A DNA stretch of 35,957 bases. It comes from a virus. The translations under genes were made by a program, and so were the position numbers. Of the stretch, positions 1-35,957 are shown in pieces. Numbering within the stretch: the stretch's first letter is position 1; every line of letters starts with the position of its first letter. Below the pieces are notes generated by a model that saw nothing but the letters and a program-made list of their open reading frames with translations, did no database searches and was not told the origin of the DNA. Where the stretch lies: IMG/VR virus record IMGVR_UViG_3300020446_000034, positions 1-35,957 of that record; one strand, 5' to 3'.

Positions 1-132
1 GAACCTCTTAACAAAAAAGAAGTTGAACAGTTACTAGCATCACAGTCTGGTGGATATCAAACCGTTAGAATTGAAACACCGATTAAAATTATTGGTGCAG
101 AAATTGTAGATCCTGATTCTCCTAAAAAATGA
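1..132 (+). CDS. C-terminal part of a small conserved protein that wraps around the window ends
   Basis: The frame is open from base 1 and stops with TGA at 130-132, giving 43 residues that end in IIGAEIVDPDSPKK. There is no start here. The gene that begins at 35889 runs to the last base in exactly the frame that continues at base 1, so I read the two pieces as one 66-residue protein. The combined protein is charged and lysine/glutamate-rich at the N-terminus and has no signal peptide or membrane segment. Its stop overlaps the next start as ATGA (129-132), the first of the tight overlaps in this plus-strand unit. I recall similar small proteins beside the following genes in marine cyanophages, but I assign no function. 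Confidence 0.75.
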   Translation, partial: EPLNKKEVEQLLASQSGGYQTVRIETPIKIIGAEIVDPDSPKK

Positions 133-656
133 AAAAATTCTTACCTTTGATTTTACTGGCATTTCCAACAGTTAGTTTTGCAAACATCACTCATTCGATC
201 CAATCTGTAGCGTCAGTCTCAACCGTCGCAGCTTCAGCCACTAGCGAGCGTATTGGATCTTCTATAAGTGTCGCAGGTACAAACGTGACACCAAAAGCAA
301 ACACTGTTGCCGGTCAGATAGGTTCTCTTGATTTGTCCGATAATGGTATCGCTAATGGTGTTCCTACTGTTGATTACGATACTAGCTTTAATGTAGTCAA
401 CACAGGTGATGCTTTCTCGGCGAGCGAGACTTACATCCAAGCTGACGCCGTACCAAGCTTACTATCTGCTACGGTAACCAACGGTGCGGTTCCGTCTTTA
501 CCATTGTTAGGCAAGAACACAGTAGTCGCAGGCGGTGACCCGGGTTCTGTTGCTATCACATTAGATAGTGGACAAGGTTTAACTGTAAACCTATCTGATA
601 TGGGTGCTGGTACAACTGCAACGCTTCAATCAACAATCACTCTTGGCTTGGATTGA
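129..656 (+). CDS. Secreted low-complexity protein of cyanophage type
   Basis: 175 residues starting with a clear signal peptide: MKK, a hydrophobic core LPLILLAFP, then a likely cut after SFA-N near residue 19. The mature part is rich in Ser, Thr, Val, Ala and Gly, with beta-strand-like repeats around ATSERIGSSISVAG and SETYIQADAVPS, and has no cysteine. It resembles, from memory, a family of hypothetical proteins found in small plus-strand clusters of marine cyanophages, often with the next two genes. The ATG overlaps the previous stop (ATGA) and no Shine-Dalgarno is visible, so translation is probably coupled. Role unknown; a surface or virion-associated beta protein is only a guess. Confidence 0.85.
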   Translation: MKKFLPLILLAFPTVSFANITHSIQSVASVSTVAASATSERIGSSISVAGTNVTPKANTVAGQIGSLDLSDNGIANGVPTVDYDTSFNVVNTGDAFSASETYIQADAVPSLLSATVTNGAVPSLPLLGKNTVVAGGDPGSVAITLDSGQGLTVNLSDMGAGTTATLQSTITLGLD

Positions 657-1081
657 TGAGATGGTTATTGCTTTTGTTTATAGCTTTTCATAGTTCGTAT
701 GCACAGGCTACCACTCCTAGGTTCAGTGCGAATCAGATGCAATCTACAAGCAAAAGTGTTTCTACTATCAATGAAACTATTGTTACTGAAAACTACAGGA
801 CAGGTTATTCGTACAGTGTACAAGGACATAACATCAAAGTTAAAGACGGTACTGTCATATCACCTGATGCCACATATACTACAAGTCAAAACACAGGAAA
901 GGTTAGCTTTCAATGGGTGACTCCAGAATTAACAAGCAAACCTCAATGGACAATAGTAACAGAAGGCTCAGACTTTTCTCTCGTAGAGAACTTTCTTGCT
1001 CCGGGACTAGACGCAGTGTCAATTATCACAAGAAATCAAACTATAGAAACTGTGCAAGACTCTGTAACGCTATTTCAATAG
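656..1081 (+). CDS. Secreted beta-rich protein, second gene of the plus-strand cluster
   Basis: 141 residues. The start is the ATG at 656, which overlaps the previous TGA as TGATG; a TTG one codon upstream is less likely. It has a signal peptide (MRW, then LLLLFIAFHSSYA, cut near residue 17), followed by a Thr/Ser-rich chain with TETIVTENYRTGYSYSVQGHNI and a C-terminus EDSVTLFQ-like (QDSVTLFQ). I recall related cyanophage proteins with the same layout and a similar terminal SVFSQ. No enzymatic motif is seen. Its last 169 bases also lie under the start of the next gene, which is read in another frame. Confidence 0.85.
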   Translation: MRWLLLLFIAFHSSYAQATTPRFSANQMQSTSKSVSTINETIVTENYRTGYSYSVQGHNIKVKDGTVISPDATYTTSQNTGKVSFQWVTPELTSKPQWTIVTEGSDFSLVENFLAPGLDAVSIITRNQTIETVQDSVTLFQ

Positions 1082-1716
1082 CTTTATTATGTTCTACACC
1101 TGTACATGCAAACACCACAATAAGCTCACCTTCAAGTTCAACTCAGTCTACAGTGGTAAATCAGGGTTTCCAGCAGATATCAGGATCTTTCCCTACTCAT
1201 AGATTTTCAAACGGAATACAATGCCAGTTGCCTACACTATCTTTTAGTCCTTTCATTACTAAAAATGAAGGCTTTAACACTCCAAGAATTACTACATCAC
1301 GAACCAATATATATGACACTGCAACGGACAGCGAGACAGGCCAGTTGCTAAATCCGGGAAGTATTCTATATGTCGCAGAACAGGAAAGAATAGATCAGAC
1401 AAACCATAATCTATCTTATGGAGCAACTCTTAGCATCCAAGTACCATTGGGAAAGAGATACAATGATGAGTGCTTGGCAAGTGCGCAAGCCCATAGGAAA
1501 ACACAGGAGTTTATGTTAGAAGCTAAAAAACTTGAAGTTAATCTTAACAGACTAAAAATATGTGCTGAACAATTGAAACTTGGTATTAAATTTGCAAAAG
1601 GCTCAGAAGATGAAGTTTCTTGTCGCAACGTAGTTTTAACAACAATTCCAAATCAGATATTACCGCATACGCACGAAATAAAAAAACCACCTAATAACCC
1701 AGAAAAAGGTGGTTGA
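913..1716 (+). CDS. Secreted cyanophage-type protein with an uncertain, overlapping start
   Basis: The body from about residue 68 (NTTISSPSS) is convincing: conserved-looking segments include CQLPTLSFSPFIT, LNPGSILYVAEQERIDQ and an amphipathic helix ALAQ-like stretch ending in LNRLKICAEQL. It resembles, from memory, a cyanophage family that follows the two preceding genes. The segment RLCNAISIALLCSTPVHA (near residues 49-67) looks like the hydrophobic part and cleavage site of a signal peptide. The only ATGs upstream are at 913, preceded by GGAAAGG ten bases before it, and 946. Either choice overlaps the previous gene by more than 130 bases and gives an unusually long arginine-rich leader. 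A frameshift or non-ATG start near 1072 is the alternative. The stop lies inside the terminator hairpin. Confidence 0.8.
   Translation: MGDSRINKQTSMDNSNRRLRLFSRRELSCSGTRRSVNYHKKSNYRNCARLCNAISIALLCSTPVHANTTISSPSSSTQSTVVNQGFQQISGSFPTHRFSNGIQCQLPTLSFSPFITKNEGFNTPRITTSRTNIYDTATDSETGQLLNPGSILYVAEQERIDQTNHNLSYGATLSIQVPLGKRYNDECLASAQAHRKTQEFMLEAKKLEVNLNRLKICAEQLKLGIKFAKGSEDEVSCRNVVLTTIPNQILPHTHEIKKPPNNPEKGG
1680..1714. terminator. Convergent bidirectional terminator
   Basis: Perfect 8-bp stem AACCACCT (1685-1692) / AGGTGGTT (1707-1714) with a 14-base loop. Read on the minus strand the stem is followed by TTTTTTTATTT, a good intrinsic terminator for the long minus-strand unit ending at 1771. Read on the plus strand it is followed by a T-rich stretch (1715-1730), so it may also end the plus-strand unit, whose last stop codon lies in the stem. 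Confidence 0.75.
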
Positions 1717-1770
1717 TTTGATTTATTTTTGAATCAAGCTTATCTTAACTAAAAATATTTTATGGGCAAG

Positions 1771-2454
1771 TCAACGAACCTTGTTTTTCTTGCCCTTGAA
1801 TAGATTAGCAACACGTTTTATAACTTGCTTGGTCAATGGCTTTACAACCGCAAGAAGGAGAGGAACAGTTGCAGCCACACCTGCAATAAGAGCAGTAGAC
1901 ACAGTAACACTAGCACTTGGGATAAATTGATCGACCCAAGGGACTTCTTCCCATACCGCATTGCAAGATCCGTCCAATAACCCACGCTCATATTTTAACA
2001 AACGCTCCAACCTTAATTCATTACGCCAATCTCCCTTTCTATACGGTGCGTTTTTAGGTGGACATAATGGATAAAACTCTTCTGCCTTTTCTTCCTTTCT
2101 TGGTGGCATAAATGCACTCTTGAGTTTTATGCCTGATGAATATTGCGATGAGCTTTCTGTTTCTATTGTGTCTTGTGGATCGTAAACAATAGATCTAATT
2201 CTTTGTCTTTCTGCTTTTGGTGCAGTTGTTTTTTCTTCTTCAACAGGTACAGTAGCAGTTATTGGTCCTTGAGGACAGGTTGCATATTGCTTACGGTTAT
2301 AAAAAACTATTGTTGGATTCTGTGTTATCTTCAGATCTCTATCAACTAAATCACAGGCAGGTTGCACACCTGTTAAAACAAATTCAGTGACAAAGGGAAC
2401 AGAAGGAATATCAACAGTTGGTATCGTTATCTTCGGTACTTTTATACTTGGCAC
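1771..2454 (-). CDS. Cyanophage-type proline-rich protein with a C-terminal membrane segment
   Basis: 227 residues. The N-terminus is a run of IP-V/T-type repeats (KVPKITIPTVDIPSVP), followed by a Cys-containing middle with two short cysteine pairs (ACDL, ATCP; YPLCPP, GSCNA). Near the C-terminus is a hydrophobic segment TALIAGVAATVPLLLAVV (about residues 185-203), then a basic tail KPLTKQVIKRVANLFKGKKNKVR. I recall this layout (IPxV repeats, one membrane helix, basic end) in proteins of cyanomyoviruses and TIM5-like phages, usually next to a small one-helix protein like the one upstream here. Function unknown; a virion or membrane-anchored role is inference. It starts on the last base of the upstream gene and is the last gene before the terminator. 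Confidence 0.85.
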   Translation of the reverse strand: MPSIKVPKITIPTVDIPSVPFVTEFVLTGVQPACDLVDRDLKITQNPTIVFYNRKQYATCPQGPITATVPVEEEKTTAPKAERQRIRSIVYDPQDTIETESSSQYSSGIKLKSAFMPPRKEEKAEEFYPLCPPKNAPYRKGDWRNELRLERLLKYERGLLDGSCNAVWEEVPWVDQFIPSASVTVSTALIAGVAATVPLLLAVVKPLTKQVIKRVANLFKGKKNKVR

Positions 2455-2669
2455 TAAAACTTAGGTATTGAAATACCAGTGCTGCTAGGCATTGCCTTAT
2501 CTAATGCTTTTGGCATAAGTCCTTGTACTTTACCCATAACCTTTTCCATCATCATCTTTTCAAACTGTGGGCTTGTTAAGTAACGATATCCTGCATAGGC
2601 CCCACCTAAAGTTGAAATGCTGATAACAAACGATACGATAGATAAGATAGAAGAAATTTTATTTAACAT
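2454..2669 (-). CDS. Small single-helix membrane protein
   Basis: 71 residues from the ATG at 2669: MLNKISSILSIVSFVISIS then GGAYAGYRYL, one membrane helix followed by a methionine/lysine-rich amphipathic tail (FEKMMMEKVMGKVQGLMP) and SIPKF at the end. Longer forms are possible from an ATG at 2711 (preceded by AAAGG) or a GTG at 2756. I prefer 2669 because recalled cyanophage homologues begin about there. Its last base is the first base of the 227-residue gene, and these two types of protein tend to occur together. One helix and small size near the fibre region would also fit a pinholin, but nothing specific supports that. Confidence 0.7.
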   Translation of the reverse strand: MLNKISSILSIVSFVISISTLGGAYAGYRYLTSPQFEKMMMEKVMGKVQGLMPKALDKAMPSSTGISIPKF

Positions 2670-2770
2670 GATTAGAGATGCATTTTTAAAGGCATTAGTG
2701 CCTGTTACCATTATAACCTTTGTATCTGTAATGGCTATTGCACCTCTATATGTCACGTTATCTGTAATGA

Positions 2771-3130
2771 CTAGAAGCTATACTTCAAACCAACCTTAGT
2801 TCCGTATGTATTCACGTCATCTGTGACAACAGCGAACTCACCATAAGCATTTAATTTATCGCTTAAGTCATATCCACCACCAACTTTACCAGAAAGCTTA
2901 GTATCAGAATCTCCTACAGAAGGATTAATAAAACTAGGACCACCTTGTAGGTAGAAGGATCCGTTTTCTCCAACAGTGTTTTCGTAACCGATGTGAAGGT
3001 CTATGACATTACCACCCCACTCAGAGCCTACGTTAGTTTGATTAAATTCTGGGTTTAAATAGAAACCTGCATAAGCTGGAACGCTAAGTGCTACAGACGC
3101 AGCAGATAGTGTTAAAACTTTCTTTAGCAT
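2771..3130 (-). CDS. Small outer-membrane beta-barrel (porin-like) protein
   Basis: 119 residues with a signal peptide MLKKVLTLSAASVALSVPAYA (cut before GFYLNPE). The mature chain has alternating beta strands (IDLHIGYEN, GSFYLQGGPSFI, LSGKVGGGYDLS, KLNAYGEFAVVT) and ends YGTKVGLKYSF, with the terminal phenylalanine typical of proteins inserted by the BAM machinery. About 100 mature residues would make only a small barrel or half-barrel. I recall similar proteins in many marine cyanophages. It sits alone between two spacers, just after the tail-fibre cluster. A role in altering the host envelope late in infection is inference. Confidence 0.85.
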   Translation of the reverse strand: MLKKVLTLSAASVALSVPAYAGFYLNPEFNQTNVGSEWGGNVIDLHIGYENTVGENGSFYLQGGPSFINPSVGDSDTKLSGKVGGGYDLSDKLNAYGEFAVVTDDVNTYGTKVGLKYSF

Positions 3131-3151
3131 AATTTTTAAAAATTAAAGTTT

Positions 3152-3180
3152 TATATTAATTGATCTCTAAGTATTTACAA
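3152..3180 (-). promoter_or_regulatory. Possible sigma-70-type promoter for the beta-barrel gene
   Basis: On the minus strand TTGTAA (3180-3175) and AATATA (3157-3152) are separated by 17 bases, about 22 bases before the ATG at 3130. The spacer 3131-3210 is otherwise AT-rich with no gene. AT-rich DNA gives such matches easily, so this is weak. Confidence 0.3.
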
Positions 3181-3210
3181 CTAGCAGTGTATAAGTAAAT
3201 AATTTGACCT

Positions 3211-3648
3211 TTAACTACTAGGTTCTGTAGGCCAAGTAATGTTATATGGATCTGACTGTGTTGGTACGTCACGTAAAGCCTGTCTATAATTCTTCCAAGC
3301 GTCAGACAAGGTAAGATCGCTACTAGCTCTCCAATCAGTAACTTGCAATCTTTGATCTCTTTCTAACCTTATAGCAATCCATTTTTGATTAGTTAGTTCA
3401 GTTTGTTCATCTGCTGTTGTATTTTCTACTCTTACGTTATAGGCTTTACCACCTTCCACGTAAGCATCTACAATTAATAGTTTTTGTGTTGGTGTTGTAT
3501 AGCTTAGATTTTCTATAAGTTCTACTACATTATTTTCAGTAAGAAAATCTGCGTTTGGTCCTTCAATACTAAAACTTGTATTGGGAAAAAGTTGTTGAAT
3601 TGTACCAGTGTTTTTTACAGTAGTACCATCAATGATTGCGTAGTTCAT
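3211..3648 (-). CDS. Phage tail-fibre assembly chaperone-like protein
   Basis: 145 residues. The C-terminal third has the signature of the phage tail assembly chaperone family: R-x-x-RD-x-x-L-x-x-TDW near residues 97-110, then W-x-x-YRQALRDVPTQ at about 118-130 and a final ITWPTEP. The N-terminal half reads like a short beta domain. In other phages this motif belongs to small proteins encoded beside tail fibres that assist folding or attachment. Here it follows the lectin-like gene and the fibre gene, which fits. Start is the ATG at 3648, 8 bases after the previous stop. Confidence is high for the family, moderate for the chaperone role. Confidence 0.8.
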   Translation of the reverse strand: MNYAIIDGTTVKNTGTIQQLFPNTSFSIEGPNADFLTENNVVELIENLSYTTPTQKLLIVDAYVEGGKAYNVRVENTTADEQTELTNQKWIAIRLERDQRLQVTDWRASSDLTLSDAWKNYRQALRDVPTQSDPYNITWPTEPSS

Positions 3649-3656
3649 AAGTTAAT

Positions 3657-4577
3657 TTAAGGTAGCCCGAAACGGGATTTTTGAGCATTATATTGACTAT
3701 CAACATCAGCCTGTGAAAATGATTTATTGTATCCTCTTACAATTCCATATTTTCCAGTAAATTGAAGCCATCTTTCAGTAAGTCCAAATATAAAATTGCC
3801 ATAATAATTTATATTATTTGTAGCTGTATAAAATAAAGTTTTATTTCTGTACATATTTGTAGTATAAGTTGACCCGCTTACAGTTCTAGTAATAATTAAC
3901 TGTTCCCAACCAGTACTAAGAGGAGTCGTGTTTTGACCACTATAAGTAAAAGAGCTATTAGTAGCTATTGTACCTCCTTGCGAATTACTAAAATTACTTG
4001 AATTGTCACCGGGACTGTAAGTAAGACCACTGCTAAAACCTTGTTGCTTTAAAGTATTTGATACAAGGTGTAAACTAACTTTACGGAACATAAAACTTGG
4101 TGAAAAAATCATCCCATCACTCCATACATAAACAGCTTGTTGATCTGGTGTATTAACCTCTGTATTTGAAGATGAGTATGGATTACCAAAATCTGCATTA
4201 CAAATAAATTCAAAAGTAAACGGATGTATTTGATTAGAACTACTAGCACCAAAATAAGCAACACCACCTGATTCTGGTCTACGAAATATATTAATAGTTG
4301 GTTCTATACCATTACCAGAATAACGAGGACTACTTGCAGTATTGTTACTATTGGTCTTAACTAAATGTCCGCCTAATGAAGAACTATATCCATAACTATG
4401 ACCCGAAGAACCATAATTATATAATGTACCATTATTTCCATTACCTGTTAAATCAGTAATTCCACTGCTAGTTCTATTCCAGCAATTAGTATCCCCAAAA
4501 TCCCAATGTAAAGTAGCACCTGCGATAATAGCAGCAGTTTCACCGCCAGCAGCAGCACGAAGTCTATGCGATCTCAT
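3657..4577 (-). CDS. LamG/concanavalin-A-like structural protein, probable accessory fibre or receptor-binding protein
   Basis: 306 residues. After RLRAAAGGE, a short N-terminal motif common in cyanophage structural proteins, comes a jelly-roll lectin-like domain: LHWDFGDTNCW, ITDLTGNGNNGTLYN, an FTFEFICNADF strand, WEQLIITR, YRNKTLFYTA and the closing GKYGIVRGYNKSFSQADVDSQYNAQKSRFG. That closing pattern is typical of phage LamG-type proteins. The ATG overlaps the stop of the tail fibre (taATG) and has GGAGAT ten bases upstream. Such domains bind carbohydrate or glycan surfaces, so an adhesin at the fibre tip is likely by context. Confidence 0.8.
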   Translation of the reverse strand: MRSHRLRAAAGGETAAIIAGATLHWDFGDTNCWNRTSSGITDLTGNGNNGTLYNYGSSGHSYGYSSSLGGHLVKTNSNNTASSPRYSGNGIEPTINIFRRPESGGVAYFGASSSNQIHPFTFEFICNADFGNPYSSSNTEVNTPDQQAVYVWSDGMIFSPSFMFRKVSLHLVSNTLKQQGFSSGLTYSPGDNSSNFSNSQGGTIATNSSFTYSGQNTTPLSTGWEQLIITRTVSGSTYTTNMYRNKTLFYTATNNINYYGNFIFGLTERWLQFTGKYGIVRGYNKSFSQADVDSQYNAQKSRFGLP

Positions 4578-7500
4578 TAACCTAAATCTCCTACAGTTGC
4601 ACCATATAATGTACTGCCAACTTTAAATAATTCTATTGCTGTTGGTGTAGCTCCTCCTAATGTTGGGGCAGAACCTCCTACCCAAGTCATTGTAGGCCAA
4701 GTCATCGTATAAGAGGAACCACTCGCAGTAACTATAAGAAGCATTGATTGCCCAGTGGTTAGGCTATCAGTTGCAGTTCTATTTGCTCCTAATGTCCAAG
4801 TTTGTATTGTTCCATTAATAGGATCTAAAGCTACAGAAGAGGCATCTGTTATTGCAAAAACTGTTTCAGTTATTTCTTTTTGAAAAATAACTTCACCTGT
4901 AAACGTACCACCAGCAAGCGGCATTTTTGTTGAGTCAGTTGTAGATGGAGTTGTAAAACTTAAAACTCCATTTCCATCGGTCTGTAATAGTTGTCCGTTT
5001 GTTCCTACATTATTAGGCAAAGTTAATGTATAGCTTGCACCAGCAGAGTGTGGTGGTGAAGCAATTTGTACTCCGTGATTATTATTTGAGCAATTAAGTT
5101 TTATTGTCCCAACAGTACCAGTAGTTGTCCCATCACCTTTAATTTCAACAACACCAGCACCATTAGGATTTAAAACTATATTTCCGTCAGTTGTACTTGT
5201 ATTAATTTCATTGCTTTGTACATCTAAGTTACCACCTAGTTGCGGTGTTGTATCTTCACTGACATTCTGTAAATAACTGGATGGTATGGAAGTTAGATAT
5301 GTATTTGTATCAACGGTATAAGTACCAGCACCAGTACGTTTCATAAAACCATTAGACGTAAAATCACCATCTAAGATGGCACTATCTAATGCTGTCTTAT
5401 CTTCATCAGTCATTACACCCCAAGCTGATGTAGTTGCAGCAGCTAAATATATTTCAGATACGTACGTTGTATTGTTTTGATTTGTTTCTGATAATATTTT
5501 ATAATTACTTCCAGTTATAGTTTGGCTTAAATCTACGGTTGTAGTACCACTGCCATTATTAACAAAACTTAATGTACCGTTTCCATCTGTTTGTAAAACT
5601 TGTCCGCTACTACCATCTGCTGCGGGTAACGTAAACGTAATATCGTTAGGCTGTGAAGCTGGTGCTACAAAGCTTACCATATTAGCGTTACTGCTATCTC
5701 TATCAAATGAAAGCTTATTAGAACCTTGAATTTTTAATCTTCCATTTCCAGAGGTTACAATTTGAGGTGAGCTTGAAATTGGTGAATAAGTCCAATCATA
5801 TAAAGCAGTTGGATAAAATGCATTAGTATCGTTTATCCATGCAGTGCCATTATATTTAAGAACTTGCCCGTTAGTAACACTTGAAAGAGTTACATCTGTT
5901 AGTCCACTTAATGACGTTGCACCAGCACTGGGTAAAGATACAACATTATTTCCACCTTGGTTAGAAATATTATTACCACAATTGTGAAAAACATTTAATT
6001 CTTCATAGCATTGAATTTCAGCATTTAAACTTAAAAAAATAGCATCAAGACTAGTGTTGAAATCAAAAAAACTATTACCTTGTATTTGTCCATCACTATC
6101 AGTAGTAGCACCACTAGGATTTTCTATAGAAATTGCTACATTACTATAATTTGAATGAACATTTGTAGAAGTTGATTTAAAAAGATTACCATGTATATTC
6201 ACAATTCCACTGTCTTGCAATAACAAACATCCTCTAGATCTTTGTCCAGCAGGGTTAGATGTTAAATCTTTACCAGAAGAGAAAAATGAATTACTTATTT
6301 GTATTTCTTTACTGCTAATTGTATGAATACAGTGATGACTAACTACTGGATTTGAAGTATTCACAGGTTCAATTTGTGTAAGTGAATTAGTAAAAGCTGA
6401 GTTAGATACTCTTAATCCACCAGTTCCTATAAAAAAGATAGCTTTACGATTTTGTTGAAATATACAATTATTTACGAAAACAGTGTTTGCAGACAGATCA
6501 ATACTTATACCATGATTTCCATAAGTAAAACTACATGCATCAAAAAAATAACTACCTACAGTTAATCCATTTGTAGTGCTTATATTTACAGCAACACCAA
6601 GTTGTTTTCCATCAGTTCCCACGTTTTCTTGATCATGTTCTCCATAAAAATTACAATTTTTAAATGACACCTCACCTAGGTTATTAATTTTTACTGCATT
6701 TTCAAAAAAAGTATCTATTAGAATACTGTTTGCAGTGGTTGTCCAAGGAACAAATTGACAACTTTCTATTACACAAGTTTGTGTAGGAACGCCTTGCAAA
6801 GTATTTCCTTTTAGATTTATACCATTAGCTAATTGACTTGTAGTTTCGTTTGCATAAGCAAATTCAATATTTCTTATACTAAATCTTGGTGCATTTAAAT
6901 TTGATGCATATTGGTTAGTTGAAATTGTGACATCTAAAAAATTAGAAGCAGAACAATTTAAGTATCTAATATTTGTAATACCATAATTATCACCCTCAAT
7001 TGTGTTGTTAGGTTGATGTAATTGAAAACTTACATTATCTACTTGTGCTGATTCTGGTATATCTAAAAAGTATCTATTAATTCCACTAGGCACTGTACCT
7101 AAAGGTTTAATTGGTATTATTTGGCCGATTAATACCCAATTTGTACCATTATCTGTGCTATACCGTAATTCTAAATATTCTCCATCCGTAGCAGGAGTGC
7201 TAACTTCTGGCTGATCTCCACCATTATTATTATCACCAATAATTGCGTCTATTTCTATTCTTGTTACTTTACCATTACCCTCAAAATTACTAGCATTTAT
7301 AGGTGCAAAGGCAACTGATCTTTCAGAATTAACTGATGAGATGCCAGGTATTCCTTGTTCTGAAAACCAAATATAATTTTGTCCTGTATTAAATCCACCA
7401 GTATTTCCACTAGCACTAGAATTTGATGTTCTAATTGATACGTTACCTACTACACTAGAAAAATCAGGATCTGCTGCAGAATTATTAGGATCAGTAATAA

Positions 7501-8218
7501 TTTCTCCTGTATTTTTATTTGCAATCGCAATTGTAGATAAAGTTGTTAATGTAGGTAGGCATTTTAAAATTACATTACCGTTACCTTTTATATGTAATTG
7601 TTCAAATTTTTCATCTAAAACAGCAAGTAGATCTTTGGTTATTACATAAACACCAGCATTTAATTGTAATTCCTTACCACTATTAGTAATACAGAAATTA
7701 ATAGCATTTTGTAAAGATAAAGTGTCATCAGTTACACCATCACCTTTAGCACCAAAATCAGCAGCATTAACTATATCGGCCAGTTTGTCTGTAAGAGTCC
7801 TTTCTACAGCACCAGTAACAGAACCAGAATCTACTGTATTGTCAAGAGAAACTTTTAATCCATTAGAAATAGATGAAAGTTGTCCGTTAATTTCTTGCAG
7901 ACCAAATAACAGTTGATCATTTTGAGTATCTAAATCATTTTCTGTTAAAACACTACCATCTTCAAAATCTACTTTTTTTGCTGATATATCAGTATCTCTA
8001 GTAAATTTTATAGCTGCACCATTAGCAGGTTCATTGCCACTGGTGAATGTGATTTGTGAAGTACTGGTAAAAGTGTAATGCGTACCGAGAGTTTTTAAAA
8101 CCCCATCGACCGTAACATCAACTTCAGATTGCTCTATGTATAAGAAGGAGATATCAAAAGGACCAGCAGTACCATTACCAGTACGGTCTGTAAAAGATGC
8201 AGCAGTGTTAGTAGCCAT
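4577..8218 (-). CDS. Tail fibre protein with T7 gp17-type N-terminus and beta-helix
   Basis: 1213 residues, about twice T7 gp17. Residues 1-110 match the T7 tail-fibre N-terminal module that docks to the tail (FDISFLYIEQSEVDVTVDG, LTENDLDTQNDQLLFG). Residues 153-195 (ADFGAKGDGVTDD, LQLNAGVYVI) open a pectate-lyase-like beta-helix that runs for several hundred residues. The distal part has two copies of the unit LP...G.GQ-L/V-LQTDGNG-L-SF (about residues 865 and 1075) and a C-terminal WPTMTWVGGSAPTLGG domain seen in cyanophage fibres. It follows the gp16-like gene by 2 bases with no Shine-Dalgarno, so it is probably translated by coupling. It should determine adsorption specificity. Confidence 0.92.
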   Translation of the reverse strand: MATNTAASFTDRTGNGTAGPFDISFLYIEQSEVDVTVDGVLKTLGTHYTFTSTSQITFTSGNEPANGAAIKFTRDTDISAKKVDFEDGSVLTENDLDTQNDQLLFGLQEINGQLSSISNGLKVSLDNTVDSGSVTGAVERTLTDKLADIVNAADFGAKGDGVTDDTLSLQNAINFCITNSGKELQLNAGVYVITKDLLAVLDEKFEQLHIKGNGNVILKCLPTLTTLSTIAIANKNTGEIITDPNNSAADPDFSSVVGNVSIRTSNSSASGNTGGFNTGQNYIWFSEQGIPGISSVNSERSVAFAPINASNFEGNGKVTRIEIDAIIGDNNNGGDQPEVSTPATDGEYLELRYSTDNGTNWVLIGQIIPIKPLGTVPSGINRYFLDIPESAQVDNVSFQLHQPNNTIEGDNYGITNIRYLNCSASNFLDVTISTNQYASNLNAPRFSIRNIEFAYANETTSQLANGINLKGNTLQGVPTQTCVIESCQFVPWTTTANSILIDTFFENAVKINNLGEVSFKNCNFYGEHDQENVGTDGKQLGVAVNISTTNGLTVGSYFFDACSFTYGNHGISIDLSANTVFVNNCIFQQNRKAIFFIGTGGLRVSNSAFTNSLTQIEPVNTSNPVVSHHCIHTISSKEIQISNSFFSSGKDLTSNPAGQRSRGCLLLQDSGIVNIHGNLFKSTSTNVHSNYSNVAISIENPSGATTDSDGQIQGNSFFDFNTSLDAIFLSLNAEIQCYEELNVFHNCGNNISNQGGNNVVSLPSAGATSLSGLTDVTLSSVTNGQVLKYNGTAWINDTNAFYPTALYDWTYSPISSSPQIVTSGNGRLKIQGSNKLSFDRDSSNANMVSFVAPASQPNDITFTLPAADGSSGQVLQTDGNGTLSFVNNGSGTTTVDLSQTITGSNYKILSETNQNNTTYVSEIYLAAATTSAWGVMTDEDKTALDSAILDGDFTSNGFMKRTGAGTYTVDTNTYLTSIPSSYLQNVSEDTTPQLGGNLDVQSNEINTSTTDGNIVLNPNGAGVVEIKGDGTTTGTVGTIKLNCSNNNHGVQIASPPHSAGASYTLTLPNNVGTNGQLLQTDGNGVLSFTTPSTTDSTKMPLAGGTFTGEVIFQKEITETVFAITDASSVALDPINGTIQTWTLGANRTATDSLTTGQSMLLIVTASGSSYTMTWPTMTWVGGSAPTLGGATPTAIELFKVGSTLYGATVGDLG

Positions 8219-8220
8219 AG

Positions 8221-11200
8221 TTAGTTAGCGTTAAGTTGTTGAAATCCTTCAAGGATGTCTTCGTTAGCTTCTTTTCTAACGGCAGATTGTTTCCGTTTAT
8301 ATTCTAGTTCACGTTCTGGATTTTTACTTAACCATATTTGTTTGCCTGCTTTTTTGTATTTATTGACAATACCTCTCAATATTCCCTCCGCCAAATCTCT
8401 GTTAGCTTCTTGTGCCTGTACTTCTATATCCATATTGTTCTGTTCTATCAATTCACCTCTCACACTTTTCATAATTGCTTGAAAATCTTTTTGTTGAATT
8501 CTGTTGTGTAAAGCTCTGACCATAGTTACACCATTAATTTTTACAAAAGCAGTTTCTTCAATAAGGTCAAGATGTTCTTCATACGTTAGTTCTATTCCAC
8601 TTCCAATTGCTTCGCCACTAGCTAATCTTGTAAGAGCTAATTCATCTGATGGTTGAGTTATCCTTGCGCCAATATCATCAAGTGTTGTAAGAACATTGTT
8701 ATTGATACTACTTGTTTCTTTAATTGGATTAAGAACACTCATATTATCAGGACCGAAGCCAACTGGGTATTCAATGATAGAACCAGTTATAAAGTTTCTC
8801 ATTGGCCTAAGACCACCACTATATCCAGGTATTGTTGTTGCTAATTCGTTATGAAACTTTCTTAACCATACAAAATTATCATCACCTGCTCTTGTTTTTT
8901 TATCTAATATCTCTTTATCAGAGGTTACGTTTCTTTTTACTGATCTACCAAGCGCACTGAATGGATTGACAGTAGCTGCTGCTCTTCTGGCTAACCAATT
9001 TTGAAAAAATTGTGGTTTTCCTAACAAATCAGCAAGCTCAGTAATACCTTGTAAATAAGTTTTATTTGTAATATTACGACCTAATGCGACAGAAGCAGCT
9101 ACACCAAAATCATCACGATCTTGTTTACTTAAACCGCCTGTAATAGCTGCTGCATCAGCAGCCATCATTAAGAAAGAAGCCCAAGGGTCTAATCTCCTAA
9201 AGCTGACATATTTATACCTTGGCTTGCCATCTTTACCCATTCTTACATTGCCATCTCCGTCTTTTAAAAGAAATCTAAAACTATAAGGTTGCCAACCTGT
9301 AGCTCTCTTTTGATTAAGCATATTGAAATCAGAAGGGCCACCACCAGTAATTGCTAGTTCAGACATTGGATCATTTATTGAAAATGCTGTAGCACCTGCT
9401 ATTGACCATATTGCACCCCCCAAATACATTTCACCTCTTGCTTTTGCGGCCACAGATGGATCAGCACTTCTAAGTGCTTGTCTATATTCTTTTAAAGCCA
9501 TATTAACTCCAGGAGTTCTTCTTACTTGTGCTTTAAATATATTTACTGGTGTTCTCACAAAAGGTAAGACCACTCTTCCAAAAGGATGTCGTGAAACTCC
9601 TTGTATTGCAGCACCTAAACTATCCTCTGGCAAATCAGCAGTAAATGTTGTTTCAGCAGCATATTTTTGTGCTTTATCGTATAGATCTATAACAGATTTG
9701 TCTTTTATATTTGCCATGCTGTTTTTATTGACAATTTCAATAGTGCCATCAAATTGTTCTTGTATATGTTTTTGTAAATCAGCACCTTGCAAACCTTTTC
9801 TCATGCCATCTTCCCAAGCACTTGCTTTTACATAAGCTCTAAAGTTAAGTTGTTTAAAGAACTCGTCTTCTGCAAGTAAAAATCTACCTGGTAAACGAAT
9901 AATAGTACCTAATCCATTTACAATATTTGCTAAATTTCCATTTCCTTCCATTCTTATTTGAAAACGATCAGCTTCTTGTATCATTGCACCAGGATTAACA
10001 ATATTATCTTCAATTTGAAATGCTTGCTTTGCTGCTTTTAATGAATCAGTAATAGATGCCATAAGATAATACAGTTCTTTACCACCTCTCATAGCTTGCA
10101 TTTGATCAAAACCTTGACGAGAAACAGAACCTAATGTGTTTTCTAATGGCCTTGCTAATGTATTTAAAGCAGTGGACATTATATTTACAGCATGTGTTTC
10201 TGGGCCAGACAATATTGAGTTTATAAAAATTTCATTTTGTATTTTTACTCCTCTCATAAATTTACTTTCATTAGCCATCTTTTGTAAGGCTTGAGGATTG
10301 CCTTGTGCAGCTTGTAATTTCTTTGTAATTATTCTTAGTCTTTTCCATGATGCCTTATCACCTTTTTCAGCAGCTTCTAATATTTCTTGCATTGAAAATT
10401 CAACTAATGGATCTGTAGGTTCTTTTACAGTTCCTCTAATATCAGTCGCTTGATCTATTGCTTTTTCTGCTGGTGTTCTACCTGCTAAATCATCTATAGA
10501 AGCTGCTACATTACCTACTCCACCACCTACTCTATTAGCAGCTAATGTTTGTGCTGGTACTGTTTTTAAAGGTTTGTTAAGAGTAATAAGACCGTCTAAT
10601 ACTTTTGCTTCTGTAATGAATTGTTCTTTTAACTCTTCAGTTAAACCACTTTTATTACCTGTAGCTAAAGTTTCATCTATAGTTTTTGCTAATGATGCTA
10701 AATTAATAGCATTTCTATTCATTAATTTATTCATAGCAATTAATACTGCAGGTAGGTCTTCCTCTCCTCCTCTGCCATATCTAGCATTAAATAATCTTGC
10801 AGACTCTATGGTTTCTTGTGGTAATAAACTATTTGCAGATTGAACCATATCTTTAAATGTTCTTTTATAAGGCCAAGCATTATTAGCATCAAGTTCTTTT
10901 AATTTGTCTGCTTCATCAAGAATTAGTTTTTGCACATCAGGATCACCACCACCTGTAAATTTAGGATTAAATGTTGTTTGTACTTTTGGATCTGCTAAAG
11001 CGTCAAGATCTACTTTATTAATATCAATTTGATTTGTAGGATCAAAATATATTCTTACCTGATGTAATCTTTTACCTTTACCTGCTTTCTTTCCTCCTTG
11101 ATGAGTAAACCCACCAAAACCTTTTCCTTTAAAGTAATCTTGAAAATTACCAAATATTTCATCAATAACTGTATTAGAACTTACACCTCGTCCATTTGCA

Positions 11201-12654
11201 TAATCTCTTATTTCATCAAATAGTTGAGATAATGTGTAGTTGTCACCTAAATCATTAACTGCTTCTGAAACTATATTTTCATAAGGTTCATCATCAAAAT
11301 TATTTATAAAAGTTTTTAATTCTGCATCAACAGATTGATCTAAGTCATAGAAATTTACAGGTTGTTTTTCTGCAATTTCATAGGTAACTGGTCTGAAATC
11401 TGGTGTTTGAGGAGGGTTATCTGCTAACTCATCTAAACGATCAGCTATTTTATTAAAAGCATCAACATTAGTTCTTGAGCCACCAGAAAATTTATTATCT
11501 ATTGGAAATTGTCTAGCCTGTCTAGCAAGATCTCTCAAGCGATCAGCAGACGGAACTTCAATACCAGGTCTTACTAATTGATTTAATTCTGCATCTGTTA
11601 TATCTAATTTAGCTAAATCACTTTGTATTCCAAAAGGTAAGTCGCCAATTCTTTTAACCCCTTTAGCAATAGGTATTTCTGGTTTTAAGAATTGTTTTTT
11701 ACCTTTCTTTTGATATTTGCTACCAGTAATTAAATCATCTGTTGTATAGAATCCATTACCATAAATATTTTGTGATGATACTGCTTCTCCACCTTCTTGA
11801 AGTGTTATTTCTTGTGACGTACCATGATAAAACTTACCTTGACCTCTAGTATCAGGTAAATCAAACTTTACTGGTGTTGTATTTTTTGGTGTTACCTTAG
11901 TAGGTTGTTTATCAATACCAAGATCTAATATTTCATCACCAAGATTATCAACAACATTATCTGTCATTAATATTTCATCTCGTCTTGACAACCTTTTTAT
12001 TACTCTTTCATATAACTCAGGTGTTTTCTTTATAGCTTTGACACCAAGACCTAAAGCAGTAAGAGCTTCACCTGCTACTAATCCACTTGCTGCCTGCCTA
12101 AAACGTGCATCTGCAACACCTATCTCTTCTGGTGTCTTTGCTTTTAAAACGTCAGTAATAACACCCCCTAGTCTTGGGTGCTTGTCGATCATATTGAACA
12201 AGTTCTCTTCATAAGGATCTTGTACAACAGCATCAGTGATAAAACCTGCAAAAGCATTTCTTACCCACGCATTATTCATTCCTACTAGCTTTGTACCTTT
12301 CAATCCTTTACTAATAACACCAGCAGGTAATAAGAACTGTGTTATAGCCTGTGGTACGGTATATGCCCAATCCTCCTTATCACCTTTTATTTCAAGACCT
12401 AATGCCTGTAAATCTATAAGCTCATTATTATCGTATGGATTACCAACAGCATAATCATAAATATCATCTACAAACTCAACCGTTTCATTAACAGCTTTCA
12501 AAGGACCAGATAAAGCACCTCTGATAACTTTAGAAGTTTTAGTTTGTTTTAATTTTTTACTAAGTTCCTTTTGACTTGCACGAAACTTTTCATTGCGTTC
12601 TTGTCTCTCTTGATTAAATTTAGACAAACGAGTTATTGGGTTTGAATCAGTCAT
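8221..12654 (-). CDS. Large internal virion protein (T7 gp16 position) with ADP-ribosyltransferase-like segment
   Basis: 1477 residues, the largest gene, in the T7 gp16 position between the gp15-like core protein and the fibre. T7 gp16 is ejected first and forms part of the DNA-entry channel. Residues about 274-545 look like the ART domain of phage polyvalent proteins: FYHGTS (275-280), GNGFYTTDD (299-307) and a closing HQVRIYFDPTNQI (531-543), with H277 and Y303 in the expected places. No transglycosylase motif is seen here, unlike T7 gp16. The second half is helical with several hydrophobic glycine/alanine stretches, such as GGAIWSIAGATAFSI. It starts 2 bases after the upstream stop. Confidence 0.88.
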   Translation of the reverse strand: MTDSNPITRLSKFNQERQERNEKFRASQKELSKKLKQTKTSKVIRGALSGPLKAVNETVEFVDDIYDYAVGNPYDNNELIDLQALGLEIKGDKEDWAYTVPQAITQFLLPAGVISKGLKGTKLVGMNNAWVRNAFAGFITDAVVQDPYEENLFNMIDKHPRLGGVITDVLKAKTPEEIGVADARFRQAASGLVAGEALTALGLGVKAIKKTPELYERVIKRLSRRDEILMTDNVVDNLGDEILDLGIDKQPTKVTPKNTTPVKFDLPDTRGQGKFYHGTSQEITLQEGGEAVSSQNIYGNGFYTTDDLITGSKYQKKGKKQFLKPEIPIAKGVKRIGDLPFGIQSDLAKLDITDAELNQLVRPGIEVPSADRLRDLARQARQFPIDNKFSGGSRTNVDAFNKIADRLDELADNPPQTPDFRPVTYEIAEKQPVNFYDLDQSVDAELKTFINNFDDEPYENIVSEAVNDLGDNYTLSQLFDEIRDYANGRGVSSNTVIDEIFGNFQDYFKGKGFGGFTHQGGKKAGKGKRLHQVRIYFDPTNQIDINKVDLDALADPKVQTTFNPKFTGGGDPDVQKLILDEADKLKELDANNAWPYKRTFKDMVQSANSLLPQETIESARLFNARYGRGGEEDLPAVLIAMNKLMNRNAINLASLAKTIDETLATGNKSGLTEELKEQFITEAKVLDGLITLNKPLKTVPAQTLAANRVGGGVGNVAASIDDLAGRTPAEKAIDQATDIRGTVKEPTDPLVEFSMQEILEAAEKGDKASWKRLRIITKKLQAAQGNPQALQKMANESKFMRGVKIQNEIFINSILSGPETHAVNIMSTALNTLARPLENTLGSVSRQGFDQMQAMRGGKELYYLMASITDSLKAAKQAFQIEDNIVNPGAMIQEADRFQIRMEGNGNLANIVNGLGTIIRLPGRFLLAEDEFFKQLNFRAYVKASAWEDGMRKGLQGADLQKHIQEQFDGTIEIVNKNSMANIKDKSVIDLYDKAQKYAAETTFTADLPEDSLGAAIQGVSRHPFGRVVLPFVRTPVNIFKAQVRRTPGVNMALKEYRQALRSADPSVAAKARGEMYLGGAIWSIAGATAFSINDPMSELAITGGGPSDFNMLNQKRATGWQPYSFRFLLKDGDGNVRMGKDGKPRYKYVSFRRLDPWASFLMMAADAAAITGGLSKQDRDDFGVAASVALGRNITNKTYLQGITELADLLGKPQFFQNWLARRAAATVNPFSALGRSVKRNVTSDKEILDKKTRAGDDNFVWLRKFHNELATTIPGYSGGLRPMRNFITGSIIEYPVGFGPDNMSVLNPIKETSSINNNVLTTLDDIGARITQPSDELALTRLASGEAIGSGIELTYEEHLDLIEETAFVKINGVTMVRALHNRIQQKDFQAIMKSVRGELIEQNNMDIEVQAQEANRDLAEGILRGIVNKYKKAGKQIWLSKNPERELEYKRKQSAVRKEANEDILEGFQQLNAN

Positions 12655-12656
12655 AA

Positions 12657-14750
12657 CTAATTAGTTTTAGGTAAAAACTTCTTGTAAGCTCCTGATTTGT
12701 AGACTGACCAAGCATCATAACCTTGCTGATCAAAAATCATTTTAGCTGCTCTTACATTAACAGCAGGGTCATATAATTCATCATTATCTTTTAGTTTCAT
12801 TTGTTTTCTTCTTTCTTCACCTAACTTATAGGTAGGATAGTCAATCATATTAATCTGCCATAAACCGTAAGAAAGATCTCCTGTATCTGTATTATCGTTT
12901 AATGCTCTTGCTCTTCCACTGGATTCAGCTAAAGCTATAGCAGCCATAATCTTAGCTTGCTCTGGTGTGAATCCACCTTCTACTGCAAGTCTTTCTAATG
13001 AGTTGTATTCCAAGGGTTTTGTTATATCAATTTCATCTAAGACACTGTTTTGTTCCTTATCTTCTGCTTCTATAATCCGTCTTGCCTCTTCATCTGTCAC
13101 TTCTGTTACTGCTCCCGCTTCAAAATCACCTTCTATATCACTTAAGTCTTGTCCTTTCTTTTTTTCCCCCTCTGTCACTCCGCTTTTTGGTTTTAATAAA
13201 TTCACTTTATCTCTAGCTTTTTTAATAAACTTTTCTTTAATTTGTTCTAGTTTCTCAATTTCAGTTAATGGATCGACACCTTTACCCTCACCTAAGATGT
13301 AACGAACTGATTCTAGTTTTGCTGCGTTAAAAAGATCATTGACAGCAGAAGAACCTTTATCGTTCAGTTGACCTGTTGTACCTACAATAAATGTTGCATC
13401 ACTTAACTCACCTTTAAGTTGGCTATTTAGTTCTGACAACATTTTATTTAAGTTATTAAAATCTCCATTTTCAGAACCATTAGCCACTCCTAGAAGTTGA
13501 CTTAATCTAGTTCTATTTGCTTGAGTTTTAGGAGTTCTTACATCTGCGTACCAATTATAAGCAGCAGTCGCAGCATCCTTTTTTGATTCAAATCCATCAC
13601 TAATAATTCTTGTTTCTAGCTGTGCTGATCTTTCTCTTGTATTACCATCTAAAGCAACACTAGCATTACCGATCTTTGGTGCTTCTAATGGATATTTTTT
13701 CTGTAAATTAGTTATAAGGCTTGCATCACCTGTTTCTGCAAATCTACCAATAGTGTTTACTATATCATCATTTTTATCTCTTTCTTTTTGTATCTGTCTG
13801 CGTCTTTCTTGAGTAAACATATAATCATTTATCTGTTTTTTTAATGTATTTACTTTTCCTTGATAATCAGGATGAGCAGTAAGGTTTAATTTGCCATCAA
13901 CTCCGTAAGGAAACTTTTCTGCTATTTTTAATATTTTTTCTGTTTCATCTATATCACCATTTCCAGAAAGACCTGCTAACTCTGCTTGATCAAGTAGAAC
14001 CCCTACAATTGTTTTATTTAGATCGCTTCTGTCCTTTGTAACAAGACCTAAATCATTCATACTTTGTTCAAAGTTAGATATTAGTTGCAGGTCTGTTTCA
14101 TCATCACTTACTATCAATCCTTTTACTAAAGGAACAGCTAAATTTTTTAACTTTTCAAGGTTGTATTCTTGATGTTGTTCTATATGGCTAGAAGTAACTG
14201 TACTTGTAGCTTCAGCTAATTTTGGTAAAAAGTATTTGTTGACATAGGTAGAATTTATATCACCTAACTGATCAACAACTCTTGTTCTTTCTCCTTCTAA
14301 CCATGTTTGAAACTGTGGTGATTCAAGAGAAAAAGCATTTAGAGATCTACCATCTACCTGTGTGGTTGCGTAGCTATTCGATAATGTGCTTTTTAAGTTA
14401 TTACCTAAAATCTCTGCTTTAGTTCTTTGATAGGCACGATCAGCAAAGATACTTCCACCGATTAGTCTTCTGGCAGCATCTTCTCCATCAGTCTTTTTTA
14501 CACCTCTACTTATATCTTTAAAGTTTTTAGCAGCATCTTCTATTGCTAGTTCTGTTCCTTCTGCTTCTTCTTTTTCTACTTCTGTTTTTATTCTTGTTTC
14601 TAAAAAGCTTTGAATATTTGGATTTATAGATTGTAATGCTTCTGCTAATTGTTCAATACCAGTTTTAGGTTGAACACTGGGAGGTCGTACAAAAGTATCT
14701 ACAGGTCTTGCAGAGGATTGAAAAGCTGTGCTTTGATAACTGTTAGTCAT
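12657..14750 (-). CDS. Internal virion protein, T7 gp15 position, with C-terminal lytic transglycosylase domain
   Basis: 697 residues. The first 580 are a helical, charged core-protein sequence of the kind expected for T7 gp15. Residues 585-697 form an SLT-type lytic transglycosylase: AAIALAESSGRARALND with probable catalytic E609, then LSYGLWQIN (626-634), and a final segment VNVRAAKMIFDQQGYDAWSVY. Such enzymes cut peptidoglycan locally when the particle ejects its core into the cell wall. In T7 this activity lies at the N-terminus of gp16, so the domain has moved to the neighbouring protein. The gene follows the gp14-like gene by 2 bases. Confidence 0.9.
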   Translation of the reverse strand: MTNSYQSTAFQSSARPVDTFVRPPSVQPKTGIEQLAEALQSINPNIQSFLETRIKTEVEKEEAEGTELAIEDAAKNFKDISRGVKKTDGEDAARRLIGGSIFADRAYQRTKAEILGNNLKSTLSNSYATTQVDGRSLNAFSLESPQFQTWLEGERTRVVDQLGDINSTYVNKYFLPKLAEATSTVTSSHIEQHQEYNLEKLKNLAVPLVKGLIVSDDETDLQLISNFEQSMNDLGLVTKDRSDLNKTIVGVLLDQAELAGLSGNGDIDETEKILKIAEKFPYGVDGKLNLTAHPDYQGKVNTLKKQINDYMFTQERRRQIQKERDKNDDIVNTIGRFAETGDASLITNLQKKYPLEAPKIGNASVALDGNTRERSAQLETRIISDGFESKKDAATAAYNWYADVRTPKTQANRTRLSQLLGVANGSENGDFNNLNKMLSELNSQLKGELSDATFIVGTTGQLNDKGSSAVNDLFNAAKLESVRYILGEGKGVDPLTEIEKLEQIKEKFIKKARDKVNLLKPKSGVTEGEKKKGQDLSDIEGDFEAGAVTEVTDEEARRIIEAEDKEQNSVLDEIDITKPLEYNSLERLAVEGGFTPEQAKIMAAIALAESSGRARALNDNTDTGDLSYGLWQINMIDYPTYKLGEERRKQMKLKDNDELYDPAVNVRAAKMIFDQQGYDAWSVYKSGAYKKFLPKTN

Positions 14751-14752
14751 AA

Positions 14753-15433
14753 TTAGAAAGGCATACCAAACATAGGATCATCAAAATCTCTACCATAAGG
14801 TCCAGTACCAGAAGACCCTCTTCCTGTTAAAGCAGAAGTAGTTTTTGTTGTAAGATTGTTGCCTAACCCACCTGTAAGAGAAGCATACGAGCTAAGACCT
14901 GATACAGCAGTATTCAACAGAACTGATCCTAATGATGGTATCTGGTTATATGCCTGGTTTATATTACTCTGTAGTTGATTTCTTCTGTTATCTCTTTGTG
15001 CTACAAGACCTTCTACATTTCTTGTATATTGTCTGCTTGCTGATTCAAGTGCTTGGTTTATAGATTCTCTAAAGTTTGCTGTCTGTCGTTCCTGATCCTG
15101 TAATAACAAATCAACTGTAAGACCTGCTCTACCTGATGCCTTTATAGCTCCTTTTGCCTGCAATCCCCTGATAGTTGCTGCTTGTTTTTCCTGTGCCTTT
15201 GATGCTCTTGATTCTTTTAACTGTGCTGCCAATGCTTCTTGTTGTCTCGCAAAAGCCTGCTCTGCTGACCTGTTTGCTATTAAGGCTGATTGGTATGTTT
15301 GATTAGCTGCTGCCTGTGCTGCTGATCTTTGTGCTAGACCACTGACTAAGTTAAGACCAAGAGATGCTGCAAATAAAGCAGATTGCGTACCTGCTGCTAA
15401 TCCTCCTATTGCTGGAAATGCTGCAACACACAT
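14753..15433 (-). CDS. Internal virion protein, T7 gp14-like
   Basis: 226 residues. The N-terminus MCVAAFPAIGGLAAGTQSALFAASLGLNL is hydrophobic and glycine/alanine-rich, as in gp14-type proteins that enter the outer membrane during ejection. It is followed by a long Ala/Gln/Arg-rich helix (about residues 35-150, probably coiled coil) and a Gly/Ser-rich end. Position between the gp13-like and gp15-like genes supports the call. It abuts the gp13-like stop directly (start 15433, stop of the previous gene at 15434). Confidence 0.85.
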   Translation of the reverse strand: MCVAAFPAIGGLAAGTQSALFAASLGLNLVSGLAQRSAAQAAANQTYQSALIANRSAEQAFARQQEALAAQLKESRASKAQEKQAATIRGLQAKGAIKASGRAGLTVDLLLQDQERQTANFRESINQALESASRQYTRNVEGLVAQRDNRRNQLQSNINQAYNQIPSLGSVLLNTAVSGLSSYASLTGGLGNNLTTKTTSALTGRGSSGTGPYGRDFDDPMFGMPF

Positions 15434-15886
15434 CTATGCGATCCTCAGAAATTCGTAGAATGGTTTGCCCTGCATACCATATTCTTCATGATATTTGATA
15501 AAGGTAAATCCAAGAGCTTTTAACCATTTAATAGCAGAATGATTCTCTGCATATACAAAATTATATAAGACTTTGTAAGATTTCAACAGGTTATCTACCC
15601 ATTCTCGACCTTTTCTTATTAGTTGTATTCTATATTTCTTATTTTCAAATAAGCTATCTGTTCCAACCATCCATATAACACCACCTCTAACTACTCCACA
15701 AAGACCTATAGGGGTATCATTATCGTCAGCTATAGCCATGTTCACCTTACTGCAAATATAGGTAAACTGTAGTGCCTGTAGGGGTTCTTGTCCTGTTTGA
15801 TAAAATGCTTCCACCTTATCAATCTCTCTTAGATTTTTAGCCACATATTTAAGATCTTTAAATGTAGCCTTTCTTAAATGACCCAT
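15434..15886 (-). CDS. T7 gp13-like virion morphogenesis protein with GNAT-like fold
   Basis: 150 residues. The N-terminal LRKATFKDLKYVAKNLREID and C-terminal VYAENHSAIKWLKALGFTFI match the shape of T7 gp13, including its N-x-S-x-I-x-x-L-x-x-x-G signature. The fold is that of a GCN5-type acetyltransferase, but in T7 the protein serves in internal core assembly, so acetyltransferase activity should not be assumed. The ATG (15886) shares its last base with the end of the tail-nozzle gene. Gene order nozzle, gp13, gp14, gp15, gp16 is as in T7. Confidence 0.85.
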   Translation of the reverse strand: MGHLRKATFKDLKYVAKNLREIDKVEAFYQTGQEPLQALQFTYICSKVNMAIADDNDTPIGLCGVVRGGVIWMVGTDSLFENKKYRIQLIRKGREWVDNLLKSYKVLYNFVYAENHSAIKWLKALGFTFIKYHEEYGMQGKPFYEFLRIA

Positions 15887-18837
15887 TAAATACGTCTACT
15901 TCTCATGTGAAACATAGCTTCATATTCAGCACTAGCCAATGTTGTAGGTAAGAATGTGTTATTTTTTACATCAATATTAACTCTATCTGCTCTACTCATC
16001 ACAGGAACTTTAAATGATCCAGACTCTAGATTTACTGATCCAATAGTGCTACTAGCTGCACCCAAGAACCTACCAGTAAATTTATGTGTGCTTGTATCTC
16101 TATTATCAGGAGTGACTTCTACCTTAAAGAAACCAGTATCTTCAAACTTGATATAGAAATTATGTAGTTGTAAACGACCAGAAAGAAACTCACCACCTGC
16201 CTGTCCTCCACTGCCAGCAGTTAATCTCTGTTGACTAAACCTATAGTGCATTTCGTATGGCTCACCAATAATAAATTTACTATTTCTATAGTCTCCTGTT
16301 GCTGTAATAGTGGCTGTTGAACCATCTGTAGTATTGGTTGTTGCTATAAGTTGTCCTGGTTTTAAAGATAGAGTTGTGCCTTGTTGATTTACAAAAGTAC
16401 TTGTTTCTCCACTACCTAAAAACCTACCAACAACATTCATATTAGCTCTTAACCTATAAGGCACAGTAAAGGTAGAAGTATCAGTAGAAGAGTTATAAGC
16501 AACAGAAACACCAGTAGTGGCTTCTGTAACCTTATGATCTAAACGATATTCAAATGTAGCGTTAGTTTCAGTGAACTGATTTTCAAAAGGTATCTTCTCC
16601 AGTGTTATACCATTAGCTTCTTCTATTACTAAAAACAAATCACTACCAATAAAATCAACATTCTTAATAGATCTATTCTCATTGATTGTAAAAGTAGACC
16701 AGCTATTTAATATCTTCTGATACTGCTGACCATACAACCATCTGTTGATATATAGCTTATTAGGTTCATCAGTACCAAGACAAACTAAAACATCTGCACT
16801 TGTAGAGACTGCAAATTTAAATATGTTACTTGGTATTAGTTTTGGTACATGAACAGTGATATTACTAGACTCTCTGATAACAAGATCTCTTTGATATATA
16901 TATTCTCTTATGTTGGCAAAAGATCCTCTCTTTGATAAATAATAAATACTGCTACCAGCACCTACAGGTTGTGCATCATTATCAGATTCAAATTCAGTTA
17001 AGACTGTTACGTTAGCAGTTCTTGGTGTTAAATTATCTGTTGATGAAGATAGAACAAACTGTGTCTGGTCTGAAAATAATATAAGTTCTTGTTCTATTGT
17101 TACAGCACTTCTTAGTATAGATACTTTAGTATGGGAAGCTGCTACATCTATCGGTTCACTATCAATAACAGACAACACAGTTTCAGGAAAAAAGTTAAAA
17201 AACTCTGCTGCTCTTGATAAAACAACATTATCATCAGTTAGAAATCCAAGTCTGTTTCTAAAAAAGAAAACATTATTTATTTTTCTACCGATAAAAGAAG
17301 GGTTAGGTGCTGAATTTAAATCACCAACAGTTCTTTCTCCCCATTTAGGTAAAGTAAAACCTAATCCAACTGTGCAAGCTGTTGGAGCACTATGAGCACC
17401 TTCATTTGAAGTGGATACATAACTAAAAGTATTATCATCTATTTTTTCTATTGTAAACTGTCCATTTGTTAAATTATCTAAAGGTGATGGTAGAACACTT
17501 TCAACATTAATTAATTGACCGGTGTTAAATCCATGATTATTTTTAGTAATCGTAACTATGTTATCGGCAACTGTGCAAGCTGTTGGAGTACTATGAGCAC
17601 CTTCATTGTTAGCAGATATATAAGTGAAAGTGTTGTCGTCTATTTTTGTTATTATAAAGTTTCCGTTTGTTAGATCATTACTTTCAATATTAATTAATTG
17701 ATCGCTGTTAAATCCATGATTATTTTTAGTAATCGTAACTATGTTATTTGTAGTTACAGACGTGAACGTAGCAGAAATTGGTGCTGTAGATGTGAACGTA
17801 GCAGAATCTTGTAATGTAGTTCCATAACTATCACCATCAACTCTTGCAAATCTAAACTCACCATCTGCCTGTCTGACTAAAACATGAGGCATAGTGCTGT
17901 AATCAAATTTAAATTCTATTCCTGGCTTTGCACATTCTTCCCACTGCCCTTCTTCTAATATTCCATCTGTTGTAGCGTTATTACCTACAAATTTTACGTA
18001 GTAATTATCAAAGTTTGTAGCTTCATCACCTTTTACTTCTACAACATATCCATGAGGTGAGACTTTTGGGAGATCAGTAAATCTTTGAATACTATCTTTT
18101 ACTATTGTCATGTGAGTATCACCTTGAGAATCACTTCCATCTATAGAAAAATTACTACCATCATTTTTTTTGATATGTAAGACAGGTCCATTCTGTACAA
18201 TATTAAAAACTGGAGGTAAAGGATTGCCAGATGTAGGTGATCTACCAGCATCACCTAATAACTGAAGCATTATCTCTGCTGCCACAAGATCTGTACTTAA
18301 GGGATCATCACCATCAGTATCTTTTGTGGCTGTAGTATTATTAACTGTTACTGTGTAGGTTGTTTTATCTGAAACCTGATTAATAAATATAATTGCCTGT
18401 GTAATGTTAGAAGAAGTTAAATTTAAAGTACTATCCATAGCTGTTGGAATACTTGTATTAACAACAAAAGTAAAATCAGCAATAGTTACAGTCTTCATTA
18501 CACTTCTAGGGTCAGAAGTATTTAAGTATGTAGTTCCATCAGGTTTATTTACTGTAAGTTCTGTACCATCTAATTGATATACTTTTACATTGCCATTACT
18601 AAATATTGCTACATACCTTTCATTTGAATCTCTATTAATAGTTTGTATATGAACATTACCTAAAGATGAAGTGCTGAGATTAGTTATATATTGCAAACCA
18701 GAACGCTTTGTAAGACCTGTAACAGGATTACTATCAGCATTGTCTTGTATGTCAGCATGATCAGCTTGTTTAGTATTGTCAGCAGCTTGTGAAACTCCTC
18801 TTAATAAGGTTGGTATTGCTTTAGATATAAGTGCCAT
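15886..18837 (-). CDS. Tail tubular protein B (T7 gp12-like nozzle)
   Basis: 983 residues; T7 gp12 is about 800. The N-terminus, LLRGVSQAADNTKQADHADIQDN then TKRSGLQYI, is the typical start of this family. Conserved blocks include the F-N-F-F-P motif (RAAEFFNFFPET), FSDQTQFVLSS and SIYYLSKRGSFANIREYIY. The protein forms the tail nozzle to which fibres and gp11 attach. The extra length is largely explained by two tandem beta modules between about residues 355 and 490, each containing NNIVTITKNNHGFN-type and GAHS-PTACTV sequences, that look recently duplicated (see the repeat at 17369-17747). It follows the gp11-like gene by 2 bases. Confidence 0.93.
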   Translation of the reverse strand: MALISKAIPTLLRGVSQAADNTKQADHADIQDNADSNPVTGLTKRSGLQYITNLSTSSLGNVHIQTINRDSNERYVAIFSNGNVKVYQLDGTELTVNKPDGTTYLNTSDPRSVMKTVTIADFTFVVNTSIPTAMDSTLNLTSSNITQAIIFINQVSDKTTYTVTVNNTTATKDTDGDDPLSTDLVAAEIMLQLLGDAGRSPTSGNPLPPVFNIVQNGPVLHIKKNDGSNFSIDGSDSQGDTHMTIVKDSIQRFTDLPKVSPHGYVVEVKGDEATNFDNYYVKFVGNNATTDGILEEGQWEECAKPGIEFKFDYSTMPHVLVRQADGEFRFARVDGDSYGTTLQDSATFTSTAPISATFTSVTTNNIVTITKNNHGFNSDQLINIESNDLTNGNFIITKIDDNTFTYISANNEGAHSTPTACTVADNIVTITKNNHGFNTGQLINVESVLPSPLDNLTNGQFTIEKIDDNTFSYVSTSNEGAHSAPTACTVGLGFTLPKWGERTVGDLNSAPNPSFIGRKINNVFFFRNRLGFLTDDNVVLSRAAEFFNFFPETVLSVIDSEPIDVAASHTKVSILRSAVTIEQELILFSDQTQFVLSSSTDNLTPRTANVTVLTEFESDNDAQPVGAGSSIYYLSKRGSFANIREYIYQRDLVIRESSNITVHVPKLIPSNIFKFAVSTSADVLVCLGTDEPNKLYINRWLYGQQYQKILNSWSTFTINENRSIKNVDFIGSDLFLVIEEANGITLEKIPFENQFTETNATFEYRLDHKVTEATTGVSVAYNSSTDTSTFTVPYRLRANMNVVGRFLGSGETSTFVNQQGTTLSLKPGQLIATTNTTDGSTATITATGDYRNSKFIIGEPYEMHYRFSQQRLTAGSGGQAGGEFLSGRLQLHNFYIKFEDTGFFKVEVTPDNRDTSTHKFTGRFLGAASSTIGSVNLESGSFKVPVMSRADRVNIDVKNNTFLPTTLASAEYEAMFHMRSRRI
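17369..17747 (-). repeat. Tandem duplication inside the nozzle gene
   Basis: Two blocks recur almost unchanged. A 42-base block at 17523-17564 is identical to 17706-17747. A block of about 37 bases at 17369-17405 recurs near 17569-17606 with a single difference (c/t). The intervening sequence is similar but diverged. Both copies stay in frame and encode neighbouring beta modules, so this is a duplication of a protein module and not a mobile repeat. Confidence 0.85.
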
Positions 18838-18839
18838 AT

Positions 18840-19448
18840 TTATCTAATTAGTGCGTTTGCTGGTGAGTAGGTATCAAAGACACTTGTTAATGATGGATCT
18901 CCTCTTAAAAGGTTATGATCTCCATTAGCCAAGTCTGTTTCCATTAGTATAGCTCTAGCTCTTACTTCGTCCTGTTGCGTGTATGTTCTTAATCCATCAT
19001 CACTGACTAATCTATCAACAAAGATACGAGCAGCTTTGATTGTTATATACCTTCTTGCAGGTTCTGGTATCTCATCAAAAGTTCTAAAATAAACCACAGT
19101 ACAGATAAGATCTTCATCAAATTCAAACTTATTATTCAGTCTGTCATATAGCTTCAATCCACGTTGTATCGCATCAATCGTAGGGTGCTGATGAATATTA
19201 GGATCAATCCTTAAAGTATCAACAGATAAGGCAATCTGATTAGATCCATCTCTTGTAAGAGTGACATCTATTTCAGTATTAAAAGACCAACCTTCTGATT
19301 GAACTTCTTTGTTTACTTCAGTAAGAGTTGATTGTGCTAGACGAGCATCAACAGGAAGTGTTCCTGTAAGACTGTTAATAGGAGCTTCTCCTATAGCAGC
19401 CAACATAATGTTGATGCTTTCCAGTTCAGTGGTTGCAGCTACAGACAT
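18840..19448 (-). CDS. Tail tubular protein A (T7 gp11-like adaptor)
   Basis: 202 residues, close to T7 gp11. Family features are the N-terminal ELESINIMLAAIGEAPINSLTG, the central EVQSEGWSFNTE and the later IPEPARRYITIKAARIF-x-x-R. It forms the ring that links portal and nozzle. It follows the 23-residue basic gene with its ATG two bases after that stop and precedes the nozzle gene. Confidence 0.93.
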   Translation of the reverse strand: MSVAATTELESINIMLAAIGEAPINSLTGTLPVDARLAQSTLTEVNKEVQSEGWSFNTEIDVTLTRDGSNQIALSVDTLRIDPNIHQHPTIDAIQRGLKLYDRLNNKFEFDEDLICTVVYFRTFDEIPEPARRYITIKAARIFVDRLVSDDGLRTYTQQDEVRARAILMETDLANGDHNLLRGDPSLTSVFDTYSPANALIR

Positions 19449-19450
19449 GA

Positions 19451-19522
19451 TTAGTATTTAATTTTAAGTGATTCTCTACCACCCATTTTCTTTTTCTTTT
19501 TTTTCTTTGATCCGTAAGCCAT
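19451..19522 (-). CDS. 23-residue lysine-rich micro-protein between capsid and adaptor genes
   Basis: A complete short frame encodes MAYGSKKKKKKKMGGRESLK then IKY. Its ATG at 19522 has a strong Shine-Dalgarno, GGAG, seven bases upstream, better than most genes here, and the stop is two bases before the gp11-like ATG. I recall similar lysine-run micro-proteins starting MAYG in the same spot of marine podoviruses. The strong positive charge suggests DNA or capsid binding, but the function is unknown. Confidence 0.7.
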   Translation of the reverse strand: MAYGSKKKKKKKMGGRESLKIKY

Positions 19523-19544
19523 AATAATCTCCAAGTAGTAAGAA

Positions 19545-19574
19545 AAAGAGTACCCAGTTTATTGAGTACCCTTT
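19545..19574 (-). terminator. Hairpin terminator just after the capsid gene
   Basis: On the minus strand an 11-bp stem, AAAGGGTACTC (19574-19564) with GGGTACTCTTT (19555-19545) and an 8-base loop, contains two G-U pairs and runs into TTTTTCTT. It lies 8 bases after the capsid stop. T7 has its late terminator (T-phi) in the same place, after gene 10, so capsid over-expression with partial read-through to tail genes is likely. Confidence 0.75.
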
Positions 19575-19581
19575 ATGTGAA

Positions 19582-20568
19582 TTAAGAAGCAGATAACTTG
19601 ATTGTAGCTGCACACTCAGGTCTTAGGATTCCATGACCTAGAGCATATTTTGCAACCATCAATGTACCTTGATACATGATTCCGTAGTCCTGACCACTGA
19701 TCTCAGTTGTCATGTCCATAAGCTTCACAGTACCAACTGCTGATTTATGGAAGACAAGACCAATAGTTTTACTATCGTCACCGTTGTAAGCGTTGTTAGC
19801 ACCTGATGGGTTTGATGATACGTTTGACTGAGGTACGTTGTTACTCATCATCACTGGAATACCAGCAATCTGTTGAATACGACCTGAAGCAAATGAACCA
19901 TTACCACCTGGGTTAAAGTCAACATCCACTGTCCTGGTTGCACTTTCGGCCAATTTATAATATTCGGCAGGGGGCAATATGCAGTAGCGATCTGTAGGAG
20001 GAATGTCGCGCTCATCAAATGCCTGTGCGATGTCATAGATAGCTGCTGCTAACTCATCACCTGATACGTTTGCTGAAGATGTATTACCAGAAGCAAGAGT
20101 AGAAACTAATCCACCATTACCACCTGTTAATGTTGCAGATGCTCTTGAAGCATTTGCTATAACCTTGGCGACGTTTTCATCGTATTTTCTGGCAAGAGCC
20201 TTACCTAATTCATCAGCGTAAGTTGCCCTTACGTCATAATGGTTCTTCAATTCATCCAGATTCGAGACAAATGCCTGTGATATCAAGAGATCATCAATAG
20301 AAATAATCTTCTCATTTGCCAAGATCTGGTTTGCACCTACTAATGGTGTACCTGGTGTGTGATATGCAGCAGTTGCTGTTCCTGTTACTGGGAACTGTGC
20401 TGATTTACCTGAGGTTATGGTACGAACAGAATGTAATTGCTCATTGAAGATGTTGTTACGAGCAAATGCTGTAAGAACTTCTCCTGAGAACACTTTAAGG
20501 AAAAGAGCATCAAAGTCTGTTCCACTATTGTTCACCAAACCTAGGCGTGAAACTGTGGCGTTAGCCAT
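19582..20568 (-). CDS. Major capsid protein (T7 gp10-like)
   Basis: 328 residues, slightly shorter than T7 gp10A. Typical features: LFLKVFSGEVLTAFARNNIF near residues 22-42, IPVMMSNNVP near 230, and the family's DDLLISQAFVSNLDELKNHYDVR segment. It folds as HK97-type capsid. The ATG is preceded by AAAGGA at suitable spacing. A 119-base spacer lies upstream and a hairpin terminator downstream, an isolation not seen for other structural genes and consistent with strong separate expression. Confidence 0.95.
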   Translation of the reverse strand: MANATVSRLGLVNNSGTDFDALFLKVFSGEVLTAFARNNIFNEQLHSVRTITSGKSAQFPVTGTATAAYHTPGTPLVGANQILANEKIISIDDLLISQAFVSNLDELKNHYDVRATYADELGKALARKYDENVAKVIANASRASATLTGGNGGLVSTLASGNTSSANVSGDELAAAIYDIAQAFDERDIPPTDRYCILPPAEYYKLAESATRTVDVDFNPGGNGSFASGRIQQIAGIPVMMSNNVPQSNVSSNPSGANNAYNGDDSKTIGLVFHKSAVGTVKLMDMTTEISGQDYGIMYQGTLMVAKYALGHGILRPECAATIKLSAS

Positions 20569-20687
20569 AATTAAATTCCTTTAGGTTGATTAATAATTTG
20601 AGAAACTAACTTCACTACTGTCTGTTCTCTCAAGTGTTATCTGACGCATCAGGCACTATTGATATTAAGATTTTCGTTTTGTTTAGT
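20569..20687 (-). promoter_or_regulatory. Spacer upstream of the capsid gene
   Basis: 119 bases without a gene. On the minus strand it holds a small dyad CTGATGCGTCAG (arms CTGA/TCAG, about 20641-20652), a longer imperfect dyad with arms TTGAGAGAAC and GTTTCTCAA (about 20599-20630), and the capsid ribosome-binding site AAAGGA. A phage promoter is expected here by analogy with T7 phi-10, but I cannot identify one by sequence. Confidence 0.4.
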
Positions 20688-20954
20688 TTATACTGAACCG
20701 CAATTCCACCTTCTTAAAGAAAGAGCTCTGCGTGTTAACTTACCATTTTTCTTTAATGGTCCTTTACCTTTGGACATCCTTGCACAGAAAGATTTTCTTC
20801 TGGCTTTCTGTCTTGGTGAAAGACCTGTCTTTTTAGTAACAGGGGCTTGCAAGTTACTCCCTGTTTCTCGGTTATATTTTTCACGACATTTAGCAGTAAG
20901 CCCCCCTTTGGGGTTTTTACATTCTTTTCTGCCGAGAAATGAACCTTTAGACAC
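20688..20954 (-). CDS. Small basic phage protein (DUF6321-like)
   Basis: 88 residues. The C-terminal half, NLQAPVTKK then ARRKSFCARMSKGKGPLKK and LTRRALSLRRWNC, matches a short family recalled as DUF6321 that is widespread in marine phages near capsid genes. Very basic, with four cysteines (ECKNP, AKCRE, FCARM, RWNC) that might bind zinc. The start is a GTG at 20954 without an obvious Shine-Dalgarno. Function unknown. Confidence 0.8.
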   Translation of the reverse strand: MSKGSFLGRKECKNPKGGLTAKCREKYNRETGSNLQAPVTKKTGLSPRQKARRKSFCARMSKGKGPLKKNGKLTRRALSLRRWNCGSV

Positions 20955-20992
20955 TAAAGATAAATAAGTATGTTAATTAAAATATAACACCC

Positions 20993-21250
20993 TTATGCAA
21001 TCTTTAACTTATTTCTATTTTTATTCCTCCTTTCAAAATTTTTCGTAATTCTTTTACTGCTAGTTTTTTCTTTTTTAAACCTTGCTGTTTCAGCTTTACT
21101 TAATTCACTTCTTGTTTTTGGTGTTTTACTACTAACTCTTTTAGATGGTCTACAAGCTGGGTAAGGCCGTCCATCTCCTTTAGTACGTCCACAGTCTTTA
21201 CCTGTTTTGACATCAACCCACTTCTCTTTAAACCATCTTTTAAGACTCAT
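20993..21250 (-). CDS. Small basic protein with KEKWVD...CGR motif
   Basis: 85 residues. The N-terminus LKRWFKEKWVDVKTGKDCGR, then RPYPACRPSKRV, matches a short family found in many marine phages and some cyanobacteria, usually followed by a Lys/Arg-rich tail as here (TSSKRITKNFERRNKNRNKLK). Its ATG (21250) overlaps the stop of the preceding 50-residue gene. It belongs to the cluster of tiny basic proteins between scaffold and capsid. Function unknown. Confidence 0.75.
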   Translation of the reverse strand: MSLKRWFKEKWVDVKTGKDCGRTKGDGRPYPACRPSKRVSSKTPKTRSELSKAETARFKKEKTSSKRITKNFERRNKNRNKLKIA

Positions 21251-21399
21251 TTGCCTACTTTCTTCATAGCTATCTTATGAGCTTGATCAAAAGATTTACC
21301 ATCTCTCATCAAGGTCTTCATCTCCTTCATGTGTCTAGGAGTGTGATGTGCTGAATGTGCCTTCAGCTTTTTCATCTGTGAAAGATTAAGCTTTGCCAT
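21247..21399 (-). CDS. 50-residue Lys/His-rich protein
   Basis: Complete frame encoding MAKLNLSQMKKLKAHSAHHT and continuing PRHMKEMKTLMRDGKSFDQA then HKIAMKKVGK. The pattern HS-x-HH-x-x-x-HM-x-x-M and G-x-SF-x-x-AH-x-x-A recurs, from memory, in micro-proteins of many marine phages. The ATG at 21399 lies 13 bases inside the end of the upstream EF-hand gene, and the stop TGA overlaps the next ATG (21247-21250). Predicted helical and basic. Function unknown. Confidence 0.72.
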   Translation of the reverse strand: MAKLNLSQMKKLKAHSAHHTPRHMKEMKTLMRDGKSFDQAHKIAMKKVGK

Positions 21400-21508
21400 T
21401 TTTCTTTTTACCTTTCTTTTTGGATTGACGAAGAATCATAAGATCTTCTCTGGTGATTTTGCCATCACCAGTTTTGTCTAGTTGTTTTTGTTTTTTAGAT
21501 AAAGGCAT
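21386..21508 (-). CDS. 40-residue protein with an EF-hand-like calcium loop
   Basis: Complete frame MPLSKKQKQLDKTGDGKITR then EDLMILRQSKKKGKKKNGKA. DKTGDGKITRED has acidic or oxygen ligands at loop positions 1, 3, 5 and 12 and Gly at 6, the canonical EF-hand spacing, flanked by short helices, and is followed by a lysine-rich tail. The ATG (21508) is two bases after the upstream stop and the end overlaps the next gene by 14 bases. A single EF-hand usually needs to pair with another copy; a dockerin-like single loop is the alternative. Role unknown. Confidence 0.72.
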   Translation of the reverse strand: MPLSKKQKQLDKTGDGKITREDLMILRQSKKKGKKKNGKA

Positions 21509-21510
21509 GA

Positions 21511-21657
21511 TTAAGTTTTACGATAACCTCCACCACGTTTTTTATAAGTTCTAACCAACCACGCATTGGCATAAGCAGAAGGATAGACTCTAAACTTCTT
21601 CTTTGCTTCTGACTTTACCCTTGCATAAAGCTTAGGATTAGTAGGTGTGTTAGCCAT
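21511..21657 (-). CDS. 48-residue protein of the K.YARVK...YPSAYAN family (DUF5872-like)
   Basis: Complete frame MANTPTNPKLYARVKSEAKK, then KFRVYPSAYANAWLVRTYKK and RGGGYRKT. The core FxVYPSAYAxxWLVxxYKxRGG is a motif I recall in many marine phages and in some bacteria and algal viruses, probably DUF5872. The ATG at 21657 is two bases after the scaffold stop. Very basic, with a likely helix-turn-helix shape. Function unknown. Confidence 0.75.
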   Translation of the reverse strand: MANTPTNPKLYARVKSEAKKKFRVYPSAYANAWLVRTYKKRGGGYRKT

Positions 21658-21659
21658 AA

Positions 21660-22463
21660 TTAACGGTTAGAGAATACGTCACTACCACCCAAGCGTCTTT
21701 GTACATCTTCGGTGTAGCTAACATCTTTACCATAGCGTGGATCTGACATAGCAGTAACTACTTCTGCTGTAGATCTGAATGGTGTAGGTCCACTTTGAGA
21801 AGCACGACCTGTAACTAAACTTGGTTCAACACCCATAGCGTTTTGATACTGTGTATAAAGTCCTTGTACTGCAAACTTAATTGCAGTTGCATTTCCTGTT
21901 TCAGTTAAGTTATTAAATTCCTTAACCTCATCAGCAGGGAGATTTTCTATAGCCCATGACACCATCTTACTGTAGTTGTCATCACCACCGATTGAATCTT
22001 TGATACCTTGTATTTGTGCAGTGGCTATATCTTCACTTGCTGCTGCACCACCTTTCAATCCATCAAGGTAGGTATCTATTACTTGTTTAGAGAACCCTGC
22101 TTCTCCAAGCTTTGCATAATCATCTTCATTTATTTCACCTGTCTCTTCGAATCTGGTAGAGATCTCCTGTGGATCAATACCAACTTCTTCTAAGACAGAA
22201 GCAAGGCCATCACCATAAAACTCTTCTGCATTAAATTCAGTACTGTCAGTAGTTTCTGTTTCTTCTTCTGCTGGTGGTTGATCTTCTTCTGTTACCTGTC
22301 CTAGCTTACCTTCAAGTTCTTTATAACTGGCAGCAAGATCTTCTACTGATTTAAACTTTCCAAGTATCAGACCGTTATCATCAGTTTCATTTTTAGCTAG
22401 TGTTTCTAAATCCTGTTGAGACATTGGTGGTGTCTCAGAGACATTTACCTGGGATGAAGTCAT
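21660..22463 (-). CDS. Capsid assembly scaffold (T7 gp9-like)
   Basis: 267 residues, strongly acidic. Features are LGKFKSVEDLAASYKELEGKL near residues 34-55, a Glu/Thr-rich linker, a central domain on helices (DYAKLGEAGFSKQVIDTYLDG) and the C-terminal FRSTAEVVTAMSDPRYG (about 229-245). That C-terminal motif is characteristic of T7-like scaffold proteins and probably contacts capsid subunits. It lies between portal and capsid as in T7, though five tiny basic genes are inserted before the capsid. No Shine-Dalgarno is seen before the ATG. Confidence 0.9.
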   Translation of the reverse strand: MTSSQVNVSETPPMSQQDLETLAKNETDDNGLILGKFKSVEDLAASYKELEGKLGQVTEEDQPPAEEETETTDSTEFNAEEFYGDGLASVLEEVGIDPQEISTRFEETGEINEDDYAKLGEAGFSKQVIDTYLDGLKGGAAASEDIATAQIQGIKDSIGGDDNYSKMVSWAIENLPADEVKEFNNLTETGNATAIKFAVQGLYTQYQNAMGVEPSLVTGRASQSGPTPFRSTAEVVTAMSDPRYGKDVSYTEDVQRRLGGSDVFSNR

Positions 22464-22472
22464 AAAAATTTA

Positions 22473-22622
22473 TTAGTTATAAGTCATTGTACGGCCATTC
22501 TTAGTTTCGACCACTCTAGGACCAGTCTTTTTAGGTTCATCATTAACACCTAACTTACTGACAACAGCTTTTGCTACTTCAGATTCAGGTGTTTTGTTTT
22601 CTTCAGGCTTCTTGGTTGGCAT
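22473..22622 (-). CDS. 49-residue charged protein between portal and scaffold
   Basis: Complete frame MPTKKPEENKTPESEVAKAV, then VSKLGVNDEPKKTGPRVVET and KNGRTMTYN. The ATG at 22622 has a near-perfect Shine-Dalgarno, GGAGG, six bases upstream, and the gene overlaps the end of the portal gene by 20 bases in another frame. Likely disordered N-terminus with a small beta segment at the end. No family recognised. Confidence 0.7.
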   Translation of the reverse strand: MPTKKPEENKTPESEVAKAVVSKLGVNDEPKKTGPRVVETKNGRTMTYN

Positions 22623-24189
22623 TAGTTTCCTCCGTTAGTTGTTGTGCTTGTGCGTTGTTTTTAGGATCGAGTAATGGAGATCCAAGAGCAGCAGGTCCGA
22701 GACTTTGGATAAGTTGCTGCTGTTGCATTGCTTGCATCTCAGCCTGTATCTCCTCCTGTGTCTTCACTAGGTTAGCAGTATCTATTCCAATAGAAGTTGC
22801 CAACCGTTTTATAGCTTCATCGACATTCATGTACTGTCTCATAATGTCTGGACCTAAAGCCTGACTTACTGTTCCGATAAACTCAATAAGCTTATTACGA
22901 TCATTACCACGACCAAGACCTTGAACACCAGTAACAATCTTAGGTTTGACTAATTTCTCTGGCAGCTTCGGTGCTTTACCAGACCGGACAAGCATGTGCA
23001 TCCTACGTTTTAAATATTTAAGCTGAAATTCTTGCGTCAGGATGCTGTATATACCACCCAAAGAGTTCTCTAATTCATTAGCCATCATGGTAACTTCTGC
23101 TGCTGTTACTCTTTCTGCATCTCTCTGAACAGAACGTGCCATGAGAAAAGCATATTCAAGTCTTGATTCAATTCGTTGTATAGCAGAGAAAGATACATTG
23201 AAGTCTGCACCCTTACCGACTTGCATGACAGATATATCATTAGCAGATCCCTCTCTAATAGCACCGTTAGGAGCTTTAGCTAGGGTTGCTGCTCTAGTTA
23301 CACCATTAGGATTTACAAGGAATATAGTTTTAGCTGATGCTGCTGCACCTTCGATTATTGCCTGCATCAAAGCTTCTAAGCTTATTAGATCGCCTTTATA
23401 CTCACTGACGTAAGAATGTCCGTAGTCATCACCATCAATCCTACTAAATCTTAAAACGATCCAAGGTGTAACATCAACTTTTGATCTGCCATCAGTGCCA
23501 GGTATCTTTTCTCCTTTACATTCCTGATACCATATTTGCTCATCGTTTACTCTTCTGACGTATGTGTATATATCAAGTTCACTATCCATTGTCTTCTCGT
23601 CATAGTTCTCTTTCTTTTTAATCTGTTCCAAGAACTCTGGTGACAGTGCATTAGGGCTTACTGATTCCTGTGTGATTATTTCTAATACATTACCAACAGC
23701 ATCACGCTTGCATACAAACTTTGATAGTGGATATACCTTCAGTCCTTCATCTGTGAGATAGAGAAGAACATTCCCACCAACAATGAGATGCTTGAGTGCT
23801 TCAAACATTGCAACTCTGTCGTTTGAGATCTCTATCTCATTCATCAAAGCTGTTTCTATTGTTCGCAATCCCTTATCTATCTCTGTCTCTAATCCTTCCT
23901 GTCCTTGCTTCAGCAGTTCAAGACTATCAATACTTAGTTTAAAGAAAGCAGTTGATGGTGGTAGTAATGCAAATAATAGTTTAGATGCAAGACTGTTTAC
24001 ACCTCTAGCACCTACAGCTTGAAAGGGAGTTTTTATCTTTGCTCTTGTACCTGTTGTGCTTTCTGGTATGAGACTAGGTATGGTTAGTTTTGATGATTCC
24101 TTTGCTTCTCTATCAAAAGTAGATCTTGCACTTTGTAGTTGTGCATATCTACCCGCAGCAGTTTGTCCTTGTTGATTAGAGTATTCCAT
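22603..24189 (-). CDS. Portal (head-tail connector, T7 gp8-like)
   Basis: 528 residues, near the T7 gp8 length. Family features: KLTIPSLIPES near residue 40, then FQAVGARGVNSLASKLLFALLPPSTAFFKL, VGGNVLLYL, WIVLRFSRIDGDDYGHSYVSEYKGDLISLE and RDAERVTAAEVTMMANELENSLGG in the stem/crown region. The C-terminus is Gln-rich. It forms the dodecameric vertex for DNA packaging and tail attachment. Start ATG is two bases after the upstream 71-residue gene. Confidence 0.95.
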   Translation of the reverse strand: MEYSNQQGQTAAGRYAQLQSARSTFDREAKESSKLTIPSLIPESTTGTRAKIKTPFQAVGARGVNSLASKLLFALLPPSTAFFKLSIDSLELLKQGQEGLETEIDKGLRTIETALMNEIEISNDRVAMFEALKHLIVGGNVLLYLTDEGLKVYPLSKFVCKRDAVGNVLEIITQESVSPNALSPEFLEQIKKKENYDEKTMDSELDIYTYVRRVNDEQIWYQECKGEKIPGTDGRSKVDVTPWIVLRFSRIDGDDYGHSYVSEYKGDLISLEALMQAIIEGAAASAKTIFLVNPNGVTRAATLAKAPNGAIREGSANDISVMQVGKGADFNVSFSAIQRIESRLEYAFLMARSVQRDAERVTAAEVTMMANELENSLGGIYSILTQEFQLKYLKRRMHMLVRSGKAPKLPEKLVKPKIVTGVQGLGRGNDRNKLIEFIGTVSQALGPDIMRQYMNVDEAIKRLATSIGIDTANLVKTQEEIQAEMQAMQQQQLIQSLGPAALGSPLLDPKNNAQAQQLTEETNANQEA

Positions 24190-24191
24190 TA

Positions 24192-24407
24192 TTAGTAATT
24201 AAGATTACCCATACCTGTTTGTCCTTGATTAGATAAAGGTATCCGTAATGAAGCAGTGCCAATAGTTCTACTTCTTGTACCTCTTCTAGTTGAACCAGGT
24301 CTTTGCCTTGACCTTTGATCTCCAACTAATACTTGTCTAGCAGTTGGCTCTGGTCTTGGTGGTGTAGGTCTAGGTTCTGGTGGTTTTGGTGGGTTAAAGA
24401 CGCACAT
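24192..24407 (-). CDS. Small proline/arginine-rich virion-type protein in the T7 gp7.3 position
   Basis: 71 residues: MCVFNPPKPPEPRPTPPRPE, an Arg-rich middle RRGTRSRTIGTASLRIPLS and a Gly/Asn end GMGNLNY. The plan (Pro-rich start, then R/K-RxGTxSLRIPL and a GxNI/LN-like end) is common in small genes just before the portal of T7-like phages. It resembles the end of T7 gp7.3, a virion protein needed for adsorption and tail assembly. The functional link is by position and weak similarity only. Confidence 0.7.
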   Translation of the reverse strand: MCVFNPPKPPEPRPTPPRPEPTARQVLVGDQRSRQRPGSTRRGTRSRTIGTASLRIPLSNQGQTGMGNLNY

Positions 24408-24409
24408 AG

Positions 24410-24613
24410 CTAATTCTCTAAGACTGATTCTGTGAGCATGGTATCTTTTTGTCTTGCCTGTTGTTCAATCAGGTAATCCACAACATACCGTTGCCCTGCT
24501 TTATACCATACCTCTCTATCAGTTAAAGACAAATCAGGATGGCGGTTAGGAAAGATTTGATCTAAGGCAAAGATCAATTCATCTGTAATCACTGGAAGCT
24601 TTTCAGATGACAT
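24410..24613 (-). CDS. Small conserved podovirus protein
   Basis: 67 residues. LPVITDELIFALDQIFPNRHPDLSLTDREVWYKAGQRYVVDYL is a compact conserved block that I recall from many T7-like and other marine phages, with variants of LD-x-x-FP-x-x-x-PD and E-x-W-x-x-AGQR. The last ATG-to-stop spacing to the next gene is two bases. A 64-base AT-rich spacer lies upstream, so this gene may open the structural transcription unit. Function unknown. Confidence 0.8.
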   Translation of the reverse strand: MSSEKLPVITDELIFALDQIFPNRHPDLSLTDREVWYKAGQRYVVDYLIEQQARQKDTMLTESVLEN

Positions 24614-24677
24614 GATTAATAAGATTTATAAGTATTGTAGTTCACTTTTGATAATAAAGTATAGAGCCTTTATATTT
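24614..24677 (-). promoter_or_regulatory. AT-rich spacer between replication and structural genes
   Basis: 64 bases between the exonuclease stop and the first structural-side gene. It holds a 6-bp dyad ATAAAG/CTTTAT around 24654-24673. This is the expected site for a middle-to-late promoter, but no recognisable promoter sequence is present. Confidence 0.3.
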
Positions 24678-25409
24678 TTAAGGAGTCCACAGAGATACTT
24701 CACCGGTTTGAAAGTCAAAGTCTCCATCTCTTAGTATCCTTGCCAGTTGTGCATTAAGAACAGCATCAGCAAAGTTATATTTCTTTTTCTCATATGCTTC
24801 TACTACCTTTCCCCACATCTCTTCAAGTGTTTTAGCATCACCAAGTATCTTTTCTGCTGTTACTGGACCTACCTTATCTATACCAAAGTAGTTATCAGTA
24901 GAGTCACCTGTAAGAGCCTGTATCATCCAATGTCTATTAGCTTTACGTCTGGTTATAAGTTCAAGATCATCACCTGCCAATAAGGTACAAGGTACAGATC
25001 TCATGTCCTTATCAACTGAGACAATAACAGGATCAGGATATTTTTTACTGGTGGCAAGTATTGCCATGACATCATCACCCTCTAGACCTTCATAACTTTC
25101 AGATTGATAACGTTCTTTTGTCTGTTCAATAATTTTTCCTAGCCCTAATGGTTTTCTTTTATGTTTTCTGTTGGCTTTATACTCTGGATAGATAGTATGT
25201 CTGAAGGTTGGGTACTGGGTAAAGCACATAACAACATCTTCTTTGTCTTCTGCTAAAGCTTGATAGTGTGCAGTTCTGCCATCAATCATTTCATGTACAT
25301 CTCTTTCATCAGCATGCAAAGTATGTAAGTTGTCATCCCATTTAATATCTTGTTCACAGGCACAGCATGAAGAATAGATCAGCCAATCAGCATCAATTAG
25401 TAAAGTCAT
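24678..25409 (-). CDS. 5'-3' exonuclease (T7 gp6-like, FEN family)
   Basis: 243 residues; T7 gp6 is about 300. FEN-type metal-binding residues are visible: IDADW (D6, D8), YKANRKHKRKP (77-87), EGLEGDDVM (108-115), VSVDKDM (130-136), then the helix-three-turn-helix DNA-binding segment GDSTDNYFGIDKVGPVTAEKIL (168-189). It removes RNA primers and resects ends for recombination. In T7 this gene follows DNA polymerase gene 5. Here its ATG shares a base with the primase-helicase stop, so the polymerase gene is cleanly absent from the expected junction. Confidence 0.92.
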   Translation of the reverse strand: MTLLIDADWLIYSSCCACEQDIKWDDNLHTLHADERDVHEMIDGRTAHYQALAEDKEDVVMCFTQYPTFRHTIYPEYKANRKHKRKPLGLGKIIEQTKERYQSESYEGLEGDDVMAILATSKKYPDPVIVSVDKDMRSVPCTLLAGDDLELITRRKANRHWMIQALTGDSTDNYFGIDKVGPVTAEKILGDAKTLEEMWGKVVEAYEKKKYNFADAVLNAQLARILRDGDFDFQTGEVSLWTP

Positions 25410-27010
25410 CAGTTCCCAAAGTAAGTGTCTAAAGGAAGCACTAACCTCCCTGTTTTATCGTCATACAATAATTTATCTATCTCACCTGTCATTCCTGTAT
25501 GTCTATTCTTCAACACACGCAGTTGTAGTTCTGCTCTTTCAGCTACATCCCCCTGCTGGTTTCTTTCACAGGCAACGACCAAGTCGCTTAACTGGGCTAT
25601 GCTATGGCTGCTTCTAAGGTGATTTAAACTGACACGATTTCCCTCCTCATGTCCTTTTCCTTCTGGTCTACGCAAGTGAGAGACAACAATCAAACCTATA
25701 CCAGTAGATTCAACCACCTGTCTGAGCTTGGTACAGACCACATCCAAAGCTCTTCTTTCATCTAAGTCAGAGATTCCTGACACAACTATTGTTAAATGAT
25801 CCAAGATCACAACATCCACACCCTCTGCTGTAGCGAGATACTGTATCTGTTCGACTAATCTATCAGGATCAATAGAACCGAAGTGATCATATAAGAATAG
25901 TTTTCCTGTTCCAAACAACCTATCAAACGACTGCTTTAAAGTTTCTTGTTCAATATTATCCTCAAGATGTAATGGTTTATTTACCTCAACACCAAGGATA
26001 CCTTGCATCGTTCTCTGTACTGATTCTTCCAAAGCTATATATCCAACTGTCAAATCATTTTTAATAAAGTGGTGGGCTAATTCTCTGCATATAGTTGATT
26101 TACCAGTACCACTTCCCGCAGCTATGCATATCATTTGTTGTTTATGAAAGCCTTTAGTAAAGGTATCAAGCTGTGGAAATGGAAAAGGACAGACACTGTT
26201 AGTACCTTTCTTTGTCAGTTCTTGCCAGAGGTTACTGGCGTTAAGTATTCCATCTGGTCTAACAGGTGTTGCCCTGAATAACAGATCCCTAAGTTCTTCC
26301 CCTTCTCCTGCGAGGAGCATTTCATTAGCATCTTTTCTTGGAAGTCTACATATAGCTGCCTTGCCAGCAGGTAAGATTTTAATTGCTTTTTCGGCAGCAA
26401 CCATACCAGGCTCGTCACTATCGAAGCACAGAACTATGCGTACAAATTGAGATAACCATTTTAAATTTGCTGCTATATATTTATTAGCTGACTGACTACC
26501 AGAAGGCAAACTTACTACAGGAAACTTGTTACCTTGAGCCTGTGATACAGACATGCAATCTATCTCACCTTCTGTAATAGTGACAAACATCTTACCTGTA
26601 TTCTGTTGTCTCCATAGCTTCTGACCCCAAAGCTGTAGGTTGCTGACATCACCCAACCATATAAATCTTTTATTTTGATAGCGTATATGCTGTGCAGCTG
26701 GTCTTCCTAACGCATCTTCATAGGTCGCCACCTGCACAGGTACTCCATTATGTTCTGTAATCCCATAATTAAATAGTTCACATGTCTCCTGTGTTATGCC
26801 ACGCTTTGGCAATGCTTTTGGTGTAACAAATTTTAGTAATGGTTTCTTCACAGTCTTGATAAAACTTTTCTTTGGTCTTTCTTTTGGTGGGTGATAGGTA
26901 TAGCTACAGCCGAAACAGAAACCATGTCCGTCATCATAGATAGCCATATTATCTTTGCTGCCACACTCAGGGCAGCTTGTCTTCCTTACATAATTGCTCT
27001 TGTTCTTCAT
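25409..27010 (-). CDS. Primase-helicase (T7 gp4-like)
   Basis: 533 residues from the ATG at 27010; a further-upstream start at 27073 would add 21 residues. Counting from the longer form: zinc-binding C34/C37/C53/C56; TOPRIM motifs TEGEID (167-172) and FDSDEPG (217-223); helicase Walker A AAGSGTGKST (318-327); Walker B VVILDHLT (421-428); DNA-binding loop HLRSSHSIAQLSD (485-497). It unwinds the fork and makes primers. The C-terminus GRLVLPLDTYFGN lacks the acidic tail with terminal Phe that in T7 gp4 binds DNA polymerase gp5. It overlaps the endonuclease gene by 44 bases. Confidence 0.95.
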   Translation of the reverse strand: MKNKSNYVRKTSCPECGSKDNMAIYDDGHGFCFGCSYTYHPPKERPKKSFIKTVKKPLLKFVTPKALPKRGITQETCELFNYGITEHNGVPVQVATYEDALGRPAAQHIRYQNKRFIWLGDVSNLQLWGQKLWRQQNTGKMFVTITEGEIDCMSVSQAQGNKFPVVSLPSGSQSANKYIAANLKWLSQFVRIVLCFDSDEPGMVAAEKAIKILPAGKAAICRLPRKDANEMLLAGEGEELRDLLFRATPVRPDGILNASNLWQELTKKGTNSVCPFPFPQLDTFTKGFHKQQMICIAAGSGTGKSTICRELAHHFIKNDLTVGYIALEESVQRTMQGILGVEVNKPLHLEDNIEQETLKQSFDRLFGTGKLFLYDHFGSIDPDRLVEQIQYLATAEGVDVVILDHLTIVVSGISDLDERRALDVVCTKLRQVVESTGIGLIVVSHLRRPEGKGHEEGNRVSLNHLRSSHSIAQLSDLVVACERNQQGDVAERAELQLRVLKNRHTGMTGEIDKLLYDDKTGRLVLPLDTYFGN

Positions 27011-27431
27011 ACCAGTCTCTGGGAATAGAGCCATGACTCCAGAGAAAACCATGCTTAGTAGCCCAAGCACCATAGGTTAAACTTCTTTTGCCACGACTCA
27101 ATTTTGTTTTACTATTCTGAAAACAGAATCGTATATCTAGTTCGGGTCGTTGCGTCTTGATCGCAATATGTTTTCTGCGGTCCTCCTTTGAGAAAAATCC
27201 CTTAGTTTCAATGCAGATACCGTTGTTAAGGATGAAATCAGGCTTATAAGTGCAACTGATTTGGTAGTTAATATCGAGTGTTTCATAAGAGAATTGAACT
27301 TTGTCTGCTTGTAATGTCGCTGCAATACCAGCTTCAAACTTACTTCTAAAATTCGTCCCCTGCTGCAACTGTTTCAAAGCCTTGGACTTTGGGAGTTTCT
27401 TTTTGGGTTGCTTCTTCTGTTTCAAAGCCAT
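26967..27431 (-). CDS. Endonuclease I, Holliday-junction resolvase (T7 gp3-like)
   Basis: 154 residues from the ATG at 27431 (an ATG at 27461 would add 10). All T7 catalytic residues are present, counted in the longer form: E43 in FRSKFE, D75 in YKPDF, E85 and K87 in IETKG; the D-to-E and E-to-K spacing is the same as in T7 (10 and 2). It cuts branched DNA and helps degrade host DNA. The start lies inside the SSB gene (overlap of 86 bases in another frame) and the end inside the primase gene, unusually compressed packing. Confidence 0.93.
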   Translation of the reverse strand: MALKQKKQPKKKLPKSKALKQLQQGTNFRSKFEAGIAATLQADKVQFSYETLDINYQISCTYKPDFILNNGICIETKGFFSKEDRRKHIAIKTQRPELDIRFCFQNSKTKLSRGKRSLTYGAWATKHGFLWSHGSIPRDWYEEQEQLCKEDKLP

Positions 27432-28038
27432 AGCCTTGTGCTGTTTTATTGTATTCGACATGGTTATGAATGATCACAGCTTCTGGTTGAATCTTAATAC
27501 CAACACCAAAGCTAGGGTTTTCCCAACCACTGCAACGCATATTGACCTGTCCAGTTGTACCAGGACCACACTTGTTTACCTTCTCCTTCTGATCCTCTGA
27601 CATAGGAGAACCATCAGCATTAAATAAAACAGGTGGTCTTTGTTTCCACTGCGTACCATCTGCCCTGATACCACCACCTTTCATTTTGGTCTTTACTCTG
27701 AAGTATGGCTTGCCATCTATCTCTTCAAAACCAAAAGGTAAAGGTGCAAGCTTGTACTTTTTGTTAGGGTTAGCAATCTTAAGTTGTGACTTCCATCTGT
27801 CTAACAAACCATTAAGTTGTTCTTCAATGTCCTGTGATTTTTCTGGATCTATAAGACATTCAACTTGCCATATACCAGAAGCATCAAATTTGGTGTCTGG
27901 CTCAACTAACCAAGCAAATTGAAAAAGACATACAGGTGATGTGATGTTAAGAATTTCTGATTTAATCATTTGGAAATTTCTGTTGTAGTTTCTTTTATAT
28001 TCGTCCTTGTTGGACGTAAATTTGATATTATCGTACAT
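27346..28038 (-). CDS. Single-stranded DNA-binding protein (T7 gp2.5-like)
   Basis: 230 residues; T7 gp2.5 is 232. OB-fold segments are recognisable: SPVCLFQFAWLVEPDTKFDASGIWQVECLID (35-65), KPYFRVKTKMKGGG and GPGTTGQVNMRCSGWENPSFGVGIKIQPEAVII (158-191). The C-terminus ends AAGDEF, a short acidic tail with terminal Phe as in T7, where it contacts DNA polymerase and helicase. A start at 27969 (MIKSEIL) is possible. The gene follows RNA polymerase by 23 bases. Confidence 0.92.
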   Translation of the reverse strand: MYDNIKFTSNKDEYKRNYNRNFQMIKSEILNITSPVCLFQFAWLVEPDTKFDASGIWQVECLIDPEKSQDIEEQLNGLLDRWKSQLKIANPNKKYKLAPLPFGFEEIDGKPYFRVKTKMKGGGIRADGTQWKQRPPVLFNADGSPMSEDQKEKVNKCGPGTTGQVNMRCSGWENPSFGVGIKIQPEAVIIHNHVEYNKTAQGYGFETEEATQKETPKVQGFETVAAGDEF

Positions 28039-28061
28039 TCTATCTCTGTCATCCTTTATTA

Positions 28062-30455
28062 CTAACTGAACACATATAGTGCGTCTAACACTTCACAGAT
28101 ATTAAACTCCCCTAAATCTGGTGGTGTCGGTAGTTTTTGTGGTTTATCCAACTGCATTACAGACTGATCGTATAGATCATCTAATACATTCGATGTGTAC
28201 ATTTCGACAAAGGATTGTTTCACACAGGAAATAAATTCTTCTATATCAGCAGCAGTAGATCCAAAACAATCATGGATCGTAGTAAAGTTTTTAAGTCCTT
28301 GTTTATTACTTTTATCCAATGCTAAATGTACATTAGCAGCGTCAAGACTATGAACAAAGTTAGCAGCAAAACTTCTTGTAGATTTATTACTATTCACCTC
28401 TTCAGTCTCTTCATTAAGTGACAATTTCACAGTGCTAGTGCCTATTTTAGTCTTTATTCTTTTAATATTTTGTATGAAATAATTCTGATTAACATAAAAC
28501 TTAGAGGCTGTATTCCACTTCATTGTTTTATGTTCATTGCCATAACATTTAGCAATGTCTGTTAAATATTTCATAATGATTGATGACTTTGGACATACCT
28601 TTTTCACAGTCTCAACAATTTTTCTGGCTAGAAAATAGTTATGTGCAAAGCTATCTTTTTCCCAAGGTAGATCTACATCATGTTTATATAAATATTCTTT
28701 GATTGATTTTGTAATACCAAATAACGTACCACTATAAGGAATAACCATCACTGGTTTCTTTACCAGCTTTCTAGTAATAACTTCTCTATTGTTTAACCAT
28801 TCAACAGCTAACGGGTCATCACTATCAGCTAACTCTGTTAATAATTCTGTTCTTACTTCATCATATAGATCCTGTACTTTATCAGACTTAATAAGATTAA
28901 CTCTTGCTGCAAGGTCTTGATCACAAGTCATGGCAGCAAAGTGCTGATAGCCATTATTCGTGCCATCCAACAGAACAGGATGCTTTGATATATACCCATA
29001 GCCCTGCTGTTGCAGTTCAAACCATTCAATACACCAGGCAACAAACTGAAATGGTTCATCTGCCTTGCTCCATAAACTGACAGTGGCTTCTGGGTTAGTA
29101 GCTATCTGATCAGCTAAAGCAAAGCCTTCAGTATTAGCCCACTCTATTCGTTCCTCATAGCTACTTTTACTAAGACCCCAATGATTAGCACCCGCAATTC
29201 CCAGCCAATTCTTAGCTGTCTCATCCTTAATTGCTGCTCCATTATGAAATCTATGTAAAGCTCTAGCTAAATCATTACCCTGTGGATTAAAAACAGCAGC
29301 TACTGGGTAGATTCTACCTGTAAAATCTGCTTGCCATACATGATAGAAAGTAGCATCTTTGTAATAAAGGGCTGTATCAAGCAGAGTCAGGCATTGAAAT
29401 CTTTTCATCCTATCGTGTGCATTTTGATCATGTATTCTTCCTTCTTCTTTTCTCCATTTCAATCTTGCATCCTTATTAGTATCAATATCAGAAGGTTTCG
29501 GAACTGATGGTAATATTTCAGCATCTATCAGACACCCCACTTCTATACTTCTATCCCAACAGCTTTGAGCAATTTCAAGAACACTTGTATTCACTTCCCA
29601 TTGCGTATTCTGTAGACAATTTAATGCTTGAAAAAACGCTCTTGGTTTCTTTTCTGATACTTCTTGCAAGTAAGAGAGATCCCTGCTCTTAATAGCTTTG
29701 ATATGTTGCAGTCTCTTGGTATGAAAACCACCATCAGTAGTGCTTAACCATTCGATAGGTTGTTCTACACAGGGCATATAAATTGGATAGCTTGCAAGCC
29801 TGTTTACTCTCTGTCTCTTCATCCATTCGTCAATGCTTTCAGTGAACTCCACATAGTTTTGTGTAGTCCTACCCATCCTTTTAGATACAACCTTAACCAT
29901 ACCCAAGGTATTGATTAATAGATCTAATAGTTTCATTCCTATGCGTAGCTTCTCTTCCTTTGCCCACGATTTAAAGACAAAACCTCTGTTATTCATGTGG
30001 CCTATCATCATATTGCGTCTATAACGTGGGTGAGTTGTATCAGTTATATGTTTTTTAACAGCAGTAAAATGTCGTTTATCTTCCTCTTCAAAGACACTAA
30101 ACCTTATTTCGTCTTCTAACAAATGACCTGTTTGAATGGCTATCTGTGTAGCTGTATTCCCTTGTGATGTGCCATCAATAATTGCCTTGAAAGCAATAAA
30201 AGCTACAACATCTACATCAGGAAATTCTGATAACTTTACAGCAGCAATAGCTTTCGGCCCTGGTTTACCCCTCCAAGACCTATCAATAAACTGCTGTATT
30301 GCTTTTGAATAAGGTTCAAGACCAGCAGCGATCATGTTTCTGGCATAATCTGTTTCTGATTCTCTTCCTTTTTCAATACACCTCTGGATTTTCCGTTGAC
30401 GAGAAGCATAGCCCCGATCAAGCATTTCCTGTTCAATTTTTACCTGTTCACTCAT
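28062..30455 (-). CDS. Single-subunit phage RNA polymerase (T7 gp1-like)
   Basis: 797 residues from the ATG at 30455, chosen for its GGAG eleven bases upstream; a TTG at 30497 is less likely. T7 catalytic residues have counterparts: D377 in QADFTGRIYP (T7 D537), K566/K567 with Y574 in KLVKKPVMVIPYSG (K631, Y639) and D729 in TIHDCFG (D812). NPQGNDLARAL and LLDGTNNGYQHFAAM are also diagnostic. It transcribes middle and late genes from phage promoters. The C-terminus ends YVFS; in T7 the FAFA end is part of the active site foot. The start overlaps the 45-residue gene by eight bases (ATGAGTGA). Confidence 0.96.
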   Translation of the reverse strand: MSEQVKIEQEMLDRGYASRQRKIQRCIEKGRESETDYARNMIAAGLEPYSKAIQQFIDRSWRGKPGPKAIAAVKLSEFPDVDVVAFIAFKAIIDGTSQGNTATQIAIQTGHLLEDEIRFSVFEEEDKRHFTAVKKHITDTTHPRYRRNMMIGHMNNRGFVFKSWAKEEKLRIGMKLLDLLINTLGMVKVVSKRMGRTTQNYVEFTESIDEWMKRQRVNRLASYPIYMPCVEQPIEWLSTTDGGFHTKRLQHIKAIKSRDLSYLQEVSEKKPRAFFQALNCLQNTQWEVNTSVLEIAQSCWDRSIEVGCLIDAEILPSVPKPSDIDTNKDARLKWRKEEGRIHDQNAHDRMKRFQCLTLLDTALYYKDATFYHVWQADFTGRIYPVAAVFNPQGNDLARALHRFHNGAAIKDETAKNWLGIAGANHWGLSKSSYEERIEWANTEGFALADQIATNPEATVSLWSKADEPFQFVAWCIEWFELQQQGYGYISKHPVLLDGTNNGYQHFAAMTCDQDLAARVNLIKSDKVQDLYDEVRTELLTELADSDDPLAVEWLNNREVITRKLVKKPVMVIPYSGTLFGITKSIKEYLYKHDVDLPWEKDSFAHNYFLARKIVETVKKVCPKSSIIMKYLTDIAKCYGNEHKTMKWNTASKFYVNQNYFIQNIKRIKTKIGTSTVKLSLNEETEEVNSNKSTRSFAANFVHSLDAANVHLALDKSNKQGLKNFTTIHDCFGSTAADIEEFISCVKQSFVEMYTSNVLDDLYDQSVMQLDKPQKLPTPPDLGEFNICEVLDALYVFS

Positions 30456-30585
30456 GCTTTGACAGTCTCCATGCTTCAATAAGACATTCCAATTCAAAAA
30501 TTCTCAGTTTTGCATTAGCTATCTTCTCATCTATTACCTTGTTACGTTCGTATTTATACTTGTTGAAGTTAATTACCTTTGGCAT
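30448..30585 (-). CDS. 45-residue helical protein overlapping RNA polymerase start
   Basis: Complete frame MPKVINFNKYKYERNKVIDE, then KIANAKLRIFELECLIEAWR and LSKHE. Predicted as a basic N-terminus plus one long amphipathic helix. Its stop overlaps the polymerase ATG in ATGAGTGA (30455-30448) and its start overlaps the zinc-ribbon gene by 17 bases, so it sits in an unbroken coupled row. No family recognised. Confidence 0.65.
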   Translation of the reverse strand: MPKVINFNKYKYERNKVIDEKIANAKLRIFELECLIEAWRLSKHE

Positions 30586-30838
30586 CTGTTGTTCTGTACT
30601 GGGTTATAAGTTCGGTTAGGTCTGCCAGTAGATCATCACACTGGTTGCGAAGATCCACTACAGATTCCTCATCCTTATCAATCAACTTAGCAAGTTCCTC
30701 AAGGCTGTATTCTCTTGTGCTGAAAGTGACATGGCATGCTTTACAGGTTCTGCTTCTCCATGTATATGCAGTACCAGGTCTTTCTCTAACAGTATTAACT
30801 ACTAAAGATTTGCTACCGCATTTAGGACATTGAATCAT
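30569..30838 (-). CDS. Zinc-ribbon protein resembling the NrdR N-terminal finger
   Basis: 89 residues. C4-x2-C7 and C32-x2-C35 frame IQCPKCGSKSLVVNTVRERP and RSRTCKACHVTFSTREYS, the layout of the NrdR zinc ribbon (CPxC...V.DSR...RRRRxCxxCxxRFTTxE). The ATP-cone that follows in NrdR is absent; instead a short acidic helix follows. It may be a DNA- or RNA-binding regulator of early genes, or a host-takeover factor; neither is shown. It lies directly before the polymerase unit. Confidence 0.75.
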   Translation of the reverse strand: MIQCPKCGSKSLVVNTVRERPGTAYTWRSRTCKACHVTFSTREYSLEELAKLIDKDEESVVDLRNQCDDLLADLTELITQYRTTDAKGN

Positions 30839-30995
30839 CAGTCTCCCTATCCATTGTTAAAAACTTATCATCTAGTTTTTGTATGCACATTTCCCATGCG
30901 TCATTATGGCTGATATCTAACAACTTAGATAACTCTTTTGATAGATCCCATAGATGACTAGAAATGGCATTAAGACTGTACGGATAATCACTCAT
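30822..30995 (-). CDS. 57-residue early protein
   Basis: Complete frame beginning MSDYPYSLNAISSHLWDLSK and ending TMDRETDDSMS. GGGAGA lies nine bases before the ATG at 30995. It overlaps the upstream gene by eight bases (ATGAGTGA) and the zinc-ribbon gene by 17. Helical, acidic, Trp and Leu containing. No family recognised; one of the row of small early genes. Confidence 0.65.
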   Translation of the reverse strand: MSDYPYSLNAISSHLWDLSKELSKLLDISHNDAWEMCIQKLDDKFLTMDRETDDSMS

Positions 30996-31209
30996 TGGTT
31001 ACATTCTCCCTAACAAGTTTGTATTCATGACCTAAAACTAAAAGTTTTTTAGGTGTTTTTAAACCTAGTTGTTTTTCTTGATAAAGAATTACTGTATCAA
31101 CCAACTCATGGATTAAATCTTCTGGAATCTCTCTTTCAATAACTTTCTCATCTATTAACTTGCCAATATGTATGCATATAAGACTAAGTTCAGCATCAGT
31201 GAATTCCAT
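30988..31209 (-). CDS. 73-residue acidic early protein
   Basis: MEFTDAELSLICIHIGKLID, then a helical middle (EREIPEDLIHELVDTVILYQEKQ) and LVLGHEYKLVRENVTNE. The ATG directly follows the upstream stop and is preceded by GGAGG seven bases before it. Helical small protein without recognised motifs; similar short genes are common in phage early regions. Function unknown. Confidence 0.72.
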   Translation of the reverse strand: MEFTDAELSLICIHIGKLIDEKVIEREIPEDLIHELVDTVILYQEKQLGLKTPKKLLVLGHEYKLVRENVTNE

Positions 31210-31416
31210 TTACCTACCTCCCTGAAACTGGATTTCTGCATGCTTCAGACTCTCCCAATACATGCCATTACCCTCATCATCAATCAGAATAATAGAATGT
31301 TTCTCAAGGTCTACACACACTTCTTTGATATACCTCCCTTCATCACCTTTGGATAAAAAGATACAAGCTCCCTTTAAATATTCAACAGGGATACTTTGAC
31401 TGTTACTTAGTTTCAT
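31210..31416 (-). CDS. 68-residue early protein
   Basis: From the ATG at 31416, with GGAG eight bases upstream; an ATG at 31434 would add six residues but lies further from any Shine-Dalgarno. Sequence MKLSNSQSIPVEYLKGACIF, a central DLEKHSIILIDDEGN and end HAEIQFQGGR. It overlaps the previous stop as ATGA. Mixed alpha/beta, no family recognised. Confidence 0.7.
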   Translation of the reverse strand: MKLSNSQSIPVEYLKGACIFLSKGDEGRYIKEVCVDLEKHSIILIDDEGNGMYWESLKHAEIQFQGGR

Positions 31417-31601
31417 TTTAATAACTCCATGCATACTTCAACACCCTTCTGACATAGGTCTCTCTGCTTCTCTGTTAGATGAGATCCAATAGACTCTGCC
31501 ATCTCTACACATTCTTGAGATAGGGCATCATTAGGTGCAGTAATAGCCAATACTAAAGCATGTAGATATGCTTCTTCATGGTCTTTGATTTTGGTTTCCA
31601 T
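31413..31601 (-). CDS. 62-residue early protein of a common small phage family
   Basis: From the ATG at 31601: METKIKDHEEAYLHALVLAI then TAPNDALSQECVEMAESIGS and a Leu/Glu helix. The pattern EEAYLxALxLAxTAPxD...A..MAE.I is one I recall in many cyanophages and other marine phages. A TTG at 31634 would add 11 residues. It is the first gene after a terminator, so it may open the unit that carries RNA polymerase. Function unknown. Confidence 0.75.
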   Translation of the reverse strand: METKIKDHEEAYLHALVLAITAPNDALSQECVEMAESIGSHLTEKQRDLCQKGVEVCMELLK

Positions 31602-31749
31602 TTGATAAATAAAATTCTGGGACAATAGGTTCAAAAGAACCTGTTAAAAATTCATACAGAAAAAATTCTTAATAGGTTCATTTAAAGTTTCGCTACGGAT
31701 AATAACCAACTAACATCTAAAAAAATAAATAAAAGAAAGAAGCCTAAAG
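31602..31749 (-). promoter_or_regulatory. Leader region of the polymerase transcription unit
   Basis: 148 bases without a gene. On the minus strand it has a candidate promoter TTGGTT-17-TTTAAA (about 31706-31677), a repeated GAACCTATT, and a hairpin AGGTTC-TTTT-GAACCT (31641-31626 region) in the leader of the next gene. As a T7-like phage needs a host promoter before its own polymerase is made, a host promoter is expected here or further upstream. The match itself is weak. Confidence 0.35.
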
Positions 31750-31760
31750 TTAATTAGGCT
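31741..31760 (-). terminator. Early intrinsic terminator
   Basis: Stem AGCCTAA (31760-31754 on the minus strand) with TTAGGCT (31747-31741) and six-base loop, followed on the minus strand by TCTTTCTTTTATTTATTTTTTT (first twenty bases T-rich). The preceding gene's stop lies in the loop. It separates the first four small early genes from the polymerase unit. Confidence 0.65.
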
Positions 31761-31893
31761 CTTTTACATCTAAAGACTTATAGACTTCTAGAAGCTCTTC
31801 GTCTGTGGCTTCATGATCAAACCATAGTCTCTCGATCTCTGCACGTCTGGCAGCTTTAAGCTCTTTTTCGTAATCGTATTTGTTACAGGTCAT
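31750..31893 (-). CDS. 47-residue charged early protein
   Basis: Complete frame MTCNKYDYEKELKAARRAEI, then ERLWFDHEATDEELLEVYKS and LDVKEPN. The ATG at 31893 has AAGGAGG, an excellent Shine-Dalgarno, at good spacing; that sequence is also the end of the upstream gene. The start overlaps nothing but touches the upstream stop (TAAATG). Helical, rich in Glu and Lys. Its stop lies in the terminator loop. No family recognised. Confidence 0.7.
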   Translation of the reverse strand: MTCNKYDYEKELKAARRAEIERLWFDHEATDEELLEVYKSLDVKEPN

Positions 31894-32055
31894 TTATACA
31901 ACCTCCTTAATAGTTACTGAAAGATTAAATTCAACTGAATTAAAATCTGGAATGTCTTTCCAATCAATTAGTCCATGTTCAATGCAAGTCCAATAAACTA
32001 TTTCTTGAATTGTGTCACGGTCTTGACTAGCTAAAATTTCCTTTAAATTTTTCAT
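31894..32055 (-). CDS. 53-residue acidic early protein
   Basis: Complete frame MKNLKEILASQDRDTIQEIV, then YWTCIEHGLIDWKDIPDFNS and VEFNLSVTIKEVV. Two aromatic-rich helices followed by a beta strand. No Shine-Dalgarno before the ATG at 32055. Its last codons double as the ribosome-binding site of the next gene. No family recognised. Confidence 0.65.
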   Translation of the reverse strand: MKNLKEILASQDRDTIQEIVYWTCIEHGLIDWKDIPDFNSVEFNLSVTIKEVV

Positions 32056-32100
32056 GGGTTAATAAATAACTGGGCAGTTAAGGTTCACTTGTTCAGAGAA

Positions 32101-32131
32101 CCCTTTAAAACCTCCTCAGAGGCTTTAAGGG
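32101..32131. other. Strong stem-loop between two early genes
   Basis: Left arm 32101-32114 (ccctttaaaacctc) and right arm 32119-32131 (gaggctttaaggg) pair over 12 positions with one bulge, one mismatch and a four-base loop. It is not followed by a T-run on either strand, so it is not an ordinary terminator. A processing site, as in T7 early RNA cut by RNase III, or a stability element is possible. Confidence 0.55.
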
Positions 32132-32136
32132 ATTGT

Positions 32137-32298
32137 CTAAGACTCTTCTATAAAGAATGTATAAACACCTCTATCTTTTCTTATCTCATTCATTTGGTAT
32201 GAGTAACCTTTAGGTAAAGTGTCTAACCACTTTGAAAAGTCTTCTGGCATTAAATTACCAGAGTAAAAAGGTATTGAATGATCAGGAGGATAAGACAT
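32137..32298 (-). CDS. 53-residue early protein
   Basis: Complete frame MSYPPDHSIPFYSGNLMPED, then FSKWLDTLPKGYSYQMNEIR and KDRGVYTFFIEES. One base separates its ATG from the upstream stop. The pattern WLDTLPxGY..........R.G.Y.F.F looks like a small alpha-beta protein. No family recognised. Confidence 0.68.
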   Translation of the reverse strand: MSYPPDHSIPFYSGNLMPEDFSKWLDTLPKGYSYQMNEIRKDRGVYTFFIEES

Positions 32299-32299
32299 T

Positions 32300-32581
32300 T
32301 TAAAAAGTACCTGCTTTGTTTTCTAATAAGTCAATACCAGTAATAGCTGCTCTTAGCCAGTCATAAGCTTGACGTTTAGTCAAACCTTGGGCTAAATGCC
32401 CTGCTCCTCCTCCTTCATTAGAAACCCTGTCTAAGTTGTAATAATCAGCTACACCTTGTAAATAAATGTTCCCTGGATTATGACAACCTTTCTCTGTGTT
32501 CCAGGTTTCTATTGGATTGTTAGTCTTTTTATTGAGTGTCTTTAATAAAGACTCAATGTCCTTTTGTTTGATTCGGTTCAT
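32300..32581 (-). CDS. Conserved small phage early protein, first gene of the early region
   Basis: 93 residues. The block LLKTLNKKTNNPIETW, then GNIYLQGVADYYNLDRVSNEGGG and a C-terminal helix LTKRQAYDWLRAAITGIDLL resembles a small hypothetical protein recalled from many phages (LxxLNxxTNxPxExW ... YxLxRxSNEGGG ... L.AxxxGI). The ATG at 32581 faces the long gene-free region upstream, so this is the first gene transcribed if early transcription starts there. Function unknown. Confidence 0.78.
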   Translation of the reverse strand: MNRIKQKDIESLLKTLNKKTNNPIETWNTEKGCHNPGNIYLQGVADYYNLDRVSNEGGGAGHLAQGLTKRQAYDWLRAAITGIDLLENKAGTF

Positions 32582-32624
32582 TGTTGTTAATAAGTTCTGG
32601 GGCTTAGGATCTATTTGTGGTAGT

Positions 32625-32945
32625 CCTATGCGTAGGATATATAAGTGTGCGCACCGATGAAATAAAATAACAAATCCTTAACACTTTGTAACAATAGACC
32701 CTTTATATACCCCCTATGTTCTATTTTTTGTGTCCAAATTGTCCGTTATTGTGTCCAAAGCTATCAAAACCCTATCTATTACTAGTGTGTAGAACTGTCT
32801 CTATGACAGTACTGCAATAAAAAGACTGTAGTTATAGTAAGAATCCACACAAAAAAGTCTATGCATAGGGGGGACTTTTAGTTTTGTATATATGCGTAAA
32901 CCCCTCAAATTTTTGTTCCAAAATTATTTCAGACCTATGTATAGG
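32625..32945. repeat. Three related palindromes CCTATG-N-TAGG
   Basis: CCTATGCGTAGG at 32625-32636, CTATGCATAG (perfect) at 32859-32868 and CCTATGTATAGG at 32934-32945. The middle one is itself nested in arms AAAAGTC (32853-32859) and GACTTTT (32873-32879). Three variants of one 10-12 bp palindrome within 320 bases of non-coding DNA suggest a protein-binding site. Confidence 0.55.
32794..32810. promoter_or_regulatory. Operator-like dyad
   Basis: ACTGTCTCTATGACAGT: perfect six-base arms around five bases, 17 bp long, the size of many repressor sites. No regulator gene is identified to pair with it. Confidence 0.4.
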
Positions 32946-33024
32946 TTATCTATAAGTTATCTAATAGTTATCTATTAGATACCTAATAGTTGACTATAAG
33001 AAAACTATAAAAGTTAACTATAAG
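32945..33024 (+). repeat. Iterons GTTRWCTATAAG
   Basis: Full copies are GTTATCTATAAG (32945-32956), GTTGACTATAAG (32989-33000) and GTTAACTATAAG (33013-33024). Partial copies GTTATCTA start at 32945, 32956 and 32967, spaced exactly 11 bp, about one helical turn. Phased short repeats in AT-rich DNA are typical of replication origins and of sites for cooperative binding. Confidence 0.6.
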
Positions 33025-33066
33025 ACCCCTATAGACTGCCCAGAAGTGTCTTATAGGGATCTTATA
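33019..33066. repeat. 15-bp inverted repeat with TATAGGG on both arms
   Basis: TATAAGACCCCTATA (33019-33033) and TATAGGGATCTTATA (33052-33066) match at 14 of 15 positions as an inverted repeat around an 18-base loop that contains CTGCCCAG. Each arm read outward gives GTC(T)TATAGGGRTCTTATA. Confidence 0.7.
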
Positions 33067-33209
33067 TTATTTATTTTAGAAGATTATTCTGATGATGATA
33101 GTTCTTTGGGGATTCTGTGACTTTGTAATTAACTATTATTGTCTTTAGTGTCTTAACTGGGCAGTAATTTGTCAGAGCCAAATCACTACCCACATCCTGT
33201 GGTCGCTAT

Positions 33210-33233
33210 CCCCCCCCCTATAGTCCCCCCCCC
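33210..33233. other. C9-TATAGT-C9 tract next to the terminase stop
   Basis: Nine cytosines (33210-33218), TATAGT, nine cytosines (33225-33233). On the minus strand this reads G9-ACTATA-G9 and contains ACTATAGGG, the core of the T7 promoter start region. It lies 32 bases after the large terminase stop. Homopolymer lengths may be affected by sequencing error. Confidence 0.6.
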
Positions 33234-33264
33234 TTTCATGGGGTTATTTATCTACAAGTGGAAC

Positions 33265-34986
33265 CTAATAAGTGTTACTTATAAATCCATCGGAGGAGGC
33301 ATTAGAATTTCTTATCTGTGCAGGTGTTAGTCCTAGTGCTGTTTGTGTAACAGAATTGTTAATAGAGGAACCCCAATTATCTAGGTGTATGGAGAGTAAT
33401 TCTTCTTTACGAGATCTTATATTACGGTCTTCATCCTGGTTCATATATTCAGTCCAGTAAGCTACAGCACCTGATAGAGCATCTAATATGTCATCGTGTA
33501 CAAGAGAACCTCTATGCTTGGTTATACGAGACATTTGATAGAAGAGTTGAAGCTTTAATTTTCTTTCTGGAGCTTCGTTAGGGTTAGATCTATAGTCTTT
33601 TTCCACTACCTTGCGGTCGAATATGAGCCTGTGAGAGTTCATAACAGGTTCTAAGGTATCTATTATCCTTAGTTCTTTAGTCTTTGTATTGCGTACGTCT
33701 TGTACTTCACAGGGATGATATTTCATTAGGAAGGGTTTTAATAGTTCAGCGAACATACCACCACCCATATTTGACTCAACGAGGATTGTATTTACCTTAT
33801 TTGTCTTGGCTATCTTGGATAGTGTTGTTAAAACAGCGTCTGAGTAGCCACCGTTTAGTCCACCAGCGTCTGGAACGTATAGATTACCGTTAAGCATCTT
33901 TACAACAGCGTATCCTGTGGCATCACGTCCTTTACCGGAGGGGTCAATGAACATAACAGAGCCTGTATATTCAATCCAATCACCGAATTGCTGTGCAGGT
34001 CTGTAGAAATGGTCTCCATTAAAGCCAACGCATGGTAATTCTTTGATGACGTACTCGGGAGAGGATGACCATATAACCTTTTCTGGTGCATGATCAGGGT
34101 TTACTGATGATATTATTAGGTCTGAAAGCTTGAGAGGGTAACGGTCTTGATCACTAAGGCTAGTGTCGAGCATGAATTGCAAGCTAAACCCCGAACGTCC
34201 ATAGGAGGCTTCACGTTCCATGAGATCTATTGATGAGAATCTATCAGGGTCAACAGGATCTTTAGGCTTTACAAGCTCTTCTGATAGCCTCTGAGCTAAC
34301 TTAGGAGCAAGTCTATCTCCATAGTTGTTTTTTAGTTCTGGATAACGTGCGGTCCATATACGTGTTGTATATCCACGCTCTTCTAATGTCAGATATAAAG
34401 ATTGTTCTGTTTGAGGTGTACCAAGAAAGGTAATTTTACCGCTTGGTTTCAGTATTGCATCAAATTCTTTTACAGCTTCTGATAGTTTGTCTCTCATCGG
34501 TTGAGTAAAGCTGTTATTTGGTACCTCTACGTCATCAGCAATCACTTCATCTGCTCTACTACCAGCCATCTGTCCTAAAACACCCTGAGACTTTACAGAG
34601 GGGGCATGATCAGCAGATGCAGGCCCAACATCAAAACTTATCTTACTGTTTCTCTGAGTGTCTTCTGGACGCAATGGAGCTAATATTGGCATCTCATTGA
34701 TAAGACGCATGGTAAATGTAGAGAAATTATCTGCTCTGTCTTTACTGGCTGAGACAACAAGGAACTTTAGTTGTGGATTCATCCGTAGTTTCCATACAAC
34801 ATAGGTAGAAGTTATCCAACTCTTACCCACCCCTCTAAACGCTTGTATGATCTTTCTACGAGGTCCATGCTGTAAATACTCAGCAATGTCTAATTGAACT
34901 GGTGTAGGGTCAGGTAGGTTTAAATGACGCCACGTTATGATTAGAAAGTATCTAAAGTCTTGTAGTTTCTCAGGAAGCGGTTGCAA
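33265..34986 (-). CDS. Large terminase subunit (T7 gp19-like)
   Basis: 573 residues; T7 gp19 is 586. LPDPTPVQLDIAEYLQHGPRR precedes Walker A AFRGVGKSW (49-57); Walker B lies in RADEVIADDVEV (144-155); coupling motif FLGTPQT (187-193); the RNase-H-like nuclease begins at FIDPSGKGRDATGYA with D348. It pumps DNA into the capsid and cuts concatemers. The start is a TTG at 34986 directly after the small-subunit stop; no ATG precedes the conserved N-terminus, so TTG is probably real. It is followed by the gene-free region expected to hold its target. Confidence 0.95.
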   Translation of the reverse strand: MQPLPEKLQDFRYFLIITWRHLNLPDPTPVQLDIAEYLQHGPRRKIIQAFRGVGKSWITSTYVVWKLRMNPQLKFLVVSASKDRADNFSTFTMRLINEMPILAPLRPEDTQRNSKISFDVGPASADHAPSVKSQGVLGQMAGSRADEVIADDVEVPNNSFTQPMRDKLSEAVKEFDAILKPSGKITFLGTPQTEQSLYLTLEERGYTTRIWTARYPELKNNYGDRLAPKLAQRLSEELVKPKDPVDPDRFSSIDLMEREASYGRSGFSLQFMLDTSLSDQDRYPLKLSDLIISSVNPDHAPEKVIWSSSPEYVIKELPCVGFNGDHFYRPAQQFGDWIEYTGSVMFIDPSGKGRDATGYAVVKMLNGNLYVPDAGGLNGGYSDAVLTTLSKIAKTNKVNTILVESNMGGGMFAELLKPFLMKYHPCEVQDVRNTKTKELRIIDTLEPVMNSHRLIFDRKVVEKDYRSNPNEAPERKLKLQLFYQMSRITKHRGSLVHDDILDALSGAVAYWTEYMNQDEDRNIRSRKEELLSIHLDNWGSSINNSVTQTALGLTPAQIRNSNASSDGFISNTY

Positions 34987-35214
34987 TTATCTCTCAAGTG
35001 CAGGTATTACATCAAGGTCTGGAAGGTTTGACATAAGATCTTCCATAGGACTCTTCTCTGTTGGAATACATTCAATGCCATTATCCTTAAGAAGTTGTCT
35101 TGCTACGTTAAGATCACCAGGTTTTGCATCTCCACTTTTTACCTTGTCTAACAATTCTTGTATGAGAACTGTATGAAGGGATTCTAATAATTCTAATTTA
35201 TTTGCTTTTTCCAT
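34987..35214 (-). CDS. Small terminase subunit (T7 gp18-like)
   Basis: 75 residues; T7 gp18 is 89. LHTVLIQELLDKVKSGDAKPGDLNVARQLLKDNGIE and SPMEDLMSNLPDLD are typical of small terminase-type proteins in T7-like phages. Direct adjacency to the large subunit (TAA followed by its TTG start) supports the call. It should recognise the packaging site. Confidence 0.82.
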   Translation of the reverse strand: MEKANKLELLESLHTVLIQELLDKVKSGDAKPGDLNVARQLLKDNGIECIPTEKSPMEDLMSNLPDLDVIPALER

Positions 35215-35258
35215 AGTTAAAATGTTCTTGCAACCAATATACCTTGTTTTAGAAATTT

Positions 35259-35486
35259 ATGCCCAAGACAGCTACAATCGGACAACGATTTAAGATTGAT
35301 GATCGTGTTGTAAGAAATCATACAATTGGATACTCAGGTAGTAAATATAAAAAACATATAGGAACAATTGTAGAAACTCTTACAAGAGCTAATAAGCTAG
35401 GTGTTAATCAATATTATTATAAAGTTCTTTGGGACGATAAAAGATCATCTGAACATGCTCAACATAGTCTTAAACCTGTCGAGTAA
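35259..35486 (+). CDS. Small basic protein, possibly SH3/KOW-like, on the plus strand
   Basis: 75 residues: FKIDDRVVRNHTIGYSGSKY then KKHIGTIVETLTRANKLGVN, YYYKVLWDDKRSSEHAQHSLKPV. The pattern G/DD-x-V-x-RN....G-x-I-x-E......Y-x-V-x-WD.....EHA.H.L looks like a small beta-barrel of KOW/SH3 type and resembles recalled phage proteins. It is divergent from the small terminase (44-base spacer) and its end overlaps the convergent 109-residue gene by 42 bases. No Shine-Dalgarno. Function unknown. Confidence 0.7.
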   Translation: MPKTATIGQRFKIDDRVVRNHTIGYSGSKYKKHIGTIVETLTRANKLGVNQYYYKVLWDDKRSSEHAQHSLKPVE

Positions 35487-35774
35487 AGTTTTTTTTGTTT
35501 TATATTTTTTCTTTTTAGTAGTCTTAGTATTTTTTGTTCTGTGATGTTCTGATATTTCATAGCGTATAAGTTTTGTATTCATTTCTGAAATACGGTCTAT
35601 GGCAGCCATGATAAGAAAATCTTGTAGCTTGTTTTCTTTCATCAGTTCAAGACAGACTTCTCTTACAACAGCATCAGGCATCTCTTTAATTTCTCTTCTT
35701 CTAATTTCAATATCAAGTTCTATTTCAGTTGGTGTTTTACCAATAAGAACTTCATAAAATTCTTGATGATTCAT
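35445..35774 (-). CDS. Conserved small helical protein upstream of terminase
   Basis: 109 residues. Residues 1-75 (MNHQEFYEVLIGKTPTEIEL, MPDAVVREVCLELMKENKLQ, DFLIMAAIDRISEMNTKL) resemble a helical family recalled from T7-like cyanophages (L.....P.EIE......I..LP......V...LVK.N..Q..LL..A..RIAELE). The rest is a lysine/threonine-rich tail that overlaps the convergent gene. It lies in the terminase unit on the same strand. Function unknown. Confidence 0.72.
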   Translation of the reverse strand: MNHQEFYEVLIGKTPTEIELDIEIRRREIKEMPDAVVREVCLELMKENKLQDFLIMAAIDRISEMNTKLIRYEISEHHRTKNTKTTKKKKYKTKKTLLDRFKTMLSMFR

Positions 35775-35888
35775 ACTTGTTACTAGATACTTCCCAATTA
35801 TGTATATGTTTGCTAATTTTGACTTGACTACCTCACACAGTCAATAAGCCCTATTACCTCCCTAATAGGGCTTTGTTATATAACTATT
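35775..35888. promoter_or_regulatory. Divergent intergenic region with operator-like dyad
   Basis: 114 bases between divergent genes. TTGACT (35824-35829), nine bases, AGTCAA (35839-35844) form a perfect six-base dyad. TTGACT also matches a -35 element, but no -10 at proper spacing is clear. The hairpin at 35846-35873 follows. Both divergent promoters must lie here or upstream, unless transcription enters from outside. Confidence 0.4.
35846..35873 (+). terminator. 11-bp perfect hairpin before the plus-strand unit
   Basis: AAGCCCTATTA (35846-35856), loop CCTCCC, TAATAGGGCTT (35863-35873), then TTGTTATA on the plus strand. It looks like an intrinsic terminator for plus-strand RNA from 35259-35486, or a leader hairpin/attenuator for the gene starting at 35889. 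The U-tract is imperfect. Confidence 0.5.
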
Positions 35889-35957
35889 ATGGAAGAACAA
35901 AAAAAGAAAAACCCCATACAAAAAATAAAAGAGACTATTGAAGATAAGGAAGAACAA
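35889..35957 (+). CDS. N-terminal part of a small conserved protein that wraps around the window ends
   Basis: 23 codons from ATG to the last base with no stop: MEEQKKKNPIQKIKETIEDK then EEQ. Strongly charged, probably helical. Exactly 69 bases fit before the edge, so the reading continues in phase at base 1 (EPLNKKEVEQLLAS...) to the stop at 132. The start follows a hairpin by 15 bases and lacks a Shine-Dalgarno. It is the first gene of the plus-strand unit. Confidence 0.7.
   Translation, partial: MEEQKKKNPIQKIKETIEDKEEQ

What the first reader, a model, noticed from the sequence alone, without database searches (positions are those of the whole stretch)
35889..35957. Window ends join in frame: probably a complete circularly permuted genome
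The open gene at the right edge (23 codons) and the open gene at the left edge (43 codons plus stop) are in the same phase and strand. The joined 66-residue protein is plausible, and the joined unit continues by ATGA overlap into the next gene. The gene set is also complete for a podovirus of about 36 kb.
Basis: partly seen in the sequence, partly recalled or inferred. Interest (0 to 1): 0.6.

Follow-up and report, generated by a model that had tools for sequence, protein, structure and literature searches.

The report
Near-complete phage contig, not gap-free circle
The two ends of this 36-kb ocean phage sequence do fall inside one and the same gene, but all six exact-matching relatives carry about 204-207 extra bases between them, so the sequence is an ordinary almost-complete assembly (about 99.4%) of a Prochlorococcus-type T7-like phage with a small gap rather than a closed genome.

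Summary
An open frame starts at ATG 35889 (23 codons to the edge) and continues in phase at 1-132 (43 codons plus stop), with an ATGA overlap into the next gene. Relatives show that the ends are neighbours on a circular map and halves of one gene. They also show that the join is not gap-free: in 16 relatives measured, DNA matching w35957 and w1 is separated by 204 or 207 bases, in frame. The real protein is 134-135 aa (DUF6450, phrog_2714). The artificial 66-mer lacks that domain and the hydrophobic helix, and no relative has the joined form. All six public contigs sharing the last 46 bases exactly continue with TTAGCTTTTATATC, not GAACCTC. In-phase joins of this length arise in about 23% of random cuts. 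A closed relative (38,245 bp) is colinear all round and holds the intact gene. The window is a linear, about 99.4% complete contig of an uncultured T7-like phage close to Prochlorococcus phage P-SCSP2 (MPP-C, no DNA polymerase). [quoted passage not shown] P-SSP7 was once misread the same way. Ordinary; low interest.

The parts
35889..35957 (+). 5' part (codons 1-23) of a 134-135 codon gene of the DUF6450 / phrog_2714 family, cut by the right contig end
   Evidence: Identical residues MEEQKKKNPIQKIKETIEDKEEQ in L001-L006 and L015, followed there by LAFISVVV...; six contigs share the last 46 nt exactly and continue with TTAGCTTTTATATC
1..132 (+). 3' part (last 43 codons plus stop) of the same gene, cut by the left contig end; 204 or 207 nt are missing between 35957 and 1
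   Evidence: Alignments of relatives resume at w2 or w4 after 204-207 extra nt; codon w1-3 is GAA (Glu) but Lys in 80 of 80 relatives
129..656 (+). next gene of the same + strand module (175 aa, phrog_564, starts like a signal peptide), ATGA overlap with the cut gene
653..1716 (+). further genes of the reversed module: 653-1081 (DUF6322, phrog_650) and 913-1716 (phrog_848)
33265..34986 (-). terminase large subunit, T7 type (PF22530, phrog_38), 77.5% identical to Prochlorococcus phage P-SCSP2
34987..35214 (-). T7-type terminase small subunit (PF11123 DNA_Packaging_2)
32582..33264 (.). 683-bp stretch without a convincing gene, after TerL and before the early genes; likeliest place of the physical genome ends (inference by analogy with T7 and P-SSP7)

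Best explanation
The window is a linear metagenomic contig covering about 99.4% of the genome of an uncultured T7-like marine cyanopodovirus related to Prochlorococcus phage P-SCSP2 (MPP-C clade). Assembly broke on both sides of a variable 204-207 bp stretch in the middle of one DUF6450-family gene, so the two contig ends are the 5' and 3' pieces of that gene. They look joinable in frame because the missing piece is itself a whole number of codons of that gene. Shown: the two ends are adjacent in relatives, the missing segment is there, and the gene set and synteny match. Inferred: that this particular strain carries the segment, that the break is an assembly effect, and that the virion DNA is linear with terminal repeats placed elsewhere.
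For: Contigs colinear with both sides of the ends carry exactly 204 or 207 extra bases, always in frame; L006 is 98% identical on both immediate flanks. 194 of the 205 loci with a match have the near-full gene and none has the continuous 66-aa form (the one 'joined' hit, L201, spans 354 bp and is a divergent full-length gene). All six contigs sharing the last 46 nt exactly continue with the missing segment, and the 30-nt junction word has no match in viral contigs. The missing part is most of the only Pfam domain (DUF6450, residues 18-81, E 7.7e-22), which the 66-mer lacks. Isolate P-SCSP2 has a DUF6450 gene in the same place. G012 (38,245 bp, 77-bp terminal overlap) is closed, colinear all round and has the gene. 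In close relatives nucleotide identity is 99.6% just left of the gap, 91.8% in it and 97.3% just right of it, with a 204/207 length polymorphism in the last codons before w1: a variant bubble between conserved flanks. G004, a 36,560-bp relative, is likewise a near-complete linear contig, lacking about 391 bp inside TerL.
Against: No reads of this sample are at hand, so that this strain has the segment is inferred from relatives. Over a wider set of 104 sequences the diversity profile shows no sharp step at the window's ends, so the cause of the break is not proven.
Confidence: 0.93

Rival explanations
1. One reading: the window is a gap-free circular map and this phage has a genuine 66-aa version of the gene (a natural 204-207 bp in-frame deletion).
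For: The frame stays open across the join, with an ATGA overlap to the next gene.
Against: No locus found has the short form. The deletion would have to coincide to the base with both contig ends; it would remove most of the conserved domain and the only strong hydrophobic segment; the join creates a Glu codon where 80 of 80 relatives have Lys; there is no terminal overlap to show closure.
Confidence: 0.03
2. The missing 204-207 bp is the phage's direct terminal repeat, lost from both ends in assembly or trimming; the window ends are then the boundaries of the unique part of a linear genome.
For: P-SSP7 has a 206-bp direct terminal repeat (PMC3350473), and T7-type terminase proteins are present.
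Against: The gap is inside a coding gene, upstream of TerS/TerL, whereas in T7 and P-SSP7 the ends lie beyond the last late gene and before the early genes. Relatives' contigs end at scattered places near the gene (w33, w64, w76, w35893, about w35880), not at one fixed base. The length match can be coincidence.
Confidence: 0.04

Closest known systems
Prochlorococcus phage P-SCSP2 (OM416780; MPP-C cyanopodovirus)
   Same: Colinear T7-like gene order; major capsid protein 91% and TerL 77.5% identical; no DNA polymerase; a reversed module with a DUF6450 gene between the tail genes and the terminase
   Different: 37,264 bp against about 36.2 kb; P-SCSP2 has an integrase gene; its DUF6450 protein is 84 aa; the reversed-module genes have diverged beyond tblastn detection; internal virion proteins only 26-27% identical
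IMG/VR contigs 3300030119_000165 (L001), 3300030118_003123 (L006), 3300020426_000015 (L005/G004)
   Same: 91-98% nucleotide identity on the sides of the window's ends, same order of the ends
   Different: They hold the 134-135 codon gene intact, with 204-207 bp that the window lacks
IMG/VR contig 3300020463_000003 (G012), closed circle of 38,245 bp
   Same: Whole-genome colinearity with the window, RNAP 87%, MCP 95%, TerL 95%
   Different: Has a 77-bp exact terminal overlap (closed); contains the intact gene and a longer spacer next to it

Membership tests
Complete circularly closed genome assembly | Overlap (direct repeat) between the two contig ends | tested here: not met
   No exact terminal overlap of 10 bases or more; IMG/VR class linear
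Complete circularly closed genome assembly | Sequence contiguous across the join in relatives | tested here: not met
   204-207 extra nt in the 16 relatives measured and in all six exact-end matches
Complete circularly closed genome assembly | Read pairs across the ends | not testable with these tools
   No reads available
T7-like podovirus, MPP-C-like lineage (P-SCSP1/P-SCSP2) | T7-like gene set and order (RNAP, primase/helicase, portal, MCP, tail tubes, T7 terminase) | tested here: met
T7-like podovirus, MPP-C-like lineage (P-SCSP1/P-SCSP2) | No family-A DNA polymerase | tested here: met
   PF00476 gives no match in the window while it rings in 10 of 14 controls; MPP-C phages lack it (PMC9860041)
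T7-like podovirus, MPP-C-like lineage (P-SCSP1/P-SCSP2) | Placement inside the MPP-C clade by a core-gene tree | not tested
   Only best-hit identities: P-SCSP2 is the nearest isolate record for MCP and TerL by a wide margin
T7-like podovirus, MPP-C-like lineage (P-SCSP1/P-SCSP2) | Infects Prochlorococcus | not testable with these tools
   Host inferred from P-SCSP2 only
Circularly permuted (headful) genome | Headful-type terminase | tested here: not met
   TerL matches phrog_38 and the T7 RNase-H-like terminase domain; TerS matches T7-type DNA_Packaging_2
DUF6450 (PF20048) / phrog_2714 protein, for the cut gene | Profile match over the domain | tested here: met
   Met by the relatives' full-length protein (E 7.7e-22); the joined 66-mer has no Pfam match and keeps only phrog_2714 positions 8-29

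The most novel reading that the evidence does not exclude
The 204-207 bp stretch is the phage's terminal repeat lying inside a coding gene, so that packaging would cut the genome within the DUF6450 gene and the gene would be whole only in the concatemer.
Probability: 0.04. Interest if true: 0.4.

Novelty: new member of a known kind. Interest (0 to 1): 0.1.

Why it matters
It corrects a plausible inference: in compact phage genomes an in-frame join of contig ends is weak evidence of completeness (about 1 in 4 by chance), and relatives show whether bases are missing. Filing the window as complete would add a false 66-aa gene and a false statement about genome ends, the same error once made for P-SSP7. 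The genome is otherwise a useful near-complete member of the abundant polymerase-less cyanopodovirus lineage.

Tried and rejected
Exact 30-nt junction word in viral contigs: no match. Megablast of window 1-12000 against phage records: no match. DUF6450 protein in bacterial and archaeal genome contigs: no relative. Enrichment of contig ends at the gene as a sign of physical termini: ends lie scattered, 2 of 19 within 400 bp of the 109-aa gene on the junction side, no fixed position (by eye). Exact pattern of w2-45 in viral contigs: no match. First fetch from genomes failed on a length limit and was repeated. PF20048 scan of the window itself found nothing, but its controls did not ring either, so it is not used as evidence. 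G022, G023 and G024 were fetched as possible further closed circles; none has an exact terminal overlap. Alignment entropy across the gene over 104 distinct sequences showed no sharp step at the window ends, so the variable-bubble account rests on the close relatives only.

Full report
OBSERVATION. The right edge holds ATG at 35889 and 23 open codons; the left edge holds 43 codons and TGA in the same phase and strand, and the stop overlaps the next start as ATGA. The joined frame reads 66 residues. There is no exact terminal overlap of 10 bases or more, and the record is classed linear in IMG/VR. As a clue to closure this is weak: random joins of two points in the window give a spanning ORF of at least 66 codons 23% of the time, and joins across a 150-260 bp deletion 24%.

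WHAT RELATIVES SHOW. A search with the joined 66-mer found 180 relatives in viral contigs, of which 80 were kept. Aligned to the window, those that cover both sides show the DNA of the right edge and of the left edge in the expected order and orientation, so the ends are neighbours on the map. But between w35957 and w1 they carry additional DNA, 207 bp in L001 and L002 and 204 bp in the 14 others measured, in frame, coding LAFISVVVRLVVVGWSGFIVSLNYITIPGYSNEPKDITFPASLLTGALASFGLEGAKKRGDGTYKPDE or a close variant. The whole gene is 134-135 codons. L006 is 98% identical to the window on both immediate flanks and has the segment. All six public contigs that share the window's last 46 bases exactly continue with TTAGCTTTTATATC. 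Of 205 loci with a match, 194 have the near-full gene; most of the rest are genes cut by a contig end or divergent forms, and none has the joined form. The join itself makes a Glu codon at a place where 80 of 80 relatives have Lys, so the first base of the window may be an end-of-contig error or a private variant.

THE GENE. The full protein belongs to phrog_2714 (E 2.3e-34) and Pfam DUF6450 (residues 18-81, E 7.7e-22), families of unknown function; more distant homologues (up to about 51% identity) are in T4-like cyanophages and marine single-cell viruses. The missing segment holds nearly all of that domain and the strong hydrophobic segment (mean hydropathy 2.2 over 19 residues); the 66-mer has no Pfam match and no hydrophobic segment. 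A small membrane protein encoded ahead of three exported-looking proteins on the opposite strand to the virion genes could be part of a lysis or envelope module; that is inference only. P-SCSP2 has a DUF6450 gene first in an equally reversed three-gene module at the same place.

THE GENOME. The gene set and order are T7-like: RNA polymerase, ssDNA-binding protein, endonuclease, primase/helicase, exonuclease, portal, scaffold, capsid, tail tubes, internal virion proteins, fibre, small and large terminase. There is no family-A DNA polymerase (with working controls). The closest isolate record is Prochlorococcus phage P-SCSP2 (capsid 91%, TerL 77.5%), of the MPP-C clade described as lacking DNA polymerase (PMC9860041). 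I did not build a tree, so clade membership is likely, not tested. G012 (38,245 bp) closes with a 77-bp exact overlap and is colinear all the way round, with the intact gene bridging the window's two ends. So the window lacks about 0.2 kb of about 36.2 kb, assuming that nothing else is missing.

WHY THE CONTIG ENDS THERE. In the close relatives nucleotide identity is 99.6% in the 69 nt before the gap, 91.8% in the gap and 97.3% after it, and the last codons before w1 carry a 204/207 length polymorphism. Conserved flanks around a variable stretch are what makes an assembler stop when several strains are present. G004 is a second near-complete linear contig of the group, broken in TerL with about 391 bp missing. 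This cause is inferred; reads would decide. The entropy profile over 104 more diverse sequences shows no sharp step at these positions.

CIRCULARLY PERMUTED? [quoted passage not shown] P-SSP7 was first called circularly permuted because it assembled as a circle, and turned out linear with 206-bp repeats (PMC3350473). The likeness of 206 to 204-207 tempts one to call the missing piece the terminal repeat. Against this, it is coding, lies before rather than after the terminase genes, and contigs of relatives do not end at its borders. The 683-bp stretch without a convincing gene at 32582-33264, after TerL, is the likelier place of the ends (inference).

VERDICT. Observation confirmed; interpretation partly supported: the ends are adjacent on the map and in one gene, but 204-207 bp are missing, the 66-residue protein was not found in any relative, and permutation is not supported. 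Ordinary near-complete contig of a known kind of phage.

Noticed in passing
window 1-35957: T7-like phage with its own RNA polymerase, primase/helicase and exonuclease but no family-A DNA polymerase, as in the MPP-C cyanopodoviruses.
   Followed up: yes
window 32582-33264: 683-bp stretch with no convincing gene after TerL, with direct repeats (22-24 nt units at 32936-33031), two inverted repeats (32945-32994, 33002-33072) and C-runs around 33210-33232; candidate region for genome ends, promoters or an origin.
   Followed up: partly
window 653-1081 and 913-1716: Two overlapping genes on the + strand in different frames (169 bp overlap), both with recognised families (DUF6322; phrog_848); the start at 913 may be too far upstream.
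   Followed up: no
window 35846-35874: GCCCTATTA..TAATAGGGC hairpin followed by T-rich DNA just upstream of the cut gene: looks like a transcription terminator between neighbouring units.
   Followed up: no
L001-L006, L015 and other loci, 134-codon gene: The DUF6450 gene shares exact runs up to 134 nt between contigs that differ by 10-20% elsewhere, and occurs in many otherwise unrelated contigs (for example G024) and, more distantly, in T4-like cyanophages: possible recombination hotspot or recent transfers.
   Followed up: partly
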